Source: Rhabdothermincola sediminis
GTDB taxonomy: Bacteria > Actinomycetota > Acidimicrobiia > Acidimicrobiales > Acidimicrobilacustridaceae
Assembly: GCF_014805525.1 (NCBI RefSeq)
Contig: NZ_JACFSZ010000002.1
Location: 1-64,000 of the forward strand
Direction of reading: 5' to 3'
Length of the DNA: 64,000 nt
Within the stretch, counting starts at the first letter, position 1, and each line of letters starts with the position of its first letter. Of this stretch, positions 1 to 64,000 are shown piece by piece. The notes under the pieces are model-generated. The model had not been told where the DNA came from. It saw only the letters and a list, made by a program, of their open reading frames with translations, and made no database searches. The position numbers and the translations under genes are program-made.

Positions 1-17
1 GGCGCTGCGCAGCTTGC

Positions 18-875
18 TCAGCGGATGACGGCCTGCACCTCCACCACCCGCACCGGCACGCTCGACGAACGCTCCAACACCCCCAGATCCCCCGCCTCAC
101 CCGTGCTCGCCACCCAACCCACCGCATAGGTGACCGTCGCCGTCACCACGAACACCCCCGACGGCTCACCCACCGACGACCACACGAACGTGTGCGTGCA
201 CCCACTCACCTGACCCGCCACCGGACGGCTCGGGTCGTACACGGCACCCGGACCATCACAGACCACCCTGGTGCCATCACCCAGATCCCAGCTCACCCGC
301 GTCGGCACCGCCGTCACCGTCGAGCTCACCGCCCCGATCGACGCAGACGCCGACAACCCCACCCACGGGCCGTTCACCCACAACCACGTCGGCACCCCCA
401 CCAACTGGAAACCCGGCGGATTCAACCCGATCTCCGGCACCGGGAGCGGGAGCTGCTCCAACGCCAACTGCGCCGCCCGCTCCGCCGCCGCGACACCCCC
501 CAGCGGATCGGCCGGATCGAACACCACCAACCGGCTGTACACCACGTTGCCGGTCTCATCACGGCACGCCAACAGATACGGCATCCCCCGCTCCGGCTGG
601 ACCGGCCCACCCGAATAATCCACCGCCATGCTCGACCCACTCGACCCCGACAACTCGAAACCGAAATACGAACACACCCACCCGCCACCGCCACCACGAC
701 CAGACCGGAAACGCCCCAACTCCCCCGACGGCCCCACCACCACCACCGCCGTCGGAGAACCAGACGCGATCGACGCGCCTACCGTCACCTGACCATCGGC
801 CGAGTCCGCAATAGCTGGCCGTGTGCCGAACACGCCGACGGCGGCGACAAGAAGAAGCGCCGCAGCTACTCGCAC
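18..875 (-). CDS. Secreted protein with PKD-like region, function unknown
   Basis: About 285 residues with an N-terminal signal peptide: a hydrophobic stretch (AAALLLVAAVGVFG) followed by an A-x-A type site before ADSADG. The mature part has a Gly/Ser-rich segment and, in the C-terminal half, a WDLGDGT motif followed by a HTF strand, typical of PKD-like beta-sandwich domains in actinobacterial secreted proteins. I chose the GTG at 875 because it gives a compact signal peptide and overlaps the stop of the upstream lipoprotein gene (866-868), which implies translational coupling. A TTG at 926 would add 17 residues, but its purine-rich stretch sits too close to the start. The upstream partner is broken by an insertion element, so expression may be reduced by polarity. 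Specific function is unknown. Confidence 0.7.
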   Translation of the reverse strand: MRVAAALLLVAAVGVFGTRPAIADSADGQVTVGASIASGSPTAVVVVGPSGELGRFRSGRGGGGGWVCSYFGFELSGSSGSSMAVDYSGGPVQPERGMPYLLACRDETGNVVYSRLVVFDPADPLGGVAAAERAAQLALEQLPLPVPEIGLNPPGFQLVGVPTWLWVNGPWVGLSASASIGAVSSTVTAVPTRVSWDLGDGTRVVCDGPGAVYDPSRPVAGQVSGCTHTFVWSSVGEPSGVFVVTATVTYAVGWVASTGEAGDLGVLERSSSVPVRVVEVQAVIR

Positions 876-1209
876 TGCGTCACACCATCCCAGCGGGTGA
901 TCTGCTCGACGTCGGTCACGAACCAACCCTCTCCGAGGCGCGCCATCTTGAGTCGGAACAGGAAGGTGCTCACCTTGGAGTTCAACACGAGGCCTGATGG
1001 CTGATCGATCACCATCGTGTCGTCGACGAGACAGTCGAGGACCGTTGCAGCCCCGTGGTCCACTGATTCGAGCTGGGGTGTGCTCAGAAACTGAGAAGCA
1101 CTCGGCAGACGAACAACCTGTTGAAGACGCTGACGCTCCTCGATTCGATTCACGGTGGTCGTGAAGGCCGGTCCAGCCATCACCGACCGCAATGCTGGGT
1201 GGTTGGGAT
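866..1209 (-). pseudogene. 3' part of IS-interrupted lipoprotein gene
   Basis: Encodes the C-terminal part of a small lipoprotein (ending GVTQCE). Read in frame up to the insertion point it begins with PNHPAL, which continues the NDPPDP that ends the other fragment at 2452. Removing the element and one copy of the 4-bp duplication restores a single frame of about 192 residues (1242 bp removed, divisible by three). The join gives DPPDPNHPAL, a motif I recognise from actinobacterial lipoproteins beside PKD-like secreted proteins. A TTG at 1190-1192 could allow translation of this fragment, but it would lack a signal peptide. Confidence 0.8.
1206..1209. repeat. Target site duplication, left copy (GGAT)
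   Basis: GGAT on the + strand directly abuts the left inverted repeat; the same four bases abut the right inverted repeat at 2448-2451. A 4-bp duplication is usual for the IS407 group of the IS3 family. Its position exactly restores the interrupted reading frame. Confidence 0.8.
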
Positions 1210-1234
1210 TGAGCGGGCCCCGATGAGTGGTCCA
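1210..1234. repeat. IS left terminal inverted repeat
   Basis: Starts TGAGCGGGCCCC and contains AGTGGTCCA. It aligns with the reverse complement of 2422-2447 with a few mismatches and small gaps. The similarity continues inward (TATGCGAGTG here against TGTGCGAGTC at the other end). Confidence 0.8.
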
Positions 1235-1238
1235 GCTG

Positions 1239-2066
1239 CTATGCGAGTGCTGGTTGGTGTCGGGTGGTCCAGGCTTGGGCGAACTCGCTGGGGGTGAGGT
1301 CGCCGTGGGCGCTGTGGGGTCGGTTGGTGTTGTAGTCGATCCGCCAGTCCTCGATGAGCACCTGGGCTTCGAGGAGGCTGTCGAAGTGCCAGAGGTTGAG
1401 CAGCTCGTCGCGCAGACGACTGTTGAACGACTCGATCCAGGCGTTCTGCCACGGTGAGCCGGGGTCGATGAAGATGGTGTTCACCCCGTTGAACCGGCAC
1501 CAGTCGGCGACGGCTTGGGCGATGAACTCTCTGCCGTTGTCGAAGCGCAGGTAGACCGGGAAGCCGCGCACGGCGGCGATGGCGTCGAGGGTGGCGACGA
1601 CGCGGTCGGCGTCGATGCGCCGGTCCACGACGATGGCGGGGCACTCCCGGGTGTACTCGTCGACGACGTTGAGCAGCTTGAGGGTGCGGCCGTCGACGGT
1701 GGTGTCGAACTGGAAGTCGAGCGCCCACAGCACGTTCGGCCGGATCGGGCACATAGCACCGACGGCGACGCCGATCCCGCGGTGGGGCTTCTTGCGCTTC
1801 TTGTACGGCACCCGCAGTCCTTCCTCGCGCCACAGGCGCTGCACCCGCTTGTTGTTGATCCGATGACCGCCCCGGCGCAGCTCGCTGGCGGCGCGCCGCC
1901 ACCCCCACCGGGGTCGCCGCTGGGCGAAGTCCCGCAGCCAGGCCCGCAGCCACGCCTCGTCCGCTGCTGGGGCGGGCGGCTCGAGCCGTTGGGTGGAGCG
2001 GTGCTGGCCGACCACCGTGCACGCTCGTCGCTCCGACACCCCGAACCGGTCGCGCAGCATCACCAC
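1239..2066 (-). CDS. IS3-family transposase OrfB (DDE integrase domain)
   Basis: A 275-residue rve-type integrase. The N-terminal part has the HTH_21-like region (RRACTVVGQHRSTQR). The DDE triad is visible as ALDF, RFDNG and WIESF, with the usual GSPWQNAW segment before the Glu. OrfB probably begins by -1 frameshifting from orfA, whose stop is at 2090 in a different frame, giving an OrfAB fusion transposase. The first in-frame ATG at 2066 is used here only as the boundary. No stop or frameshift disrupts the domain. Confidence 0.9.
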   Translation of the reverse strand: MVMLRDRFGVSERRACTVVGQHRSTQRLEPPAPAADEAWLRAWLRDFAQRRPRWGWRRAASELRRGGHRINNKRVQRLWREEGLRVPYKKRKKPHRGIGVAVGAMCPIRPNVLWALDFQFDTTVDGRTLKLLNVVDEYTRECPAIVVDRRIDADRVVATLDAIAAVRGFPVYLRFDNGREFIAQAVADWCRFNGVNTIFIDPGSPWQNAWIESFNSRLRDELLNLWHFDSLLEAQVLIEDWRIDYNTNRPHSAHGDLTPSEFAQAWTTRHQPALA

Positions 2067-2089
2067 CGCGCTGCGCCGCCGGTTCGGGG

Positions 2090-2371
2090 TCAGAAGTTTC
2101 CCTCCGCGATCTCCCGCAGCATCGCCTTGTCCAGCTCGGCCTCGGCGAGCAGCTTCTTCAGCCGGGCGTTCTCACCTTCGAGCTCCTTGAGCCGCTTGGC
2201 GTCGGACGCCTTCATGCCGCCGTACTGCGCCACCCAGCGATGCCAGGTCGACGCCGTGATCTGCAGGTGCCGGCACACCTCATCAAGCTCGGTCCCGCCC
2301 GCGAGCAGCTTGTTGCCCTCGGCGAGCTTGCGGATGATCTGGTCAGGCGTATGCCGCCGTCGCTTGGCCAT
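2090..2371 (-). CDS. IS3-family transposase OrfA (HTH plus leucine zipper)
   Basis: 93 residues from the ATG at 2371, which is preceded by a strong Shine-Dalgarno (GAAGGAGGA). The protein starts MAKRRRHTPDQIIRKL, has a helix-turn-helix (CRHLQITASTWHRW), then a heptad-like coiled coil (LKELEGENARLKKLLAEAEL) and the ending IAEGNF typical of IS407-group OrfA. It binds the element ends and is made alone or fused to OrfB by frameshifting. An upstream in-frame start at 2404 is possible but lacks the good ribosome site. Confidence 0.9.
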   Translation of the reverse strand: MAKRRRHTPDQIIRKLAEGNKLLAGGTELDEVCRHLQITASTWHRWVAQYGGMKASDAKRLKELEGENARLKKLLAEAELDKAMLREIAEGNF

Positions 2372-2421
2372 GTCGTGGTCCTCCTTCGCCCCATCGTGGG
2401 GCATCGGACTCGCACAACAGG

Positions 2422-2447
2422 TGGACCACTACCGGGGGCTCAGCGCA
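2422..2447. repeat. IS right terminal inverted repeat
   Basis: Reverse complement begins TGCGCTGAGCCCCC and contains AGTGGTCCA; partner of 1210-1234. It lies just upstream of orfA, as expected for the left (promoter) end of an IS3-family element in transposase orientation. Confidence 0.8.
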
Positions 2448-2451
2448 GGAT
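2448..2451. repeat. Target site duplication, right copy (GGAT)
   Basis: Same four bases as 1206-1209, directly adjoining the right end of the element. One copy belongs to the original lipoprotein gene. Confidence 0.8.
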
Positions 2452-2686
2452 CTGGTGGGTCGTTCGCTAGGAGAAACGCCTGCCAGTAGCCCTGAACCGA
2501 GGCGAGGATGGCCTCCTCATCAGAGCTGGACTGGGTCGTGGTGCTCGTCGACTCCACCATCGAAGACGGCGGAGGAGCCGGCGACGAGCCCGGCGCCGAC
2601 CCCTCCCCCTCACTCCCGCCACCACACCCGGCGAACACGACACCGAGCACCGAGACGAGCACCAACACACCGAGCACACGGCGCAT
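2452..2686 (-). pseudogene. 5' part of IS-interrupted lipoprotein gene
   Basis: Starts at the ATG at 2686 with a lipoprotein signal peptide (MRRVLGVLVLVSVLGVVFAG followed by CGGG). The lipobox is VFAG-C, followed by a Ser/Pro/Thr-rich linker and EEAILASVQGYWQAF. Coding runs into the insertion element and stops there at 2429-2431. The rest of the gene lies at 866-1209. As it stands, a truncated lipoprotein of about 85 residues would be made. Confidence 0.8.
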
Positions 2687-2828
2687 CGAAGCCCTCCCAG
2701 ATCCGCCCTCGCCGTTGCGGCTCCGGACGCTACGAACGACCAGCACCACCCCTCAAGCGGCATCCGTCACATCGCGGACCCTCCGTAGCCCCCGAACCAC
2801 GATCCGCAACGACAACCCGAACGGCGTT

Positions 2829-3890
2829 TCAGATCACGCTCTCACCCGCCTCGACCCGCGCCCGTAGCATCGACGCCAGCCGGTTCCGGTGGAACACCGT
2901 GTCACCGAAGGCTCGCTCGTCGAGCTGCGACCGCTTCAGGAACAGGTGCACGTCGGACTCCCACGTGAAGCCGATCCCCCCGTGCACCTGCAACGCCGAC
3001 GCGGTCACCCGGCGCGCCGCGTCCGAGCACCAAATCTTGGCCGTCGACGCCGCGATCGATCGCTCGGGGTCGTCCGCGGCCACGCACCATGCCGCCCAGT
3101 ACGCGCTGGAGCGCATCCCCTCCACATCGACGAGCATGTCCGCACACCGGTGCTTGACCGCCTGGAACGATCCGATCGGGCGCCCGAACTGCTCCCGGTC
3201 CTTGGCGTGGGCGACCGCCAGCTCCAGCGAGCGCGACGCGATCCCGAGCAGCTCGGCCGAGTAGGCCGTGGCCCCCAGGTCGCAGAACCGCTCCAGCGCC
3301 TCGACTCCCCCGAGGCGCACCGCGGGCGTGGCCTCGAAGGCCAACCAGCCCACCTCGCGGGTGCGATCCATCGCCGGTTCCACTGCGGGCCGTCCACCGG
3401 CACGCAGATCGACCGCGAACACCGCCTCGTCCGAGCGCACCACCGCCACGTCCGCCGACGGCGCGAACACCGCGGGCTCAGAGCGACCGGTGAGCACCCA
3501 GCCATCACCGGCCTCCTGTGCCGACAAGGGCCCCCAGGCGATGGTGGCGATGGACCGCCCACTCACCAGCGGCTCGACCCACTCCGGTGTGGCTTCCGCC
3601 AGCATCGCCAGAGCGACGATCTGTTGGAGTACCGGCGCGGGCGCCACGTGCGCACCGACCTGCTCGAGCAGCACCGCCACCTCGACGAAGCCGAGCCCGA
3701 GACCCCCGCAGGATTCCGGGAGCGCGATCGCGGTCCAGCCCTGCTCGACCATCGCGGCCCACAGTCTCGGGTCGAACCCGCCACCGGCATCGACCACCGC
3801 CCGGACCTGCGCCGGCGACGCGTAGCCGGCCAGCAGCTCACGAGCCGCGTCGCGCAGGGCGAGCTGGTCGGCAGAGAGGTCGAAGTCCAC
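2829..3890 (-). CDS. Acyl-CoA dehydrogenase, short subunit (ChsE-type partner)
   Basis: 353 residues with the acyl-CoA dehydrogenase fold: N-terminal helical domain (FDLSADQLALRDAAREL), LPESCGGLGLG, and the C-terminal motif QVHGGIGFTWE with DREQFGRPIGSFQAVKH. It lacks the SEPxAGSDLA-type middle-domain motif seen in the neighbouring partner. That difference and the shorter length resemble one subunit of the heteromeric dehydrogenases described for steroid degradation (FadE28/FadE29 type). The GTG at 3890 gives the family's normal N terminus; the frame stays open upstream, but that sequence is unrelated. It is divergent from the gene at 3955, with an operator between them. The substrate is unknown. 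Confidence 0.85.
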   Translation of the reverse strand: MDFDLSADQLALRDAARELLAGYASPAQVRAVVDAGGGFDPRLWAAMVEQGWTAIALPESCGGLGLGFVEVAVLLEQVGAHVAPAPVLQQIVALAMLAEATPEWVEPLVSGRSIATIAWGPLSAQEAGDGWVLTGRSEPAVFAPSADVAVVRSDEAVFAVDLRAGGRPAVEPAMDRTREVGWLAFEATPAVRLGGVEALERFCDLGATAYSAELLGIASRSLELAVAHAKDREQFGRPIGSFQAVKHRCADMLVDVEGMRSSAYWAAWCVAADDPERSIAASTAKIWCSDAARRVTASALQVHGGIGFTWESDVHLFLKRSQLDERAFGDTVFHRNRLASMLRARVEAGESVI

Positions 3891-3904
3891 GGCCAGACCA
3901 TACC

Positions 3905-3918
3905 TGACGTCCGTGTCA
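3905..3918. promoter_or_regulatory. Operator-like palindrome TGACGTCCGTGTCA
   Basis: One of eleven TGAC-N6-GTCA sites in the window. It lies between divergent acyl-CoA dehydrogenase genes, 14 bp above the minus-strand start and 36 bp before the plus-strand ATG. It is preceded by CC, giving CCTGAC as in the extended consensus. Confidence 0.65.
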
Positions 3919-3954
3919 GTCCCCGCGGTGCCGCCGTCTAGGATTGGCCCGCCT

Positions 3955-5154
3955 ATGGACCTCGCTCCCACGCCAGAGCAGCAGGCGTTCCGGGCCGAGT
4001 GCCGGACATGGCTGCAAGCCAACCTCCCTTGGGAGTACGGCAAGGGGCTCCCCCCGCACTTCGACGACCTGGCCGAGGAGGTCACCTTCCTGCGCGGCTG
4101 GCAACGCCGACTCGCCGAGGGCCGATGGGTCGGCGTGACCTGGCCCGAGCGATACGGCGGGCGCGGCGCCGGGCCGCTGCACCACTACATCGTCCAGGAG
4201 GAACTGGCACGGGCCCGCGCCCCCGAGCTGGTGGGGCGCATCGGCGTCAACCTCGTCGGGCCCACCCTGCTGGCCCACGGCACCGCCGCACAGCGAGAAC
4301 GCTGGCTGCCGAAGATCCTCGACGCCTCCGAGCTGTTCTGTCAGCTCTTCAGCGAGCCCGGCGCCGGCAGCGATCTCGCCGCGCTGGCCACCCGGGCCGA
4401 GCGGGTCGAGGGCGGCTGGCGGATCAACGGGCAGAAGGTATGGACCTCCTATGCCCAGTTCGCCGACTGGGGGCTGCTGCTCGCCCGCACCGACCCCACC
4501 GCACCGAAGCACCAGGGCATCTCGGCGTTCGTCATCGACATGCACCAGCCCGGGGTGGAGGTCCGCCCGCTGCGCCAGATCACCGACGAGTACGACTTCA
4601 ACGAGGTCTTCTTCACCGATGCGTTCGTCCCGGAGGAGAACCTGATCGGCGCCGAGAACGAGGGCTGGCGGGTCTCCTCCTCGACGCTCACCCACGAGCG
4701 AGGCACCAACCCGCGCCAGCTCGTCATCCACGCCCAACTGCTGGAGGAGCTGCTACGCCTGGCCCTCGAGCAGGGCCGCTTCGACGACCCTCGCCTCCAG
4801 CAACGCCTGGCCGAGGCCTACGTGGAGGTCAGGCTGTTCCAGCTGCACAACTGGCGGTCCCTGTCCCGTCTCGAGCACGGGCGCGAGCTCGGGCCGGAAG
4901 GCAGTGCGCTGAAGCTGTACTGGAGCGAGATGAGCAAGCGGCTGCACGACACGGCGATGGCGGTGCTCGCCGACGCGGCGCCGCTGTGGTGGGGGGCGTC
5001 GGGCAACCCCGGTGGTGGCCGATGGCAGCGGAGCTGGCTCTACTACCACGCGGCCTCGGTGTTCGCGGGCACGAACGAGATCCAGCGCACCATCATCGGC
5101 GAGCGGGTGCTCGGCCTGCCCCGGGAGCCGAGGCAGGAGACCGCGACCCGATGA
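3955..5154 (+). CDS. Acyl-CoA dehydrogenase, long subunit
   Basis: 399 residues and a full acyl-CoA dehydrogenase: N-terminal domain starting DLAPTPEQQAFRAECRTWL, WPERYGGRGAG, FSEPGAGSDLAALATRAE, GQKVWTSYAQFADWG, and a C-terminal FAD-contact region with GTNEIQRTIIGERVLGLPR. ATG 3955 fits the family start; a GTG at 3913 lies inside the operator and would add unrelated residues. It probably oxidises an acyl-CoA to the enoyl-CoA, with electrons going to ETF (a fused ETF lies at 30803). It is paired divergently with the short subunit at 2829 and overlaps the following hydratase by 4 bp (ATGA), so the two are co-transcribed. Confidence 0.9.
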   Translation: MDLAPTPEQQAFRAECRTWLQANLPWEYGKGLPPHFDDLAEEVTFLRGWQRRLAEGRWVGVTWPERYGGRGAGPLHHYIVQEELARARAPELVGRIGVNLVGPTLLAHGTAAQRERWLPKILDASELFCQLFSEPGAGSDLAALATRAERVEGGWRINGQKVWTSYAQFADWGLLLARTDPTAPKHQGISAFVIDMHQPGVEVRPLRQITDEYDFNEVFFTDAFVPEENLIGAENEGWRVSSSTLTHERGTNPRQLVIHAQLLEELLRLALEQGRFDDPRLQQRLAEAYVEVRLFQLHNWRSLSRLEHGRELGPEGSALKLYWSEMSKRLHDTAMAVLADAAPLWWGASGNPGGGRWQRSWLYYHAASVFAGTNEIQRTIIGERVLGLPREPRQETATR

Positions 5155-5987
5155 GCGAGTTCGAGACCCTGCTGTACGACGTCGACGGCCCGGTGGCCAC
5201 GATCACCCTGAACCGCCCCGACCAGGCCAATGCGCAGTCCACACAGCTGATCAACGAGCTCGACCGCGCCCTCGACGTCGCCGACGCGGACGACGGCGTG
5301 CGGGTGGTGATCCTCGCTGCTGCCGGTAAGCACTTCTCCTCCGGCCACGACCTGAAGGAACTGGTGGGGCCGAGCGCGGATCCCGAGCTGCAGCGCCGCC
5401 GGGCCACCGCCGAAGGCAAGTTCCGCCACGAGCGCCAGATGTACTTCGACCGCTGCGTTCGGCTCTACGAGTTCCGCAAGCCCACCATCGCCGCGGTGCA
5501 GGGACGCTGCATCGCCGCGGGCTTGATGCTGGCCGCGATGTGTGACCTGATCGTCGCCGCCGACGACGCGGTGTTCCAGAACCCCGTCGCCCGCATGAGC
5601 GGCGCGGGGGTGGAGCTGCTGGTGGAGCCGTGGGAGCTGGGCATCCGCAAAGCAAAGGAGTTCCTGCTCACCGGCGACGAGATCGACGCACGCGAAGCCT
5701 GGCGGCTGGGGATGGTGAACCAGGTCGTGCCCCGATCCGAGCTGGCCGCGGCGGCCCGAGCCATGGCCGCCAAGATCGCACTCGTGCCCCCCGTGACCGC
5801 GGAGCGCATCAAGGACTCCATCAACCACACCTTCGAGCTCATGGGCAAGCGCCACTCGTGGAACTTCCACTTCATGGCCCACCACTTCACCCACAACACC
5901 GCGACTGCGCTCGGCAAACTGGCCGAACGCGAGCAGATGGGATCGATGAAGGAGGTCTTCGAGGCTCGCGATCGGGGCGACGCCTAG
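5151..5987 (+). CDS. Enoyl-CoA hydratase/isomerase family protein
   Basis: 278 residues of the crotonase fold. It begins FETLLYDVDGPVATITLNRP, has an oxyanion-hole segment GKHFSSGHDLKEL and a second one, QGRCIAAGLMLAAMCDLIVA. The usual second catalytic Glu region reads MSGAGVELLVEPWELG, so the exact chemistry (hydration, isomerisation or hydrolysis) cannot be assigned. The ATG overlaps the stop of the acyl-CoA dehydrogenase by 4 bp, and the next gene begins directly after its stop. This places it in one operon of dehydrogenase, hydratase, CoA-transferase and lipoprotein. Confidence 0.88.
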   Translation: MSEFETLLYDVDGPVATITLNRPDQANAQSTQLINELDRALDVADADDGVRVVILAAAGKHFSSGHDLKELVGPSADPELQRRRATAEGKFRHERQMYFDRCVRLYEFRKPTIAAVQGRCIAAGLMLAAMCDLIVAADDAVFQNPVARMSGAGVELLVEPWELGIRKAKEFLLTGDEIDAREAWRLGMVNQVVPRSELAAAARAMAAKIALVPPVTAERIKDSINHTFELMGKRHSWNFHFMAHHFTHNTATALGKLAEREQMGSMKEVFEARDRGDA

Positions 5988-7196
5988 ATGGGCGGCCCGC
6001 TCGAAGGGCTGCGGGTCATCGACGTCGGGACCCGCATCTCGGCCCCGTTCTGCGCCGGACTGCTCGGCGAGATGGGCGCCGAGGTGATCAAGGTCGAGCA
6101 GCCCGGCGTCGGCGACTTCATGCGCGAGATCGGCCCCTTCGTGCCCGTCGAGGGCGACGACGGGCCCGGGCACTCCTTGTTCTGGTCGGTGGAGGGGCGG
6201 GGCCGCAAGGGCGTGACCCTGGACCTTCGCAAGCCCGAGGGGCAGGAGCTCTTCCGCCGCCTCTGCCGCCACGCGGACGTGGTGTGCGAGAACTTCCGGC
6301 CGGGGACGATGGAGCGCTGGAACGTCGGCCCGGCCGACCTCGATCCCCGGCTGGTGATGGTGCGCATCTCGGTCTTCGGGCAGGACGGGCCCTCGTCGCT
6401 GCGGCCGGGGCTCGACCGCCTGGGCATCGGCTACGGAGGCCTGCTGCACCTCACCGGCTACCCGGATCGCCCTCCAGTGCGACCGGGGGTGACCGTGAGC
6501 GACTACCTCACCGGGGTGTTCGCGGCCCACGCCGCGCTGGCCGCGCTCTACCGGCGCGACGCGCGCCGCATCGGCGCGGGCGCGGTGGTCGACGCCTGCC
6601 TGTACGGGTCGGTGCTGCGGATCCTGGAGTGGACGATCGCCGGCTACGACCGGCTCGGCATCGTGCGCGAGCGCGAGGGCAACCGGCTGGCCAACTCCGC
6701 CCCGCTGGACAACTACCCCACCGCGGACGGCAAGTACGTGTGCATCGTGGCTGGCTCGGACGCCAATTTCCGCCGGTTGTGCGCGGCCATGGACCGCCCC
6801 GAGCTGGCGACCGACGCCCGGTTCGCCCGCCTGGCGGAGCGGGCGGCGAACGCCGAGGAGATCAACGGGATCGTCGAGGCGTGGACCCGCTCGCTCACCG
6901 CCGCGCAGATCGAGCAGCGCTGCATCGACCACGACGTGCCCGTCGCCACCGCGTACACCGCGGCGGACATCGCCGCCGACCCGCACATGCAGGCCCGCCA
7001 CGACCTGGTCACCGTGGTCGACTCGGTGATCGGCCCGGTACGCCAGCAAGCCCCATTCCCCCGCTTCGTGGGCGAGGAGCTCCCGGCGCCCTCGAGCGCG
7101 CCCCGCCTCGGCGAGCACAACCGCGAGGTATGGCGCGGGCTGGTCGGGCTGAGCGAGGAGGAGTTCGCCTCCGCGGTGGAAGCGGGCATCATCTGA
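5988..7196 (+). CDS. CaiB/BaiF-type (family III) CoA-transferase
   Basis: 402 residues. The N terminus GPLEGLRVIDVGTRISAPF, then GEMGAEVIKVEQPG and FWSVEGRGRKGVTLDLR, are class hallmarks. An Asp in VSDYLTGVFAAH is the likely catalytic aspartate that forms the acyl anhydride. Family III enzymes move CoA between carboxylic acids, here probably activating a pathway acid without ATP. The start ATG follows the hydratase stop with no gap, implying translational coupling. Substrate is not predictable from sequence. Confidence 0.88.
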   Translation: MGGPLEGLRVIDVGTRISAPFCAGLLGEMGAEVIKVEQPGVGDFMREIGPFVPVEGDDGPGHSLFWSVEGRGRKGVTLDLRKPEGQELFRRLCRHADVVCENFRPGTMERWNVGPADLDPRLVMVRISVFGQDGPSSLRPGLDRLGIGYGGLLHLTGYPDRPPVRPGVTVSDYLTGVFAAHAALAALYRRDARRIGAGAVVDACLYGSVLRILEWTIAGYDRLGIVREREGNRLANSAPLDNYPTADGKYVCIVAGSDANFRRLCAAMDRPELATDARFARLAERAANAEEINGIVEAWTRSLTAAQIEQRCIDHDVPVATAYTAADIAADPHMQARHDLVTVVDSVIGPVRQQAPFPRFVGEELPAPSSAPRLGEHNREVWRGLVGLSEEEFASAVEAGII

Positions 7197-7198
7197 CC

Positions 7199-7705
7199 AT
7201 GTCCACTCCCCGCCGTGCCATGATCGCCGCCGCCACCGCCGCCCTCGCCGTGGTCCTCACCGCCTCCCTCGCCGGCTGCTCGAACCGCGGTGGGAGCGGC
7301 GGCGGGACCGACACTGACCGGGCCGCTCCGCCGACGACCACGGTGGGAGCGCCCGGCGCGCCGGCGCCGACCACCGGGCCTCGCAACAGCGCGCCGAATG
7401 CCTGCGACAGCAAGATGCCCGGTGAGGTCATGACCGCCGAAGAAGCGGTGGTGCGCTTCTCCGACCAGCAGGTCTGCCCCGGATACGTGACGGTCGCGCT
7501 CGGCACCCCGGTCACGTGGCGGAACACCGGCCAGACCACCTACACGGTCACCATCAAGGACGGTCCTCTGCCGAGCAGCCCCGACCTGCAGCGCGAGCGT
7601 GTCGAGCCCGGGGCGAGCGTGGCGGTCGAGCTGCCGAGCGGCCAGTTCGCGTGGACCACCGACGCCCTCGAGGCCTTCGTAGGCACCGTCGAGGTGCAGG
7701 GCTGA
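7199..7705 (+). CDS. Cupredoxin-like lipoprotein without copper ligands
   Basis: 168 residues. Signal peptide with lipobox LAGC (residues about 24-27), a Gly/Thr/Pro-rich linker, then a beta-sandwich-like segment CPGYVTVALGTPVTWRNTGQ followed by TTYTVTIKDG and a VEPGASVAVELPSGQFAW strand. The layout resembles small cupredoxins, where NxD-x3-H provides a copper ligand. Here the His is replaced (TTYTV) and no C-x-H-M ligand loop is seen, so copper binding is unlikely. It follows the CoA-transferase by 2 bp and belongs to the same operon. Its role is unknown. Confidence 0.7.
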   Translation: MSTPRRAMIAAATAALAVVLTASLAGCSNRGGSGGGTDTDRAAPPTTTVGAPGAPAPTTGPRNSAPNACDSKMPGEVMTAEEAVVRFSDQQVCPGYVTVALGTPVTWRNTGQTTYTVTIKDGPLPSSPDLQRERVEPGASVAVELPSGQFAWTTDALEAFVGTVEVQG

Positions 7706-7753
7706 GCGGCGACGACCCCGGCCGGCCCGTGGCCCGCTCGGGGGCGTGGTCGC

Positions 7754-8848
7754 TCAGGCGGGGTTCAGCACCAGGTCGGCCACCCGCTCCCGGTGGATGC
7801 CGTGGTAGCCGAGCAGCAGGTCGTTCTGCTTCGCTCGGCGGTAGTGCAGGTGCGCGTCGCAGTCCCAGGTGAAGCCCACCCCCCCGTGGATCTGGATGCA
7901 CTCGCCGGCGACCGCGTTCGCGGACTCCGGCACGTAGGCCTTGGCCATCGCCGCCGCCTCGGCCCGCACCGGGTCCTCCACGTCGGAGGCCCACGCGGCG
8001 TAGTGCGTGCCGACCCGTGACAGCTCGATGCGGTGCAGCATGTCGACCATCTTGTGCTTGATCACCTGGAAGGTGGCGATCGGCCGATCGAACTGGACCC
8101 GAGTCTTCGCGTACTCGACCGCGAGGTCCTGCGCGGCCTCCATGGACCCGACGAGCTCCGCGCACAGGGCCACGCACGCGTCGTCGACCACCCGCCGCCA
8201 GATGGGGGTGTGATCGCCGTCGGGGCCCACCCGCTCCGCGGGCATGTCGCGCAGCTCGAGCCGGGCCACCTTGCGGGTGAGGTCCCAGGTGGGCACCAGC
8301 TCCGCGCGCGGGGCTTCTACCAGGAAGGTGCCGATCCCCTGCTGGGTGCGGGCCACCACCAGCACCCAGTCCGCGGTGTGCCCGTCGAGCACCACCGGCT
8401 TGGTGCCGTGCAACAGCCAGCGGCCGGTCTTGCGGCTGGCCCGAGTCCGCACCCGGTCGACCACGTCGCCATGACCCTCCTCCTCGAGGGCCACGGTGCC
8501 ACGGGTGGCGCCGGAGGCCAGCGACGCCAGGCGGTCCTCGAGGCCGAGGTGCCGGGCCGCCAGGGTGGCGAGCACTGCGGACGAGAAGAACGGCCCGGGG
8601 AACACGACGCGCCCCATCTCCTCCATCAGCACCACCAGGTCGACCATCCCGAGGCCGAGACCACCCTGGGCCTCGGGGACCAGCACCCCCGTCCAACCGA
8701 GATCGACGAGCTGGCCCCACACCTGGTCGGTGAAGCCGCGCTCCTGCTCCATCATCGAGCGGACGTAGCTCGGCGGGCTCTGCGCGGCGAGAAACGACCG
8801 CACGGCGTCACGGAGCTGGTCCTGCTCGGCGCTGAACGTGAACTCCAT
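7754..8848 (-). CDS. Acyl-CoA dehydrogenase, short subunit (second module)
   Basis: 364 residues, starting EFTFSAEQDQLRDAVRSFL. It has VPEAQGGLGLGMVDL, then AKTRVQFDRPIATFQVIKHK, and the C-terminal QIHGGVGFTWDCDAHLH. Like the gene at 2829 it lacks the SEPxAGSDLA motif and is shorter than its divergent neighbour at 8918, so it is probably the non-identical partner of a heteromeric dehydrogenase. In place of the Glu in GGxGFTWE there is Asp (GFTWD), which may matter for FAD or substrate contacts. ATG 8848; an operator lies between it and the divergent gene. Confidence 0.85.
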   Translation of the reverse strand: MEFTFSAEQDQLRDAVRSFLAAQSPPSYVRSMMEQERGFTDQVWGQLVDLGWTGVLVPEAQGGLGLGMVDLVVLMEEMGRVVFPGPFFSSAVLATLAARHLGLEDRLASLASGATRGTVALEEEGHGDVVDRVRTRASRKTGRWLLHGTKPVVLDGHTADWVLVVARTQQGIGTFLVEAPRAELVPTWDLTRKVARLELRDMPAERVGPDGDHTPIWRRVVDDACVALCAELVGSMEAAQDLAVEYAKTRVQFDRPIATFQVIKHKMVDMLHRIELSRVGTHYAAWASDVEDPVRAEAAAMAKAYVPESANAVAGECIQIHGGVGFTWDCDAHLHYRRAKQNDLLLGYHGIHRERVADLVLNPA

Positions 8849-8892
8849 GAGCGGCGAACCTCGGGCGTAGGCGACGGGGGAAGGGAGAAACC

Positions 8893-8906
8893 TGACACGG
8901 ATGTTA
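8893..8906. promoter_or_regulatory. Operator-like palindrome TGACACGGATGTTA
   Basis: Matches TGAC-N6-GTCA except for one base (GTTA). It sits 12 bp before the ATG at 8918 and 44 bp above the minus-strand start at 8848. It is flanked as AACC-TGAC and GTTA-GTT, matching the extended palindrome. Confidence 0.55.
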
Positions 8907-8917
8907 GTTTTCTCACC

Positions 8918-10141
8918 ATGGACTTCGCCTACACCGCCGAGGACGAGGCATTCCGGGCCGAGCTCACCGAGTGGCTGGACGAGAACCTCGAGAAGTTCCT
9001 CGCCGAGCACCCCCACGAAGGCGATGGCGGTGACGACGCAGCCGGTCCCGGCTCGGGCGGGATCATCGCCGCCATGGAGCGCCGGCGGGCGTGGCAACGC
9101 AAGCTGAACGAAGGGCGCTGGGCCGCGATCAGCTGGCCGGAGGAGTGGGGCGGCCGGGCGGCGACGGTCACCCAGAACGTCGTGTACTCCGAGACGATGG
9201 CGAGGTACCGCACACCGGGCATCTACAACGCCAACGGCCTGTGGCAGATCGGGCCGATGATCATCCGGTGGGGCACCGACGAGCAGAAGCAGCGGTGGAT
9301 CCCCAACATCCTCAACGCGGACGACCACTGGTGTCAGGGCTTCTCCGAGCCGCAAGCCGGCAGCGACCTGGCCAACCTCCGGACCCTCGCGATCCGCGAC
9401 GGCGACGACTACGTGCTCAACGGGCAGAAGATCTGGATCTCCAGCGCGCACATCGCCAAGTGGGGCCTGTTCCTGGTGCGCACCGACCCAGCCGCCATCG
9501 CCGAGGGACGCAAGCACGAGGGCATCACCGCGCTGATCATCGACATGGAGGCACCGGGCATCGACGTGCGACCCATCCGCGACATCGCCGGTGAGGAGAT
9601 GTTCTGCGAGGTGTTCTTCGACAACGCCCGGGTGCCGGTCGACTACCGGCTCGGTGGCGAAGGTGAGGGCTGGCTGGTCGCCATGGGCACCCTGGGCTCC
9701 GAACGGGTGGGCACCGCCGGGCTCGCCATCGGCATGCGCGCCGACCTCGACGCGATGATCAACCTGGCCAAGGCGGTGAACCCGGCGGCGCTCGACGACC
9801 CCGAGATCCGGCAGCGCATCGCCCGGGCTCACACCGACATCGAGTACACGAAGCTGCTCAACTACCGGGCGCTGTCGAAGATCCTGCGCAACGAGAAGAA
9901 CTGGCCGGAGGTGCCGCTGGCGAAGCTGCAGTGGAGCCACCTCGCGCAGACCCTCGCCGAGCTCGCCGTCGACCTGCTCGGCCCGTACGGGATGATGGCG
10001 AAGGGCGCCCCCGACGCGGTCGACGGCGGCGCGTGGAACCGGCTGTACGTGTTCCAGCGCTACACGTCGATCGGCGCGGGCACCACCGAGGTGCAGAAGA
10101 ACATCATCGCCGACAAGGCGATCAAGCTCCCCCGCAAGTGA
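8918..10141 (+). CDS. Acyl-CoA dehydrogenase, long subunit (second module)
   Basis: 407 residues. It starts DFAYTAEDEAFRAELTEWLDEN and has WPEEWGGRAATVTQNVVYSE, FSEPQAGSDLANLRT, NGQKIWISSAHIAKWG and a C-terminal GAGTTEVQKNIIADKAIKLPR. An acidic/Gly-rich insert (EGDGGDDAAGPGSGG) lies near residue 35-50. It is a canonical acyl-CoA dehydrogenase likely to work with the short subunit at 7754. Its stop overlaps the GTG of the LLM oxidoreductase by 3 bp. ATG 8918 is very close to the operator (11 bp between), consistent with a very short or leaderless mRNA. Confidence 0.9.
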   Translation: MDFAYTAEDEAFRAELTEWLDENLEKFLAEHPHEGDGGDDAAGPGSGGIIAAMERRRAWQRKLNEGRWAAISWPEEWGGRAATVTQNVVYSETMARYRTPGIYNANGLWQIGPMIIRWGTDEQKQRWIPNILNADDHWCQGFSEPQAGSDLANLRTLAIRDGDDYVLNGQKIWISSAHIAKWGLFLVRTDPAAIAEGRKHEGITALIIDMEAPGIDVRPIRDIAGEEMFCEVFFDNARVPVDYRLGGEGEGWLVAMGTLGSERVGTAGLAIGMRADLDAMINLAKAVNPAALDDPEIRQRIARAHTDIEYTKLLNYRALSKILRNEKNWPEVPLAKLQWSHLAQTLAELAVDLLGPYGMMAKGAPDAVDGGAWNRLYVFQRYTSIGAGTTEVQKNIIADKAIKLPRK

Positions 10142-10980
10142 CCCGGCTCGGGATCATCACCCCGGTCGTCACGCTCAACCCTCGCGCCCACAACCCCTGG
10201 GAGGAACGCGCCGGGGTCGACGAGGTGGTGGCCGTGGCGCAGGCCGCGGACCGCCTGGGCTTCCACCACCTGACCTGCAGCGAACACGTCGCCGTGTCAT
10301 CTGCGTACGACGACACACGGGGAACCCGCTACTGGGATCCGTCGGCGACGCTGTCGTTCCTGGCTGCGCGCACCCAGCGGATCCGGCTGGCCACCCACGT
10401 GCTGGTGCTCGCCTACCACCATCCGCTGGCCATCGTGAAGCGCTACGGCACCCTCGACCTGCTGAGCGGCGGCCGGCTGATCCTCGGGGTGGGCGTCGGC
10501 TCGCTGCGGGAGGAGTTCGAACTGCTGGGCGCGAGCTTCGAGGATCGGGGACGGCGCGCCGACGAGACCCTCGGGGTGCTGCGGGCCTCGTTCGGACGGC
10601 GGGAGGTGGACGGGTTCGTCGTCGATCCGAGCGGCGTGCAGCGACCGCCGCCGATCTGGGTCGGGGGGCGCAGCGCCCGTTCACTGCGGCGGGCGGTCGA
10701 GCTCGGTGACGGGTGGGTGCCCTTCGGGCTGGCGACGGCTCAGGTGCGCGAGATGCTCGATCGGGCGCGCGGCAGCGAGGCCTGGGCCCGGCGGGCACAG
10801 GCGCTGGAAGTCGTGCTGTGGCCGGAGCCGCCCATCGACCCCCTCGGCGATCCCGCCGGTGCCGAGCAGGCGATCGCCGCGGCGGTCGAGGCGGGCGCCA
10901 CCGTCGTGAACCTCCGGTTCCGCAGCCGGAGCCTCGCGCACCATCTCGAGCAGATGGAGGCAATGGCCGCGCTCCGGTGA
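10138..10980 (+). CDS. LLM-class F420-type oxidoreductase
   Basis: 280 residues of the luciferase-like monooxygenase fold: it starts TRLGIITPVVTLNPRAHN, has FHHLTCSEHVAV, THVLVLAYHHPLAIVKRYGTL, and the GGRLILGVGVGSLREEFELLG segment typical of F420-dependent members. A small PPPIWVGGRS motif follows at about 180. The GTG overlaps the dehydrogenase stop (GTGA), so it is co-translated with it. F420 rather than FMN use is inferred from the subfamily; the reaction is unknown but probably a redox step on the same substrate. Confidence 0.85.
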   Translation: MTRLGIITPVVTLNPRAHNPWEERAGVDEVVAVAQAADRLGFHHLTCSEHVAVSSAYDDTRGTRYWDPSATLSFLAARTQRIRLATHVLVLAYHHPLAIVKRYGTLDLLSGGRLILGVGVGSLREEFELLGASFEDRGRRADETLGVLRASFGRREVDGFVVDPSGVQRPPPIWVGGRSARSLRRAVELGDGWVPFGLATAQVREMLDRARGSEAWARRAQALEVVLWPEPPIDPLGDPAGAEQAIAAAVEAGATVVNLRFRSRSLAHHLEQMEAMAALR

Positions 10981-10989
10981 GTTCGCCCG

Positions 10990-11463
10990 CGGCTCGCCCA
11001 CGGACTCCGATGGCTCAAATGGGGGTGGTGCCGGACCAGCTCGCTGGCGGCCGTGGGGGTGCTCGTCGAGGTGGTACGCGTCGCACCAGCTGATCGGGGC
11101 GTCACAGCCGGGGAACACACAACCCTCGTCTCGCAGCGCCAGCGCGCGGCGCTGGGCCACGGTGGCATACCGCACCGCACGCCCGAAATCGAGTGGCACC
11201 CCGAGGCTGTCGACGACCACCGGGTACAGCTCGGGGTCGCAGAGCAGCGTGCCCACGCTGCCGTCAGCCAGTACCACCCCGTCGGTGCTGCAGGCCCCGC
11301 TGGTGGGATCGAGCGCGTTGACCACCAGGGTCACCTCCAGCCGCGGGGGCGGCTGGTCTGCGCATCGGTCGTCGAGCTCGGCCAGTAGGTGACCCGCTGC
11401 GGCGTCCAGCGCTCGGAGCAGCTCCTCCAGCGCCTGCACACCCTCCAGCAGCCCCGAGCCCAC
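10990..11463 (-). pseudogene. Relic of DUF222/13E12-type HNH endonuclease
   Basis: The minus strand shows LLCDPELYPVVVDSLGVPLD, then FGRAVRYATVAQRRALALRD and GCVFPGCDAPISWCDAYHLD, the C-terminal HNH part of the 13E12 repeat family. The N-terminal DUF222 domain is missing: the fragment begins at 11463, just beside the thiolase stop. After DEHPHG the frame is lost; the HNH tail continues in another frame as SELVRHHPHLSH, with the usual GGPT-L-NL-LLC segment shortened. One His of the HH pair is Tyr. Coordinates are approximate. It is a truncated, frameshifted relic and is not expected to be active. Confidence 0.75.
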
Positions 11464-11482
11464 GCAACCGCGAGCCGGCGGG

Positions 11483-12667
11483 TCAGCCGAGGCGTTCGAT
11501 CACGGTGGCGTTCGCCTGGCCGCCCCCCTCGCACATGGTCTGGAAGCCCAGGCGCCCCCCCGTGGCCTCGAGGTGGTTCAGCAGCGTGGTCATGATGCGG
11601 ATGCCGCTGGCGCCGAGCGGGTGACCGAGCGCGATGGCTCCGCCCCGGGGGTTGTACCGCTCTGGGTCTGGCTGGAACTCCTTGGCCCACATGAGGGCGA
11701 TGGCCGCGAAGGCCTCGTTGCACTCGATGGCGTCGAAGTCGCCGATCGACAGGCCGGTACGAGCCAGCAGCTTGCGGGTGACCGGGTTGGGGGCAGAGAG
11801 CACCAGCACTGCGTCGTCCGCCCCCACCACCATGTGCTTGATCCGCGCCCGCACCGGCAAGCCGAGCTGCTCGGCCACCGCCCGGTCGGCGATGAGCATC
11901 GCGGAGGCGCCGTCGCTCATCTGCGAGGAGTTGCCCGCGGTGATGTCGGGCGCGATCGAGGGGTCCCACTTGGCGGCGCTGTCGAGCGCGGCGAGCACCT
12001 CGACGGTGGTCTCGGGGCGGATGCCTTCGTCCGCGGTGAGCAGCTCGCCGGTCTCGCGGCCCTCCTCGTCCTTGATGGGCACGGGCACCATCTCCCGCCC
12101 GAAGTGCCCGTCGACCGTGCTCTCGTGGGCCCGCTGGTGGCTGCGCACCGCGTACTCGTCCATCTCCCGGCGGGTGATGCCGAACCGGCCAGCCAGGATC
12201 TGTGCCACCTCGAACTGGGTCATCAACTGCCCATCGCAGGCCTCGAGGAAGTCGGCCGAGAACGGGCCCGTACCGCCAGCTGCGTTCGAGGCCATGGGGG
12301 CTCGGCTCATCGACTCGACACCGCAGGCGATCGCCAGGTCGTAGGAGCCGGCGATCACCGCCTGGGCAGCGAAGTGCACCGCCTGCTGCGACGAACCGCA
12401 CTGGCGATCGACCGACGTGGCCGGCACCGACTGTGGGAGACCGGCCGCCACCCAAGCATTGCGGGTCACGTTGCAGCCCTGTTCACCGGCCTGGGTCACA
12501 CACCCGCCGACCACGTCGTCGATGCGCTCGGGGTCCACGCCGATGCGGTCGAGCAAGGCCCGCAGCGTGTGGGCCAGCAGGTCGGTGGGGTGCCAGCCCG
12601 ACAGCGCGCCCTTCCGCTTGCCGATCGGGGTGCGCACGGTGTCGACGATCACGGCCTCTCGGCTCAT
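11483..12667 (-). CDS. Thiolase (acetyl-CoA C-acyltransferase)
   Basis: 394 residues. It has the three thiolase signatures: the nucleophilic Cys90 in DRQCGSSQQAVHFAAQ, NEAFAAIAL with GGAIALGHPLGASG (His), and CEGGGQANATVIE (second Cys). This is a degradative or biosynthetic type II thiolase that cleaves 3-ketoacyl-CoA with CoA. ATG 12667 gives SREAVIVDTVRTPIGKRKG, the usual N terminus. It is divergent from the ADP-forming synthetase at 12726 with a shared operator between them, so the two are probably induced together. Confidence 0.93.
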   Translation of the reverse strand: MSREAVIVDTVRTPIGKRKGALSGWHPTDLLAHTLRALLDRIGVDPERIDDVVGGCVTQAGEQGCNVTRNAWVAAGLPQSVPATSVDRQCGSSQQAVHFAAQAVIAGSYDLAIACGVESMSRAPMASNAAGGTGPFSADFLEACDGQLMTQFEVAQILAGRFGITRREMDEYAVRSHQRAHESTVDGHFGREMVPVPIKDEEGRETGELLTADEGIRPETTVEVLAALDSAAKWDPSIAPDITAGNSSQMSDGASAMLIADRAVAEQLGLPVRARIKHMVVGADDAVLVLSAPNPVTRKLLARTGLSIGDFDAIECNEAFAAIALMWAKEFQPDPERYNPRGGAIALGHPLGASGIRIMTTLLNHLEATGGRLGFQTMCEGGGQANATVIERLG

Positions 12668-12697
12668 GCGGGCAGCGTAGTGGAGTCCACTGCTAGC

Positions 12698-12711
12698 TGA
12701 CATGAGCGTCA
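12698..12711. promoter_or_regulatory. Operator-like palindrome TGACATGAGCGTCA
   Basis: One of the TGAC-N6-GTCA sites, followed by GAT. It lies between the divergent thiolase (start 12667) and acyl-CoA synthetase (ATG 12726) genes, 14 bp before the latter. Confidence 0.65.
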
Positions 12712-12725
12712 GATAAGGTCGGGGC

Positions 12726-14882
12726 ATGACCGCTCCACGGACCGACGTGACGGGCCGGCCGACCGCCCTCCGCCAGATCGACCTCGACACCTTCTTCCGG
12801 CCCAGGACCGTCGCCGTCATCGGTGCCAGCGACTCCGCCGGGCGGCCCAACAGCGCCATGTGGCGCAAGATCCGCCAGTGGGCGGAGCAGGCGGGCGCCG
12901 AGTGCTACCCGGTCAACCCCAACCGCGACCAGGTCGACGGGGTGCGCTGTTACCGCTCCGTGCTCGACATCCCCGGCGATCTCGACCTCGCCGCGATCCT
13001 GGTGGGCAACGCGGTGGAGATGTTCGAGACCGTGCTGGAGAAGAAGCCCCGCTTCGCGGTGATCTTCGCCGCCGGCTTCAACGAGGTCGGCCCGGAGGGC
13101 GAGGCGCTCCAGCGGCGACTCGAGCAGCTCATCGCCACCGGCAGCACGCACGTGCTGGGACCGAACACCAACCTCAACGCCTTCGAGACCTTCCGCGACC
13201 TGCCACCCCCGAAGATCGCGCTCATCACCCAGAGCGGACACCAGGGCCGACCGGTGTTCCAGGCGCAGGAGCAGGGCATCGCCCTGTCGCACTGGGCGCC
13301 GACGGGCAACGAGGCCGATCTCGAGTTCGCCGACTTCGCCGCCTACTTCGCCGACCAGCCCGAGGTCGGCGTCATCGCCGCCTACGTAGAAGGGTTCAAG
13401 GACGGGCGCACCCTCATGCTCGCCGCCGACCACGCGGCCACCGCCGGCAAGCCGATCGTCGCGGTCAAGGTGGGCCGCACCGACGAGGGCCGCTCCATGG
13501 CCAAGTCCCACACCGGTCACCTAACCGGCTCCGACGCTGTGGTTTCCGCCGTGTTCCGCCAGTACGGCATCACTCGGGTGGACGGGCTCGACGAGCTCAC
13601 CGACGTGGCCGCCACGCTCGCCCGCACCAAGCCCCCGGCACAGCCCGGCCGGCGCAACGTGTGCATCTACGCCATCTCGGGGGGCACCGGCGCGCACATG
13701 GCCGATCTGGTCGCCGCCGCCGGCCTCGAGCTGGCCGAGCTCACCCCCGCCAGCCGGCAGGCACTGCGGGAGTGGATCCCGGGCTACCTGCGGGTCTCCA
13801 ACCCGGTCGACTCGGGTGGCGCGCCCTCCGCCGACGAGCGAGGCCCCAAGATCGTGCAGACGATCCTCGAGGACCCGAACATCGACATGCTCATCTGCCC
13901 CATCACCGGCGCGCTGGCCTCGATGAGCCGACCCATGGCCCAGAGCCTGGTCGACGCGGCCGCCCGCACCGACAAGCCGATCCTGGTGGTGTGGGGGTCC
14001 CCCGACAGCACCGACCCCGTCTACACGGAGGTGCTGCTGGGATCCCGGCTGCCCGTGTTCCGCACCTTCCACAACTGCGTACTGGCGGCGCGTGCCTACT
14101 TCGACCACCACGACTTCCTCGCGCGCTACCGCTCGCCGTTCGCCAAGCCCGTCACCCGGCGCTCGCCGGCCGGGGCCAGGACCGACCGCCTGCTCAGCGC
14201 CGGGCACCCGCTCAGCGAGCACGAGTCCAAGGCGCTGCTCGCGGCGTACGGCATCCCCGTGACCCGCGACGTGCTCGCAACCTCGGCCGCGCAGGCGGTG
14301 CGGGCGGCGCGCGAGATCGGCTTCCCCGTGGTGCTCAAGGTGAGCTCGCCCGACCTGCCCCACAAGTCCGACCTCGGTCTGGTGCGCGTCGGCCTGCACA
14401 CGGCCGCGGAGGTCCAGCGGGCGTTCGCCGAGCTGGAGGCCACCGCCCGGAAGGCGAACCGCAGAGCCACCATCGACGGGGTGCTGGTCTCCGAGCTGGT
14501 CAGCGGCGGGGTGGAGACCGTGGTGGGGGTGTCCCAGGACGAGCTGTTCGGGCCCGTGATCATGTTCGGGCTCGGCGGGGTCTTCGTGGAGGTGTTCGAG
14601 GACGTGACCTTCCGGGTGCCCCCGTTCGGCAAGGACGAGGCGCTGCGGATGGTGCAGGAGGTCCGGGGCTACAAGCTCCTGCAGGGCACCCGGGGACGGG
14701 CGCCGGCCGACGTGCGGGCCCTGGTCGAGGCGATCATGAAGGTCCAGCGCCTGGCCCTCGACCACGCGGGCACGCTCGCCGAGCTCGACATCAACCCGCT
14801 GATGGTGCGACCGAAGGGCCAGGGCGTGGTTGCCCTCGACGCGCTGGCCATCCCCCGATCCACCCCCCAGCCGACCCCCTGA
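12726..14882 (+). CDS. ADP-forming acyl-CoA synthetase-like protein (CoA-binding plus ATP-grasp)
   Basis: 718 residues with alpha and beta parts fused. CoA-binding Rossmann domain at about 25-150 (RTVAVIGASDSAGRPNSAMW), a succinyl-CoA-ligase-like region with SHTGHLTGSDA, whose His262 is the likely phosphohistidine, and a C-terminal ATP-grasp domain from about 500 (LSEHESKALLAAYGIPVTRD; LKVSSPDLPHKSDLGLV). It is expected to make acyl-CoA from acid, CoA and ATP, releasing ADP and phosphate, or to run in reverse. The 16 bp before the next GTG contain AGGAG, so they form an operon with the thiolase-like/DUF35 pair. A paralogue fused to an acetyltransferase lies at 16552. Confidence 0.88.
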   Translation: MTAPRTDVTGRPTALRQIDLDTFFRPRTVAVIGASDSAGRPNSAMWRKIRQWAEQAGAECYPVNPNRDQVDGVRCYRSVLDIPGDLDLAAILVGNAVEMFETVLEKKPRFAVIFAAGFNEVGPEGEALQRRLEQLIATGSTHVLGPNTNLNAFETFRDLPPPKIALITQSGHQGRPVFQAQEQGIALSHWAPTGNEADLEFADFAAYFADQPEVGVIAAYVEGFKDGRTLMLAADHAATAGKPIVAVKVGRTDEGRSMAKSHTGHLTGSDAVVSAVFRQYGITRVDGLDELTDVAATLARTKPPAQPGRRNVCIYAISGGTGAHMADLVAAAGLELAELTPASRQALREWIPGYLRVSNPVDSGGAPSADERGPKIVQTILEDPNIDMLICPITGALASMSRPMAQSLVDAAARTDKPILVVWGSPDSTDPVYTEVLLGSRLPVFRTFHNCVLAARAYFDHHDFLARYRSPFAKPVTRRSPAGARTDRLLSAGHPLSEHESKALLAAYGIPVTRDVLATSAAQAVRAAREIGFPVVLKVSSPDLPHKSDLGLVRVGLHTAAEVQRAFAELEATARKANRRATIDGVLVSELVSGGVETVVGVSQDELFGPVIMFGLGGVFVEVFEDVTFRVPPFGKDEALRMVQEVRGYKLLQGTRGRAPADVRALVEAIMKVQRLALDHAGTLAELDINPLMVRPKGQGVVALDALAIPRSTPQPTP

Positions 14883-14898
14883 GGCCAGGAGCGCGCCG

Positions 14899-16077
14899 GT
14901 GCCCACCTCGGGGATCAAGGACGCCACCGCCATCGTGGGCGTCGGCCAGACGGCGTTCGCCAAGGCCTTGCCCCAGAGCGAGAAGCGCCTCGCGCTCGAA
15001 GCCATCCTGGCCGCGCTCGACGACGCCGGCATCGACCCCTCAGAGGTCGACGGCCTGGCGTCGTACACCCTCGAGACCACGGAGGAGATCGAGATCGCCC
15101 GCAACCTCGGCACGGACGACATCACCTTCTTCGGCCAGGTCGGCTACGGCGGGGGTGCGGGCTGCGCGGTGGTCGGCCACGCGGCGATGGCCGTGGCCAC
15201 GGGGCAGTGCACGGTGGCGGTCGCCTGGCGATCGCGCAAGCGGGGGGCCGCCTCGGCTCGGCCCTGGGCGGGGGTGTCGAGCCGGGTGCGGGGCAACCAG
15301 CAGTGGTCCCGCCCGTGGGGGCTGCTGCGCCCGGTGGACGAGATCGCCATGCTCACCCGCCGCTACCTGCACACCTACGGCGCCACCCGCGACCAGCTGG
15401 CGAACGTGGCCCTCGCGTTCCGCAAGCACGCCAACCGCAACCCCGGGGCGATGATGCACGACAAACCCCTGTCGCGCGAGGAGTACCTCGCGGCCCGCTG
15501 GATCTCGGAGCCGCTGTGCCTGTTCGACAACTGCCTCGAGTCCGACGGCGCAGGTGCGGTGGTCATCACCAGCACCGAGCGTGCCCGGGACACCAAGCAC
15601 GTGCCGGCGCTGGTGCACGGCTTCGCCCAATCGATCCCCAAGCAGCACCAGACCATGACCAACTTCTTCTGCGACGACCCCCTGCTCGGGCCGTCGTGGG
15701 CTTGCGCGGAGCTGCTGTGGCGGCAGGCCGACTTCGGTCCGGCGGAGGTCGACGTGGCCCAGATCTACGACGCGTTCTCGCCGCTCGTGCCGCTGTCGCT
15801 CGAGGGCTACGGCTTCTGCGAGCGGGGGGAGGGCGCCGCGTTCACCGAGGACGGCAACCTCGAGTGGGACCGGGGATCGCTGCCCACCAACACCTCCGGT
15901 GGCGGGATGAGCGAGGCGTACGTGCACGGCTTCAACCTCATCGTCGAGGGTGTGCGACAACTCCGGGGTGAGTCGTACTGCCAGGTGGCGGGGGCCGAGA
16001 CGTGCCTGATCACCAGCGGCGAGGGTGTGCCCACCAGCGCGCTGCTCCTGCGGAGGGGCGAAGCCGGTGACCGCTGA
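14899..16077 (+). CDS. SCP-x-like thiolase/lipid-transfer protein (possible aldolase subunit)
   Basis: 392 residues of the thiolase fold, non-classical lineage: DATAIVGVGQTAFAKALPQS at the N terminus, GGGAGCAVVGHAAMAVATGQ at the usual position of the first active-site segment, DVAQIYDAFSPLVPLSLEGY, and LPTNTSGGGMSEAYVHGFNL near the end. The family includes the Ltp proteins, some of which act with a DUF35 partner as retro-aldolases in steroid side-chain degradation. The next gene is exactly such a partner and overlaps by 11 bp. GTG 14899 is preceded by AGGAG. Thiolase or aldolase chemistry is not decided by sequence alone. Confidence 0.85.
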   Translation: MPTSGIKDATAIVGVGQTAFAKALPQSEKRLALEAILAALDDAGIDPSEVDGLASYTLETTEEIEIARNLGTDDITFFGQVGYGGGAGCAVVGHAAMAVATGQCTVAVAWRSRKRGAASARPWAGVSSRVRGNQQWSRPWGLLRPVDEIAMLTRRYLHTYGATRDQLANVALAFRKHANRNPGAMMHDKPLSREEYLAARWISEPLCLFDNCLESDGAGAVVITSTERARDTKHVPALVHGFAQSIPKQHQTMTNFFCDDPLLGPSWACAELLWRQADFGPAEVDVAQIYDAFSPLVPLSLEGYGFCERGEGAAFTEDGNLEWDRGSLPTNTSGGGMSEAYVHGFNLIVEGVRQLRGESYCQVAGAETCLITSGEGVPTSALLLRRGEAGDR

Positions 16078-16543
16078 GCACCAGACTCCGATGAGAGGCC
16101 TCGCGAGCGAGGGCCTGCTGCTGCCCACCATCGACGAGGACTCCGCCCCCTTCTGGGAGGGGTGCCTGCTCGGTGAGCTGCGGGTGCAGGCCTGCGCGGC
16201 CTGCGGTCGGCGCCGCGTGCCGCCGAGACCGATGTGCCCGTCGTGCCGCAGCTTCGAGGATCGCTGGGAAACCACCTCGGGAACCGGCACGATCTGGTCG
16301 TTCGTCATCGCTCATCCGCCGCTGCTGCCCGCGTACGCGCAGCAGGCCCCGTACAACGTGGTAGTGGTGACCCTCGACGACGACCCGGGCATCCGCTTGG
16401 TCGGCAACCTGGTGACCGGTCCCGGACGCCCGCTCGGGGAGATCGACCCGGCCACGATCCGCATCGGCGAGCCGGTACGAGTGATCTTCGACCGGGTGGC
16501 CGACGACGTAGCACTCCCCCGCTGGGTGCGGGCCGGGGACTGA
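16067..16543 (+). CDS. DUF35 OB-fold protein with zinc ribbon, partner of thiolase-like protein
   Basis: 158 residues. A rubredoxin-like zinc ribbon (CAACGRRRVPPRPMCPSC) is followed by an OB fold (GTGTIWSFVIAHPPLLPAY; YNVVVVTLDDDPGIRLVGNL). These proteins bind acyl-CoA and associate with Ltp-type thiolases; ChsH2 with Ltp2 is the characterised example. GTG 16067 has GGAGGGG eight bases upstream and overlaps the previous gene by 11 bp, which supports a fixed stoichiometry. ATG 16091 is the alternative start. It ends just before the convergent gene at 16552. Confidence 0.85.
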   Translation: MTAEHQTPMRGLASEGLLLPTIDEDSAPFWEGCLLGELRVQACAACGRRRVPPRPMCPSCRSFEDRWETTSGTGTIWSFVIAHPPLLPAYAQQAPYNVVVVTLDDDPGIRLVGNLVTGPGRPLGEIDPATIRIGEPVRVIFDRVADDVALPRWVRAGD

Positions 16544-16551
16544 GTCGGGCC

Positions 16552-19284
16552 TCAGCGCACCCGGCGCAGCTCGTCGTGGCGGTGGGGCTCGACGGGGCGG
16601 ACCCTTACCTTCGCGTCCACGGCGACGACACCGGCCGGGGTGGCGATCACCGGATTCAGATCCAGCTCGATCACCTCCGGGAGCTCGTCGGCGAGCACGC
16701 CCACCCGCACCAGCAGCTCCTCCAACGCATCGGTCGCCACTGGCGCCGCCCCTCGATAACCGAACAGCAACGGGCTGGCGCGCAGGCTCCGCACCACCTC
16801 CGCCGCGTCGGTGTCGGTGACCGGCACGATCCGGAACGCCCGATCGGCCAACAGCTCCGTCGCCACACCACCCATGCCGAACATGACCAGCGGCCCGAAC
16901 GCCGGGTCCTGCACGACGCCCACGATGGTCTCGACGCCCGACTCGGCCATCGCCTGCACGACCACACCGCCACCGTGGTCGGCGGCCGCGGCGGTGACCT
17001 GCTCGAAGGCCTCCCGGACCTGCTCGGGTGAGGCGAGCCCCAACCTAACCGCCCCCACGTCGGTCTTGTGCACCAGGCCGCCGGCGGCGGCCTTCACCGC
17101 CACCGGGAAGCCGACCCGCTCCGCCACCCCCGCCGCGTCGTCCGCACTGGACACCGGGTGGACCTCCAGCACCGCGACGCCGTAGGCGCGCAGCAGCGCG
17201 ACCGCATCGCCGGCGTCGAGCCAGACGCCGGTGTCGGTGGCGGTACTGCCGGTTCGGGCCAGCACCGCGTCGACGACCTGCCGGGCCCGCCCCCGGTCGA
17301 TGTCGGCGAAGACCGGGACCCGCCCCGGGTCCCGCCGTTTCCAGGCCGCGTAGCGGACCAGGCGACCGAGCGCGTGCGCCGCCGGCTCGGGGGTGGGGAA
17401 CGACGGGATGCGCCGGCGGCCCTCCCGGCCACCCTGGAGGGCGGCCGGCACGTCCCGGGAGGCCAGGAAGTTGGCCAGCACCGGCTTGGTGGCTCCCTCG
17501 ACAGCCGACGCGATGGCCTCGGCCACCTCGTCGGCCCGGGTGACCAGCGGTGGGGTGAAGATCACGATCACCGCGTCGACGTTCTCGTCGGCCAGCACCA
17601 GCCGCAACGCCTGCTCGTAGTGCGCGGGGGTGGCGGAGGCCACCATGTCCACCGGGTTCGTGACCGCCGCGTTCGGCCCCAGCAGCGCGCGCAGCGACGC
17701 CTGTGTCGACGGCGCGAGGGTGACCACGTCGAGCCCGGCACCGTCGCACGCATCTGCCGCGAGGATGCCAGGCCCACCCGAGTTGCCCACGATCGCCACC
17801 CGGGGACCGTCCGGCAGCGGCTGGGAGACCAGCACCTGGGCCATGTCGAACAGCTCGTCGATGGTGTCGACCCGGATCACGCCCGTCTGGTGGAACAGCG
17901 CGCTGACCGCCACCTCGAGGCTGGCCGCAGCCGCGGTGTGGGAGGAGGCAGCCCGGACTCCCGACGCGCTCCGGCCGGACTTCACGGCCACGATGGGCTT
18001 GCGCGGCGAGACCCGCCGGGCGATGCGGCTGAACTTGCGCGGGTTCCCGAACGACTCGAGGTAGAGCAGGATCACGTCGGTCTCGGGATCGTCCTCCCAG
18101 TACTGCAGCAGGTCGTTGCCACTCACGTCCGCCTTGTTCCCCACCGACACGAACGACGACAACCCGATCCCGAGCCGATCGGTCCATTCCAGCAGGGCGA
18201 TGCCGAGCGCCCCCGACTGCGACTGGAACGCAACCCGTCCCCGGGAAGGCACCCGGGGCGCGAACGTGGCGTTGAGACCCACCGCGGTGTTGGCGATACC
18301 CAAGCAGTTGGGACCGATCAGGCGCAGCCCGCCCCGTCGGGCCCGGGTCACCACGTCGAGCTCGAGCGCCGCTCCCTCGGCGCCCGTCTCGCTGAACCCG
18401 GCGCTGATCACCACCAGCCCTTTCACCGCCTTGGCGACGCACTGGTCGACCACGGCCGGCACCTTGGCCGCCGGCACCGCGATCACCGCTAGGTCAACCT
18501 CACCGGGGATGTCGAGCACCGACGGGTAGCTCGGCACGCTGGCCACGTGCGGGACGGAGGGGTTCACCGGGTACGCCGGCCCGGCGAAGCCGCCGGCGAG
18601 CACGTTGAGGAACAGGTGGTGACCGATGGTGCCGGGTTCGTGGCTGGCGCCGATCACCGCCACCGAGCGGGGGCAGAGCATCCGGCGGATCGACGCGGCC
18701 TCCGCCACGTGCTCGCGGTGTTCGACCGCGGCCCTCGAACGCTCCGTCTGCTCGAGGAGCAGCTCGACCCGCACGACCCCGGCGTCGAGCTGAGCGACCG
18801 TCCGGTAGCCCGCGTCGTGAAAGACGCCGAGCATCCGCCGGTTGTCCGGTAGAACCTCGGCGGTGAACCGGGTGATGCCGTTGTCGTGGGCCGCGGCGGC
18901 CAGGTACTCGAGGAGCAGGGTGCCGATCCCCCGACCCTGGTTGGCGTCGTCGATGACGAAGGCCACCTCCGCGTCCGGGCCCGCACCCTGCCGTTCGTAG
19001 CGGGCCACGGCGATGATGTCGTCACCGTGGAGCGCGACCAAGGCGAAGCGGTCGCGGTAGTCGACCTCGGTGAACCGCCGCGACTCCTCCGGGGTGAGGG
19101 TGGCTTTGGGGGAGAAGAAGCGGTAGTAGCGGGTCTCTGGCGACAGCCGCTCGAAGAAGGCCAGGTGCGCGGCGGCGTCATCCGGGCGGATCGGACGGAC
19201 GTGGACCGTGCCACCGTCCGCGAGCACCGCGTCGAACTCCCATTCCGCCGGGTAGCGGACGGGTTCTTCCCGGGCATCTGCCAT
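16552..19284 (-). CDS. GNAT acetyltransferase fused to ADP-forming acyl-CoA synthetase-like domains
   Basis: 910 residues. N-terminal GNAT domain at about 10-180 (VHVRPIRPDDAAAHLAFFER; NQGRGIGTLLLEYLAA, the acetyl-CoA loop), CoA-binding domain (CPRSVAVIGASHEPGTIGHH), ligase region (GPNCLGIAN; ASSHTAAAASLEVAV) and C-terminal ATP-grasp (VAVKAAAGGLVHKTDVGAV). Domain order is reversed relative to enterobacterial PatZ, where GNAT is C-terminal; GNAT-first forms occur in actinobacteria. Such proteins act as protein lysine acetyltransferases that regulate acyl-CoA synthetases. With many AMP-forming ligases nearby, these are plausible targets (inference). Whether the synthetase half is catalytic is unknown; the SHTA motif keeps the His. 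Confidence 0.85.
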   Translation of the reverse strand: MADAREEPVRYPAEWEFDAVLADGGTVHVRPIRPDDAAAHLAFFERLSPETRYYRFFSPKATLTPEESRRFTEVDYRDRFALVALHGDDIIAVARYERQGAGPDAEVAFVIDDANQGRGIGTLLLEYLAAAAHDNGITRFTAEVLPDNRRMLGVFHDAGYRTVAQLDAGVVRVELLLEQTERSRAAVEHREHVAEAASIRRMLCPRSVAVIGASHEPGTIGHHLFLNVLAGGFAGPAYPVNPSVPHVASVPSYPSVLDIPGEVDLAVIAVPAAKVPAVVDQCVAKAVKGLVVISAGFSETGAEGAALELDVVTRARRGGLRLIGPNCLGIANTAVGLNATFAPRVPSRGRVAFQSQSGALGIALLEWTDRLGIGLSSFVSVGNKADVSGNDLLQYWEDDPETDVILLYLESFGNPRKFSRIARRVSPRKPIVAVKSGRSASGVRAASSHTAAAASLEVAVSALFHQTGVIRVDTIDELFDMAQVLVSQPLPDGPRVAIVGNSGGPGILAADACDGAGLDVVTLAPSTQASLRALLGPNAAVTNPVDMVASATPAHYEQALRLVLADENVDAVIVIFTPPLVTRADEVAEAIASAVEGATKPVLANFLASRDVPAALQGGREGRRRIPSFPTPEPAAHALGRLVRYAAWKRRDPGRVPVFADIDRGRARQVVDAVLARTGSTATDTGVWLDAGDAVALLRAYGVAVLEVHPVSSADDAAGVAERVGFPVAVKAAAGGLVHKTDVGAVRLGLASPEQVREAFEQVTAAAADHGGGVVVQAMAESGVETIVGVVQDPAFGPLVMFGMGGVATELLADRAFRIVPVTDTDAAEVVRSLRASPLLFGYRGAAPVATDALEELLVRVGVLADELPEVIELDLNPVIATPAGVVAVDAKVRVRPVEPHRHDELRRVR

Positions 19285-19330
19285 CCGCCCTGTCTAGCGC
19301 CCCAACGCCGCTGCCGGCCCCTCATCACAC

Positions 19331-19377
19331 CGAACTGTTCATCGCAGCGCGGAGCGGGACCGCGCAGCGATGAACAG
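19331..19377. repeat. Dispersed palindromic repeat, copy A
   Basis: An inverted repeat in the 119-bp gap between 19285 and 19403: arms CTGTTCATCGC (19335-19345) and GCGATGAACAG (19367-19377) pair perfectly around a 21-nt loop. The whole 47 bp aligns without gaps to 40767-40813 (38 of 47 identical by hand). It could form a transcript hairpin or be a member of a genomic repeat family. No T-tract follows, so a classical terminator is unlikely. Confidence 0.6.
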
Positions 19378-19403
19378 AACAGGATTGGCAGCACGAAAGG
19401 GCG

Positions 19404-20702
19404 TCAGCTGTCGTCGCTGGCGGGGGTCACCTTCGTCCGGTTGGCCAGGTCGATGATCCGGATCGGCTCGCTCGGGCGCTCGTGGCGGTCACCGACGCTC
19501 TTCACGCTCACGTCCACCCCGGCTGCTTCCGCCCGCAGGGCGCCCACCGTGCAGCGCTCACGGACCCGCACCGAGAACGGGTCGTACTGGAAGATCCGCA
19601 TGGCGTTGAGGTGCGTGATCTGGTCCACCTCGTCGTCCGGTACCCCGGTGAGGCTCTTCGCCAGCGCCTCGGGCGAGTGCGGCCAGGTGGAGTCCGAGTG
19701 GGGGTAGTCGCACTCCCAGGTGATCATGTCGAGGTTGAGGTGATGACGGTTTTCGACCCCGAACGCGTCGTCGATGAAGCAGGTGACGATGCGTTGCTTG
19801 AACAGCTCACTAGGCAGCATCCCGAGGTCGTGGCCGGTCCAGAGCCGGTGGTGCTGGTACACGTAGTCGAGCCGCTCGAGGAAGTAGGGGATCCACCCGA
19901 TGCCTCCTTCCGACAGGGCGAAGCGCAGACGCGGGAACTCCTGGAGCACCCGGGACCAGACGAGGTCCGCCGCGGCCTGCACGATGTTCATCGGCTGCAG
20001 GGTGATCATCACGTTGATGGGAGCCTCGATGGAGGTGATCACGAGCTGCGAGGAGGACCCGATGTGCAGGCACACCACGGTCTCGGTCTCCTCACAGGCA
20101 GCCCAGAACGGGTCCCAGTGGGGGTTGTGGAACGACGGGTACCCGAGCTTCTCCGGGTTCTCGGAGAAGGTCACCGCGTGGCAGCCCTTGGCGGCCACCC
20201 GCCGCACCTCCTCGGCGGCGAGCGCAGGGTCCCACAGCACCGGCAGGGCGAGGGGGATGAACCGGCCGGGGAACGCGCCGCACCAGTCCTCGATGTGCCA
20301 GTCGTTGTAGGCCCGCAGCATGGCCAGGCCCACGTCCTTGTCCTCGGAGCGGGCGAACAGCTGGCCGCAGAACTGGGGGAAGGAGGGGAAGCACATCGAG
20401 CCGAGTACGCCGTTGGCGTTCATGTCGTCGACCCGCTTGCGGACGTCGTAGCACCCTTCGCGCATCTCGGAGAACGCGGTGGGCTCGATCCCGTACTCTT
20501 CCGGTGGCCGGCCCGACACCGCGTTCAAGCCGATGTTGGGCAGCTCCTGACCCTCGTAGAGCCAGACGTCGGAGCCGTCCTCCTTGGTGATGACCCGGGG
20601 AGCGAGTGCCTCGTAGCGCTTCGGTAGGCGGCCTGCGAACAGGTCTGGCGGCTCAACCACGTGGTCGTCCACGCTCACCAGGATCAGGTCCTCCACATGC
20701 AT
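19404..20702 (-). CDS. Amidohydrolase 2 (ACMSD-like) family protein
   Basis: 432 residues. The N-terminal SVDDHVVEPPDLF supplies the metal-binding D-x-H of the amidohydrolase-2 family, with a later VCLHIGS segment and ITWECDYPHSDSTWPHSPE, which carries the conserved Asp and His at the barrel end. Family members hydrolyse or decarboxylate cyclic or aromatic acids through a Zn centre. ATG 20702 has AGGAGGACC upstream. It lies downstream of a paralogue at 20722 with a 19-bp gap, so they are co-transcribed and may form a heteromer or act on related intermediates. The last 60 or so residues (GVDVSVKSVGDRHERPS) are an extra tail. Confidence 0.83.
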   Translation of the reverse strand: MHVEDLILVSVDDHVVEPPDLFAGRLPKRYEALAPRVITKEDGSDVWLYEGQELPNIGLNAVSGRPPEEYGIEPTAFSEMREGCYDVRKRVDDMNANGVLGSMCFPSFPQFCGQLFARSEDKDVGLAMLRAYNDWHIEDWCGAFPGRFIPLALPVLWDPALAAEEVRRVAAKGCHAVTFSENPEKLGYPSFHNPHWDPFWAACEETETVVCLHIGSSSQLVITSIEAPINVMITLQPMNIVQAAADLVWSRVLQEFPRLRFALSEGGIGWIPYFLERLDYVYQHHRLWTGHDLGMLPSELFKQRIVTCFIDDAFGVENRHHLNLDMITWECDYPHSDSTWPHSPEALAKSLTGVPDDEVDQITHLNAMRIFQYDPFSVRVRERCTVGALRAEAAGVDVSVKSVGDRHERPSEPIRIIDLANRTKVTPASDDS

Positions 20703-20721
20703 CGTGGGTCCTCCTCGCTCG

Positions 20722-21891
20722 TCAGCCGTCGAGACCGAAGATCCGCACCGCGTTGCCGCAGATGATCTGGTGCTTCTCCTCCGGTGGCACGCCGGCCATC
20801 GTCTCGTTGATCACCTTGCGGGAGTACGGCCAGTCGTTGCCGTGGTGCGGGTAGTCGGTGCTCCACATCATGTTCGCCACTCCGACCTCGTGGCGGTTCC
20901 GGATGCCGTAGTCGTCGCGAACGAAGCTCGCGCTCATGTTCTCGAACCAGTAGCTCGACGGGGGCCGGGCGATCGGGAGGTCCGCCCAGGAGCGGTTGCG
21001 CCAGTACCTGTCGTCCATGGCCTCGAGGAAGTGCGGCAGCCATCCCACCCCGATCTCGATCATCGCCACGTGCAGGCCGGGGAACCGCTCGAACACCCCG
21101 GTGAAGATGAGCTGGCCGATGGTGGACGGCACGCTCGAGAAGACCCCCGAGAGGCTCGCGGCCGCCTTCGCGCCTGCTCGGCCCGTGCCCTCGCCGTAGA
21201 GCTGGCGCCCCCCTGACCTGGCCGCCGCCTGCCGAGCCCGCAGGCGCGCCGCCCGGCTGATCATGAGGATGTGGATGCACACCGGCATCTCCGCCTCCAC
21301 GGCCGCTGCCCAGAACCGGTCGTCGGCCTCCGAGATGCTCTCGCCACCGGCCGGCCAGCAGGAGATCACCACCGTCTTCGCGCCCCGCGCCTTGGCCTTG
21401 TGCAGGTACTCCACCGCGGTGTCGATCCCCAGCGAGGGGATCTGGTACGCGCCGACCAGCCGGGCCGGATCGGGCGCGCAGAACTCGTCGAAGAGGAAGT
21501 TGTTGTACGCGTCCACGCCGGCCAGCACGAACGCGTCGTCCTCGTCACCGAGGAAGTGACCGATGGTGCGCTGCGGGGGGAAGAGGATCTCGACGTCGAC
21601 CCCGTCGCGGGTCATGTCCTCGAGTCGCGCTGCGCCGTCGTAGCAGCCAAGGCGGGCCTCGTCGTAGGTGACCCCGGTCCAGCGGAACTGGTCGAGGGGC
21701 ATGCCGGGAGTGGCGGTGAGTCCGATCGGGTCCGGGGTCGTGGCCCCGGCAAAGAGCCAGGCGTCACCGCCGTCCGCATCCTTCACGAGCTTGGGCGCCT
21801 TGTCCTGGTAGGCGTCGGCCAACCAGTTCTTCCAGATGTCCGGCGGCTCCAGGATGTGGGCGTCGGCGGAGACGATCGAGTGCTGGCCCAT
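20722..21891 (-). CDS. Amidohydrolase 2 (ACMSD-like) family protein, paralogue
   Basis: 389 residues. It starts GQHSIVSADAHILEPPDIW (metal-binding D-x-H) and has VCIHILMISRAARLRARQAA, an Ala/Arg-rich insertion, and WSTDYPHHGNDWPYSRKVIN near the end. The overall plan matches the neighbour at 19404, so this is a tandem duplication that has diverged. ATG 21891 has GGGGAGG upstream; a longer frame from 21930 would run through an operator and is unlikely. It is the first gene of a two-gene operon controlled by a pair of palindromes at 21913 and 21935. Confidence 0.85.
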   Translation of the reverse strand: MGQHSIVSADAHILEPPDIWKNWLADAYQDKAPKLVKDADGGDAWLFAGATTPDPIGLTATPGMPLDQFRWTGVTYDEARLGCYDGAARLEDMTRDGVDVEILFPPQRTIGHFLGDEDDAFVLAGVDAYNNFLFDEFCAPDPARLVGAYQIPSLGIDTAVEYLHKAKARGAKTVVISCWPAGGESISEADDRFWAAAVEAEMPVCIHILMISRAARLRARQAAARSGGRQLYGEGTGRAGAKAAASLSGVFSSVPSTIGQLIFTGVFERFPGLHVAMIEIGVGWLPHFLEAMDDRYWRNRSWADLPIARPPSSYWFENMSASFVRDDYGIRNRHEVGVANMMWSTDYPHHGNDWPYSRKVINETMAGVPPEEKHQIICGNAVRIFGLDG

Positions 21892-21912
21892 GCGCGGAAC
21901 CTCCCCGGTTGC

Positions 21913-21926
21913 TGACGCCCATGTCA
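21913..21926. promoter_or_regulatory. Operator-like palindrome TGACGCCCATGTCA
   Basis: First of two TGAC-N6-GTCA sites, with centres 22 bp apart (about two helical turns), directly upstream of the amidohydrolase operon. Reverse complement TGACATGGGCGTCA matches the consensus orientation. Confidence 0.65.
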
Positions 21927-21934
21927 GCAAAGCC

Positions 21935-21948
21935 TGACACGAGCGTCA
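21935..21948. promoter_or_regulatory. Operator-like palindrome TGACACGAGCGTCA
   Basis: Second of the pair. It is preceded by CC (CCTGAC). Two more GCGTCA half-sites follow at about 21956 and 21968, making this the richest cluster of the motif in the window. Confidence 0.7.
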
Positions 21949-21969
21949 ACTCTGGGCGTCACTCTTGCG

Positions 21970-22749
21970 TCAGCCCGGCATCGCCAAGCCACCATCCACG
22001 CAGAGCACCTGACCGGTGACCAGCTCCGCATCGTCAGAGGCGAAGAACACCGCCGTGCCGGTGAGGTCCTCGGGCTGCAGCTCCCGCTTCATGGCCGTCA
22101 TCATCGTGACGAACGGCAGGAACTCCTCGGGCACGATGCGGCGGGTGGCCTCGGTCATGGTGACCCCCGGGGCGATGCAGTTGACGGTCACCCCGTAGGG
22201 GCCGAGCTGGGCGGCGAGGAACTTCGTCAGCCCGATGACCCCCCATTTCGTCTGGCTGTAGGTGAACGCCCCCACCTCCTGGAACTCACCCATCTCGGGC
22301 ATCAGGTAGAGGTAGGCCGCTGACGAGGACTGGTTGATGATGCGGCCCTTGCCCTTCTCCACCATCACCGGCGCCGCGGCTCGGGCCATCAGCCATGCGC
22401 CGTGGAGGTTCACCCGGAACACCCGCTGGAGGTACTCGTAGCTGTTGTCGGCGTTGTCGATGTCGTAGTAGAGCGCGGCGTTGTTCACCAGGATGTCGAC
22501 CGTGCCGAACGCGTCGAAGGTGGCGTCGACGCACGCGCGGGCCGAGGCTTCGTCGGCGATGTCGGTGGGGACGAAGACCGCGTCGCCCTCGCCTGCCAGC
22601 GATGCCATCGCCGAGCGACCGCGCTCCTCGTTGATCTCGGCCACCACCACCTTGGCGCCCTCGGCGAGGAACCGGTGCGCGTACGCCAGGCCGATCCCCT
22701 GCCCGGCCCCGGTGATGATGGCGACTCGCCCGTCGAGACGTCCGGCCAT
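21970..22749 (-). CDS. Short-chain dehydrogenase/reductase
   Basis: 259 residues of classical SDR. NAD(P) motif GAGQGIG at about 14-20 (RVAIITGAGQGIGLAYAHRF), NNAAL, catalytic Ser in NQSSSAAYLY, and YSQTK as the Tyr-Lys pair. It ends VTGQVLCVDGGLAMPG, the usual SDR tail. It most likely oxidises a hydroxyacyl-CoA or cyclic alcohol. It is the second gene of an operon with the dehydratase at 22763 (13-bp gap), under the operator at 23319. Confidence 0.9.
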   Translation of the reverse strand: MAGRLDGRVAIITGAGQGIGLAYAHRFLAEGAKVVVAEINEERGRSAMASLAGEGDAVFVPTDIADEASARACVDATFDAFGTVDILVNNAALYYDIDNADNSYEYLQRVFRVNLHGAWLMARAAAPVMVEKGKGRIINQSSSAAYLYLMPEMGEFQEVGAFTYSQTKWGVIGLTKFLAAQLGPYGVTVNCIAPGVTMTEATRRIVPEEFLPFVTMMTAMKRELQPEDLTGTAVFFASDDAELVTGQVLCVDGGLAMPG

Positions 22750-22762
22750 GTCGGTGCGCTCC

Positions 22763-23257
22763 TCAGGCTCGGTGGATGAGGTTCATGCGAGAGGTCAGCA
22801 CCGGCTCACCGGCCTCGTCGCGGTACACGTCCTCGACGACCAGGAACGTCATGGTGCGCCCCTTGCTCTCCTTCGAGTAGCAGTCGACCACCCTGCCCTC
22901 GCTGGTCAGCACGTCGCCCACCTGGATGGGCTTGTGGTATTCGAACTCCTGCTCGCCGTGGAGCACCATGCCCCCCTCGGCCATCAGCGTGCCGATGACC
23001 TCCATCATCGGATTGATCCCGCCCGTGGGGTCCGGCGGCTGGTCCTCCGGGAACCGGCCCCAGTACTGCAGGGCGGAGAAGGCGTAGGTCGGGGGTGCGG
23101 GGACATGCTCGAAGCCCGCCGCTCGCGCCGCCTCCAGGCTCTGGTAGACGGGGCTGTCGTTCTTCACCGCGTCGGCGAACTTGGCGACCGGTCCCCGCTC
23201 GACCACGACCTTCGCGGCCCCGGTCGGCCGGCCGATCACCTCTGACAGCTCACTCAT
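22763..23257 (-). CDS. MaoC-like (FAS1-like N-terminal) dehydratase
   Basis: 164 residues, the hot-dog N-terminal MaoC-like dehydratase type: starts SELSEVIGRPTGAAKVVVER, PPTYAFSALQYWGRF, LHGEQEFEYHKPIQVGDVLT and a closing FLVVEDVYRDEAGEPVLTSR. Members are often non-catalytic partners of a second MaoC subunit (as in the ChsH1/ChsH2 type of enoyl-CoA hydratase). A clear D-x4-H catalytic pair is not evident here. It starts at ATG 23257 and is divergent from the SDR at 23374 around a shared operator. Confidence 0.82.
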   Translation of the reverse strand: MSELSEVIGRPTGAAKVVVERGPVAKFADAVKNDSPVYQSLEAARAAGFEHVPAPPTYAFSALQYWGRFPEDQPPDPTGGINPMMEVIGTLMAEGGMVLHGEQEFEYHKPIQVGDVLTSEGRVVDCYSKESKGRTMTFLVVEDVYRDEAGEPVLTSRMNLIHRA

Positions 23258-23318
23258 CGCGTGGGGTCCTCCGTGGTGGTGCGGCGCCCGCGGGGTGACG
23301 CTAAGGTCTCGCCGAACG

Positions 23319-23332
23319 TGACGCCGACGTCA
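23319..23332. promoter_or_regulatory. Operator-like palindrome TGACGCCGACGTCA
   Basis: TGAC-N6-GTCA followed by GGTTTT. It lies between the divergent dehydratase/SDR operon (start 23257) and the SDR/hydratase operon (start 23374). Confidence 0.65.
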
Positions 23333-23373
23333 GGTTTTCTCGGCATTCAACCACACCACGATGGGGGACGCGA

Positions 23374-24306
23374 ATGGGACTGGTCGACGGGAAGGTGGCG
23401 ATCGTGACCGGCGCCGGTCGGGGGGTCGGCCGCGGGGAGGCTCTGGAGCTCGCCGCCCAAGGGGCCAAGGTGGTCGTCAACGACTTCGGCGGCTCCTCCA
23501 AGGGCGAGGGCGGCGACCAGGGCCCCGCCGACGAGGTGGTCGACATCATCCGCCAGCGAGGGGGCGAAGCGGTCGCCAACTACGGCGACGTGAGCGACTG
23601 GTCCGACGCCGAAGCCCTCGTGCAGCAAGCCGTGGACACCTTCGGGGGCCTCGACATCCTGGTCAACAACGCGGGCATCCTGCGCGACGTCTCGATCACC
23701 AAGATGACCGAGCAGGACTGGGACGCGGTGATCCGGGTCCACCTGAAGGGCACGTTCGCCATGACCCACTTCGCCTGCCTCTACTGGCAGAACGAGTCGA
23801 AGGCCGGTCGCCCGCGCCGGGCGTCGATCATCAACACCGTCTCGTCCGCCGGGCTGCAGGGCAACCCCGGTCAGGCCAACTACGGCGCGGCCAAGGCCGG
23901 CATCGCCGCGCTCACGACCATCACCGCCCTGGAGGGCAAGCGCTACGGCGTGCGGGCCAACGCCATCGCCCCCGGCGGCGCCACCCGCATGGTGCACGAG
24001 GCCATGCCCCAGATCCCCATCGTGGAGGCCGACCAGGTCGGCCCCGACGACGAGTTCCAGCGGCTGAACCCCGGGAACTCCGCGCCGATGGTGGTGTGGC
24101 TGGCCGCTGACGAGTCCCAGCACATCTCGGGACAGGTCTTTCGCGCCGTGGGCGACGAGATCACCCACTACGTGGGCTGGACCCTCGGCCGCTCCGTGAA
24201 GGCGGGCAAGGAGCCTCAGAAGTGGGACCCAGCCAAGATCGGCGACGCCGTGGCCTCCGGCATCTTCGGCTACCGGCCCGGCGGCCTCGCCATGGGCGGA
24301 GGCTGA
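23374..24306 (+). CDS. SDR, multifunctional-enzyme-type (3-hydroxyacyl-CoA dehydrogenase-like)
   Basis: 310 residues. LVDGKVAIVTGAGRGVGRGE with GAGRGVG, then the family-specific VVVNDFGGSSKGEGG insert and ADEVVDIIRQRGGEAVANYGD segment, which mark the peroxisomal type 2 (HSD17B4-like) dehydrogenase lineage. NNAGILRD follows, with Ser in NTVSSAGLQGN and YGAAK as the active site. It is longer than classical SDRs because of a C-terminal extension (WDPAKIGDAVASGIFGYRP). It likely oxidises 3-hydroxyacyl-CoA. It is followed after about 50 bp by an enoyl-CoA hydratase on the same strand. Confidence 0.9.
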   Translation: MGLVDGKVAIVTGAGRGVGRGEALELAAQGAKVVVNDFGGSSKGEGGDQGPADEVVDIIRQRGGEAVANYGDVSDWSDAEALVQQAVDTFGGLDILVNNAGILRDVSITKMTEQDWDAVIRVHLKGTFAMTHFACLYWQNESKAGRPRRASIINTVSSAGLQGNPGQANYGAAKAGIAALTTITALEGKRYGVRANAIAPGGATRMVHEAMPQIPIVEADQVGPDDEFQRLNPGNSAPMVVWLAADESQHISGQVFRAVGDEITHYVGWTLGRSVKAGKEPQKWDPAKIGDAVASGIFGYRPGGLAMGGG

Positions 24307-24319
24307 GCCCGACCTCCAC

Positions 24320-24333
24320 GCTGGCGCGCCAGC
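24320..24333. promoter_or_regulatory. Perfect 14-bp palindrome GCTGGCGCGCCAGC
   Basis: Lies in the 51-bp gap between the SDR stop and the hydratase start. With no loop bases it is better as a protein site than as a hairpin. It does not match the TGAC-N6-GTCA family. Its function is uncertain; GC-rich palindromes of this size occur by chance in such DNA. Confidence 0.25.
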
Positions 24334-24357
24334 ACGGGCTCCGGTAGGACGGTGCGC

Positions 24358-25194
24358 ATGGCCGACTACGAGACGCTGATCTACGAGGTGCGAGACGGTG
24401 TCGGTTGGGTGACGCTCAACCGGCCGGAGGTCCACAACGCCTTCAACGTGCAGATGCAGAAGGAGCTGCGCGACCTCTGGCGATCGATGCGCCACGACGA
24501 CGACGTGCGGGTCGCGGTGCTGACCGGTGCGGGCGACAAGGCGTTCTGCACCGGGATCGACCGCACCGAGACCATGGGCACCCCCGAACGCCAGGGCGCA
24601 CAGCCCGACGGCGAGGCCAAGACCGTCGGATCGGGATCCACCCCGTTCCACTTCGACGATCCCGGCGACTACGTCGGCCCCAAGAGCAACGACCTGTGGA
24701 AGCCGGTGATCGCCGCGGTGAACGGCATGGCCTGCGGCGGCGCGTTCTACATGCTCGGCGAGGTGGAGTTCATCATCGCCGCGGAGCACGCCACGTTCTT
24801 CGACCCCCACGTCACCTACGGCATGACCGCGGCGTTCGAGCCGATCCACATGCTGCAGAAGATGCCGTTCCACGAGATCATGCGGGTCTCCCTGCTAGGG
24901 AATCACGAACGGATGTCCGCCCAGCGGGCCCACCAGATCGGTCTGGTCTCCGAGGTCGTGCCCGGGTCCGAGCTGCGCGACGCCGCCGCCTGGTGTGCGA
25001 ACGCCATCGCCTCCGCGCCACCGCTGGCCATCGAGGGTACGGTGCGGGCCATCTGGTCCGGGCTGGAGCACTCCCGCAGCCAGGCGCTCGGTCTCGGATA
25101 CGCCTACGTCGGTCTCGGCACCAACGCGGAGTCGCTCCGCCAGGGCCAGGAGCTGTTCGCGTCGGGGAAGCGGATCGAGTGGCGGCTGCGCTGA
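24358..25194 (+). CDS. Enoyl-CoA hydratase/isomerase family protein
   Basis: 278 residues of the crotonase fold. It starts ADYETLIYEVRDGVGWVTLN, oxyanion segment DKAFCTGIDRTETMG, and VNGMACGGAFYMLGEVEFII. The 70-100 region has an unusual Gly/polar insert (ERQGAQPDGEAKTVGSGS). The second catalytic Glu region reads VTYGMTAAFEPIHML. ATG 24358 is used; a GTG two codons earlier is the alternative. It is probably co-transcribed with the SDR at 23374 and ends 8 bp before the convergent TetR gene. Confidence 0.87.
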   Translation: MADYETLIYEVRDGVGWVTLNRPEVHNAFNVQMQKELRDLWRSMRHDDDVRVAVLTGAGDKAFCTGIDRTETMGTPERQGAQPDGEAKTVGSGSTPFHFDDPGDYVGPKSNDLWKPVIAAVNGMACGGAFYMLGEVEFIIAAEHATFFDPHVTYGMTAAFEPIHMLQKMPFHEIMRVSLLGNHERMSAQRAHQIGLVSEVVPGSELRDAAAWCANAIASAPPLAIEGTVRAIWSGLEHSRSQALGLGYAYVGLGTNAESLRQGQELFASGKRIEWRLR

Positions 25195-25202
25195 CCTGCC
25201 CC

Positions 25203-25868
25203 TCAGGCCGAGGGGTGGAAGAACCCCCGGTGCGCGATCCGGGCCAGCGTGGCGGCCAGCTCGTCGTCGCCGAAGGGCAGGTCGCGGGAGGTCAGGAAGT
25301 ACGTCGACCGCTCGATCATCGCCAGCAAGGCCGCGCCGGCCAGCTCGACGTCCGCATCGTCACCGCGCTCGTCGCGCAACCGGGCCACCAGCGACCCGGT
25401 GATCCGGCTGAAGGTCTTCGCGCCGAGCCGGGCGAGGTCACGACTCGAGACCTGGTCCTCCATCCAGGCCCGGATCACCACACCGTACCGGCGGTAGGTG
25501 GCGATGAACGCCGACACCCATTCCCGCAGGACATCGACCCCTTCCTCGCCGGGTGGCACGGGACCGAGCGACGAGGCCAACTCGGTCATCTCGTCCGCGC
25601 ACTGCACGGCCAGAGCGCGGAAGAGGTCTTCCTTGTTGGAGAAGTACAGGTAGAACGTGCCGTGGGAGACGTCAGCCACCCGCACCACGTCGTCCACCCG
25701 GGCGGCGTGGTAGCCCTTCTCGGCCAGCACCTCCATGCCCGCGGCGAGCAGGGCGGCCATCGTGCGCCGACCCTGGCTGCGCAGCTCCCGGCCCGCGAGG
25801 GGCGAGGCGGGGGGATCGCCACGCCGGCCACGTGCGCTCGTGGTACCCGATCTGCGGCTTCCCGCCAC
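25203..25868 (-). CDS. TetR-family transcriptional regulator
   Basis: 221 residues from a GTG at 25868 chosen for AGGAGG five bases upstream. HTH at about residues 35-80 contains GYHAARVDDVVRVADVSHGT followed by FYLYFSNKEDLF. The ligand domain is all-helical (WVSAFIATYRRYGVVIRAWM). The recognition region is nearly identical to that of the TetR at 46411, so the two may see similar DNA. It is divergent from a ligase gene with only 29 bp between starts, and no TGAC-N6-GTCA site is present there. It is probably a repressor responding to an acyl-CoA. Confidence 0.88.
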   Translation of the reverse strand: MAGSRRSGTTSARGRRGDPPASPLAGRELRSQGRRTMAALLAAGMEVLAEKGYHAARVDDVVRVADVSHGTFYLYFSNKEDLFRALAVQCADEMTELASSLGPVPPGEEGVDVLREWVSAFIATYRRYGVVIRAWMEDQVSSRDLARLGAKTFSRITGSLVARLRDERGDDADVELAGAALLAMIERSTYFLTSRDLPFGDDELAATLARIAHRGFFHPSA

Positions 25869-25897
25869 GGCCACCTCCTGCAACGACGCCCGGTGGG

Positions 25898-27349
25898 ATG
25901 CTCGGGCCCGTCGTAGACGAGGCGGCCGAACGATTCGGCGATCGTACCGCCTACGTCACCGCAGGCGGTGAGCCCGTCAGCTACACCGGGTTCCGCCAGC
26001 GCACCCTTCAAGCCGCGTGGTGGCTGCGGGAGCAGGGGGTGCGTGCCGGCGACGTGGTGGCGCTCGTGCTGCCGGCGACGGTCGAGTACCTGGCGCTCTA
26101 CGTGGGCGCGGCCCGCCTCGGGGCCGTGACCGCCGGGGTGAACTGGCGGCTGACCCCTCACGAGCACGCGGTGCTGCTCGAGCTCGTCGAGCCGGCCCTC
26201 ACCGTACGCCCCGGCGACGTGCCCGACCTGAGCGCCGGCTCCCCACCGCGGTCCTCACCCGCTGTGCCAGCCGATGGGGGCCCCGTGGCCATCGTCTTCA
26301 CCTCCGGCACCACCGGCCGACCCAAAGCCGCGGTGTTCGGTACCCGCCAGCTCGAAGCAATCACCGCCATCGACACCGGTGGCCGGTGGGGCGGGGGTGG
26401 TGCTCAGCTGGCCGGCACGTCGTTCGCTTCGCTCGGCCCGATGACCAAGCTGCCGGGCAACCTCATGCGAGGCGGCACCACCTACCTGATCGACCGCTGG
26501 CGGGCCCGCCTGGCCCTCGAGCTCACCGAGCACCACCGCCTCACGACCGTGGCCGGCATCCCCACTCAGGTCGCCCTCATGCTCGCCGATCCGGACTTCG
26601 AGGGCTTCGACCTGTCGTCGGTGCGGGCCATCGTGATGGGCGGCGGCCCGGCCCCGCCGGCGCTGGTGCGCGAAGCGCGGGCCCGCTTCAGGGCCCCGGT
26701 GGCCATCCGCTACTCCTGCACCGAGGCCGGCATCGGACTCGGCACCGCCTTCGACGCCCCCGCCGAGGATGCCGAGCTCAGCGTCGGCCGGCCGCATCCC
26801 GGCGTCGAGCTGGCGATCCTGGGTGACGACCTGCGACCCGTGGGCCCGGGCGAGATCGGCGAGGTCTGCCTGCGATCGCCGGCCTCGATGAGCAGCTACT
26901 GGCACGATCCGGAGGCCACCGCGGCGGCGTTCACCCCGGACGGGTTCGTCCGCACCGGCGACCTCGGCTGGGTCGACGACCAGGGCCGCCTCCGCCTGGC
27001 CGGCCGGCGCAAGGAGATGTACGTGCGCGGGGGCTACAACGTCTATCCCGTCGAAGTGGAGGCCGTACTGGCCGAGCACCCGGCGGTGGCCGAGGTGGCC
27101 ATCGTGGCCCGCCCCGACCGGGTCATGGGCGAGATCGGGGTTGCGGCCGTCGTAACCCGGGGCGGGTCACCCCCGCCGACGCTCGACGAGCTGCGGGTCT
27201 TCGCCCGCAACCGGCTGGCCCACCACAAGCTGCCCGAGCGGCTTGTGCTGCTCGACGCGCTGCCACTCACCCCCGCGGAGAAGGTCGACCGGCGGGCACT
27301 CGCCGATCTCGTCGCCCGGCTGGAGGGCGGCGCGGACGATGAGCGCTAG
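25898..27349 (+). CDS. Acyl-CoA synthetase (AMP-forming, FadD-like)
   Basis: 483 residues, on the short side for the family. ATP-binding loop TSGTTGRPKAAVFG, adenylate motif YSCTEAGIGLG (the usual Y-G-x-T-E is partly changed), FVRTGDLGWVDDQGRLRLAGR and C-terminal GGYNVYPVEVEAVL, with an AEKVDR Lys near the end. It activates a carboxylic acid to acyl-CoA. It is divergent from the adjacent TetR gene, which is the obvious candidate regulator. Its stop overlaps that of the convergent binding-protein gene: a CTAG shared at 27346-27349. Confidence 0.87.
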   Translation: MLGPVVDEAAERFGDRTAYVTAGGEPVSYTGFRQRTLQAAWWLREQGVRAGDVVALVLPATVEYLALYVGAARLGAVTAGVNWRLTPHEHAVLLELVEPALTVRPGDVPDLSAGSPPRSSPAVPADGGPVAIVFTSGTTGRPKAAVFGTRQLEAITAIDTGGRWGGGGAQLAGTSFASLGPMTKLPGNLMRGGTTYLIDRWRARLALELTEHHRLTTVAGIPTQVALMLADPDFEGFDLSSVRAIVMGGGPAPPALVREARARFRAPVAIRYSCTEAGIGLGTAFDAPAEDAELSVGRPHPGVELAILGDDLRPVGPGEIGEVCLRSPASMSSYWHDPEATAAAFTPDGFVRTGDLGWVDDQGRLRLAGRRKEMYVRGGYNVYPVEVEAVLAEHPAVAEVAIVARPDRVMGEIGVAAVVTRGGSPPPTLDELRVFARNRLAHHKLPERLVLLDALPLTPAEKVDRRALADLVARLEGGADDER

Positions 27350-29010
27350 CTCGCCTTCCAGGCCCAGCCCAGGAACGGGCTCGTCGTCGCCTTGACCGGG
27401 ATGCCACCGGGGATCGTCGCGCCCGCCATCCCGTAAACGTTGTTGGCGAACACCACCGCCGAGCGGTTGCGCACCACGAACACGAAGTTGAGGTTCTCGG
27501 CCATGCGCTGCTGGATGACCTTCCACTGAGCGATCCGCTCCTCCTGGGAGCTGGTCCGCTGGATCGCGTCGAGCGCGGCCTGGATCTGCGGATCGGCCAT
27601 CCGGGTGAAGTTCAGCGCCAGCTGCCCGAGGGGCTTGACGGTCTCGGTGGAGATGAACACCGAGTCGATCGGCGGCTCGCCGAAGGTGATGAAGCCGGTC
27701 GCTTCGAAGTTGCCCGTCAGCGCGTTGACGATCAGCGTCGCCTGGTCGACCAGGTTCAGCTCGATCTGCACCCCGAACGCCGCGGCCTGAGCCTGCGCCG
27801 CTTCACCGATCGTCTTGAACTGGGCCGTGCCGGGGAGGGTGAGCTTGAACGACAGCGGCCGCCCGGTCTTCTGCTTGTACTGGTCGTGCAACTCCTGCGC
27901 CTTGGCCGGGTCGTAGGTGGGATACGAGGTCTGGGCGTAGTAGGGCGAGCTGGGGCTGAAGAGGCTGTCCGATGGTGGGAAGAGACCGTGGTACTGGGTC
28001 TGCGAGATGTTCCTGGTGTCGAGGCCGGTCACCACGATCTGGCGGGCGAGCGGATCGTCGAAGGGCGGCTTCGCGGTGTTGAGGCCCACGAACTGGGTCT
28101 GGTCCTCGGCGTTGGCGTTCGACAGCAGCTGGACCCGTCCGGCCTCCGCCTTCTCCAGGAACTCCTGGATCGGGTCCGGCTCGAAGGTGTTGAACGCGTC
28201 CACCGATCCCGACTCGAGCGCCGCCCCCCGGGCCGTCGGATCGGCCAGGATGCTGAACTCGATGCCGTCGAGGTACGGGAGCTGGGTGCCTGCCTCGTCC
28301 TTCTGCCAGTAGTTGGGGTTGCGGGTCACGGTCAGCTTGCTGTCCTGCAACCAGTTCTGGAACACGAATGGGCCGGTGCCGATCGGCTGCTGGGCGGGTG
28401 CGGCGGAGTTGATCTGTGCCGGTGCGGCCATCACCCCGGCCTGGGTGGTGAGCGAGTTGGGGAAGGTGGACCAGGGCCGCTTGGTGTTCACCCGCACGGT
28501 CAGGTCGTCGACCACCTCCACCGTCGAGAGGAACCCGCTGATCGCCGCGCCGAGCAGGACCGACGACGCCGCCCGCTCGAGGTTCAGGCGTACCGCGTCG
28601 GCGTCGAACTTCTCGCCGTTGTGGAACACGATGCCGGGCCGCAGGGTGATGGTCCACACCGTGAAGTCGGCGTTGGGCTCGATCGACTCCGCGAGGTTGG
28701 GCCTCGGGTTGCCGTCGGCGTCGAGCTCCGCCAGGCGGTCGAAGATCGCCCGGCTCACGATGGTGCCGGCCCCTGCCCACTGGCTGTTGGCCGGGTCCCA
28801 GCCGGTGGAGGTCTCCGCATCGAGGCCGAACTTCAACGTCCCACCCGTCTGCGGCGGGGTGGGCGGCGTCTTGGTCAACGCCGTCTCGGGGATCGTGCGG
28901 TCGGAGGTGGAGCCCTCCGATCCACCACCGCCACAGGCGGCGGCGAGCACCGTGACGGCCAGGACTGCTGCGATGGCGGAGCGACGCGCACGCGTCGTGG
29001 TCGAGCTCAC
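27346..29010 (-). CDS. ABC solute-binding lipoprotein, family 5 (peptide/nickel type)
   Basis: 554 residues. A lipoprotein signal (SAIAAVLAVTVLAAAC, then GGGG) and the SBP family 5 fold: GGTLKFGLDAETSTGWDPAN, ADFTVWTITLRPGIVFHNGE, the IGTGPFVFQNW segment and FSILADPTARGAALESGSVD. It binds oligopeptides or other small ligands outside the membrane. No permease or ATPase of that ABC type is beside it, so it is an orphan here; partners must lie elsewhere. GTG 29010 is preceded by GAGGGGGG. It follows the MFS gene on the same strand by about 40 bp and may be transcribed with it. Confidence 0.88.
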   Translation of the reverse strand: MSSTTTRARRSAIAAVLAVTVLAAACGGGGSEGSTSDRTIPETALTKTPPTPPQTGGTLKFGLDAETSTGWDPANSQWAGAGTIVSRAIFDRLAELDADGNPRPNLAESIEPNADFTVWTITLRPGIVFHNGEKFDADAVRLNLERAASSVLLGAAISGFLSTVEVVDDLTVRVNTKRPWSTFPNSLTTQAGVMAAPAQINSAAPAQQPIGTGPFVFQNWLQDSKLTVTRNPNYWQKDEAGTQLPYLDGIEFSILADPTARGAALESGSVDAFNTFEPDPIQEFLEKAEAGRVQLLSNANAEDQTQFVGLNTAKPPFDDPLARQIVVTGLDTRNISQTQYHGLFPPSDSLFSPSSPYYAQTSYPTYDPAKAQELHDQYKQKTGRPLSFKLTLPGTAQFKTIGEAAQAQAAAFGVQIELNLVDQATLIVNALTGNFEATGFITFGEPPIDSVFISTETVKPLGQLALNFTRMADPQIQAALDAIQRTSSQEERIAQWKVIQQRMAENLNFVFVVRNRSAVVFANNVYGMAGATIPGGIPVKATTSPFLGWAWKAS

Positions 29011-29051
29011 CGGGTCGGTTCCCCCCTCGGTCCGGACGTGGATGCCGAAGG

Positions 29052-30287
29052 CTAGGACGGTGGCGGGGACGGGACAAGAGCACGCCGCTGGGCGAGCACC
29101 GCCAGGCAGCGGTCGCTGCCGACGAGCACCAGGGCCACGGCCAGGAGGGAGGGGGCGATGGCCCGCTCGCCCGCCCGCGCCGCGATCACCCCGACGGCGG
29201 CGGACACCACCGCCGCCCCCACCACCGCCGAGCCGAACTGCAGGCCCATGAGGCGCCGGGCCCGGGCGGGCCCGAGCCGGCTCGGGGTCAGCGCCACCAG
29301 AGCGGGAAACACGCCGGCCAGGGAACCGCCGAGCAGCACCAGCCCAGCGGAGGCCACCGCGCCGCCGGCGAGCAGCAGCGCGGCCGCCAGCGGGACGGCC
29401 ACCATCGACACCACGAGCACTCGCCCGGGAGGGGCCCGGTGCCCGGCCAGGCCCGCGCCGAGCCGGCCGGCGGTGAGCGCGGCCCAGAACCCGGTCACGC
29501 TCAACGCCGCCGGGCCGTCGGCCATGCCGCCCGCCGCCAGCGCGGTGAACGCCCAGGTGCCCGCCGCGATCTCGAGCCCGTTGTAGGCGAAGAAGGTGAC
29601 GAGCCCGGCGACGACGGTCAGGGCGAGGCGTCGGGTCATCGGCGGGTCCAGCTCGCTCGGGCCGGTGTGCGGGCCAGCTTCGGTGCCGCCCGCGATCACC
29701 GGCACCACCGCGCTGACCGGGACCTCGACCCAGGTGCCGCGGGTGACGGCGAACCCCAGCGCCCCGCCCAGCCACCAGGCGCCCATGGCGACGTAGACCA
29801 CCCGCCAGGACCAGCCCAGCTCGAGCACCCCGGTGACCAGCACCGGCCCGGCGGTGGCGCCGAGGCCGAAGCCGCCGTGCATCATCTGCAGCAACCGGGG
29901 GGAGTGGTGGACGGCGACGTAGGCGTTGAGCTCCGCATCGATGCCGGCGGCGGCCACGCCCTGCACCGCGCTGGCGACGAGTGCCAGGGCCCACACCGGG
30001 GTGGCGGCGAAGAGGAGCAGCGCGGCCGCGCCGAGCGAGGCGCTGGTGGCCAGAAGCACGCCGGTGGGAATCCGTTCGGCGACCCGGCCGTGGGCCATCG
30101 CGGCGAGCAGGTAGCCGGCGGTGAACAGCGCCAGCACGGGGCCGAGGGCGGCCAGCGGCTGGGCGAACGATTCCCGCATCGACGGCCAGACCACCCCGAG
30201 GGCCCCGCCCGGCAGTCCCAGGGCCACGTAGGCGCCCACCCCCAGGACCGCGACCCGCCGCCGAGTCGCGGCTCGCGCCGTGCTCAC
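29052..30287 (-). CDS. Major facilitator superfamily transporter
   Basis: 411 residues, about 12 predicted membrane spans, beginning RVAVLGVGAYVALGLPGGAL. Long hydrophobic segments alternate with short loops such as AHGRVAERIPTG (motif A-like) and a central hydrophilic loop at about residue 195-220 (GGTEAGPHTGPSELDPPMTR). The later LGPARARRLMGLQFGS suggests a sugar- or drug-type MFS branch (BOSC6/FucP-like). Direction and substrate are unknown. It is third in an operon after the fused ETF and the thioesterase. Confidence 0.82.
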   Translation of the reverse strand: MSTARAATRRRVAVLGVGAYVALGLPGGALGVVWPSMRESFAQPLAALGPVLALFTAGYLLAAMAHGRVAERIPTGVLLATSASLGAAALLLFAATPVWALALVASAVQGVAAAGIDAELNAYVAVHHSPRLLQMMHGGFGLGATAGPVLVTGVLELGWSWRVVYVAMGAWWLGGALGFAVTRGTWVEVPVSAVVPVIAGGTEAGPHTGPSELDPPMTRRLALTVVAGLVTFFAYNGLEIAAGTWAFTALAAGGMADGPAALSVTGFWAALTAGRLGAGLAGHRAPPGRVLVVSMVAVPLAAALLLAGGAVASAGLVLLGGSLAGVFPALVALTPSRLGPARARRLMGLQFGSAVVGAAVVSAAVGVIAARAGERAIAPSLLAVALVLVGSDRCLAVLAQRRALVPSPPPS

Positions 30288-30311
30288 CGCACCCTCACCG
30301 GCCCGGCACGT

Positions 30312-30797
30312 TCAGAGCTCGGGCGATGCCGGGTCGTGGGCGGCACCGGGCAACGGCTCCCGCAGGGGCACGACCATGCTCGAGAAGTCCGCCACCGCGA
30401 TCACCCGGTCCTCCCCGTCGACCACCCGGCACTCCACGACGATGAGCTGCCGCCCGGCCCGCACCACGTGAGCCCGGGCGTAGACCATGTCCCCCGTGGG
30501 GCGCCCCAGGTACCGCACGTGCAGGTCGGCGGTGACGAGGGTGTTCACACCGGGAACGAAAGCGCTCTCACGGGCTGCGGCAGTGGCCGCAGCGACGTCG
30601 ATCAGGGTGGCGATGGCCCCCCCGTGGAGGTTGCCGCTGGCTCCGTAGGCTTCGGGCCGCACGGGCATCGAGACCACCACCGTGCCGTCAGGCTGATCCC
30701 CTTCCACGTAGTCGATGCCGAGCAGCGCGTGCAGCGGGGTGGCGCGGAACGACTCGTACAGCCGCGCCATGAGCTCCGGGTCGTCGCGGTAGGACAC
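30312..30797 (-). CDS. PaaI-type thioesterase (hot-dog fold)
   Basis: 161 residues. The hot-dog signature LHGGAIATLIDVAAATAAAR at about 70-90 and NTLVTADLHVRYLGRPTGDM are typical of PaaI/YigI thioesterases, which hydrolyse acyl-CoA and release trapped CoA. GTG 30797 lies 5 bp after the stop of the fused ETF gene, so translation is probably coupled. In frame, an ATG further in (MARLYESF) would shorten it. It is part of an operon driven from the operator at 32605. Confidence 0.85.
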   Translation of the reverse strand: MSYRDDPELMARLYESFRATPLHALLGIDYVEGDQPDGTVVVSMPVRPEAYGASGNLHGGAIATLIDVAAATAAARESAFVPGVNTLVTADLHVRYLGRPTGDMVYARAHVVRAGRQLIVVECRVVDGEDRVIAVADFSSMVVPLREPLPGAAHDPASPEL

Positions 30798-30802
30798 GGT
30801 CG

Positions 30803-32575
30803 CTACACCAGCTCGGCCGAGAGCTGGCGCTCCATCTCGGTGACCACCTCCCGCCAGTCGGCCACCAGCCCGATGTCGGCGAACCCGAAGATCGGCGCCT
30901 GGCGGTCGAGATTCACGGCCACGATGGTCCCGGCGCTGCGCACCCCGACGGTGTGGTTGTACTTCCCGCTGGTGCCGAGCGCGAGGTACAGGCGCGGCGA
31001 GATGGCGTGCCCGGTGATCCCGATCTGGCGGGCATGCGGCAGCCACCCCTGGTCGGTGACCTTGCGGGTCGCGGCCAGCTCGGCGCCGAGAAGCTTCATC
31101 AGACCGTCGAGCCTGCCGTACTCGGAGGGATCGACCCCCTGGCCGACGCCGATCACCATCTCGGCGACGGCGAGCGCGTCGATGTCGTCCTCCCGGCGAC
31201 GGCTGGTGACGGTGACCCGGCCGCGGGGCTGGACCTCGATGGTCCGCGCCGGCACGTCACGCCCGGCCCGGGGTACCGACAACCCGAGCACCCCGGGCCT
31301 CACGGTGGCCATCTGCACCGGGGAGGAGGCGGTGATGGCCGCCACCAGGCTCCCACCAAACGCCGGCTTCCACGCCACGAGCCGTCCGCCCTCGACGGCC
31401 AGGCCCACCGCGTCGCCGGTGAGGCCGGCACCGAGCCGGGCCGCGACCCGCGACGCCACCTCCCGGCCCCAGGCGGTGGAGCCGGTGAGGATGGCCCAGG
31501 GCTCGGTCTCTCGTGCCCAGGCCACCGTGGCCGGGGCCACGTCCTCCTCCGCTGCCGCGCCCCGGATGGTCACCACCTCGTCGGCGCCCCAACTCGCCAC
31601 CAGCCGCCGATCCACCGGTTCGAGCGCCACCGCCACCACCCGGCCCCCGATCGGCGCGCCCAGGCGGGCCGCCCCACCCAGCAGCTCCCGCACCAGGCGC
31701 TCGCGGCGTGGCTCCAGCACCACGGCGACGATCGGACCGTCACCCCCCGGCTCCGGCACCACCTCGTCGCGCTCGGCGGAGAAGGTGCCGGGCTCGAGCG
31801 CCCCCCGGTCGCGCAGGTGCGCGAGCAGGGTCGCGACCTGCTCGGCGACCTCCCCCTCCAGCACGATGCCGGCCCGGTCCACCTGCTCGACCCGGGTCTC
31901 ACCGACCCGTGTCGGGCTACCCGCCTGCCCCCAGGGCCCCGCTCCCAGCTCGCGGGCCCGGAGCCGGCGGATCCGGGCGGGGTCGACGGTGGCCCACACC
32001 GCCGGGTCCTTGATCTTGCACGGGTCGATGAGCCGCTCCGCGGCGCTGAGCACCGCGGGGAGCGCCACGGTGGCTTCCACCCATTCGTCGTCGAGCTCGA
32101 GGCCCACCTCGGCCGACCGCCGGTCGGCGGCGATCGCCAGGCGCTTCACGCCCGTGGCGAACGGGAGGTCGAGCAGCTCCGCGACCTGCGGGCCGACCTG
32201 GCCGGTGTCGGCGTCCACGGAGCTGCGCCCCACGAGCACCAGGTCGTAGGGACCGGTCAGCTCCAGGGTCGCGGCCAAGGCCCGGGCGGTGGCCAGGGTG
32301 TCGGAGCCCGCGAAGGCCGGATCCGAGACCAGGATGCCCTCGTCGGCGCCGTAGGCGATGGCCTCCCGCAGCACGTCCTCCGCCGACGGCGGGCCCAGGG
32401 TGATCACCGTGCAGGTCCCGCCGGTCTGGGCCGCCACCAGCACGCCCTCGGCGACGGCTCGGCGGCAGTAGGCGCTCATCTCCAGGGGCAGCCCCTCGCG
32501 CCGGAGCCGCCCGTCCGGGCCGAGCTCCATGGACTCGAACTCGGGGATCTGCTTCACGAGCGCGGCCACGCGCAT
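30803..32575 (-). CDS. Fused electron transfer flavoprotein, beta-alpha order
   Basis: 590 residues. The N-terminal about 220 residues are an ETF beta subunit (RVAALVKQIPEFESMELGPD; LVGRSSVDADTGQVGPQVAE, the AMP-binding segment). After a linker, the C-terminal half is ETF alpha, ending with the FAD domain: ISPRLYLALGTSGKYNHTVG and APIFGFADIGLVADWREV. ETF normally consists of two separate proteins; here one polypeptide carries both. It would accept electrons from the many acyl-CoA dehydrogenases in the window and pass them to an ETF dehydrogenase. ATG 32575; a longer frame to 32605 runs into the operator. Confidence 0.88.
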   Translation of the reverse strand: MRVAALVKQIPEFESMELGPDGRLRREGLPLEMSAYCRRAVAEGVLVAAQTGGTCTVITLGPPSAEDVLREAIAYGADEGILVSDPAFAGSDTLATARALAATLELTGPYDLVLVGRSSVDADTGQVGPQVAELLDLPFATGVKRLAIAADRRSAEVGLELDDEWVEATVALPAVLSAAERLIDPCKIKDPAVWATVDPARIRRLRARELGAGPWGQAGSPTRVGETRVEQVDRAGIVLEGEVAEQVATLLAHLRDRGALEPGTFSAERDEVVPEPGGDGPIVAVVLEPRRERLVRELLGGAARLGAPIGGRVVAVALEPVDRRLVASWGADEVVTIRGAAAEEDVAPATVAWARETEPWAILTGSTAWGREVASRVAARLGAGLTGDAVGLAVEGGRLVAWKPAFGGSLVAAITASSPVQMATVRPGVLGLSVPRAGRDVPARTIEVQPRGRVTVTSRRREDDIDALAVAEMVIGVGQGVDPSEYGRLDGLMKLLGAELAATRKVTDQGWLPHARQIGITGHAISPRLYLALGTSGKYNHTVGVRSAGTIVAVNLDRQAPIFGFADIGLVADWREVVTEMERQLSAELV

Positions 32576-32604
32576 CCGGGGAGTATCGCAGATCGACAGG
32601 AACA

Positions 32605-32618
32605 TGACAGCAACGTCA
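32605..32618. promoter_or_regulatory. Operator-like palindrome TGACAGCAACGTCA
   Basis: TGAC-N6-GTCA followed by GGTT. It sits between the divergent ETF operon (start 32575) and the hydroxyacid dehydrogenase operon (start 32640), about 21-30 bp from each. Confidence 0.65.
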
Positions 32619-32639
32619 GGTTCTGCGAGGCTGTGCCCC

Positions 32640-33632
32640 GTGAGCGATCATGGGCGCCTCCGCATCTTGGCCACCGCGCCTCTCCGGGGCGAGGGCATCG
32701 ACACCCTCGAGCACCTCGGCACCCTGATCGCCGACCCCTGGATCACCGGGCCCGACGCACCGCTGCGCATCTACGGCGAAGAGCAGCTCGCGGCCCGCAT
32801 CATCGAGACCGGCGCCGATGTGATCATCTGCGAGGCCGACACCTGCCGGGGTCCCGTGCTCGACCTGCCGCTCCGGGCCATCTGCTCCACCCGGGGCGAC
32901 CCCACCAACGTCGACGTCGCCGGCGCCACCGCCAAGGGGATCCCCGTGCTGCATGCCCCGGGCCGCAACGCCGACGCCGTGGCCGAGCTCACCGTCGCGC
33001 TGCTCCTGGCCGTCACCCGCCACCTGCTGCCCGCTGACCGCGACGTGCGCGAGGGTCAGGTCTTCCGCGACGGCACCATCCCCTACCAGCGCTTCCGGGC
33101 CTGGCAGCTCGCCGGGCGGACCGCCGGCATCGTGGGCCTGGGTGCAGTGGGGCGCGCCGCCCGCTGGCGGTTCGAAGGCCTCGGGATGCGGGTGATCTCG
33201 TTCGACCCGTACCGCGAGGAGGCCACGCACCGCTCCCTCGAGGAGCTGCTGGCAGAGGCCGACGTGGTCTCCATCCACGCCGCGCCGACCCCCGAGACGC
33301 TCGGCATGATGAGCGCCGAGCGGTTCGCCCGCATGAAGCCAGGAGCCGTGTACCTCAACACCGCCCGGGCGGGCCTGCACGACCTCGCGGCGCTGACCTC
33401 GGCCCTCGAGAGCGGCCACCTCGCGGGAGCGGGCCTCGACCACTTCGAAGGCGAGGTGCTCCCCACCGACCACCCCCTGGTGGACATGGCCAACGTGGTG
33501 CTCACCCCCCACATCGGCGGCGCCACCTACGACACCGAGGCCAACCACACCAGGATGATCGCGGACGACCTGGCCCGCCTGGTCGCCGGCCAGCGCCCGC
33601 TGCACTGCGCCAACCCGGAGGTGCTCCCGTGA
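32640..33632 (+). CDS. D-isomer-specific 2-hydroxyacid dehydrogenase
   Basis: 330 residues. Rossmann fold AGIVGLGAVGRAARWRFEGL at about 160-180 with FDPY as the adenine-ribose end, and catalytic residues Arg in NTARAGL, Glu in DHFEGEVL and His in LTPHIGGATYDTE. The N-terminal part (RILATAPLRGEGIDTLEHLG) is normal for phosphoglycerate-dehydrogenase-like enzymes. It interconverts a 2-hydroxy acid and a 2-keto acid with NAD(H). GTG 32640 follows the operator closely. Its stop overlaps the GTG of the class II aldolase (GTGA), so they are a unit. Confidence 0.9.
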   Translation: MSDHGRLRILATAPLRGEGIDTLEHLGTLIADPWITGPDAPLRIYGEEQLAARIIETGADVIICEADTCRGPVLDLPLRAICSTRGDPTNVDVAGATAKGIPVLHAPGRNADAVAELTVALLLAVTRHLLPADRDVREGQVFRDGTIPYQRFRAWQLAGRTAGIVGLGAVGRAARWRFEGLGMRVISFDPYREEATHRSLEELLAEADVVSIHAAPTPETLGMMSAERFARMKPGAVYLNTARAGLHDLAALTSALESGHLAGAGLDHFEGEVLPTDHPLVDMANVVLTPHIGGATYDTEANHTRMIADDLARLVAGQRPLHCANPEVLP

Positions 33633-34309
33633 ACGCCGAGCTGAACCGTGACCCCACAGCAGACGCGGTACGGGCCGAGGTTCTCGCCGTGGCCAAGGCG
33701 TTCCACGAGAAGGGGCTGGTTGTCGGCACCGCGGGCAACGTCTCGGGCCGGATGCCCGGCGGTGCGACGGTGTGCATGACCCCGTCGTCGATGTCCTACG
33801 ACACCATGACCCTCGACGACCTGGTCGTCGTGGATCTCGACGGCAACAAGCTCGAAGGGGGTGGCAGCCCCACGAGCGAGAAGTCCCTCCACCTCGAGTG
33901 CTACAAGCGCTATCCGGAGGTGGGCGGGGTCATCCACTCCCACGCGCCGTACGCGTCGATGTTCGCACTGGTGCGCGAACCGATCCCCGCCGCCATCGAA
34001 GAGGTGGTCACCTACATCGGTGGCGACGTGCCGATCTGCGACTACCGGATGACCGGCACCGACGAGCTGGGGGCCGAGGTGGCCTCGCACCTGGCCGACC
34101 GCTCGGCCGCGTTGATGGCCAACCACGGGTTGGTGTGCATCGGCAAGTCGCCGAGTGACGCATTGCACGCCTCCCTGGTGGTGGAGCGCACGGCGCAGAT
34201 CGTCTGGGGGGCCCGTGCGCTGGGCACGGTGGTCCCGATCCCCGAGAAGTCGACCGCCGACTTCGCGAACGTCTACCAGTTCGTGCGCAGCAGCCTCTGG
34301 CCGTCGTAG
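33629..34309 (+). CDS. Class II aldolase/adducin family protein
   Basis: 226 residues, FucA/AraD-like. GTAGNVSGRMPGG at the substrate phosphate loop, TPSSMSYDTM, HSHAPYASMFAL (two of the zinc His) and MANHGLVCIGKS (third His). It cleaves or epimerises small hydroxy/keto compounds using Zn. Coupled by a 4-bp overlap to the 2-hydroxyacid dehydrogenase, it suggests processing of a short hydroxy- or keto-acid released by the degradation pathway (inference). Confidence 0.9.
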   Translation: MNAELNRDPTADAVRAEVLAVAKAFHEKGLVVGTAGNVSGRMPGGATVCMTPSSMSYDTMTLDDLVVVDLDGNKLEGGGSPTSEKSLHLECYKRYPEVGGVIHSHAPYASMFALVREPIPAAIEEVVTYIGGDVPICDYRMTGTDELGAEVASHLADRSAALMANHGLVCIGKSPSDALHASLVVERTAQIVWGARALGTVVPIPEKSTADFANVYQFVRSSLWPS

Positions 34310-34320
34310 CCTCGGCAGCG

Positions 34321-34695
34321 ATGGCCATCTCTCGCGATCGGCTGGTCGAGGTCACGAGCTACGACTCGATCGAGGAGGCGGAAGCCGCCGCCGCCTTCCT
34401 GGCCGACGATGCGATCACCGCCACGGTGGTCGACGACGGCTTCACGGCCCAGCTCGTGGTCCCGGCGCCCGATCTGAGCCGAGCCCGGGTGCTGCTCGGC
34501 CTACCACCGGCCGCGCCGGCAGCAGGCCCGCCAGCTCCGCCGACCGTTGACGGCGCCGACGATCCCTGGGACGCGCCGCTGCCCGCGTCGTCGCTGTGGC
34601 GCCGGCCGCCGTGGATGCGCGCCGTGGTCGTGCTCGTGGTGGCCGGCATGCTGGTGCCGGCGGTGCTCAGCCTGGTGAGCTTCCTCACCCGCTGA
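34321..34695 (+). CDS. DUF2007-type protein with C-terminal membrane helix
   Basis: 124 residues. The N-terminal about 60 residues match the DUF2007 pattern (VEVTSYDSIEEAEAAAAFLA; LVVPAPDLSRARVLLG), a small ACT-like fold called putative signal transducing protein. A Pro/Ala-rich linker follows, then one hydrophobic segment near the C terminus (AVVVLVVAGMLVPAVLSLV). It is 11 bp after the aldolase stop and probably in the same transcript. No function is known. Confidence 0.75.
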   Translation: MAISRDRLVEVTSYDSIEEAEAAAAFLADDAITATVVDDGFTAQLVVPAPDLSRARVLLGLPPAAPAAGPPAPPTVDGADDPWDAPLPASSLWRRPPWMRAVVVLVVAGMLVPAVLSLVSFLTR

Positions 34696-34741
34696 CGGCG
34701 TCTCCCAGCGACGGCGCTCGGAGGGGCCCCTCCGGGTGGGA

Positions 34742-35227
34742 TCACACCAGGATGCGCTCGTCGGGGGCTCGTACCCCGATGACCGCCAGCGTCCGGCCGA
34801 GCCCGAGGAACAGCCCGCAGCAGATCGTGAGATCGGCCAGCTCGTCGTCCGCGAACGCGGCCCGCAGCCGGGCCCAGAACCCGTCGTCCATCGCCTGGTG
34901 GTCGAGGGCGAAGCGCTGGGCGAACTCGGCCGCCAGCCGCTCCCGCTCGGTGAGCGCCGTGCTCTGCCGCCAGTTGGCCACCTCGGCGTAGAACCCCTCG
35001 TCGACGCCGGCGGCCTCGCCGTCGCGGGCCCGCGTACCCTGGCAGACCGCGCAATCGTTGATCAGCGCGATGGTCCACCGCGCGGCCTCGCGCTCGCGGA
35101 CCGGCAGCGTGCTGTTCCCGTACACCGCTTCCGAGAAGGCGCCCATCCCGACCGCCATGTCGGTGCGCAGCAGCGCCCAGTCCACGTGCTCGCCGAAGCC
35201 CCGCTCGGGGAAGGAGATCCGTGCCAT
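34742..35227 (-). CDS. Carboxymuconolactone decarboxylase (AhpD-like) family protein
   Basis: 161 residues. The AhpD-like core has INDCAVCQGTRARDGEAAGV with the C-x2-C pair; a conserved His three residues later is absent (QGTRA). It is therefore closer to the CMD-type proteins than to a peroxidase-active AhpD. ATG 35227 is used; upstream in-frame sequence to 35383 is Arg/Ala-rich and not family-like. It follows the TenA/PqqC-like gene by 83 bp on the same strand and probably shares its promoter. Confidence 0.8.
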   Translation of the reverse strand: MARISFPERGFGEHVDWALLRTDMAVGMGAFSEAVYGNSTLPVREREAARWTIALINDCAVCQGTRARDGEAAGVDEGFYAEVANWRQSTALTERERLAAEFAQRFALDHQAMDDGFWARLRAAFADDELADLTICCGLFLGLGRTLAVIGVRAPDERILV

Positions 35228-35310
35228 GACAGCCAGGCTACGGCACCGCCGCCGGGCCCGCCGGGCCCGCCGAGTGCGCCCGGTTCGCCGGTCGGCGCAG
35301 GGCGCCCCGG

Positions 35311-36078
35311 TCAGCGCAGGGCGCCCGGCTCGTCCAGCCAGCGGTTGAGCGCCCGGGTGCGAGCGTTGCGCAACGTGAAGCACTGCACCACCGCGGTGCG
35401 CACCCGGTGCTGGACGTGGGCGGAGGTGACCACCTTGCGGAGCAGGTAGTCGGCCGCGTCGCCGTGGTCCTCCTCGGCGTAGGCATGCACCCGGAAGTTC
35501 TCCACCTCGAGGCCGTAGTGGTCGCGCATGCCCTCGTACATCAACTTCGCGTAGCCGGTGGACGCCGCGAAGCGCTCACCCGCCCAGCCGAAGGCGGCCA
35601 GCCCCTCCTCGTACGAGCGGCGCATGTAGTAGAGGCTGCCGAGCACCAGGCCGATCGTCTCAGGCATGGGCACGAAGCTGACCAGCTCCTCGTCAGGGAT
35701 CCCCAGCATCCTGGCCCACTCCACCTTCATGTCGACGTGGTTGCGGTCGCCGGTGAAGCCGGTCTCGTCCGACAGGTTCTGCAGCCAGTGGTGGAAGTGC
35801 TCGCTGGACTCCATGTCGAGGGCGTCGAAGTCCGGTGCGTTGGCGACCAGGGAGCCGAACTCGGACGTGTACCAGACCCCGAGGTAGTAGTACTCCTTGC
35901 AGAGGCGGCGGAGGTACGGCAGCGACAGGGTGCCGTCCGCCACGTGCTCCCACACCCGGTTGCGCTCGGTGCAGATCTCGGCCTGGATCTTCTCGAGCTC
36001 GTTCATGAACTCGTCCACGGGAAGCGCCTCAGCCGTGGTGCCCTTGCGGATGTCCTTGAACTCGCGGGTCTCGGTCAT
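35311..36078 (-). CDS. TenA/PqqC-like (heme-oxygenase-fold) protein
   Basis: 255 residues, all-helical. EYYYLGVWYTSEFGSLVANA, then EHFHHWLQNLSDETG, and a later HAYAEEDHGDAADYLL provide Glu/His/Asp residues placed like a diiron or cofactor site in heme-oxygenase-like oxidases. Families of this fold include PqqC, TenA, CADD and other diiron oxidases; which applies is unclear. ATG 36078 follows AGGAGGT-like bases (AGGAGGTCCC). It is divergent from the hydantoinase operon across an operator, so it probably belongs to the same pathway. Confidence 0.75.
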   Translation of the reverse strand: MTETREFKDIRKGTTAEALPVDEFMNELEKIQAEICTERNRVWEHVADGTLSLPYLRRLCKEYYYLGVWYTSEFGSLVANAPDFDALDMESSEHFHHWLQNLSDETGFTGDRNHVDMKVEWARMLGIPDEELVSFVPMPETIGLVLGSLYYMRRSYEEGLAAFGWAGERFAASTGYAKLMYEGMRDHYGLEVENFRVHAYAEEDHGDAADYLLRKVVTSAHVQHRVRTAVVQCFTLRNARTRALNRWLDEPGALR

Positions 36079-36135
36079 GGGAAGGGACCTCCTGGAGCGC
36101 CCGAGGAGCGTCCCCGGCGCAGTGTTAGACTTTTA

Positions 36136-36149
36136 TGACACGAACGTCA
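36136..36149. promoter_or_regulatory. Operator-like palindrome TGACACGAACGTCA
   Basis: TGAC-N6-GTCA followed by GGTT, in the 149-bp region between the divergent TenA-like and hydantoinase B genes. TTAGACTTTTATGACA just before it is unusually AT-rich and may contain promoter elements. Confidence 0.7.
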
Positions 36150-36227
36150 GGTTCGTGGCAAGCTTCGCTGGCCGAGGGGTCGAGCGGGCTCGAGGGCCCG
36201 GCGTCCCGACCCTGGGGGGAGCCTCAG

Positions 36228-38102
36228 ATGCACGTCGACCTGGTCAAGCTGGCAGGGAGCAGGGGTCGCCTGGTCGAGACGGTCACCGTCGACCCGGTCA
36301 CCGCCGAGGTCATCCGGGACTACATGGAGACGGTGTGCTTCGAGATGGCCACCTACGTCTCGCGCACCGCCACCACGCCGATCCTCAACCAGAGCAACGA
36401 GCGCAACGCGACCATCCTCGACGCCCAGGGTCGGCTCGCCGCCCTGTCGGTCGGCATTCCCCAGTTCATGCTGACCTCGACGCTGCCGGTGCGCTTCGCG
36501 CTGGAGTTCCTGGGCCCCGAGGAGTTCCGCGAAGGCGACGTCTTCGTCGCCAACGACCCCTACCACGGCGGAGGCCACCTACCCGACTACAACGTCTTCG
36601 CGCCCGTGTTCACAGCCGACCCGTCCGCGCCCGGGGGCCGGCGGATGGTGCTCATCGCCAGCATCCAGTGCCACCACGGCGACACCGGCGGTGCGGTCCC
36701 CGGCGGCTACAACGTGACGGCCAACGACCTGTGGGGCGAGGGCGTCCGCTGGCCGGTGCTCAAGGTGGTCGACCAGGGTCGGGAGCGGCGCGACGTGCTC
36801 TACGCGCTGGCGGCCAACAACCGCCTGCCCGACTACCTCGGCGACATCCGGGCCCAGATCGGCGCGGCCCAGCTCGCCACCGCCCGCCTCGGCGAGCTGC
36901 TCGACCGGTGGGGGGCGCCGACGGTGGAGCAGTCGGTCGACTACATGATCGACTACGCAGCGAAGCGCTTCCGGGAGGAGGTGCGGGCCTGGCCGGACGG
37001 CATCTACGAGGCCGACACCTACGTCGACCACGACCCGCTCGGCCATCCCGACGTGCACCTGCACGTCAAGGTCACGGTGTCGGGCGAGCGGCTCACGATC
37101 GACTTCACCGGCTCCGACGATCGCCAGCAGCTGCAGGCCTGGTCGACCTTCGGCAACACCCGGGGATACACGGTCGGCCAGATCGCCGCCATGATGGACC
37201 CGGAGATCCCGAAGAACGAAGGGTTCTTCGACTCGATCGAGCTCGTCGTGCCCCAGGGCTGCGTGCTCAACCCGCACCCGGGGAAGCCGGTGAGCGCGGG
37301 CACGCACCACCCGGGTGCCGAGGTCGGTGAGGTCATTGCACTGGCGATGCAGCACGTCCTGCCGGACAAGGCCGTGCCCCAGGTCTACAAGACCGGCATC
37401 CCCACGGTCATCACCGGCATCGATCCGCGCACCGGCCAGCCCTTCACCGACCACTCGGCCGAGGTGTACGCGGGCTGGTGCAACGCCGCCAAGGGCATGG
37501 ACGCCTGGGGCTGCCAGGCCGCCGCCTTCGGCAACCTCTGGAAGGCGACGGCGGAGATCAACGAGAGCCTCTACCCGCACATCCAGTGGGGTCGCGACTA
37601 CCGCACCGACTCGGGAGGACCGGGCCAGTGGCGGGGGCTGTGCGGCAGCCACTACGTGAAGGAGGTGCGGGTCGACGCCAAGGTCTACACGTACGTGGTG
37701 GGCATGAAGTACCCGATGCCGGGGATCGCGGGCGGCAAGCCCGGAGCGCCCAACAAGCTCACGATCCGCTGGGGCAGCGACGACCCCTTCGTGGTCGAGC
37801 ACACCGCCGAGTGGGTGCCGATGAGCGCGGGGCAGAAGATCAACTACGACTACGGCGGGGGTGGCGGCTGGGGGGATCCGCTCGAGCGCGACCCGCAGGC
37901 GGTGCTCGACGACGTGCTGGACGAGTACGTCTCGGTGGAGGGAGCCGCCCGGGACTACGGCGTGGTGCTGCGGGGCTCACTGGCGGAGCTCACCCTCGAG
38001 GTCGACGAGACCGCCACCGCCGAGCTGCGGGCCGCCCGGCGGGTCGAGGTGTCCGGCGAGCCCGGTGACGGCATCTTCGGTGGCACCGAGTGGGAGGGGT
38101 GA
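36228..38102 (+). CDS. Hydantoinase B/acetone carboxylase alpha-type protein
   Basis: 624 residues of HyuB type. VTVDPVTAEVIRDYMETVCF, NQSNERNATILDAQGRLAAL, VANDPYHGGGHLPDYNVFAP (metal-binding His/Asp), FTGSDDRQQLQAWSTFGNTR and GGGGWGDPLERDPQAVLDDV near the end. HyuA/HyuB pairs hydrolyse hydantoins or oxoproline with ATP; the related acetone carboxylase carboxylates ketones but needs a third small subunit, which is not seen here. ATG 36228 has GGGGGGAG upstream; an ATG at 36135 overlaps the operator and is rejected. The stop overlaps the next ATG (TGATG). Confidence 0.88.
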   Translation: MHVDLVKLAGSRGRLVETVTVDPVTAEVIRDYMETVCFEMATYVSRTATTPILNQSNERNATILDAQGRLAALSVGIPQFMLTSTLPVRFALEFLGPEEFREGDVFVANDPYHGGGHLPDYNVFAPVFTADPSAPGGRRMVLIASIQCHHGDTGGAVPGGYNVTANDLWGEGVRWPVLKVVDQGRERRDVLYALAANNRLPDYLGDIRAQIGAAQLATARLGELLDRWGAPTVEQSVDYMIDYAAKRFREEVRAWPDGIYEADTYVDHDPLGHPDVHLHVKVTVSGERLTIDFTGSDDRQQLQAWSTFGNTRGYTVGQIAAMMDPEIPKNEGFFDSIELVVPQGCVLNPHPGKPVSAGTHHPGAEVGEVIALAMQHVLPDKAVPQVYKTGIPTVITGIDPRTGQPFTDHSAEVYAGWCNAAKGMDAWGCQAAAFGNLWKATAEINESLYPHIQWGRDYRTDSGGPGQWRGLCGSHYVKEVRVDAKVYTYVVGMKYPMPGIAGGKPGAPNKLTIRWGSDDPFVVEHTAEWVPMSAGQKINYDYGGGGGWGDPLERDPQAVLDDVLDEYVSVEGAARDYGVVLRGSLAELTLEVDETATAELRAARRVEVSGEPGDGIFGGTEWEG

Positions 38103-40165
38103 TGGGCTACCGGGTCGGCATCGACGTCGGCGGCACGTTCACCGACCTGATCTGCGTCACCCCCGACGGGCAGGTCGTGCTCGACAAGACACCGACCACG
38201 CTCGACGACCAGTCGATCGGGGTGATGGACGGGCTCGGCCAGCTCGCGGGGCGGTTCGGGGTGGGACTGGAGGAGCTGTGCGAGCAGCTCGACATCCTCG
38301 TGCACGGCACAACCACCGCGGACAACAGCATGATCGAGATGAACGGCGCGCCGGTGGGCCTGCTGGTGACGGAGGGGCACCGTGACGAGATCGAGATGCG
38401 CCGGGTCCACAAGGAGCAGATCTGGGACCCCTCGTATCCCCCGCCCCCACCCATCGCCCGCCGCCGGGCCCGCATCCCCGTTCCCCAGCGCCACGCCTAC
38501 GACGGCGAGGAGCTGCTCCCCCTCGACGAGGACGCGGTCCGGGTCGGCGTGCGGCGTCTGGCGAAGCTCGGGTGCAGCTCGATCGCGGTCATGTACCTGT
38601 TCTCGTTCGTGAACCCCGAACACGAGCTGCGCACTCGGGAGATCATCCGGGAGGAGTTCCCCGGTGCCGAGCACATCTCGCTCTCGCACGAGGTGATGGC
38701 CCGTGGCCCGGAGTTCGAGCGGGTGTCGACGACGTTGGTCAACGCGTACGTGGCGCCGCGCATCGCCCGCTACGTCACCAACCTCTCCGAGAAGCTGCGC
38801 CGGGCGGGCTATCGCGGCCAGCTCCTGATCATGCAATCCACCGGCGGGGTGATGCCCCCGGAGTACGTGGCCCGGCGAGCGGTGAGCCTGCTCGGCTCCG
38901 GCCCCACGGGCGGCGTGATGGGCGCCACCGTCGCCGCCCGCGCCGCCGACGCGCCGGACTTCGTGGCCGTGGACATGGGTGGCACCAGCTTCGACCTGTG
39001 CCTGGTGCGCGACTGCAGGCCACAGATCAAGACCGACTGGAACTGGCGGTACCGCTACTACATCGGCATGCCGATGGTCGACGTCCAGTCGGTCGGTGCC
39101 GGCGGAGGCTCCATCGCCCGAGTCAGGCAGGGGGCGCTCCTGGTGGGGCCGGAGTCGGCGGGATCGAACCCCGGCCCGGTGTGCTACGGCCGCGGCGGCG
39201 AACGGCCGACCGTTACCGACGCGGACGCGGTGCTCGGCTACCTCCCCGTCGAGGGATTCGCTGCCGGGCGCATGACGCTCGACGTGGACGCGGCCCGCTC
39301 GGCCATCGCCCGGGACGTCGGTGAGCCGCTGCGGCTCGACGTCACCGCCGCGGCATGGGGCATCGAGCGGATCGTCAACGCCAACATGGCCAACGCCACT
39401 CGCAAGGTGCTCGCCGGCTACGGGGCCGATCCGCGCCAGCTGGCGATGATCGCCTACGGTGGGAACGGTCCGGTGCACGCCTGGGCCATCGCCGCCGAGC
39501 TCGGCATCGGCCGAGTGATCGTGCCCAAGACCGCGCCCGCCTTCTCGGCCCTGGGGGTCCTGGTCGCCGACTACGTGGTCGACGTGATGCGCTCCTACGT
39601 CGTGCCCCTGTCGCAGGTCGACCTCGAACGCTTGCGGGCGCTCATGCGTGACGTCGACGAGGAGGTCACCAAGGAGCTCGAACCTGCCGGCCTGGCGCCC
39701 GCGGCGATCCACGCCGACCTCTACGTGCAGATGGCCTATGCGGGCCAGAACTTCGACATGAGCGTGCCGGTGCCCGAGGGCACCGAGCTCGGCGAGGCGG
39801 GCCTGCTCGATCTCGCGGAGCGCTTCCACGACCTGCACGAGGCCGACCGGGGCTTCGCCTTCCGGAACCAGCAGCCGCTGGTGCGCGGCGTGCGGTTGAC
39901 CGCCCGGGGCTACACCCCCAAGCCCGACCACCTGGGTGAGGCGGGCACCGTGACCGACCCCTCCCGGGCGGTGCTGGGTAGCCGCGCCGCCTTCTTCGGC
40001 GACGGCTTCGTCGACACGCCGGTCTTCGACGGCGGCGCGCTCGGGGTGGGTGCGGAGATCGCCGGGCCGGCCCTGGTGCAGGAGCCCTTCACGGTGGTGG
40101 TGGTCCCACCCGGCTCCACCTGCCGGCTCGCGCCGCATCTCGGCTACGAGCTGACCGTCACCTGA
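38102..40165 (+). CDS. Hydantoinase A/oxoprolinase-type ATPase subunit
   Basis: 687 residues. N-terminal phosphate-binding VGIDVGGTFTDLICVTPDG, then TTTADNSMIEMNGAPVGLLV, LIMQSTGGVMPPEYVARRAV, LGSGPTGGVMGATVAARAAD, VDMGGTSFDLCLVRD and SVGAGGGSIARV. It is an actin-like ATPase that phosphorylates the substrate for the HyuB half. It overlaps the hyuB-like gene, so a 1:1 complex is likely. 11 bp separate it from the gluconate-dehydrogenase-subunit-like gene. Substrate unknown. Confidence 0.9.
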   Translation: MGYRVGIDVGGTFTDLICVTPDGQVVLDKTPTTLDDQSIGVMDGLGQLAGRFGVGLEELCEQLDILVHGTTTADNSMIEMNGAPVGLLVTEGHRDEIEMRRVHKEQIWDPSYPPPPPIARRRARIPVPQRHAYDGEELLPLDEDAVRVGVRRLAKLGCSSIAVMYLFSFVNPEHELRTREIIREEFPGAEHISLSHEVMARGPEFERVSTTLVNAYVAPRIARYVTNLSEKLRRAGYRGQLLIMQSTGGVMPPEYVARRAVSLLGSGPTGGVMGATVAARAADAPDFVAVDMGGTSFDLCLVRDCRPQIKTDWNWRYRYYIGMPMVDVQSVGAGGGSIARVRQGALLVGPESAGSNPGPVCYGRGGERPTVTDADAVLGYLPVEGFAAGRMTLDVDAARSAIARDVGEPLRLDVTAAAWGIERIVNANMANATRKVLAGYGADPRQLAMIAYGGNGPVHAWAIAAELGIGRVIVPKTAPAFSALGVLVADYVVDVMRSYVVPLSQVDLERLRALMRDVDEEVTKELEPAGLAPAAIHADLYVQMAYAGQNFDMSVPVPEGTELGEAGLLDLAERFHDLHEADRGFAFRNQQPLVRGVRLTARGYTPKPDHLGEAGTVTDPSRAVLGSRAAFFGDGFVDTPVFDGGALGVGAEIAGPALVQEPFTVVVVPPGSTCRLAPHLGYELTVT

Positions 40166-40176
40166 GCTCGGCCGGC

Positions 40177-40746
40177 ATGCCCGTGTTCTTCACCGACGCC
40201 GAGTACGCGGCCGTCGCAGCCGCCTGCGAGCGGCTGCTCCCGGCCGACCCCGAGCTGGGGGCGCCCGGGGCCACCCGGGCCGGTGTGGCCGACTACATCG
40301 ACCAGTTGCTGGGTGCGTTCGCCTTCGACCCGCCCCGGATCTGGGCCGGCGGGCCGTTCTCCGGGCGCTGGGGTGGCGAGGCCCGGTTCGGGGCGTTCCT
40401 GGAGCTGTCCCCCCTGGAGGAGCTGGCCTGGCGCACCCGCATCGAAGGCTCCCGGGGCCTCCCCGAGCGGGAGATCAACGGCCCGGTCGTCGGCCTGCAG
40501 GAGCGCTACCGGGCCGGCCTGCGAGCACTCGGCGCCGACTTCGCCGCCTGTGATGGGCCCGAGCAGGATGCCCGGCTCGACGCGGTGCCCGAGTTCAAGG
40601 CGCTGCTGTACGAGCACGCGTGCGAGGGCCTGTACGGCGATCCGGTCTACGGCGGCAACCGCGACCAGGTGGGATGGCGGTTCATCGGCTTCCCCGGCGA
40701 CGCCCAGCCCCGCGGCTACACCGACGCCGAGGTCTACCGACCGTGA
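40177..40746 (+). CDS. Gluconate 2-dehydrogenase subunit 3-like protein
   Basis: 189 residues. The family pattern is visible in FFTDAEYAAVAAACERLLPA, in ATRAGVADYIDQLLG, and in EHACEGLYGDPVYGGNRDQV followed by GWRFIGFPG. These small subunits accompany GMC-type dehydrogenases and are usually exported with them by the Tat route; no signal peptide is evident in this copy. The GMC partner follows at 40853 after a palindromic repeat. Together they would oxidise an alcohol or sugar-acid-like substrate. Confidence 0.85.
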   Translation: MPVFFTDAEYAAVAAACERLLPADPELGAPGATRAGVADYIDQLLGAFAFDPPRIWAGGPFSGRWGGEARFGAFLELSPLEELAWRTRIEGSRGLPEREINGPVVGLQERYRAGLRALGADFAACDGPEQDARLDAVPEFKALLYEHACEGLYGDPVYGGNRDQVGWRFIGFPGDAQPRGYTDAEVYRP

Positions 40747-40762
40747 CCCGACCTCTCCCTCT

Positions 40763-40822
40763 CCCCCGAACTGTTCACCGATCCGCCGACCAGGACCGCG
40801 CCACGATGAACAGTTCCGGGGG
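40763..40822. repeat. Dispersed palindromic repeat, copy B (long hairpin)
   Basis: Arms CCCCCGAACTGTTCA (40763-40777) and TGAACAGTTCCGGGGG (40807-40822) pair with one bulged base around a 29-nt loop. The inner 47 bp (40767-40813) aligns gap-free with copy A at 19331. It lies between the subunit-3-like and GMC genes and may modulate processing or partial termination between them. Confidence 0.65.
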
Positions 40823-40852
40823 TGGGGGCCGGGGCGGAGGGGCTGGCGACCG

Positions 40853-42565
40853 ATGACCGTCGATGCGCGGGTGGTGATCGTCGGTTCCGGGCCCGGTGGG
40901 GCCACCTTCGCCGAGGCCATCACCCGGTTCGGCTGGGACTGCATCATGCTCGAGAAGGGCCGCAACCACCTCCTCGAGCGGGAGCCGCCGTACGCGCCCA
41001 AGACCGTGTTCTCCAACGACGAGATCAAGTTCGTCCACCGCCACGTCCTGGGACCGGACCCACTCCTCGAGCCACGTACCTACCGGCGAGACGAGGACGA
41101 CGGTGAGCGCCTGCTGGTCGGGGACGTCAACAACCTGCCGAGCACGGTCGGAGGAGGTGGGGTCCACGCCGACAGCAAGCTGCCGAGGTTCCGGGAGGAG
41201 GACTTTCGGCTGCGCACCACCTACGGCCCCGTGGAGGGGGCCGCGGTGGAGGACTGGCCCATCAGCTACGACGACCTCGAGCCCTACTACGCCGAGGTGG
41301 AGCGCTCGATCGGGGTCGCGGGCGACCACACCGCGAACCCCTTCGCCTCCTGGCGCTCTGGCCCGTACCCGATGCCCCCGGGCCCCGACATGTACGGCGC
41401 CACTCTCTCGACTGCCGCCGCCGAGCGCCTCGGCCTGCACCCCTACCCCGCCCCCACCGGCGCCAACAGCGTCCCGTACGACGGGCGGCCGGCCTGCAAC
41501 AACTGCGGGTTCTGCGGGCTCTACGGCTGTCCCATCCACGCCAAGGGTGACCCGATCGCCATGCTTCGCCGGGCGTTGCAGACCGGACGGTGTCAGCTCC
41601 GCCCGGAGTGCGTGGTGACCGACATCCTCGTGGATCGCCGGCGGCGGCGAGCCACCGGTCTGCGGTACCTCGACGCGGCAGGCGACAGCCACACGATCAC
41701 CGCCGAGTTCGTGGTGCTGGCCGGCGGCGCGTTCGAAACCCCGCGCCTGCTGCTCCACAACGGGCTCGCCAACTCCTCTGGGCTGGTCGGGCGTCACCTG
41801 ATGTACCACGTGCAGACCCTCAGCGTGGGCGGCTTCCCGTTCCGTCTTCACGGGCATCGGGGGCGCTCGGTGACCCACCTGCACGACGACCATCTGGTGC
41901 CCGATCGCGAGGCCCGTCGGGCGGCGAGGGAAGCCGGCCTGCCGTGGATCCGGGGCGGAATCGTGGAGCACGGTGCCGCAGCCGGGCCCGTGCTCGAGGC
42001 CAAGACCTACCAGCCCGGCCCGGGCCACAACCCGTCGATGTACCACTCCGACCTGCGGGACCGTCTGTGGGTGTTCACGATGCAAGGTGAGGACCTCCCC
42101 CAACCGACCAACCGGGTGGACCTCGATCCCGCGATCCGCGACGTGTGGGGACGCCCGGCCGGCCGGGCCACCTACCGTCCCCACCGCCACGAGGTGGTGG
42201 CCTCGGCACACATCGCCCCGATCCTCGAGCGGGTGCTGCTCGGGGCGGGCGCCGAATGGTCGTTCAGCACCACGTCGCCGCCTCTCGGACCGATCACCGC
42301 ACTCGACCGCCAGAACCCGCTCGGGCTGGCCCCGGCCTCCAAGCACGTGATGGGCACCTGCCGCATGGGGGACGACCCCACGACGAGCGTGGTGGACGCG
42401 CAGAGCCGGTTCCACGACATCGAGAACTTGCTGTGCGCCGACTCGGCGGTGTTCGTCACCTCGACAGGCTACGGCCCCACCCTCACCCTGGCTGCGCTGG
42501 CCTTGCGGGCCGCGTGCCTGCTGACCGGCAACCCGCTGCCGCGGACGAACCGCCCGGCGGGTTGA
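40853..42565 (+). CDS. GMC-family oxidoreductase (large dehydrogenase subunit)
   Basis: 570 residues. FAD dinucleotide fold at the N terminus (VVIVGSGPGGATFAEAITRF; MLEKGRNHLLERE), a Cys-rich segment ACNNCGFCGLYGCPIHAKGD found in the gluconate-2-dehydrogenase-like branch, VVLAGGAFETPRLLLHNGLA, and the C-terminal KHVMGTCRMGDDPTTSVVD with the active-site His. It oxidises an alcohol with FAD and passes electrons to a quinone or cytochrome; no cytochrome gene follows. ATG 40853 has GGAGGGG upstream. Paired with the small subunit at 40177. Confidence 0.9.
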   Translation: MTVDARVVIVGSGPGGATFAEAITRFGWDCIMLEKGRNHLLEREPPYAPKTVFSNDEIKFVHRHVLGPDPLLEPRTYRRDEDDGERLLVGDVNNLPSTVGGGGVHADSKLPRFREEDFRLRTTYGPVEGAAVEDWPISYDDLEPYYAEVERSIGVAGDHTANPFASWRSGPYPMPPGPDMYGATLSTAAAERLGLHPYPAPTGANSVPYDGRPACNNCGFCGLYGCPIHAKGDPIAMLRRALQTGRCQLRPECVVTDILVDRRRRRATGLRYLDAAGDSHTITAEFVVLAGGAFETPRLLLHNGLANSSGLVGRHLMYHVQTLSVGGFPFRLHGHRGRSVTHLHDDHLVPDREARRAAREAGLPWIRGGIVEHGAAAGPVLEAKTYQPGPGHNPSMYHSDLRDRLWVFTMQGEDLPQPTNRVDLDPAIRDVWGRPAGRATYRPHRHEVVASAHIAPILERVLLGAGAEWSFSTTSPPLGPITALDRQNPLGLAPASKHVMGTCRMGDDPTTSVVDAQSRFHDIENLLCADSAVFVTSTGYGPTLTLAALALRAACLLTGNPLPRTNRPAG

Positions 42566-42635
42566 GCGTCGCGCTCGGGTCGACGCAGGACGCCGAGTGC
42601 CACCGCGAGCACGGCACCGCTCGATCCCGGCAGCC

Positions 42636-43116
42636 TCAGCTCGACGCTGCGGCCGCGGCGCCGAGCGCGGCGGCCGCGGTGCGAGCAGCCGCGCCGGTGG
42701 CCGTGGCGAGCTGGCGGCCCAGGCGCACGAGGCTTACCAGGCGGCGCGGCTCGCGCCCGATCAGCCCGGCGACCCGGCCGAGGTCCGCGGAACCGTCGGG
42801 GCGGAGCAATCCCAGGATCGCCTCGTCCACGCTGGGGTCGAGTGCCTGGTCGCTGATCCCCCGGCATGCCGACCATCCCACCCCGCGGGCCGAGCACACC
42901 TCGGCCACGCCCGTGGTGTCCATGTCCAGGCGGTGACCCCCGCCGACGCAGCCCCGCCAGCGCGGCCGCGCCCTTGACGAGCTGATCGAGACCACCGAGC
43001 TGCCCGGTGTGGACGGGCGACCCGCGCCGGCGCCGTAGGCGGAGCCGGCGTACCAGTGGCCGCAGCTCGGGTGGCATGGGTGCGAGCACCCCGATCGGCG
43101 CGGGATCGAAGGTCAC
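42636..43116 (-). pseudogene. Relic of nucleoside-phosphorylase-superfamily gene
   Basis: Two fragments in different frames on the minus strand. The N-terminal one begins TFDPAPIGVLAPMPPELRPL and includes HTGQLGG; the C-terminal one has LDMDTTGVAEVCSARGVGWS and ACRGISDQALDPSVDEAILG, resembling MTA/SAH-nucleosidase or hopanoid-associated phosphorylases. The middle of the domain (about 80 residues) is missing and the frame shifts, so the gene is non-functional. It fills most of the 622-bp gap between 42566 and 43187; nothing else is recognised there. Confidence 0.65.
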
Positions 43117-43187
43117 GGCGCTGCCGCTTCGCCCCGGACGGGGCCCGGCCCCGCAGCATCGGTGAGCACCCCCGTAGTCTGGCGGCC

Positions 43188-43394
43188 ATGGCCAGCGATG
43201 TCCCCCGCGAAGTGACCATCAAAGTCCGCGAGAACGGCCCCTACAAGGTCACCGGGCCGATCCGTCTGGTCGATCGTGACGGCACCGAGATACCGCTCGA
43301 AGGTGACGACGTCGCCCTGTGCCGGTGCGGCGGGTCAGGCACCAAGCCCTTCTGCGACCGCTCCCACCGAACCATCGGGTTCACCGCAGACTGA
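43188..43394 (+). CDS. CDGSH-type iron-sulfur protein
   Basis: 68 residues with the [2Fe-2S] motif CRCGGSGTKPFCDRSH at about 46-61: three Cys and one His in the order C-x-C-x8-C-x3-H. The Gly of the name motif CDGSH is Arg here. The N-terminal beta part EVTIKVRENGPYKVTGPIRL is typical of small bacterial CDGSH proteins. ATG 43188 is followed by normal family sequence. It is convergent with the dehydrogenase at 43424 and stands alone. Redox role unknown. Confidence 0.85.
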   Translation: MASDVPREVTIKVRENGPYKVTGPIRLVDRDGTEIPLEGDDVALCRCGGSGTKPFCDRSHRTIGFTAD

Positions 43395-43423
43395 CGACCG
43401 ACACAGGGTCGAAGATCGCACGG

Positions 43424-44560
43424 CTACGAGCGCGGCAACCCGAGCAGGCGCTCGGCGATGATCGTGCGCTGGATCTCGGAGGTTCCCCCCGCGATCGACG
43501 CGGCCTTGCTCCACAGCCACTGGCGAGACCACTCCCCCTCGAGGGGCGACGCGTCGCCCACCACGTCGAGCGCGGTCTGCGAGAGGTGCTGGGTCATGTC
43601 GCTCCAGGCCAGCTTGATCCAGCTCGACTCGGCTCCGGGCTCGATCCCCCGACCCAGCCGGGACAGCGTCCGCCAGTTGTGCAGGCGAAGCACCCGCAGC
43701 TCGACGAAGACCTGGGCGAGCGCGTCGGCGACCTCCACCGAGTCGAGCCGGCCGTCGGCCGCGGCCTGCCGGTAGAGCCGGTCGAGGTACACCTCGTGCA
43801 CGACCTGCTCCTTGAACGGGAAGTTGGTGCCCCGCTCGTGGGCCAGCGTGGTGTTGGCGACCGCCCAGCCGGCGTTCAGCGTGCCCACGAGCTGCTCCTG
43901 GGGGACGAACACCCGGTCGAGGAACACCTCGTTGAACTCGGTCTCGCCGGTGATCTGCCGCAGAGGGCGGATGTCGATCCCCTCGGCGGTCATGTCCACC
44001 ACCAGGTACGAGATGCCCCGGTGCCTGGGAGCGCCGGGGTCGGTGCGGGCCAGGCAGATGCCCCAGCGGGCGAACTGCGCGTAGGAGGTCCACACCTTCT
44101 GGCCAGTGAGCAGCCACCCTCCGTCGACCGGCTCGGCGCGGGTGGACAGCGCGGCCAGGTCCGATCCGGCGTCCGGCTCGGAGAACAGCTGGCACCAGAT
44201 CTCGCTGGCGTCGAGGATCGCCGGCAGCCAGCGGCGCTTCTGGGCCTCCGTGCCGTGGGCCAGCAAGGTGGGGCCGGCCAGGTTGATCCCGACCCGGTTG
44301 ACCGGCTGCGGCGCGCCGGCCCGGGCGTACTCCATGTTGAACAGCGCCACCTCGACGGGCGTGGCGTCCCGGCCGCCGTACTCGGCCGGCCACCAGATGC
44401 CCACCCACCGGTCGGCGGCCATCCTGGCCTGCCAGGCGCGCCCCCAGTCGAGCTCCTTCTCCGGCGAGGCGAACGGCGCGGGCAGCTCCAGGTTCGCCGC
44501 CAGCCACGCTCGCACCTCGGCCGCGAACGCGGCTTCCTGGGAGGTGAACGCCAGATCCAT
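43424..44560 (-). CDS. Acyl-CoA dehydrogenase
   Basis: 378 residues. DLAFTSQEAAFAAEVRAWLA, WPAEYGGRDATPVEV, FSEPDAGSDLAALSTRAE, GQKVWTSYAQFARWGI and ASIAGGTSEIQRTIIAERLL at the C terminus. It is most like the long subunit at 3955 (shared GQKVWTSYAQFA and LxxHGTEAQ patterns). Its ATG abuts the stop of the ligase gene at 44561 with no spacing, so the ligase and dehydrogenase are translated together: activation then first oxidation. No short-subunit partner is adjacent. Confidence 0.9.
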   Translation of the reverse strand: MDLAFTSQEAAFAAEVRAWLAANLELPAPFASPEKELDWGRAWQARMAADRWVGIWWPAEYGGRDATPVEVALFNMEYARAGAPQPVNRVGINLAGPTLLAHGTEAQKRRWLPAILDASEIWCQLFSEPDAGSDLAALSTRAEPVDGGWLLTGQKVWTSYAQFARWGICLARTDPGAPRHRGISYLVVDMTAEGIDIRPLRQITGETEFNEVFLDRVFVPQEQLVGTLNAGWAVANTTLAHERGTNFPFKEQVVHEVYLDRLYRQAAADGRLDSVEVADALAQVFVELRVLRLHNWRTLSRLGRGIEPGAESSWIKLAWSDMTQHLSQTALDVVGDASPLEGEWSRQWLWSKAASIAGGTSEIQRTIIAERLLGLPRS

Positions 44561-46333
44561 CTACAGGTCCCAGAAGCGCTCGCGGCCGGCACGGACGAAG
44601 CGCTGGTGCAGGTCGCGCTCGTCGCTCTCGGTGAAGGGCCGGTAGCGCTCCTCGCCCCGCTCCCGCCGGTAGAGCTGGTCGGTGCCGACCCGATCGAGTC
44701 GGAACTTCTCGTGCACCAGGGTGCGCTTGACGACCTTGTTGGTGCCGGTGGTGGGCAGCTCCGCCGCCACGCGCAGGTAGCGGGGGCGCCATTTGGGGCC
44801 GATGTCGTCGAGCGAGTCCAGCCACCGGGCGAAGGCCGCGCCGTCGAAGGACCGGCCTTCTCGCAGGACCACCGCAGCCATGACCTGGTCGCCCGCCTGC
44901 TCGTCCGGCACGCCGTAGACGCTGGCGAGCACGACATCGGGATGGCGGCCGAGCGCGGCCTCGATGGGCCCGGCCGGGAAGTTCTCCCCGTCGACCCGGA
45001 TCCAGTCCGCGTTGCGACCGGCGAAGTAGACGTTGCGGTCCTCGTCCATGTAGCCGAGATCCCCGCTCCAGTACCAGCCCCGGCGGGTGGTGGCGGCGGT
45101 GGCCTCGTCGTTGTTGTAGTAGCCCTCGAACGGTCCTGCGCCCGCGGTGTTCACGATCTCACCCACGCAGTCGCTTGCGTTGACCAGCCGGCCGTGCTGG
45201 TCGAAGCGAGCAGGAGCCAGCTCGTTGCCGTCCTCGTCGACGATCTTGATGTGCGGTGGCGCGATCCCCATCGCGCCGGGCTTCACGGGGCCGTCCCGGT
45301 CGAGGGAGATACCCCCTTCGGTGGCCCCGAACGCGTCGATGACCTCGGCCACCCCGAACCGGCGGCGGAACGCCTCGACGACCTCCGGTGATCCTTCGTT
45401 GCCGAAGGCGATGCGCAAGGGGTTGTCGGCATCGTCGGGCTTCTCGGGAGTGGCGACGAGGTAGGCGAGCGGTTTGCCGGTGTAGTTGAAGTAGGTGGCC
45501 CGGTAGCGGCGCACGTCGGCGAGCCACCCCGAGGCCGTGAACCTCCGGGCCAGCCCGACCGCGCACCCGTACACGAGCGAAGGCATCCAGCCCACCATGA
45601 CCGCGTTGGAGTGGAACAGGGGCATGCTCACGTAGCCCACGTCATCCGGCCCCAGCCCGAGCAGCAGGCCGAGGCGGGTCCCGGTGACCAGCAGCCGCCG
45701 CTGGCTGCAGATCACCGCCTTGGGAGCGGCCGAGGTGCCGGAGGTGAAGATCAGCGCCCAGGTCGTGGAGGGATCCGGTTCGAACCCGTCGTCGTCGCCC
45801 ACCGCACCGTCGAGCACGCGCTCCAGGTCGCTGCCCAGCGCCGGGTGGGGGTCGTCCCGGCGGCGCCAGCGGGACGAGACGAGGATCTGCTCAGGCCCGA
45901 ACGGCAGCTCCTCCACGATCGGTTCCAGCCGGTGCAGGTGCGTGGGCTCCGTGATCAGCAGGCCGATGTCGGTGTGGACGATGTCGCGCCGCAGGTGCTC
46001 GCCCTGGCGGGTGTGGTTGAGCCCGACCACCGCCGCGCCCGTGAAGGCGGCGCCACCGAAAGCGAACAGGTAGTCAGGGGTGTTGTCGAGCAGCACCCCG
46101 ACGTGGGGTGGCCGCCCGTCGGGCAACCGCTGGCGGAACAGGGCCGCCCAGCGCAGCGACTCCTCCACGTACTGCCGGTGGGTCCAGACCTGCTCACCGA
46201 AGAGGACCGCGGGGCGGGACGCGATCGCCGGATCATCCTGGTTGCGGCGGAGCAACGCGGCCGCGTTGCCCGCGGGTGGCACGGCCTGGCCGGGCTCGGG
46301 GACCGATCGGGAGGCGGAGGCCGGCACGAACAC
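44561..46333 (-). CDS. Acyl-CoA synthetase (AMP-forming, FadD17-like)
   Basis: About 590 residues. ATP loop FTSGTSAAPKAVICS, AFGATEGGISLDRDG, YWSGDLGYMDEDRNVYFAGR, then RVDGENFPAGPIEAALGRHP and TGTNKVVKRTLVHE with the C-terminal Lys. The Val-Pro start region is not conserved, so the start is uncertain: GTG 46333 is used, and GTG 46327 would fit a leaderless mRNA from the -10 box at 46336. The gene is divergent from a TetR gene with two operators between. It abuts the dehydrogenase at 43424. Confidence 0.87.
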   Translation of the reverse strand: MFVPASASRSVPEPGQAVPPAGNAAALLRRNQDDPAIASRPAVLFGEQVWTHRQYVEESLRWAALFRQRLPDGRPPHVGVLLDNTPDYLFAFGGAAFTGAAVVGLNHTRQGEHLRRDIVHTDIGLLITEPTHLHRLEPIVEELPFGPEQILVSSRWRRRDDPHPALGSDLERVLDGAVGDDDGFEPDPSTTWALIFTSGTSAAPKAVICSQRRLLVTGTRLGLLLGLGPDDVGYVSMPLFHSNAVMVGWMPSLVYGCAVGLARRFTASGWLADVRRYRATYFNYTGKPLAYLVATPEKPDDADNPLRIAFGNEGSPEVVEAFRRRFGVAEVIDAFGATEGGISLDRDGPVKPGAMGIAPPHIKIVDEDGNELAPARFDQHGRLVNASDCVGEIVNTAGAGPFEGYYNNDEATAATTRRGWYWSGDLGYMDEDRNVYFAGRNADWIRVDGENFPAGPIEAALGRHPDVVLASVYGVPDEQAGDQVMAAVVLREGRSFDGAAFARWLDSLDDIGPKWRPRYLRVAAELPTTGTNKVVKRTLVHEKFRLDRVGTDQLYRRERGEERYRPFTESDERDLHQRFVRAGRERFWDL

Positions 46334-46335
46334 CC

Positions 46336-46341
46336 ATTGTA
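46336..46341 (-). promoter_or_regulatory. Possible -10 box (TACAAT) of leaderless ligase promoter
   Basis: TACAAT on the minus strand lies at the inner edge of the palindrome at 46342-46355 and 8 bp above the in-frame GTG at 46327. Binding of a repressor there would block the promoter. The spacing fits transcription starting at or next to the start codon. Confidence 0.35.
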
Positions 46342-46355
46342 TGACACCGTTGTCA
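46342..46355. promoter_or_regulatory. Operator-like palindrome TGACACCGTTGTCA
   Basis: TGACA-N4-TGTCA, followed by GG. First of two sites between the divergent ligase and TetR genes; it is next to the ligase promoter. Confidence 0.7.
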
Positions 46356-46374
46356 GGTCCTCCGGGGCGGTTCC

Positions 46375-46388
46375 TGACACCCTTGTCA
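46375..46388. promoter_or_regulatory. Operator-like palindrome TGACACCCTTGTCA
   Basis: Second site, centre 33 bp from the first (about three helical turns), 22 bp before the TetR GTG. It is preceded by CC. Its position suits autorepression by the TetR protein. Confidence 0.7.
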
Positions 46389-46410
46389 CGTTCCTTTAGC
46401 CTCGTGCACC

Positions 46411-47091
46411 GTGCCGACCCGCAAGAAGGCCACCACCCGTCCATCGGACACCGACCCGGCCGGCAACGGCGAGCGCCCGCCCGCACCCGGGCGCGCCGGC
46501 GCGCCCGCCCGCCGACGCGAGCTGCGCGCCCGTGGCCAGCGCACCATGCGAAAGCTCCTCGACGCCGGCATCCAGGTCTTCGCCAAGCGGGGCTACCACG
46601 CGGCACGCGTCGACGACATCGTGAAAGCCGCCCACACCAGCCACGGCACCTTCTATCTCTACTTCTCGAACAAGGAGGACCTGTTCCAGGCGTTGGTGGC
46701 CGACGTGGCGGACGAGCTCGCCACCCTGCGGAGATCGCTCGGCCCAGTGACGCCCGACGAGAAGGGGCTGGCGGAGCTGGAAGCCTGGCTCGATCGCTTC
46801 GCCTCGCTCTACGAGCACTACGGCCCCATCATCCGGACCTGGACCGAGGCGGAGGTCGGTGGCAGCGACGTCGGCCGCCTGGGAACCGACGTGGTGGGGG
46901 AGCTGGCCAGCGCGCTGATCGATGCCTCCGGCGGACCCACCGACGTCGATCCCGCCATCGCCGCCATGGGCCTGGTGGCCATGGTCGAGCGGTTGAACTA
47001 CTTCGTGCTCTCGGGGCAGGTCGCGGCCACCCGCGACCAGATGGTGACTACCCTCGCCGGCGTCGTCCATCGAGCACTCTTCGCCCGCTGA
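46411..47091 (+). CDS. TetR-family regulator, candidate master regulator of the window's regulon
   Basis: 226 residues. Basic N-terminal tail, HTH at about 45-85 with GYHAARVDDIVKAAHTSHGT then FYLYFSNKEDLFQAL, and a C-terminal ligand domain (WLDRFASLYEHYGPIIRTWT). The GTG at 46411 has no Shine-Dalgarno, consistent with a leaderless message. Two TGACA-N4-TGTCA sites lie in its divergent promoter region, so autoregulation is likely. The same motif recurs at nine other sites in the window, which makes it the best candidate for a regulon-wide repressor. This is inference from position only. Confidence 0.88.
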   Translation: MPTRKKATTRPSDTDPAGNGERPPAPGRAGAPARRRELRARGQRTMRKLLDAGIQVFAKRGYHAARVDDIVKAAHTSHGTFYLYFSNKEDLFQALVADVADELATLRRSLGPVTPDEKGLAELEAWLDRFASLYEHYGPIIRTWTEAEVGGSDVGRLGTDVVGELASALIDASGGPTDVDPAIAAMGLVAMVERLNYFVLSGQVAATRDQMVTTLAGVVHRALFAR

Positions 47092-47137
47092 CCTCCTCGA
47101 CGATCGAGCCGGGCAGGCCAGCACCGGGGAGGATTGC

Positions 47138-47151
47138 TGACACGGGCGTCA
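47138..47151. promoter_or_regulatory. Operator-like palindrome TGACACGGGCGTCA
   Basis: TGAC-N6-GTCA followed by GATT, 61 bp before the ATG of the ABC binding-protein gene. It places the transporter in the same regulon as the catabolic genes. Confidence 0.65.
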
Positions 47152-47212
47152 GATTCGCCGGCTACGCTGTGGCAGGCACGGGGAAGCATCGCTCGGCTGG
47201 GGGAGGTCGCCG

Positions 47213-48529
47213 ATGTCCAAGCGGATCGCCACGCTGGTTGCGCTTCTCGCGCTCGTCGCGGCGGCGTGCGGCAACGCCGAGACCGATTCGTCCAGGAACG
47301 GAGGCGGCGACGCACCCACTGGCACCGCCAGCCCGTCCGACCCGACCAGGAAGGTACCGGTCGACCAGCCCGGGGTCACCGACACCGAGATCCGGGTCGG
47401 GGGCGTGGCGTCGGTCAGCAACCCGCTCGGTGGCAACTACGGGGACGCGTTCGACGGCGTCCGGGCCTACTTCGAGATGGTCAACTCCCGGGGCGGCATC
47501 TACGGGCGGCAGCTCAAGCTCGTCGCCGAGCGTGACGACCAGGTGGCCAACAACCAGCAGCAGGTGCAGGCTCTCATCTCGCAGGACAAGGTCTTCGCCA
47601 TCCTCCCGGTGGCCACGCTGCTGTTCACCGGGGCCGACGTCGCCGCCACTTCGGGCACCCCGACCTTCGGGTGGACCATCAACCCCGAGTGGGCCGGCCC
47701 TCCCAACCTCTTCGGTGACCGCGGTGGGGAGCTGTGCTTCAACTGCCCGGCACCGATGGTGCCCTGGCTGGCCAAGGACACGGGGGCGACGAAGATCGGG
47801 GTGCTCGCCTACAACGTCCCTCAGTCCAAGGAGTGTGCGGAAGGCATCATCGCGTCGTTCCGGAGGTGGCCGACCGCCGAGGTGGCCTTCCAGGACCTGG
47901 CGCTGAGCTACGGGGTCACCGACTTCAGCGTGCAGGTGAGCAAGATGAAGCAGGCCGGGGTCCAGTTCGTCACCACCTGTATGGACCTCAACGGGGTGAC
48001 GAACCTCGCCCGGGAGATCGACAAGCAACAGCTCGACGCCGTGCAGTACATGCCGAACGCGTACAACGCCGACCTGGCGAGGCAGTTCGCCGACATCCTC
48101 GACGGCTCGCTGGTGCTGACCTGGTTCGTCCCCTTCGAGGTCCAGGACCAGCCTGAGGGCATGCGGAACTACTTCGAGTGGATCGACAAGACCGGGGGGG
48201 CGCGAAGCGAGCTCTCGATGTCGGGCTGGCTCGCTGCCGACCTCTTCTACCGCGGCCTGGTGGCGGCCGGTCCCGAGTTCACCCAGAAGAAGGTCGTCGA
48301 CGCCATCAACTCCTTCGAGCACTGGACCGCCGACGGGGCCATCCCAGGAGTGGACTGGACGATCGCGCACGACCAGCGCTCACCCGTGTCCTGTGGCGCG
48401 ATCTCCAAGATCAGCAACGGCGGCTTCGTCCCCCAGTACGGCGAGCCAGGCCGGCCCTTCATCTGCTTCGACGTGGAGGCCGACCAACTGCCCGACCAGC
48501 CCGAGCGCAAGGCCGGCGAGAAGGGCTAG
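47213..48529 (+). CDS. Branched-chain-type ABC transporter solute-binding lipoprotein (LivK-like)
   Basis: 438 residues. Lipoprotein signal (ATLVALLALVAAAC), a Thr/Ser/Asp linker, then the periplasmic binding-protein fold: VTDTEIRVGGVASVSNPLGG, FEMVNSRGGIYGRQLKLVAE, QALISQDKVFAILPVA and TKIGVLAYNVPQSKECAEGI. It binds the imported ligand. Such Liv-type proteins often bind aromatic or fatty acids rather than amino acids in degradative clusters, as the neighbours here suggest. It leads an operon of five genes. Confidence 0.9.
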   Translation: MSKRIATLVALLALVAAACGNAETDSSRNGGGDAPTGTASPSDPTRKVPVDQPGVTDTEIRVGGVASVSNPLGGNYGDAFDGVRAYFEMVNSRGGIYGRQLKLVAERDDQVANNQQQVQALISQDKVFAILPVATLLFTGADVAATSGTPTFGWTINPEWAGPPNLFGDRGGELCFNCPAPMVPWLAKDTGATKIGVLAYNVPQSKECAEGIIASFRRWPTAEVAFQDLALSYGVTDFSVQVSKMKQAGVQFVTTCMDLNGVTNLAREIDKQQLDAVQYMPNAYNADLARQFADILDGSLVLTWFVPFEVQDQPEGMRNYFEWIDKTGGARSELSMSGWLAADLFYRGLVAAGPEFTQKKVVDAINSFEHWTADGAIPGVDWTIAHDQRSPVSCGAISKISNGGFVPQYGEPGRPFICFDVEADQLPDQPERKAGEKG

Positions 48530-48562
48530 GCGCGGCCTCGCCGCCGAGCCCGGGGAGCACCG

Positions 48563-50566
48563 ATGTCCGAGCTCCTGGCCTACGTGATCCGAGGGATCCC
48601 GGTCGGGTGCGTGTTTGCCCTGATGGCGACGGGCATCGTGCTCACCTACAAGACCTCCGGGGTGTTCAACCTGGCCTTCGGCGCCCAGGCCTTCGTCTCC
48701 GCCGCCGTCTACTACGACCTGGTGATCAACCGGGGCTGGCCCTCGCTCGCTGCGCTCGCCGTCGCGGTGGCGGTGATCGGGCCGGGGCTGGGCCTGCTGC
48801 TCGATCGCCTCCTCTATCGCCACCTCCGCTCCGCGGGCACGCTGCCCAAGCTGGTGGTCTCGCTCGGCCTGCTGGTGGCGATCCCGCAGATCGTCAAGCT
48901 GTGGTTCGGCTCGGGATCGGCGTTCAACCCACCCGGTGCCATCCGCTCCAGCTACGTCCTGCGCTTCGGCGACTACAGCCTCGACACCAACCAACTCGCC
49001 ACCATCGCCATCACCGCGGCGGCGGCCGGCGGGCTGACGCTGCTGTTCCGGGCCACGAACCTCGGCCTGCGCATGCGGGCCGTCGTCGAGAGCGCCCGCA
49101 TGGCCGAGCTCAACGGCGTCAACGCGGAGCGGGTCAGCAGCGTCTCGTGGATGCTCTCCAGCTTCTTCGCCGGCCTGGCCGGGGTGCTGCTCGCTCCCCT
49201 CTTCGCACAGATCAGCGAGGTCCACTTCTTCACCCTCCTCGTCGCCGCGCTGGCCGCGGCCGCCTTCGGGCGGCTGTCGAGCATCCCGCTGACCCTGCTC
49301 GGCGGGCTGCTGCTCGGCGTGCTGCAGGCGATGCTCGCGGGCTACCTGCCCTCCGACAGCGTCCTGGCCCAGGGCCTGCGACCATCGCTGCCGTTCCTCG
49401 CGCTGTTCCTTCTGCTGCTGTTCTGGCCGGGCCTGCGCCAACCCCGGGAGGTCACCGACCCTCTGGGTGGCGTCGATCCTCCGCCGCCCGCGCCACCGGC
49501 GGCGATCCGCGACCGGACCCTCACCCTGGCGACCAGGGGCGTCGCGGTGGTCTTCGTCGTCGGGTCCAGCGTCCTCGCCCTGACGGCCTTCGATGCCTTC
49601 TGGCTCTCGGTGGTCACAAAGGGGGTGATCCTCGGCGCGATCTTCCTCTCCTTCGTGATCCTCACCGGGATCACCGGCCAGATCTCCCTCTGCCAAGCCA
49701 CCTTCGCCGCGGTCGGGGCGTTCACCGTGGCCCGGTTGGTGGCGGAGACCGGGGTGAGCGTGCTGGTCGCGCTGTTCGCCGGGGCGGCCGTGGCGGCGCT
49801 GGTCGGGGCGTTGATCGCGCTCCCCGCGCTCCGCCTCGGTGGGATCTACCTGGCGCTGGCCACGCTCGCCTTCGCGTTGATGTTCGAGTACGTGGTGCGC
49901 CCGCTGGACTGGGTGAGCGGGGGGTTCCGCCCACCCCGGGTGCCACGGCCCCGGATCGGCGCCGTGGACTTCTCGAGCGACAGGGCCTTCTTCGTGCTGG
50001 CGTTGGCGGTGCTCGCCCTCGCCGCCCTCCTCGTGTTCGCGTGGAAGCGCGGCGCGACCGGCCGGATGCTCGACGCGGTACGAGGCAGCGAGATCGCCGC
50101 CTCCTCCGTGGGGATCAATCCCTTCGCCCGCAAGGTGCTCGCCTTCTCGCTGTCGGCCGGCATCGCGGGCTTCGGTGGAGGCCTGCTGGCCTCGTTCGAG
50201 GGCCGGGTCAACTACGACGCGAACTTCACGTACTTCTTCGGTCTGGTGTGGGTGGTGCTGGTGGTGACCCTCGGTTCGCGATCCATCCAAGCGGCCATCA
50301 CCGCGGGGGTGGCGTTCATGGTCTTCCCCCGCCTGCTGGAGCTGGCCGGCGTCTCACAGTCCTTCTCCCAGGGCATCGCCTTCATCCTCTTCGGCCTTGG
50401 TGCGGTCACCTACGCGAAGCATCCTGAGGGCATCGTCGAAGCCCGGACCCGCGCCTCGTTGGAGTGGACGATGCGGAAGCTGGCGCGCCGCGGCGAGAGC
50501 GCTGCTGGCCGCCCACCCCACCAGGAAGACGCCGTACCGGCGGTGGGTGTGGGAGCAGGGCGATGA
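48563..50566 (+). CDS. Fused LivH-LivM ABC permease
   Basis: 667 residues with two permease halves in one chain. Residues about 1-300 are LivH-like (AYVIRGIPVGCVFALMATGI; LAFGAQAFVSAAVYYDLVIN), followed by a Pro-rich linker (PPPPAPPAAIRDR) and a LivM-like half (FVILTGITGQISLCQATFAA, LRLGGIYLALATLAFALMFE). Each half carries roughly eight hydrophobic segments. The fusion would fix 1:1 stoichiometry of the two normally separate subunits. The last residues overlap the ATPase gene by 4 bp (ATGA). Confidence 0.9.
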   Translation: MSELLAYVIRGIPVGCVFALMATGIVLTYKTSGVFNLAFGAQAFVSAAVYYDLVINRGWPSLAALAVAVAVIGPGLGLLLDRLLYRHLRSAGTLPKLVVSLGLLVAIPQIVKLWFGSGSAFNPPGAIRSSYVLRFGDYSLDTNQLATIAITAAAAGGLTLLFRATNLGLRMRAVVESARMAELNGVNAERVSSVSWMLSSFFAGLAGVLLAPLFAQISEVHFFTLLVAALAAAAFGRLSSIPLTLLGGLLLGVLQAMLAGYLPSDSVLAQGLRPSLPFLALFLLLLFWPGLRQPREVTDPLGGVDPPPPAPPAAIRDRTLTLATRGVAVVFVVGSSVLALTAFDAFWLSVVTKGVILGAIFLSFVILTGITGQISLCQATFAAVGAFTVARLVAETGVSVLVALFAGAAVAALVGALIALPALRLGGIYLALATLAFALMFEYVVRPLDWVSGGFRPPRVPRPRIGAVDFSSDRAFFVLALAVLALAALLVFAWKRGATGRMLDAVRGSEIAASSVGINPFARKVLAFSLSAGIAGFGGGLLASFEGRVNYDANFTYFFGLVWVVLVVTLGSRSIQAAITAGVAFMVFPRLLELAGVSQSFSQGIAFILFGLGAVTYAKHPEGIVEARTRASLEWTMRKLARRGESAAGRPPHQEDAVPAVGVGAGR

Positions 50567-51336
50567 CCGCGGCCGCGCCCCCCTTGCTCGACGCCCGGGG
50601 CATCACCAAACGCTTCGCGGGCATCCAAGCCCTCGACCGGATCGACCTGGTGGTGGAGCCGGGCGAGATGGTGGGGCTCATCGGGCCGAACGGCGCCGGC
50701 AAGACCACTCTGTTCAACTGCCTGTACGGCCTGCTCCGGCCCGACGCCGGGCGGGTGTACTTCGCCGGGCAGGACGTCACCGGCCTCCCCACCCACCGGC
50801 GGGCACGGCTCGGCATCGCCCGCACCTTCCAGCGGATGGAGCTGTTCACCGGGATGTCCGTGCTCGATCACCTGATCGTGGCCGCGCAGCCAGCCACCAG
50901 CCGGTTGAGCGTCCTCACCGACCTCATGACCCGGGGACGCCCACCGGCGGAGGTGCACGACCGGGCGGTGGAGATCCTGGCGATGCTCGGCTTGCAGACC
51001 GTGGCCGATCGACCGATCGAGGCCCTCACCCTCGGCCAGGGCCGGCTGGTCGAGCTCGGGCGCGCGCTCATGACCGAGCCCCGCCTGCTGTTCCTGGACG
51101 AACCGTCGTCGGGGCTCGACCGGCTGGAGACCGCGGAGGTGGCGGCCGTGCTCGTGCGGGCTCGGCGGGAGCGGGGCGTGACCTTCGTGCTGGTCGAGCA
51201 CGATCTCAACCTGGTGCGAGACGTGACCGAGCGGCTCCACGTCCTTGACTACGGCACCGTCATCGCCTCCGGCCCGACCCGGGAGGTGCTCGACGACCCC
51301 GTCGTTCGAGAGGCGTACCTGGGGACCCCGGTGTGA
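50563..51336 (+). CDS. ABC transporter ATPase (LivG-like)
   Basis: 257 residues. Walker A GPNGAGKT at 41-48, LivG-type insert with ARTFQRMELFTGMSVLDHLI, LFLDEPSSGLDRLE as Walker B and VEHDLNLVRDVTERLHVLD. The signature is LTLGQGRLVE rather than LSGGQ, a common LivG variant. It powers the fused permease together with the LivF-like ATPase. It overlaps both neighbours by 4 bp. Confidence 0.92.
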   Translation: MTAAAPPLLDARGITKRFAGIQALDRIDLVVEPGEMVGLIGPNGAGKTTLFNCLYGLLRPDAGRVYFAGQDVTGLPTHRRARLGIARTFQRMELFTGMSVLDHLIVAAQPATSRLSVLTDLMTRGRPPAEVHDRAVEILAMLGLQTVADRPIEALTLGQGRLVELGRALMTEPRLLFLDEPSSGLDRLETAEVAAVLVRARRERGVTFVLVEHDLNLVRDVTERLHVLDYGTVIASGPTREVLDDPVVREAYLGTPV

Positions 51337-52091
51337 ACGGGCCCCTCCTCGAGCTCGACCGGGTCGAGGCCGCGTACGGTCCGTTCCGCGCCCTGTTCGG
51401 GGTCTCGTTCACCGTCCAGCCCGGCGAGGCCGTGGCGCTGCTCGGCAGCAACGGGGCCGGCAAGACCACGGTGGCCCGGGTCTGCTCGGGCCTGCTGCAC
51501 CCGTCGGCGGGCACGATCCGCTTCGAGGGCGAGGACGTGTCGAGCTCGAAGGCCTTCAAGCTCGCTCGGCGCGGCATCAGCCACGCGCCGGAGGGCCGGT
51601 CGGTGTTCGCGTCCCTCACCGTCGAGGAGAACCTGGAGCTGGCCTTCCACCAAGCGTTCGGCCGGCGGGGCGCACGGGCCGCGGTGGAAGAGGCGTACGA
51701 GCTGTTCCCCCGGCTCGGGGAGCGGGCCGCACAGCACGCGGGGTCGCTGTCGGGGGGCGAGCAACGGATGCTCGCCCTCGCCCGGGTGCTCGTGAACCCG
51801 CCCAGGCTGCTCATCGTCGACGAGCTGTCACTGGGACTCGCCCCGATCATCGTGAACGAGGTGTACCAGCAGCTCGCTCGCCTGAAGGGCAAGGGCATCA
51901 CCCTGCTCGTCGTCGAGCAGCACGTGGAGCACGCGCTGGCCCTCGCCGACCGGGTGGTGGTGCTCTCCCGCGGCGAGGTCTCCTACCAGGGCCCGGTGAT
52001 CCCCATCGAGGAGCTGGCCCCGTTCTTCCTGCCCCGGCAGCGAGAAGCGGCGGAGGACCAGGTCGGGCCGGAGCGCGGCGATGGTCGCTGA
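51333..52091 (+). CDS. ABC transporter ATPase (LivF-like)
   Basis: 252 residues. Walker A GSNGAGKT at 38-45, HAPEGRSVFASLTVEENLEL (the LivF Q-loop region), signature LSGGEQRMLALARVL and Walker B LLIVDELSLGLAPIIVNEVY. The GTG start overlaps the LivG-like stop (GTGA). The C-terminal tail is acidic and longer than usual (REAAEDQVGPERGDGR), overlapping the VOC gene by 11 bp. Confidence 0.92.
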   Translation: MNGPLLELDRVEAAYGPFRALFGVSFTVQPGEAVALLGSNGAGKTTVARVCSGLLHPSAGTIRFEGEDVSSSKAFKLARRGISHAPEGRSVFASLTVEENLELAFHQAFGRRGARAAVEEAYELFPRLGERAAQHAGSLSGGEQRMLALARVLVNPPRLLIVDELSLGLAPIIVNEVYQQLARLKGKGITLLVVEQHVEHALALADRVVVLSRGEVSYQGPVIPIEELAPFFLPRQREAAEDQVGPERGDGR

Positions 52092-52524
52092 GGTTCCCGC
52101 CCACCCCCCACGGTTCAACCATGTGGCCATGAGCGTGCCGCCCACCCTGCTCGACGCGGACGGCTGCGCGGCGATCTGCGACTTCTACGGGGAGGTCTTC
52201 GGGTGGCAGGAGCTGCCGACCATGACCGAGCACAGAGTCCGGTTGGTCCTGATGGCACACCGCTACGACCAGTTCGTCTTCCTGATCGCGCAGGACGAGC
52301 CGATGCGCTGCCCGCGCCTCGACCACTGGGGGCAGGCGGTGTCGACGCTCGATGAGCTGCACCGGATCCACGAGCGGGCCCGGGCCTATCGCGCTCGGGA
52401 CGAGCGGGTCGACCTCATCGACCCACAGGTCGAGGAGCACCCCGGTCTACGGCTGCACTCGTTCTACGTGGGCTACCTGTTGCCGATGATGGTCGAGACG
52501 CAGTTCTTCGAGTGGCAGGTCTGA
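52081..52524 (+). CDS. VOC/glyoxalase-fold protein
   Basis: 147 residues. Beta-alpha-beta-beta-beta pattern: PPRFNHVAMSVPPTLLDADG, FYGEVFGWQELPTMTEHRVR, YDQFVFLIAQDEPM and a final VETQFFEWQV. A metal-binding His in NHVAMSV, Glu in FFEW and possibly His in LDHWGQAV fit the vicinal-oxygen-chelate family. It could be a dioxygenase, isomerase or binding protein. It shares an 11-bp overlap with the transporter ATPase, so it is expressed with it. Confidence 0.75.
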   Translation: MVAEVPAHPPRFNHVAMSVPPTLLDADGCAAICDFYGEVFGWQELPTMTEHRVRLVLMAHRYDQFVFLIAQDEPMRCPRLDHWGQAVSTLDELHRIHERARAYRARDERVDLIDPQVEEHPGLRLHSFYVGYLLPMMVETQFFEWQV

Positions 52525-52539
52525 ACCGAGCCGGTCCCC

Positions 52540-53835
52540 TCAGCTCGCCGCCCGTTCCACATCGGCCGCCTCGTCGACCCGCACGGCATCCACCGCGGTG
52601 TCGCTGCCCGGGGCCGCGACCTCGGCTTCCGCCGGCCGCATGCGGGCGGGTGGCACGCCGGCGCGGTAGCGCTCGTGGATGACGGTGAGGAAGCGGTACA
52701 CGGCCCGCAGCACCCGGCGGGTGCGGATGGAGCCGAACACGTCGAACGCGTGCTGCGCGCCGTGCAACTCGAGGTAGAAGGTCGGGGCCTCCGAGACCTC
52801 ACCCAGGAGCTTCGCGAACGCCCGCGCGTCCTCCACGGGAGCCAACGTGTCGTTGTCGCCGTGGATGATGAAGAACGGGGGCGCGCCGGGGTGCACCCGG
52901 TCGAGTGGTGATGCCTTGGCGAACGCCTCCGGCTCGTCCGCCAGGAAGCGCTTCATCACCATGGGCTCGAGGAACCAGCTCACGAACTCCGGGGGCATCG
53001 TGCCGTTGCGGTTGGTGAAGTCGTACACCCCGTAGAAGGGGACGGCGGCCTGGATCGAGGTGTCCGCGTCCTCGATTCCCTCCTGGTACTCAGGGTCGCC
53101 GGCGGTGAGCGCCAGCATGGCGGCCAGGTGGCCTCCCGCGGAGCCCCCGGTGACGGCCAGGAAGTGGGGATCCACGCCGTAGTCGTCCGCGTGCTCACGG
53201 ATCCAGGCCACCGCGTGCTTGAGGTCCACGAGATGGTCGGGCCAGGTGGCGCCGGGGCTGAGCCGGTAGTTGGCGTTGAAGCCCACCCAACCGCGTGCCG
53301 CCAGGAACTTGAGCAGGGGGAGACCCTGCTCACGCTTGTCGCCGATCACCCAGGCCCCGCCGTGGATCTGCAGGATCGCGGGACGCCGCTCGTCCGGACC
53401 GGGCGGCACGGCCGGCTCGAACACGTCGAGCTTGATGGTGCGGCCCCCGACCCGCCGGTAGGGAACGTTGCGGGTACGGCGGATCTTGTGATGGTGCCCT
53501 GGTGCCGGGTCGTCCTCGCCCAGCCCGGCGAGCGCGGTCGCGGCGAGCTGAGCGGTGGCGCGGCTCTTGGTCACGATGATCCCCAGCCCGACCCAGTTGA
53601 CCCCCGTCACGCCGAGGGCCAGCCACCCGGGCCATTCCTCCAGGGCGCCCAGCCGGACGAAGATCACGACCGCGACCGCCTCCCAGACGATGTGCACCCA
53701 GCCCAGCTCGATGGTGAGCCATGACGCGAAGAAGCTGGGCAGGAAGAACACCCGGTTGCGGCGCACCGGGTGGAACGCGTTCAGGGTGAAGATCGCCCCC
53801 AGGGTGGAGACCACGAGGAAGATCCACGGGACCAT
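52540..53835 (-). CDS. Alpha/beta-hydrolase (BD-FAE/esterase) with N-terminal membrane segments
   Basis: 431 residues. The N-terminal about 110 residues hold several hydrophobic segments (PWIFLVVSTLGAIFTLNAFH; LTIELGWVHIVWEAVAVVIF; LALGVTGVNWVGLGIIVTKS). Then a carboxylesterase domain: LQIHGGAWVIGDKREQGLPL with the HGG oxyanion hole, TGGSAGGHLAAMLALTAGDP with the nucleophile Ser, GDNDTLAP Asp and GAQHAFDVF His. This layout is that of membrane-anchored esterases near WS/DGAT genes. ATG 53835; GTG 53841 is the alternative start. It is divergent from the acyltransferase at 53906. Confidence 0.85.
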   Translation of the reverse strand: MVPWIFLVVSTLGAIFTLNAFHPVRRNRVFFLPSFFASWLTIELGWVHIVWEAVAVVIFVRLGALEEWPGWLALGVTGVNWVGLGIIVTKSRATAQLAATALAGLGEDDPAPGHHHKIRRTRNVPYRRVGGRTIKLDVFEPAVPPGPDERRPAILQIHGGAWVIGDKREQGLPLLKFLAARGWVGFNANYRLSPGATWPDHLVDLKHAVAWIREHADDYGVDPHFLAVTGGSAGGHLAAMLALTAGDPEYQEGIEDADTSIQAAVPFYGVYDFTNRNGTMPPEFVSWFLEPMVMKRFLADEPEAFAKASPLDRVHPGAPPFFIIHGDNDTLAPVEDARAFAKLLGEVSEAPTFYLELHGAQHAFDVFGSIRTRRVLRAVYRFLTVIHERYRAGVPPARMRPAEAEVAAPGSDTAVDAVRVDEAADVERAAS

Positions 53836-53905
53836 CTCCACCAGTGTGCCCGGTCGGGCGGCCCGGGAGCGACCGGACCGGCGAGGCCGGTGGCACACTG
53901 GGGCG

Positions 53906-55351
53906 GTGCAGCGACTGTCGGGGCTCGACGCCTTCTTCCTGTACATCGAGACCCCGGCGATGCACACGCATGTGGCCCTGACCGCGGTCCTGAACCCTGG
54001 AACCATGCCCGGCGGCTACTCCTTCGAGCGGATCCGGGACCACATCGCCTCCCGGGTGCACCTGGTACCGCCGTTCCGGCGCCGGGTGGTGGACGTGCCG
54101 CTGCGCCTGCACCACCCCGTCTGGGTCGACGACCCCGACTTCTCGATCGACGACCATGTCCACCGGGTGGCCCTCCCGGCACCGGGCGGGATGCCCGAGC
54201 TGGCCGAGCTCACGGGCCACCTGGCGTCGATCCCGCTGGAACGGTCCCGACCCCTGTGGGAGATGTGGGTGATCGAAGGGGTCGAAGGCGGCCGCATCGC
54301 GCTAGTGGCCAAGATCCACCATTCGACCATGGACGGGGCAGGCGGGGCAGAGCTCATGCCACTGTTCTTCGACCTCGAGCCCGATCCCCCGGCGGGCGCC
54401 GCTCCGCCCCCCTTCCAGCCCGAGCCGCCGCCGGACCGTTGGGAGCTGCTCGGCATGGCCGGCATGGAGCGCCTGCGGGGACTCGCCGGCCTACCGTCGC
54501 TCGCCCGCCGGACCGGCGAGGCGATCGGCACCATCCGGCGGGCTCGACGCGAAGCCGGCGGTCTCTCCGGAGGGACCCCGCTCACCGCTCCCCGCAGCCC
54601 GTTCAACGGCCCGATCACCGGGGAGCGGGTCGTCGCCTTCACCCGCCTTCCCCTCGGCGACGTGAAGCACGTGAAGCAGGTGCTCGGCGGCACCGTCAAC
54701 GACGTGCTGCTCGCGACCTGTGCGCTTGCGGTGCGGCGGTACCTCGCCGAGCGCGGCGAGCTGCCCGACCGACCGATGGTCACCGCATGCCCCGTGTCGG
54801 TGCGCGCCGATGACGAACGGGGCCAGGCCAACAACCGCCTGTCGATCATGTTCACGCCGTTGCCCACCGACATCGCCGACCCCGTCGAGTGCCTCCGCAC
54901 CACCCACGAGACGGCGCTGGCCGCCAAGCGGGAGCACGAGGCTCTCGGCAACGACACCCTCTCGGCCTGGGCGGAGGTGATCGACCCGACGGCGAGCCGG
55001 TTCGTGAGCAGCATCTACGGCGCGACCGGGTTGGCCGCACACCATCGCCCCCCGCTCAGCTTCATCCTCTCGAACATCCCCGGCCCGCCGTTCCCCGTCT
55101 ACCTGGCCGGAGCGGAGATGGAACGGGCCTACCCCATGGGCCCGGTCATCGAGGGCGCCGGGTTGAACGTGACGGTCCTCAGCTACCGGGACTCGGTCGA
55201 CTTCGGCTTCCTCGCCGCCAAGGCCCTGGTGCCCGACGTCGGGGATCTCGCAGCCGCCGTCCCCGATGCGTTCGGCCAGCTCCTGGCGGCGGCCCAGCGG
55301 GCCTCGGAGCGGGGCGCACCCACTCCGGCCGAGGCGACCGCACCCCGCTGA
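53906..55351 (+). CDS. Wax ester synthase/diacylglycerol acyltransferase (WS/DGAT)
   Basis: 481 residues. Starts QRLSGLDAFFLYIETPAMHT; the catalytic HHxxxDG is seen as HHSTMDG at about 138-144. NNRLSIMFTPLP and LSFILSNIPGPPFPVYLAGA follow the family plan. It transfers acyl-CoA to an alcohol or diacylglycerol, making storage lipid. GTG 53906 is chosen at the family N terminus; the ORF extends upstream without similarity. It is divergent from a membrane esterase that may act on the same lipids. Confidence 0.92.
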   Translation: MQRLSGLDAFFLYIETPAMHTHVALTAVLNPGTMPGGYSFERIRDHIASRVHLVPPFRRRVVDVPLRLHHPVWVDDPDFSIDDHVHRVALPAPGGMPELAELTGHLASIPLERSRPLWEMWVIEGVEGGRIALVAKIHHSTMDGAGGAELMPLFFDLEPDPPAGAAPPPFQPEPPPDRWELLGMAGMERLRGLAGLPSLARRTGEAIGTIRRARREAGGLSGGTPLTAPRSPFNGPITGERVVAFTRLPLGDVKHVKQVLGGTVNDVLLATCALAVRRYLAERGELPDRPMVTACPVSVRADDERGQANNRLSIMFTPLPTDIADPVECLRTTHETALAAKREHEALGNDTLSAWAEVIDPTASRFVSSIYGATGLAAHHRPPLSFILSNIPGPPFPVYLAGAEMERAYPMGPVIEGAGLNVTVLSYRDSVDFGFLAAKALVPDVGDLAAAVPDAFGQLLAAAQRASERGAPTPAEATAPR

Positions 55352-55373
55352 CCGCCCGGTTGAAAGCCCGGAT

Positions 55374-55387
55374 TGGAACATGTTCTA
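55374..55387. promoter_or_regulatory. KstR-like operator TGGAACATGTTCTA
   Basis: Matches the published mycobacterial KstR consensus TNNAACNNGTTNNA in every fixed position. It lies 11 bp before the ATG of the FadD19-like gene. One of three such sites between 55 and 62 kb; no KstR gene is in the window. Confidence 0.6.
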
Positions 55388-55397
55388 CTAGGCGTTC

Positions 55398-57032
55398 ATG
55401 GCCTTCAACGCCGCAGACATGTTCGAGCACACGGTCGACGTGGTCCCCGATCGCACGGCGCTCGTCTGCGAGGACGAGCGCCGCACGTACGCCGAGCTCG
55501 AAGTGCGGGCGAACCGCCTCGCCCATCACCTCCAGGCGAACGGCATCGCGCCCGGCGATCACGTAGGCATCTACGGGCTCAACAGCATCCAGTGGGTCGA
55601 GGGCCTGCTCGCGGTGCTCAAGGCTCGAGCCGTTCCCGTCAACATCAACTATCGCTACGTCGAGGAGGAGCTCCGCTACCTCTTCGACAACGCGGACCTC
55701 AAAGGTCTGATCTACAGCGAGGAGTTCGGCCCGCGGGTCTCGGCGGTGAAGGACCAGCTCCCGCTGCTCAAGACCCTGGTCATGATCGAGGACGGATCGG
55801 GCGCGGACCAAGGTGACCTCGAGGCCACGCCGTTCGAGCAGGCGATCGCTGCGGGCTCCCCTGAGCGCGACTTCGGGCCCCGCTCGGGTGACGACCAGAT
55901 CATCATCTACACCGGTGGCACCACCGGCATGCCCAAGGGCGTGATGTGGCGCAGCGAGGACATCTTCTTCGCCCTGGCCGGCGGCACCGACCCGTTCACC
56001 CGGGAGAAGGTGCCCGACGAGTGGCACCACGCCAACAACGCCAAGGCCAGCCCGGGCCAGCTCGTCATGCTCAACACCCCGCCGCTGATGCACGGCGCGG
56101 CGTTCGTGGCCACCCTCATGCAGTTCTTCCAGGGCAACGTCAACGTCCTGGTGCCCAAGTTCGACCCGAAGCACGTGTGGCGCACGATCGACCGCCACCG
56201 GGTCAACTCCATCCTGATCGTCGGCGACGCCATGGGCCGGCCACTCATCGAGGCGCTCGACGAGATGGAGGCCGAGGGCGAAGAGCTCGACCTGTCATGC
56301 TTCCTCGCGCTCAGCTCCAGCGCCGCGGTGTTCTCGCCCGCGGTGAAGGACCGGTTCCTCGACCGCTTCCCCGACCTGGTCATCACCGACAGCATCGGGG
56401 CCACCGAGTCGGGGTTCAACGGCTTGGTGGCGGTCGGCAAGGACAACACGGCGATGAAGGGTGGCGGCCCCACGGTCAGTCCCGGCCTCGACACCGTCGT
56501 GCTCGACGAGCAGCTCAAACCGGTCGAGCCGGGGTCCGGCGTGATCGGCAAGGTCGCCCGTGGAGGCAACATCCCGCTCGGTTACTACAAGGACGAGCGC
56601 AAGACGGCCGAGACCTTCGTCATCGCCGCCGACGGTCGCCGCTATGCCATGCCGGGCGACTTCGCCACCGTCGAGGCCGACGGCACGATCACCCTCCTCG
56701 GTCGGGGCTCGGTGTGCATCAACACCGGAGGCGAGAAGGTGTTCCCGGAAGAGGTCGAGCAAGCGCTGAAGGCCCACCCCGACGTCTTCGACGCCGTCGT
56801 CGTGGGCGTGAGCGACGAGCGCTGGGGCCAGCGGGTGGCGGCGGTCGTGCAACCACGGGAGGGCCGACGGCCGACGCTCGAGGAGCTCGACGCGCACTGC
56901 CGCAACCACGTGGCGGGGTACAAGGTGCCCAGGGAGCTCCACCTGGTGGACCAGATCGTCCGCTCACCGAGCGGCAAGCCCGACTACCCGTGGGCCAAGC
57001 AGCTCGCCGAGTCGGCGAGCAGCGGAGCCTGA
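55398..57032 (+). CDS. FadD19-like steroid/acyl-CoA ligase
   Basis: 544 residues. NAADMFEHTVDVVPDRTALV, IYTGGTTGMPKGVMWRSEDI (ATP loop), DSIGATESGFNGLVAVGKDN, GRGSVCINTGGEKVFPEEVE and RSPSGKPDYPWAKQ with the C-terminal Lys. The MWRxEDI, GSPERDFGxRS and GGTDPFT segments are those I recall from Mycobacterium FadD19, the C24/C26 sterol side-chain ligase. It is therefore likely to activate a steroid-type or bulky acid. ATG 55398 follows a KstR-like site. It is followed by an aldehyde dehydrogenase. Confidence 0.85.
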   Translation: MAFNAADMFEHTVDVVPDRTALVCEDERRTYAELEVRANRLAHHLQANGIAPGDHVGIYGLNSIQWVEGLLAVLKARAVPVNINYRYVEEELRYLFDNADLKGLIYSEEFGPRVSAVKDQLPLLKTLVMIEDGSGADQGDLEATPFEQAIAAGSPERDFGPRSGDDQIIIYTGGTTGMPKGVMWRSEDIFFALAGGTDPFTREKVPDEWHHANNAKASPGQLVMLNTPPLMHGAAFVATLMQFFQGNVNVLVPKFDPKHVWRTIDRHRVNSILIVGDAMGRPLIEALDEMEAEGEELDLSCFLALSSSAAVFSPAVKDRFLDRFPDLVITDSIGATESGFNGLVAVGKDNTAMKGGGPTVSPGLDTVVLDEQLKPVEPGSGVIGKVARGGNIPLGYYKDERKTAETFVIAADGRRYAMPGDFATVEADGTITLLGRGSVCINTGGEKVFPEEVEQALKAHPDVFDAVVVGVSDERWGQRVAAVVQPREGRRPTLEELDAHCRNHVAGYKVPRELHLVDQIVRSPSGKPDYPWAKQLAESASSGA

Positions 57033-57086
57033 CCAACGTAGAGCCAGCAAACCGGCGTCGAGACGCCGACAAGGGGGGAGAGAGCC

Positions 57087-58538
57087 GTGAAGACCTACGA
57101 CAAGTTCTTCATCGGAGGCAAGTGGGTGGAGCCCGCCGGCACGGGCACCCTCGAGGTGGTCTCGCCGGCGACGCTCGAGGTCGTCGGCCGGGTGCCCGAG
57201 GCCACCGAGGCCGACATGGACCGGGCGGTGGCCGCGGCGCGCGAAGCCTTCGATCTCGGCCCCTGGCCGCGCATGAGCCCGGCCGAGCGAGCCGACATCA
57301 TGGCCTCGATCTCCGCCGCGGTGATGGCGCAGATGGACGACTTCGCCACGCTCATCACCAACGAGAACGGCGCGCCCATCTCCTTCAGCCAGATGGGGCA
57401 GGTGTACGCGGCGACGGCGGTACTCGACACCTACGTCGGCCTCGCCCGCAGCTACCAGTTCGAGGAAACCCGCGCCGGCATGCTGGGGCAGGTGCTGGTC
57501 CGGCGGGAGCCGGTAGGCGTCGCGGCCGGCATCATCCCATGGAACGTGCCGCTCTTCATCACGATGCTGAAGATGGGGCCGGCACTGGCCGCAGGGGCGA
57601 CCATGGTCATCAAGCCCGCGCCGGAGACCCCGCTCGACGCCTTCGCCCTGGCCGAGATCCTCGAGCAGTCCGGCCTGCCCGCCGGGGTGGTCAACATCGT
57701 GCCCGCCGGGCGCGAGGTCGGTGAGCACCTGGTGCGCCATCCGGATGTCGACAAGGTGGCCTTCACCGGCAGCACTGCAGCGGGCCGCCGGATCGGCGCC
57801 ATCTGCGGCGAGCAGCTCAAGCGAGTGACCCTCGAGCTCGGGGGCAAGTCCGCGGCCATCATCTGTGACGACGCAGACCTCGACGCCACGTTGCCGACCC
57901 TCATGCCCTTCGCGCTCATGAACAACGGGCAGGCGTGCGTGGCCCAGACCCGCATTCTCGCCCCGAGGTCCCGCTACGACGAGGTGAAGGACGCCCTGGC
58001 CGAGGCGGTCGGCAACTTCAAGGTCGGCGATCCGCTCGACCCCAGCACCGAGTGCGGGCCGCTGGTAGCCGAACGCCAGCGGGACCGGGTGGAGGGCTAC
58101 ATCGCCAAGGGCCGCGACGAGGGCGCCACGGTGGTGGTCGGTGGCGGTCGGCCCGCCGGGTTCGATCGGGGCTGGTACGTGGAGCCGACCCTGTTCGCGG
58201 ACGTGGACAACTCGATGACCATCGCCCAGGAGGAGATCTTCGGGCCGGTGCTCTCCCTCATCCCCTACGACAGCGAGGACGACGCGGTGGCCATCGCCAA
58301 CGACAGCGACTACGGACTGTCCGGCTCCGTCTACACCGCCGACGTGAACCGGGGCATCGAGATCGCCAAGCGGGTGCGCACGGGCACCTACGCGGTCAAC
58401 AACCTCGGCATGGACTTCGGTGCGCCCTTCGGCGGGTTCAAGGCTTCCGGTGTCGGCCGTGAGCTGGGCCCCGAGGGGCTGGAAGCCTATCTCGAGGACA
58501 AGTCGATCCTGCTCCCGGGCGGCTTCGAGCTGAGCTGA
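57087..58538 (+). CDS. Aldehyde dehydrogenase (NAD(P)-dependent)
   Basis: 483 residues. VAAGIIPWNVPLFITMLKMG, KPAPETPLDAFALAEIL, FTGSTAAGRRIGAIC, LELGGKSAAIICDDADLDAT with the catalytic Glu, and NNGQACVAQTRILAP with the catalytic Cys. EEIFGPVLSLIPYDSEDDAV completes the family. It oxidises an aldehyde to the acid, perhaps the aldehyde of a side chain before FadD19-like activation (inference). AAGGGGGGAGAG lies upstream of ATG 57087; about 54 bp after the ligase. Confidence 0.92.
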   Translation: MKTYDKFFIGGKWVEPAGTGTLEVVSPATLEVVGRVPEATEADMDRAVAAAREAFDLGPWPRMSPAERADIMASISAAVMAQMDDFATLITNENGAPISFSQMGQVYAATAVLDTYVGLARSYQFEETRAGMLGQVLVRREPVGVAAGIIPWNVPLFITMLKMGPALAAGATMVIKPAPETPLDAFALAEILEQSGLPAGVVNIVPAGREVGEHLVRHPDVDKVAFTGSTAAGRRIGAICGEQLKRVTLELGGKSAAIICDDADLDATLPTLMPFALMNNGQACVAQTRILAPRSRYDEVKDALAEAVGNFKVGDPLDPSTECGPLVAERQRDRVEGYIAKGRDEGATVVVGGGRPAGFDRGWYVEPTLFADVDNSMTIAQEEIFGPVLSLIPYDSEDDAVAIANDSDYGLSGSVYTADVNRGIEIAKRVRTGTYAVNNLGMDFGAPFGGFKASGVGRELGPEGLEAYLEDKSILLPGGFELS

Positions 58539-58553
58539 CGCCGGCAGCCGGCG
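58539..58553. terminator. Short GC hairpin between convergent genes
   Basis: CGCCGGCAGCCGGCG forms a 5-bp GC stem with a five-base loop right after the aldehyde dehydrogenase stop. It could help end transcription between convergent genes. There is no T-tract, so it is only a candidate. Confidence 0.3.
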
Positions 58554-58560
58554 ACACCAG

Positions 58561-59232
58561 CTACTCGTAGTCGCTCAGCCTGAGGCGCACCTTGTTGAGC
58601 AGGTAGACGCGCTGGCGCTGAACCTGGTCCAGATCGCTGTCGTCTTCCAGCGCGGCCATCTGGCTGACGGCGAGGATCCCCTCGTCGGTGGCCGTCTCGG
58701 TGTCGGTGACCGCACCCTCGAGCTGCTGGCGGTCACGCTCGGCCCGCTCTGCCGCTTCGTGTGCCCGGCGCTGTTCTTCGACCCGCGCCCGCTCCTGCGC
58801 CTCACGACGCTCGCGCTCCGCCCGCTCCGCCGCTTCACGCTCGCGCCTCGCGGCCTCCCGGCGGGCGGCAGCGGCCTCCTGCTCCCTGCGGCGCTCCTCT
58901 CGGAGTGCCTCCGTGTGGCGGCGCCGCTCGGCCCGCTCGGTGGCTCGGCGCTCGCTCTCGATACGCCGCCGTTCGAGCTCGGACCGTTGGGCGGCGATGT
59001 CCTCTTCGGTCCTCGGCGATGTCGGCCGCGCGGGCGCGCCGAGCAGGCCGACGCCCGCGAGGGTGGGGCGAGCAGAGCCCTTCGGATGCGTGACCCGCAG
59101 CCCCGCCACGGTGACGCACAGGCCGAGCACGGCCAACACGAGACCGCCGAGGATCGACCACCTGGCCATGAGGAGCAGCCCCACCCCCACCGAGGACCCG
59201 AAGGCGGCGAGAGCCTTCTGCTCCCTCGTCAT
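58561..59232 (-). CDS. Membrane protein with long coiled coil, function unknown
   Basis: 223 residues. Two hydrophobic segments near the N terminus (LAAFGSSVGVGLLLMARWSI; LVLAVLGLCVTVAGL), then a charged, almost uninterrupted Arg/Glu/Ala coiled coil at about 80-170 (RRRIESERRATERAERRRHT and following), then an acidic tail with LDQVQRQRVYLLNKVRLRLS. ATG 59232. I recognise no family; the shape suggests a membrane-anchored scaffold. Low-complexity composition makes similarity searches unreliable. Confidence 0.65.
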   Translation of the reverse strand: MTREQKALAAFGSSVGVGLLLMARWSILGGLVLAVLGLCVTVAGLRVTHPKGSARPTLAGVGLLGAPARPTSPRTEEDIAAQRSELERRRIESERRATERAERRRHTEALREERRREQEAAAARREAARREREAAERAERERREAQERARVEEQRRAHEAAERAERDRQQLEGAVTDTETATDEGILAVSQMAALEDDSDLDQVQRQRVYLLNKVRLRLSDYE

Positions 59233-59321
59233 CGTGGTGGTCCTGCGAGAGGCCCCATCGCCAAACGTTACGCCCGGCCCGGATCCCGTGCTCGGGATCG
59301 GAGAACGGCAGCAGGGAGGCG

Positions 59322-59978
59322 CTAGCGCTGACGACCCGGCGGGCCTTGCGCCGCTTCCGAGTCGGCCACGATGGCGGCCAGCCGCTCGGACGATGGCTGG
59401 ATGAAGACCCCTTCCCCCTCGGCGACCAGTGTCTCCGCGGCATACAGCTCGCCCACCGCGAACACCTTGCGCCCCTGGACCCGGTCGGTACGGCACTGGA
59501 AGCGCAGGTCGACTCCCAGCGGGCAGGGGTTGCGGTACCGGACGGTCAGCGTGCCGGTGAACGCGCCGAACCCGTTGTCGATGTTGGCGATGGAGAGGAA
59601 CTGGTCGAACAGCGAGGCGATGATGCCCCCGTGCACCATGCCCATCGGCCCCTCGTAGAGCAGTCCGAGGTTGGTGCGAGCGGTCACCTCGGTGCCGTTC
59701 CATCCTGGGCCGTCCCGGGAGACCTCGATCTCGAACCGGGGCGCCACCGGGTTGAGCTTGCCGATCACGGGGTTCAGCCGGAACAGGTCGAGGTAGTCGT
59801 CGGTGTCGCCGAAGCGCTCGTAGAGGTTGCGGGGGCCGTCGGGCACGTGCTGCTCGAGCAATGCCGTGGCCTGGCGCACCAGCCCGGCCACCTCCTCCAG
59901 CACGCCGGGCGGCGCCTCGGTGGTCACCAACCGATCGATGAGCACCCGGCTCAGGTCCGCGAGCTCCTCGACATCCAC
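59322..59978 (-). CDS. PaaI-type thioesterase (hot-dog fold)
   Basis: 218 residues, longer than PaaI because of a helical N-terminal extension (EELADLSRVLIDRLVTTEAP). The hot-dog signature is GPMGMVHGGIIASLFDQFLS, followed by TGTLTVRYRNPCPLGVDLRF. It probably hydrolyses an acyl-CoA. GTG 59978 begins one base after the EchA19-like stop, so it is translated with it, under the KstR-like site at 60785. Confidence 0.85.
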   Translation of the reverse strand: MDVEELADLSRVLIDRLVTTEAPPGVLEEVAGLVRQATALLEQHVPDGPRNLYERFGDTDDYLDLFRLNPVIGKLNPVAPRFEIEVSRDGPGWNGTEVTARTNLGLLYEGPMGMVHGGIIASLFDQFLSIANIDNGFGAFTGTLTVRYRNPCPLGVDLRFQCRTDRVQGRKVFAVGELYAAETLVAEGEGVFIQPSSERLAAIVADSEAAQGPPGRQR

Positions 59979-59979
59979 G

Positions 59980-60774
59980 TCAACGTCCCTTGAACTGCGG
60001 CTTGCGCTTCTCGGCGAACGCGGTCGGTCCCTCGATCGCGTCCTCGGTCTGGAAGATGGGCGAGCCGATCTCGAGCTCGTATGCCAGGCCGACCTTCTCG
60101 GGCATCTCCCTCGTGGCCCGCATCGACTTGAGCACCGCCTGCACCGCGAGCGGGCCGTTCTCGGCGATCTGCGCCGCGATCTCCCTCGCCTTGTCCAGCG
60201 CGCTCCCGTCGGGGACGACGTGGCCGATCAGGCCGACCCGCAAGGCCTCCTCTGCAGGCATGAACCGCCCGGTGAGCAGCAGCTCGGCTGCCACCGTGTA
60301 GGGGATCTGCCGGCTGAGCCGGACGGTCGAGCCGCCGAGGGGGAACAGCCCCCGGCGCACCTCGGCCACCCCGAACTGGGCGCTCTCCCCCGCCACCCGG
60401 ATGTCGAAGGCCTGGAGGATCTCCGTGCCCCCGGCCACCGCGTACCCCTCGACCGCGGCGATCATCGGCTTGCCGGGAACGAAGTGTCGCAGGAGGGCCT
60501 TCCAGTGCAGGTCGCCGTCCTGCGCGAAGCGCTTCGTGTACTCGTCGTCCGGATGGCCGGCCGCCATGGCCTTGAGGTCCGCGCCCGAGCAGAAGTTGCC
60601 GCCGGCGCCGGTGACGATCGCCACCCGGATCTGCGGGTCGCGATCGATCTCGACCCAGGCGTCGTACATCCGCACGAGCATCTGGCTGCTCAGCGCGTTC
60701 TTCTTCTCCGGCCGGTTGAGGGTGACGATCGCGACGTGACCATCGCGCTCGAACAGCAGATGAGGATCACTCAT
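59980..60774 (-). CDS. EchA19-like enoyl-CoA hydratase
   Basis: 264 residues of crotonase fold. VAIVTLNRPEKKNALSSQML, GAGGNFCSGADLKAM and AAVEGYAVAGGTEILQAFDI give the oxyanion hole; AEVRRGLFPLGGSTVRLSRQ then IPYTVAAELLLTGR, GLIGHVVPDGSALDKA and NGPLAVQAVLKSMRAT follow. This order of motifs matches what I recall of Mycobacterium EchA19, the sterol side-chain hydratase encoded beside fadD19. ATG 60774 lies 10 bp from a perfect KstR-like palindrome. Confidence 0.87.
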   Translation of the reverse strand: MSDPHLLFERDGHVAIVTLNRPEKKNALSSQMLVRMYDAWVEIDRDPQIRVAIVTGAGGNFCSGADLKAMAAGHPDDEYTKRFAQDGDLHWKALLRHFVPGKPMIAAVEGYAVAGGTEILQAFDIRVAGESAQFGVAEVRRGLFPLGGSTVRLSRQIPYTVAAELLLTGRFMPAEEALRVGLIGHVVPDGSALDKAREIAAQIAENGPLAVQAVLKSMRATREMPEKVGLAYELEIGSPIFQTEDAIEGPTAFAEKRKPQFKGR

Positions 60775-60784
60775 GGGGCGACAC

Positions 60785-60798
60785 TAGAACGTGTTCTA
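60785..60798. promoter_or_regulatory. KstR-like operator TAGAACGTGTTCTA
   Basis: A mirror-perfect palindrome apart from the two central bases, matching TNNAACNNGTTNNA. It lies upstream of the EchA19-like operon and just downstream of the stop of the SDR at 60838. Confidence 0.65.
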
Positions 60799-60837
60799 TT
60801 GTCGTGCCAGCACCCCCAGCAGGCGCACCGGGTGCGC

Positions 60838-61602
60838 TCACACGTGGTCGGGCCGCACCAGCGCATCGGTGCCCCCGTCGGCGAAGAGGATGCTGCCGTG
60901 GACGAACGACGCCACCGGCGACAACAGCACCGCCACCAGCCCGGCGATCTCGTCGGGCTCGGCACGCCGGCCGAGCGGGACCGGCAGGGCATCGACGAGC
61001 GGCCCGAGGACCGGGTCGTCGATCGATTGCTGCAGCAACGGCGTGAGCACCGGACCAGGGGCGATGGCGTTGAGCCGCACCCCCTGCTGCCCCCAGCTCT
61101 GGGCCCGACGGCGGACTGCCCGGGCGAGCGCCTGCTTGGTCATGCCGTACACCGACGCCCCGTCGAAACGGGCGGCGAGCTCCGAGGCGGCCAGCTCGTC
61201 GTCTCCCAGCATGGCATCCAGCAGCGACGGGTCGTCCATGGGCACCAGGCCGATCGAGTTCGAGGAGATGGCGACCGCGGCGGGCGACGGCCCACCGGCG
61301 AGCATCGGGAAGAGCCCGTCGAGCAGGCGGATGGCGCCGAAGTAGTTGACGGCCACGATCCGCGACACCGGGGTGGTGGTGGGGCCGAGGCCCGCACAGG
61401 CGACGACCGCGTCGAGGGTGCCGCCGCTCAGGCGCTCCACGGCGTCGATCGCCGCCGCTCGCCCGTCGGGGGCCGAGAGATCGGCCTCGATCTCCTCCCC
61501 CTGCAGGTCGATTCCGAGCACCCGGTCGCAATCCGCCTCGAGGCGGCGCCTGATGGCCGCGCCCATCCCTGATGCCGAGCCGGTAACCACGACGGTTCGC
61601 AT
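60838..61602 (-). CDS. Short-chain dehydrogenase/reductase
   Basis: 254 residues. RTVVVTGSASGMGAAIRRRL (GSASGMG), ISSNSIGLVPMDD and YGMTKQALARAVRRRAQSWG as the active-site Tyr-Lys. The Asn-rich middle motif is changed (CAGLGPTT), as in some sterol-type SDRs. It ends with ILFADGGTDALVRPDHV. ATG 61602 is 15 bp from the KstR-like palindrome at 61618, shared with the divergent decarboxylase-like gene. Confidence 0.86.
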   Translation of the reverse strand: MRTVVVTGSASGMGAAIRRRLEADCDRVLGIDLQGEEIEADLSAPDGRAAAIDAVERLSGGTLDAVVACAGLGPTTTPVSRIVAVNYFGAIRLLDGLFPMLAGGPSPAAVAISSNSIGLVPMDDPSLLDAMLGDDELAASELAARFDGASVYGMTKQALARAVRRRAQSWGQQGVRLNAIAPGPVLTPLLQQSIDDPVLGPLVDALPVPLGRRAEPDEIAGLVAVLLSPVASFVHGSILFADGGTDALVRPDHV

Positions 61603-61617
61603 GGCAGGCCAGCCTAC

Positions 61618-61631
61618 TGGAACGTGTTCTA
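61618..61631. promoter_or_regulatory. KstR-like operator TGGAACGTGTTCTA
   Basis: Matches TNNAACNNGTTNNA and lies between the divergent SDR (start 61602) and decarboxylase-like (start 61642) genes, about 10-16 bp from each start. Confidence 0.62.
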
Positions 61632-61641
61632 GTCTCTGGTC

Positions 61642-62385
61642 GTGACCCTCACCCGAGCCGCCCCGACCCCCAACAGCTTCGAGCTCGACGGCGAGCGCAT
61701 CGCGGTGCCGGTCGAGGTCCGCTCGGCCAAGATGGTGGCCGCCCAGTTCCTCGTGGACGCCGCTGCCGCCCAGTCGCTCATCGACTACTCCGGCCTGCGG
61801 GTGGCACGCCAGCGCGGTGATCGAGCCATCTGCGCCCTGTCCGCCGTGCAGTACACCGACAACGACCTGGGTCCCTACCACGAGTTCGCGGTGGCGCTGG
61901 TGGTGGAGCCTCACGACGCCGAGCCGGGATTCCGGCCGTCGCTCACCCGGGTGACGACGTTCATCCACCGGTTGCCCGTCAACCAGGAGTTCACCTGCCG
62001 GGTCGGTCGCGGCCTGTGGGGCTTCCCCAAGTGGGTGACCGAGATCGACTACCTGGAGAGCGGGGGCTTCACCCGCTGCCGCATCAGCGAGGGCGGCGAG
62101 CCCGTGCTGGCCTTCGACGTGGCCCCGGGATGGGTTCCGCTGCCCGGCGGCGAGGTCGAGATGGCCTGCTACTCCTGGGCCGACGGGGTCCTCCGGCGCA
62201 CCCCGTGGGTCACCCGGAGCCGCCACCTGCGGGCCCGCCCGGGCGGTGCCACCCTGTACCTCGGTGACGGCCACCCCATGGCCGGCGAGCTCCGGGCGCT
62301 CGGGCTGCCGAAGCGGGCGTTGATGAGCACCGGCACCCCCCTGATGACGGCCACCTTCGGGGCCCCCGAGATCATCGAGCGCTGA
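61642..62385 (+). CDS. Acetoacetate-decarboxylase-like protein
   Basis: 247 residues. ADC-family pattern: VAAQFLVDAAAAQSLIDYSG, YTDNDLGPYHEFAVALVVEP, the GLWGFPKWVTEID segment with a Lys at the place where the family's Schiff-base Lys is expected, and RRTPWVTRSRHLRARPGGAT near the end. Many members are not true decarboxylases but cyclases or isomerases of enamine chemistry. GTG 61642 lies 10 bp after the KstR-like palindrome, so it is likely in the steroid regulon. Confidence 0.8.
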   Translation: MTLTRAAPTPNSFELDGERIAVPVEVRSAKMVAAQFLVDAAAAQSLIDYSGLRVARQRGDRAICALSAVQYTDNDLGPYHEFAVALVVEPHDAEPGFRPSLTRVTTFIHRLPVNQEFTCRVGRGLWGFPKWVTEIDYLESGGFTRCRISEGGEPVLAFDVAPGWVPLPGGEVEMACYSWADGVLRRTPWVTRSRHLRARPGGATLYLGDGHPMAGELRALGLPKRALMSTGTPLMTATFGAPEIIER

Positions 62386-62451
62386 GCGCGACCACCCCGT
62401 CCGGCGGCCCCGCTCCTGCCGTCGACGTGGTCCGCCCGAGCCGAGGGACGC

Positions 62452-63219
62452 TCAGGCCCGCTCAAGCGCGTCGATGCGAGCCCACAGCAGGCCCGGTGCG
62501 AACCGGCGCAGCCGCCACAGGGTCGCCGTGCCCCGTCCCGGAAAGGCGAACGGCCGGCCCTCGTCGAGCGCCTGCTCGATGCTGTCGAGCACCTCCTCGG
62601 GACGAATACGTGGTGTGCGCGCCAGCGCTCTCGGGCCACGATCACCGATCTGGTCGAGCAACGGCGTATCGACCACCGGCGGGCAGGCGCACACGATGCG
62701 CACGCCACTGCCGCGGTGCTCGTGCCAGAGCGTCTCGGTCAGCGACACCACCGCGGCCTTGCTGGCCGAGTATCCCCCGAGCCGCTGGCTCGGCAGCCAG
62801 CCGGCGAGGGACCCGTACTGGATGAGATCCCCACTCCCCCGCTCCAGCATCCCGGGCAGCGTGAGCCGGGTGACGTTGAGCAAGCCGACCACGTTGACCG
62901 CCAGGAGCTCCTCGATCTCGTCCACCGGCTGCTCGACGAGCAGGCCCGCGGGAGCGACGGCCGCCGCGTTGACCACTCGATCGAGCGGTCCCCACCGGTC
63001 CTCGATCTCGCACACCGCCCGCTCGACGGCGTCGTGGTCGCGCACGTCGCAGACGATGGGATGGATCTGGGGGGCGTGGCGGGCGGTGAGCTCGAGCCCT
63101 CGGCGGTCGACGTCGATGGCGGCGACCCGCACGCCCGCCGCAGCCAACCGCCAGGCGGACAGCTGGCCCATCCCGCTACCGGCACCGGTGATCAGCGCAG
63201 TGCGACCGGAGAAGGGCAC
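62452..63219 (-). CDS. Short-chain dehydrogenase/reductase
   Basis: 255 residues. TALITGAGSGMGQLSAWRLA (GAGSGMG), IDVDRRGLELTAR, YGSLAGWLPSQRLGGYSASK with the Ser and Tyr-Lys active site. A C-terminal extension WRLRRFAPGLLWARIDALER replaces the usual GG tail, as in classic SDRs of the mycobacterial Rv-type with helix-like C termini. GTG 63219 lies 2 bp after the stop of the upstream membrane gene at 63222, so they are co-translated. Confidence 0.86.
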   Translation of the reverse strand: MPFSGRTALITGAGSGMGQLSAWRLAAAGVRVAAIDVDRRGLELTARHAPQIHPIVCDVRDHDAVERAVCEIEDRWGPLDRVVNAAAVAPAGLLVEQPVDEIEELLAVNVVGLLNVTRLTLPGMLERGSGDLIQYGSLAGWLPSQRLGGYSASKAAVVSLTETLWHEHRGSGVRIVCACPPVVDTPLLDQIGDRGPRALARTPRIRPEEVLDSIEQALDEGRPFAFPGRGTATLWRLRRFAPGLLWARIDALERA

Positions 63220-63221
63220 GG

Positions 63222-63623
63222 TCAGTCGACCTTCTGGCGTGACCTGGTGGCGGCGCGCAGGATGGACTCGATGTTCTGGAGCACCTCGACGCTGCGATCG
63301 GCCTGGGCCCGCTGCTCGTACACCATGCGGATGAGCCAGAAGCGGACGTAGCGGGTGAGCGAGTAGCGGACGAACAGCGCCGCGCCGGCGATGATCAACC
63401 CCAACCCCAGTACGCCACCCGAGATCAGGTAGGGGAACTGCTCGGCGGGGTACGCGGTGCCCGACGCCCCCCACCAGCCGATCAGGATGGCAATCAGCCC
63501 GAGGACGGGCAGCACCATCCCGGCGATGAGCCAGAGTCGCTCGTTGGCGTCCTCGGGAGGACGCAGGTCCATGGACGCCAGCTCGTCCTTGAACTCCTCG
63601 ATGCGTTGCCGGTTGCTCTCCAT
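63222..63623 (-). CDS. Small membrane protein, function unknown
   Basis: 133 residues. N-terminal acidic helix (RQRIEEFKDELASMDLRPPE), then two hydrophobic segments (LIAGMVLPVLGLIAILIGWW; GGVLGLGLIIAGAALFVRYS), an amphipathic segment RYVRFWLIRMVYEQRAQADR and a basic tail. ATG 63623 has GGGAGGAG upstream. Unknown function; it sits in an operon with the SDR at 62452, 2 bp apart. Confidence 0.7.
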   Translation of the reverse strand: MESNRQRIEEFKDELASMDLRPPEDANERLWLIAGMVLPVLGLIAILIGWWGASGTAYPAEQFPYLISGGVLGLGLIIAGAALFVRYSLTRYVRFWLIRMVYEQRAQADRSVEVLQNIESILRAATRSRQKVD

Positions 63624-63690
63624 CGCTCCTCCCGTGTGCGCCTCATGACGAGGCACGTCTCCTCCAGCCGATCGACTTCCGCCAGCGCCC

Positions 63691-64000
63691 TCAGCCACCG
63701 AGGTACGCCGCCGAGAGCTCCTCCTCCAGCTCGCTCGGGGCTCCCAGCTTCACGACCTCACCGTGCAACATGATCGCAGCCAGGTCGGCGACGCCGAGCA
63801 CGGTGCGCGCGAACTGCTCCACCACCAGGATCGACACGCCGGTGCGGGCGATCTGGCGTACCGCGTCGTAGAGCTCCTCCACGATGAGCGGCGCCAGCCC
63901 CATCGAGAGCTCGTCGAGCAGCAGCAGCGCCGGATCGCTGGCGAGCCCCCGGGCCAGCGCGAGCATCTGCTGCTCACCACCTGAGAGCGTGCCCGCCAGC
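63691..64000 (-). CDS. ABC transporter ATPase (LivF-like), C-terminal part
   Basis: Only the C-terminal part is in the window: signature LSGGEQQ, MLALARGLASDPALLLLDEL with Walker B, SMGLAPLIVEELYDAV and VVEQFARTVLGVADLAAIML. These are LivF-type features. It continues past the right edge. A second branched-chain-type transporter probably follows, besides the one at 47213. Confidence 0.88.
   Translation of the reverse strand, partial: LAGTLSGGEQQMLALARGLASDPALLLLDELSMGLAPLIVEELYDAVRQIARTGVSILVVEQFARTVLGVADLAAIMLHGEVVKLGAPSELEEELSAAYLGG

Follow-up and report, generated by a model that had tools for sequence, protein, structure and literature searches.

What split the lipoprotein gene near the start of this stretch of DNA, and what would its loss mean for the gene that follows it? 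The window, meaning the whole stretch analysed, spans positions 1 to 64,000 of contig C2 in a 3.29-Mb draft genome of 49 contigs. The features at the locus are as follows.

18..875, minus strand: downstream gene for a secreted PKD-like protein, likely GTG start at 873-875, overlapping the lipoprotein stop
866..1205, minus strand: 3' part of the lipoprotein gene, most of an NTF2-like domain (alignment, sister model)
1206..1209: target-site duplication GGAT, left copy (junction read)
1210..2447, minus strand: complete IS3-family insertion sequence, 1,238 bp (duplication, ends, profile matches)
2448..2451: target-site duplication GGAT, right copy (junction read)
2452..2686, minus strand: 5' part of the lipoprotein gene, 78 codons, with signal peptide, lipobox-like Cys (by eye), linker and first helix

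An earlier sequence-only reading described an insertion sequence at 1210-2447, with terminal repeats and a 4-bp GGAT duplication, that disrupts a lipoprotein gene. The duplication and the repeats are both there, the repeats being imperfect, and disruption of the gene is supported by the duplication, the rejoined frame and the match to an IS3 profile. Removal of the element and one GGAT by script left 579 nt as a single open frame of 192 codons, the 192-residue protein that had been proposed. That the gene is split "exactly in frame" says no more than the duplication does, since the frame would be restored for every simple insertion that duplicates its target. As an insertion, the event is routine and of an ordinary, already-known kind.

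With all its steps taken jointly, we consider the following explanation very probable. An IS3-family (IS407-like) element would have transposed into one copy of a duplicated gene pair, duplicating 4 bp of target and cutting the lipoprotein after about residue 80, such that neither half would be a working exported protein. The transposase would come from two overlapping frames, most likely through a -1 frameshift at G_GGA_AAC with a downstream hairpin. An intact sister pair on contig C9 would supply the function, and transcription from the element, which is co-oriented with the pair, may still reach the downstream gene.

Affiliation of the element

Two frames were assigned within the element.

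1239..2066, minus strand: orfB, with HTH_21, rve and rve_3 (profile matches) and D-D-35-E (by eye)
2090..2371, minus strand: orfA, with HTH_Tnp_1; the ATG at 2371, chosen by eye, resembles the start in the G017 copy

The mechanical open reading frame of orfA starts at 2404; the ATG at 2371 was preferred. All four Pfam profiles (rve, rve_3, HTH_21 and HTH_Tnp_1) matched above cut-off, and the DDE residues, earlier read as intact, are present in the OrfB translation as D-D-35-E (counted by eye). OrfB scored 225 bits against the NCBIfam IS3 transposase model NF033516 (cut-off 160); OrfA alone scored 47.9 bits, under that cut-off. The element has the TG...CA ends of the IS3 family, with imperfect terminal inverted repeats. 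Among the matches listed, OrfB was 70-71% identical, over 99-100% of its length, to IS3 transposases from plasmids of Gordonia and Mycobacterium marinum, a likeness seen at the level of the protein match. Membership of the IS3 family is supported by these sequence features.

On three features, namely the 4-bp duplication, the length and the two overlapping frames, the element is also consistent with the IS407 group, whose members share two overlapping frames, a DDE transposase, TG...CA ends, a 4-bp duplication and a length of about 1.2 kb. An excerpt of PMC3281130 describes four IS407-group elements of Paracoccus, 1,197-1,269 bp in length, of which three have 4-bp duplications.

Related copies inform the element's limits. 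Its 5' end, TGCGCTGAGCCCCC, also occurs in a fragment on contig C4 of the same genome and in an 85%-identical copy in relative G006, which supports the element boundary. The 4-bp duplication, GGAT here, is CCCC in a nearly full-length, 77%-identical copy in G004 with matching termini (ends by eye). No target duplication was visible at the G006 copy (ends by eye), and we count this against the explanation given above.

A candidate frameshift signal

Two further features lie at the junction of the transposase frames.

2096..2102, minus strand: slippery heptamer G_GGA_AAC, in the orfA frame, just 5' of the orfA stop (sequence read)
2038..2090, minus strand: likely frameshift-stimulating hairpin (-43.4 kcal/mol, z -5.2)

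The frame of orfB lies at -1 with respect to that of orfA, and no stop interrupts it between orfB and the slippery site; two overlapping frames with the second in -1 and a frameshift signal, as in the IS3 family, are thus read from the sequence. None of 200 shuffled sequences (mean -27.8 kcal/mol, sd 3.0) was as stable as the predicted hairpin. It begins 5 nt downstream of the heptamer, and its first G-C pair is 6 nt away; this fits the spacing rule of 4-10 nt for IS3-family hairpins in an excerpt of PMC4066793. Given this signal, synthesis of the full transposase probably involves a -1 ribosomal frameshift at G_GGA_AAC, with the hairpin as stimulator.

An A6G/C/A motif is general in the well-studied subgroups of the IS3 family according to an excerpt of PMC6211511, unlike the G_GGA_AAC seen here. 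This difference is small, since V_VV.A_AA.R heptamers are common in the IS1 and IS3 families (PMC4066793, excerpt) and five related copies carry GGGAAAA. The string GGGAAAC itself was not found as a term in the main text of PMC4066793.

We surveyed the heptamer at 30 OrfB loci, our own included; four were skipped as the match began late and one lay at a contig edge, leaving 25 that could be read. GGGAAAC was found at the exact place in seven and GGGAAAA in five, so that 12/25 have GGGAAA(C/A), and one has AAAAAAT one base along. The other 12 of the 25 have no such heptamer in place, which also counts against the explanation.

Conservation of the hairpin was assessed in 18 of the 25 copies, picked by eye. 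Of the 10 pairs in the consensus stem, seven are never broken and two are changed on both sides. For the 22 pairs of our own structure, 75.8% of cells pair, compared to 70.5% in shuffles and 32-48% when the structure is slid. Paired cells and covariation score were above all 500 shuffles, but the eight pairs changed on both sides do not exceed the shuffled expectation (mean 6.9, with 137/500 shuffles reaching 8), which again counts against the explanation. The inner part of the hairpin is often unpaired across the 18 copies. As the rows were chosen and the stem encodes conserved residues, we take this conservation as support, not proof. The GGGAAA(C/A)-plus-hairpin signal of this element family should be readily testable in a reporter.

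The interrupted gene and its partner

The cut falls after about residue 80 of 192, between helix 1 and helix 2 of the NTF2-like domain. A second, intact gene pair is present in the same genome, an observation absent from the earlier reading: contig C9 ends with a sister lipoprotein gene (64% identity, C9:144648-145220) and, behind it, the first part of a partner gene. The model of the sister lipoprotein (mean pLDDT 87.8) matches NTF2-like folds, with ARC6 intermembrane-space domains first (E 6e-6, TM 0.51/0.73); the predicted fold is alike at about 20% identity, here in a bacterial lipoprotein. Judging from this model, neither half of the interrupted gene should yield a working exported protein. 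Few members of the family match Pfam (ARC6-like_IMS in 2/25, SnoaL_4 in 1/25).

The PKD-like gene had been said to overlap the disrupted gene. With its likely GTG start (873-875), it does so by 10 nt, across the lipoprotein stop (866-868). A TTG at 926, given as the partner start in the mechanical listing, was set aside in favour of this GTG.

We searched 30 lipoprotein loci for both genes, one of which (L027) is the window itself. At L026 and L035 neither a lipoprotein nor a PKD-like gene was found at E <= 1e-4. At the remaining 27 loci the lipoprotein was re-found in 24 and the PKD-like gene alone in three. The PKD-like gene directly follows the lipoprotein in the same direction at 23 of those 24 loci (our own C9 locus counted), the exception being L034. 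Relatives of the PKD-like gene were found in 142/298 sampled genomes of the order, including our own. Against Pfam, 5/24 members matched PKD and 2/24 matched PKD_4, and the protein's fold had no PDB match at E <= 0.001. The genes flanking the pair in this genome are not beside it in 23 relative loci, weak acyl-CoA-synthetase matches at L032 excepted. At the level of titles, a literature search for lipoprotein, PKD domain or insertion sequence in Acidimicrobi found nothing on-topic. Through the insertion, one member of a pair of lipoprotein and secreted protein that is widespread but uncharacterised has been knocked out naturally.

Effect on the downstream gene

Since the C9 pair is intact, loss of the interrupted copy is probably buffered and a strong phenotype is less likely. 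Polarity on the PKD-like gene should not be assumed, given the orientation of the element and the outward promoters of its Paracoccus counterparts; in an excerpt of PMC3281130, all tested IS407-group elements of Paracoccus have them. It is also conceivable, although we consider it rather unlikely, that the element turns the secreted-protein gene on or up via its own promoter, which would be compatible with the main explanation. The shared orientation and the Paracoccus elements favour this, as does the finding that 800-3000 holds no terminator-like site by a simple pattern. However, no promoter-like site was found in 800-3000 with a simple sigma-70 pattern. Furthermore, translation of the downstream gene is probably coupled to the lipoprotein stop, and the insertion would disturb that coupling.

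Age of the insertion

The insertion had been called recent-looking, and the sequence is consistent with this. Lipoprotein matches were found in 20/60 relatives' genomes, our own genome apart. Among 32 lipoprotein matches in other genomes, none has an internal stop and none is split as here; four of the 32 are short N-terminal partials, too incomplete to tell. Neither half of the interrupted gene has a stop or a frameshift. From these sequence features the insertion looks young. As the 60 relatives searched include no genome of the same genus, it is undated.

We also considered that the insertion is old, with the element sitting in a redundant copy that was already drifting and is slowly decaying. 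The sister copy is intact, and the interrupted tail keeps fewer conserved positions (26/42) than the sister (33/42), which we count against the main explanation. It also matches outgroups less, at 135 compared to 196 pooled sites (not independent), with 2/16 outgroups at p<0.05. This is a weak hint from the alignments that the interrupted copy may be less constrained. On the other side, both halves are free of stops and frameshifts, the target duplication is perfect and both element ends are intact. The interrupted tail also retains all four invariant residues (Cys, Trp, Gly and Cys) of 25 aligned rows, itself among them. An old insertion seems doubtful to us on this evidence.

A mosaic duplicate

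The two copies of the pair are a mosaic, which is the feature of this locus most worth a second look. Two repeat blocks delimit it.

2511..2807: repeat block A, 297 bp identical to C9, spanning the upstream region and the lipoprotein 5' part (alignment)
1..779: repeat block C, shared with C9, C3 and C13; the sharing of 128-562 is inferred across an assembly break

The copies are identical at the 5' end, about 50% identical in DNA in the middle and 99% identical in the downstream gene. Upstream of the pair, identity between the window and C9 is at background (67/141). From 2520 to 2452, with the window read as an empty site, 56/69 positions agree, followed by 175/344 in the rest of the lipoprotein gene and 41/83 at the start of the partner gene. 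Positions 563-779 of block C are then identical at 215/217 positions, reaching the end of contig C9. Between the window and C9, 45/112 residues of the lipoprotein tail agree. The window agrees equally often with G013, which belongs to another genus, and C9 agrees with G013 at 49/112. The duplicate therefore has near-identical ends enclosing cores as unlike as those of separate genera.

The assembly breaks at the shared end. C3 and C13 each end in 127 bases identical to window positions 1-127 and diverge from one another just beyond; 127 looks like the assembler's word length. Two entries (C2 and C9) and two exits (C3 and C13) would correspond to two copies of the pair whose shared end broke the assembly. 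At the C3 exit, the 17 nt past the partner stop are the coding end of the acyl-CoA synthetase (AMP-binding) at C13, pointing to the C13 site as the source of the C3 copy. Adjoining on C3 is an apparently broken Calx-beta-like frame (by eye).

Recombination between old duplicates, with ends recently homogenised and a divergent, fast-changing core left between them, would explain these alignments best; the alternative is that one core was replaced by outside DNA. The arrangement of constant ends, a variable core and two loci resembles partial gene conversion and cassette-type variation of surface proteins. A variation system would place different NTF2-like cores before the same secreted partner by recombination, and the insertion would have knocked out one version. 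If so, the near-identical ends would be the upstream/signal region on one side and the secreted PKD-like protein on the other. We think this quite improbable. Unlike cassette systems, this genome yielded two copies and no silent cassette array, its lipoprotein matches being the window copy and C9, with block A found twice and the ends of block C fitting two copies. At the level of titles, the literature on gene-conversion mosaics is mainly work on antigenic variation.

Duplicated pairs in relatives

As the pair is duplicated in other genomes, we compared copies there by blastn in eight other genomes, and then in 12 sets, with G287 also compared to itself (G038 and G054 in both). Near-identical ends around a divergent core were not found among relatives' duplicated pairs by blastn. 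A finer comparison in steps of 100 nt covered nine pairs from seven genomes. In G004, identity falls to 44-48% over the 3' part of the lipoprotein and the 5' part of the partner, between stretches of 65-73% and 68-78%; in G126 the same parts are 38-61% identical compared to 75-85% in the partner gene. G044 dips to 53-63% between 80-98%, and for one G211 pair (L159/L160) identity is 64-78% in the lipoprotein and 83-97% in the partner. G263, G240, G038 and two other G211 pairs have no clear dip at this step size. That the same region is least alike in G004, G126, G044 and one G211 pair suggests a core that changes faster or is homogenised less. By these alignments, our genome appears as the extreme case of a milder mosaic in several relatives.

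Copies of the element

A search for other copies of the element, proposed earlier as a check, gave partial copies in our own genome and fuller ones in relatives. The partial matches span 682 nt at 93%, 112 nt at 96% and 63 nt at 89% identity, with a further match of 33 nt that may be chance; no second full-length copy was found. The element is probably single-copy here, since the assembly crosses its 1,238 bp but is interrupted at the repeat formed by the gene pair, and all other matches in this genome are partial. A misjoin of the element into the gene during assembly is very improbable: the draft is in 49 contigs and a repeat-caused contig end lies just 1.2 kb off, but a misjoin would not be expected to yield exact element ends flanked by a perfect target duplication, and no second full copy was found as a source of confusion.

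Full-length or nearly full-length DNA relatives of the element were found in G006, G017, G004, G052, G058, G060 and G012, among the 60 relatives. OrfB relatives (E <= 1e-60) are present in 34/298 sampled genomes of the order, our own included.

A second copy of the pair in the same genome

When positions 1-2811 of the window were compared with the rest of the R. sediminis genome, the pair formed by the lipoprotein gene and its PKD-like partner gene was found to be present twice, the second copy being intact and lying at the end of another contig (L065; C9:144524-145526). The ends of the two copies are near-identical, with 297 bp identical at one end and 215 of 217 bp at the other; DNA identity in the core is ~50%.

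Duplicated pairs in related genomes were compared in 100-nt steps. In L015/L030, L170/L171, L175/L176 and L159/L160, the 3' part of the lipoprotein gene and the 5' part of the partner gene diverge more than the partner gene. This divergence profile is a milder version of the mosaic in R. sediminis. In the relative that carries L159/L160 (G211), the pair occurs at least five times, on contigs C89, C306, C280, C132 and C223, and these copies sit within longer paralogous segments of 65-87% identity. It should also be noted that a 68,370-bp contig of another relative (G004 C50) has two equal-scoring lipoprotein matches (2445-2900, minus strand; 65471-65926, plus strand), equidistant from opposite contig ends and opposed in orientation; either this segment is duplicated in inverted orientation or the assembly contains a palindrome.

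Contig end and suggested direction of duplication

The window's contig probably ends at 1-127 because this 3' end is common to two pair copies, at the ends of contigs C3 (L095) and C13 (L096). C3 carries 17 nt of the end of an acyl-CoA synthetase gene. Since the same 17 nt are native at C13, their presence on C3 suggests the direction in which the pair was duplicated. On C13 (L096 7373-7400, window 1-28), the PKD-like and acyl-CoA synthetase genes are convergent, and their 3' ends overlap by ~11 nt.

Neighbouring genes and wider occurrence

The following genes adjoin the pair in the window:

2829-7196: two acyl-CoA dehydrogenases, an enoyl-CoA hydratase and a family III CoA-transferase

In a search of the general genome contig collection, the sole match to the PKD-like protein was on a 4.3-kb contig of a Bryobacteraceae MAG (L098), possibly a binning error.

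Likely frameshift signal of the IS3-family element

Within the element that splits the window copy (1210-2447, minus strand), the segment 2030-2110 holds G_GGA_AAC together with a very stable hairpin. This combination is likely a -1 frameshift signal, and it was found again in some, though not all, related IS3-family elements.

Follow-up and report, generated by a model that had tools for sequence, protein, structure and literature searches.

Judging from sequence, TetR-A is likely to be an autoregulated TetR-family repressor of a β-oxidation regulon, a reading in which we have good confidence. Its gene is preceded by two putative operators, O1 and O2, both copies of the palindrome TGACRN4YGTCA. 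The sites, their non-random number and placement, and their conservation with tetR-A and not with its paralogue tetR-B were computed directly. The features found in the window, by which we mean the whole 64,000-nucleotide stretch of DNA analysed, are listed in Table 1.

Table 1. Features of the tetR-A locus and of the regulon in the window. Candidate promoter boxes were read from the sequence, and those of tetR-A are predictions.
Feature	Position	Strand	Remarks
Regulon site	3905..3918	.	Two divergent acyl-CoA dehydrogenases
Asymmetric variant site, TGACACGGATGTTAG	8893..8907	.	Between two divergent reading frames
Regulon site	12698..12711	.	Thiolase / ADP-forming-type CoA ligase divergent promoter
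Two regulon sites (21913, 21935)	21913..21948	.	22 bp apart; upstream of amidohydrolase
Regulon site	23319..23332	.	Hydratase (FAS1_DH type) / SDR divergent promoter
tetR-B	25203..25883	-	TetR-A paralogue (48% identity); no operator at own promoter
Regulon site	32605..32618	.	Electron-transfer flavoprotein / 2-hydroxyacid dehydrogenase divergent promoter
Regulon site	36136..36149	.	Haem-oxygenase-like / hydantoinase B divergent promoter
Acyl-CoA dehydrogenase	43424..44560	-	Downstream of ligase; conserved neighbour
Acyl-CoA ligase, FadD17/CasI-like	44561..46333	-	Real start may be internal GTG near 46284
Candidate -10 TACAAT, ligase promoter	46336..46341	-	Abuts O1
Operator O1 (putative), TGACACCGTTGTCA	46342..46355	.	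Ligase-proximal; PWM 19.6
Candidate -35 CTGACA of tetR-A	46374..46379	+	Inside O2
Operator O2 (putative), TGACACCCTTGTCA	46375..46388	.	tetR-proximal; PWM 23.8
Candidate -10 TAGCCT of tetR-A	46397..46402	+	17 bp after CTGACA
tetR-A, TetR-family regulator	46411..47091	+	226 aa; GTG start; HTH ...RVDDIVKAAHTSHGTFYLYF; Pfam TetR_N E 6.5e-18
Operator O3 (putative), TGACACGGGCGTCA	47138..47151	.	Upstream of livK; palindrome also before livK in 5/6 orthologous loci
LivK/LivHM/LivG/LivF-type ABC importer	47213..52091	+	Behind O3; conserved neighbour

The pattern TGACRN4YGTCA occurs 32 times in the whole 3.29-Mb genome, with ten copies in the window. Genome-wide, the reversed pattern is found only once, and lengthening the spacer by one base leaves six matches. 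Because the reversed pattern is a weak control, we added a control on spacer length: the window contains ten copies of TGAC-N6-GTCA, but only 0-2 at each of the other spacer lengths between 0 and 10. The sites are concentrated between genes, 24 of the 32 being intergenic compared with an intergenic fraction of 9.3% in the sample, a rough figure given that the sample was chosen around the sites. A typical intergenic site lies less than 100 bp from one or two divergent starts, according to our own gene calls. The full consensus reads roughly ACCTGACRYnnRYGTCAGGT. The one result compatible with O1 and O2 being products of chance or base composition is a search of the window allowing two mismatches, which returned 17 matches for 13.8 expected, no clear excess and uninformative. 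Exact spacing, intergenic placement and the conservation described below refute this explanation, which we regard as practically eliminated.

Both palindromes at tetR-A are exact and lie where the sequence-only reading had placed them, at 46342 and 46375, spaced 33 bp from start to start, with the minus-strand ligase reading frame on one side and the plus-strand tetR-A frame on the other. O2 lies 23 bp and O1 56 bp before the start of tetR-A. With a scoring matrix trained without these two sites, the scores of O1 and O2 (Table 1) fall where those of most regulon sites do. Neither ranks among the best members of the regulon, since an inner TT shared by both (TGACACCsTTGTCA) departs from the RY...RY of the regulon consensus and is uncommon among the other sites. 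O1 and O2 are possibly weaker operators that permit basal expression of tetR-A.

That the inner site touches a -10 box, as had been proposed, is correct for the ligase-side site only. O1 abuts TACAAT on the minus strand (46341-46336; ATTGTA on the plus strand), which would make a fair ligase -10 box, whereas O2 supplies a -35-like CTGACA for tetR-A. If TACAAT is used as the -10 box, the ligase would have to start at the internal GTG near 46284 and not at 46333. Similarly, TAGCCT as the -10 box would make the tetR-A transcript nearly leaderless, starting just before the GTG at 46411. A stricter consensus promoter scan gave no hits in the region and passed neither the candidate ligase box pair nor that of tetR-A.

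The double site at the tetR-A promoter is a real feature. Site pairs occur elsewhere in the regulon, at 21913/21935 (22 bp apart) and C9:73353/73384 (31 bp apart), and two copies are also present at the orthologous tetR-A promoters of G175 (35 bp apart) and G172 (49 bp apart). Given that the spacing varies among orthologues and regulon pairs, the exact value of 33 bp should not be taken as a signature of cooperativity. One operator per divergent promoter fits the pairs better than a fixed cooperative pair.

When the 24 TetR matches of this genome (G000) were compared with the site list, only tetR-A had a site at its promoter. With so many TetR genes, and some two dozen promoters that bear a site, a single coincidence of this kind would not be rare, and we therefore tested conservation. 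In an earlier, mixed set of homologues the palindrome was found in 14 of 43 cases, with 0.04 expected. We then made an independent scan of 84,980 species genomes, whose best 80 relatives yielded 68 non-redundant, testable loci. A locus was counted as positive if a site scoring 15 or more was present in the roughly 400 bp that precede the HTH codons, and the expectation was taken from Markov-simulated sequence. Among these best relatives, the palindrome precedes 35 of 45 A-like genes and none of 23 B-like genes, compared with 0.05 expected in all; the remaining ten A-like genes have no upstream site scoring 15 or more. Kinship inflates counts of this kind; the contrast between A-like and B-like genes is drawn from the same kinds of genome. 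Within the same family, the palindrome precedes each of the four TetR-A orthologues (48-68% identical), in two copies at two of them, and it occurs again before the downstream livK. In a tree of 34 homologues, nine of the ten site-bearing genes fall on the TetR-A side, the exception being a TetR-B-like gene of G061. The proposal that the arrangement fits autoregulation is thus supported by a palindrome that travels with tetR-A. Raw palindrome counts across the order did not cleanly separate genomes with TetR-A from those without, and for this reason we do not use them as proof.

The whole locus is conserved. The order acyl-CoA dehydrogenase-ligase/site/tetR-A/site/livK is syntenic in G169, G175, G172, G072 and G108, and is partly seen in G180; O3 is missing from G108, and the ligase lies about 3 kb away in G169. 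These loci also bear on whether TetR-A could act only locally, on the divergent locus that contains its gene, with another protein reading the sites genome-wide. The inner TT of O1 and O2 and the ease of a single chance overlap would both be compatible with such a division. However, full-consensus sites are present at orthologous tetR-A promoters (AACATGACATGTACGTCAGGTA in G172, AACGTGACATTCGTGTCAGCTC in G169), and no other DNA-binding regulator was found among the scanned genes flanking the sites. We consider a purely local role unlikely.

TetR-A matches the TetR_N domain (PF00440) with 64.7 bits (cut-off, 24), and the two palindromes near its gene that have been kept with it are what a TetR/AcrR-type protein would be expected to bind. 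It passed no cut-off of the named NCBIfam families. Against the FadR_Bac, FasR, MftR, ScbR and AcuR equivalogs, the best score was 51.8 bits, compared with cut-offs of 150 or more. FadR of Bacillus and FasR of Mycobacterium resemble TetR-A in controlling fatty-acyl metabolism and give weak NCBIfam matches, that of FadR over the HTH only, but TetR-A stays far below their cut-offs (51 vs 200 bits for FadR, 45 vs 330 bits for FasR).

By its arrangement, the locus is of a known kind, and TetR-A very probably belongs with the autoregulated repressors of the KstR/BkaR type. Mycobacterial BkaR (Rv2506 / MSMEG_4718) is an autorepressor of the TetR type whose divergent intergenic region, shared with genes of acyl-CoA metabolism, contains two palindromes; it has remote sites as well (PMC3920632). 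The two palindromes in the divergent promoter of tetR-A suggest autoregulation by analogy. The BkaR operator is different, GTTA(N)T(N4)A(N)TAAC as opposed to TGACRN4YGTCA, and its regulon is small, with 10-12 genes compared with approximately 24 intergenic sites here. KstR (Rv3574), a mycobacterial TetR repressor with a large regulon of lipid and cholesterol catabolism, binds a palindrome in its own promoter, which is divergent from fadE34 (PMC1995591). The tetR-A locus would resemble it in placing a large lipid regulon under one motif. The KstR operator, TnnAACnnGTTnnA, also differs from TGACRN4YGTCA (PMC1995591), and the KstR model gives TetR-A no more than 25.9 bits (NF033703; cut-off, 280).

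The genome encodes a separate KstR-like protein, distinct from TetR-A, and a KstR-type regulator might be thought to control the palindromes. The best candidate, C9:131783-132331, scores 148 bits and lies approximately 5 kb from the site at C9:126634. This score is below the KstR cut-off of 280 bits, none of the listed sites is at the promoter of the candidate, and the published KstR motif is a different operator (PMC1995591). We rejected the KstR-type regulator on its sub-cut-off score and different operator, and consider it very improbable as the reader of the sites.

The genes beside the sites form a coherent set and encode acyl-CoA dehydrogenases, thiolases, enoyl-CoA hydratases, MaoC-type hydratases, SDRs, AMP-forming and ADP-forming-type CoA ligases, an ETF, a ChsH2-type OB protein, amidohydrolases, hydantoinase-type subunits and an ABC importer. 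From these genes and the family matches below, the pathway is likely to be degradation of sterol side chains or related acyl-CoAs. The thiolase at C9:72161-73339 scores 552.6 as a steroid 3-ketoacyl-CoA thiolase, above the NCBIfam cut-off of 515, and has a double palindrome upstream (C9:73353 and 73384, 31 bp apart; L064:8354-8398). In the window, a lipid-transfer protein at 14830-16077 passes the cut-off of its subfamily. The ligase beside tetR-A is nearest to the steroid-22-oyl-CoA synthetase CasI (SterCoASynCasI, 533 bits) but well below the cut-off of 900. A site at C3:73723 was also found 42 bp before a gene for a HAMP and adenylate/guanylate cyclase protein (L058:10280-11800), which is unexpected in a β-oxidation regulon.

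We propose the following mechanism for TetR-A. We infer that it binds the sites and, from its family, that it represses rather than activates, is used as a homodimer and responds to a ligand. In the homodimer, each SHGTFYLYF recognition helix would contact one of the two TGAC halves of TGACRN4YGTCA. One dimer on O2 would cover the -35 region of tetR-A and another on O1 would lie beside the -10 box of the divergent ligase; with both sites occupied, tetR-A and the ligase-acyl-CoA dehydrogenase genes would be shut together. Occupancy of O3 would shut the ABC importer, and approximately 20 more intergenic sites would do the same for thiolases, acyl-CoA dehydrogenases, hydratases, SDRs, aldolase-type thiolase/OB proteins, ligases and the ETF. 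An acyl-CoA or steroid-CoA of the pathway would then release TetR-A; such a ligand is a reasonable assumption that fits the regulon content. This names a likely controller and operator for a large acyl-CoA degradation regulon, probably in part for sterol side chains, in uncultivated Acidimicrobiia; none of the papers searched describes such a regulon. The conserved tetR-A locus offers a means of locating the regulon in metagenomes.

Although TetR-A very probably regulates the sites, it may not do so alone. TetR-A and TetR-B resemble each other much more than either resembles any other TetR of the genome (next TetR, E 7e-12), and their recognition helix regions are nearly identical (HTSHGTFYLYF in TetR-A, DVSHGTFYLYF in TetR-B). 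TetR-B adjoins a site-controlled hydratase/SDR/ECH cluster, itself conserved in the family, and is divergent from an apparent CoA ligase. Given this cluster and nearly the same recognition helix, TetR-B can probably read the same half-site. TetR-A and TetR-B might therefore share operators, binding either as a heterodimer or as separate homodimers that respond to different ligands, with TetR-A as the autoregulated member and TetR-B as a second sensor of the same regulon. Both proteins are present in several family members. G173 retains 28 sites together with a TetR-B orthologue and no clear TetR-A, its only other TetR match being weak and partial, and the TetR-B-like gene of G061 (another family, L080) carries the palindrome at its promoter. 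Against sharing, the palindrome is absent from all 23 B-like genes of the public-genome set. Sharing is quite possible, although we lean slightly towards thinking that it does not occur. It would dispute only that TetR-A acts alone: the earlier view of TetR-A as "the" likely regulator is supported by conservation, but TetR-A may be one of two. The palindrome is likewise absent from the tetR-B promoter here and in same-family orthologues, and no other conserved palindrome stood out at TetR-B promoters of the family. As none of the 23 B-like genes carries it, TetR-B is not autoregulated through the palindrome.

Relatives with two TetR domains provide further information on the half-site. Some genomes of the order encode double-TetR proteins of approximately 440 residues, the second half of which is TetR-A-like (37% identical). 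Their recognition helices are SHGTFYRYF or a close variant in the second half and SRPAFYQYF or a close variant in the first. TGAC-N6-GTTA is present just upstream of six of nine double-TetR genes (L143, L144 (around 3340), L145, L147, L148, L149), with 0.02 expected, the pattern having been first noticed and then counted on these same genes; the GTTA half is always gene-proximal. The simplest reading of these sequences assigns TGAC to SHGTFY and TAAC to SRPAFY. TGAC as the half-site of TetR-A is thus independently supported by double TetRs that carry SHGTFYRYF and have operators with one TGAC half. RutR may have a similar half-site geometry.

Taken jointly, these observations suggest a half-site code. 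Single-domain SHGTFYLYF homodimers would read TGAC-N6-GTCA, double TetRs with SHGTFYRYF and SRPAFYQYF would read TGAC-N6-GTTA(G) with GTTA towards their own gene, and the asymmetry would come from one helix swap in a fused dimer; TetR-A, TetR-B and the double TetRs would be interchangeable on one β-oxidation regulon. We put forward this code tentatively, as a proposition only just short of an even prospect. Mce3R, the double-TetR repressor of M. tuberculosis, has two TetR domains per chain and a non-palindromic operator (PMC11667970). Its layout is the same two-TetR chain as in the double-TetR proteins of the order (PMC11667970). In a sequence comparison with the PDB, Mce3R ranks with the best matches to TetR-A (E 5.4e-11, over the HTH region only), and its regulon is also tied to lipid and cholesterol metabolism; TetR-A differs in having a single TetR_N domain in 226 residues and palindromic sites. 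The contrast between single-domain and double-TetR relatives turns the non-palindromic operator of Mce3R-like proteins into a testable rule relating helix to half-site.

Further asymmetric sites cluster near some double-TetR genes. In the present genome, the site at 8893-8907 is the only match to TGACRN4YGTTAG, and no double TetR was found there; the start of the right-hand reading frame resembles that of an acyl-CoA dehydrogenase. G179, a member of the same family, has 32 palindromes and no close match to TetR-A or TetR-B beyond a double TetR. It also contains ten asymmetric sites, and many of its sites are clustered near the double TetR and on contig C20 (L138 = C8:44000-63900; L139, L140).
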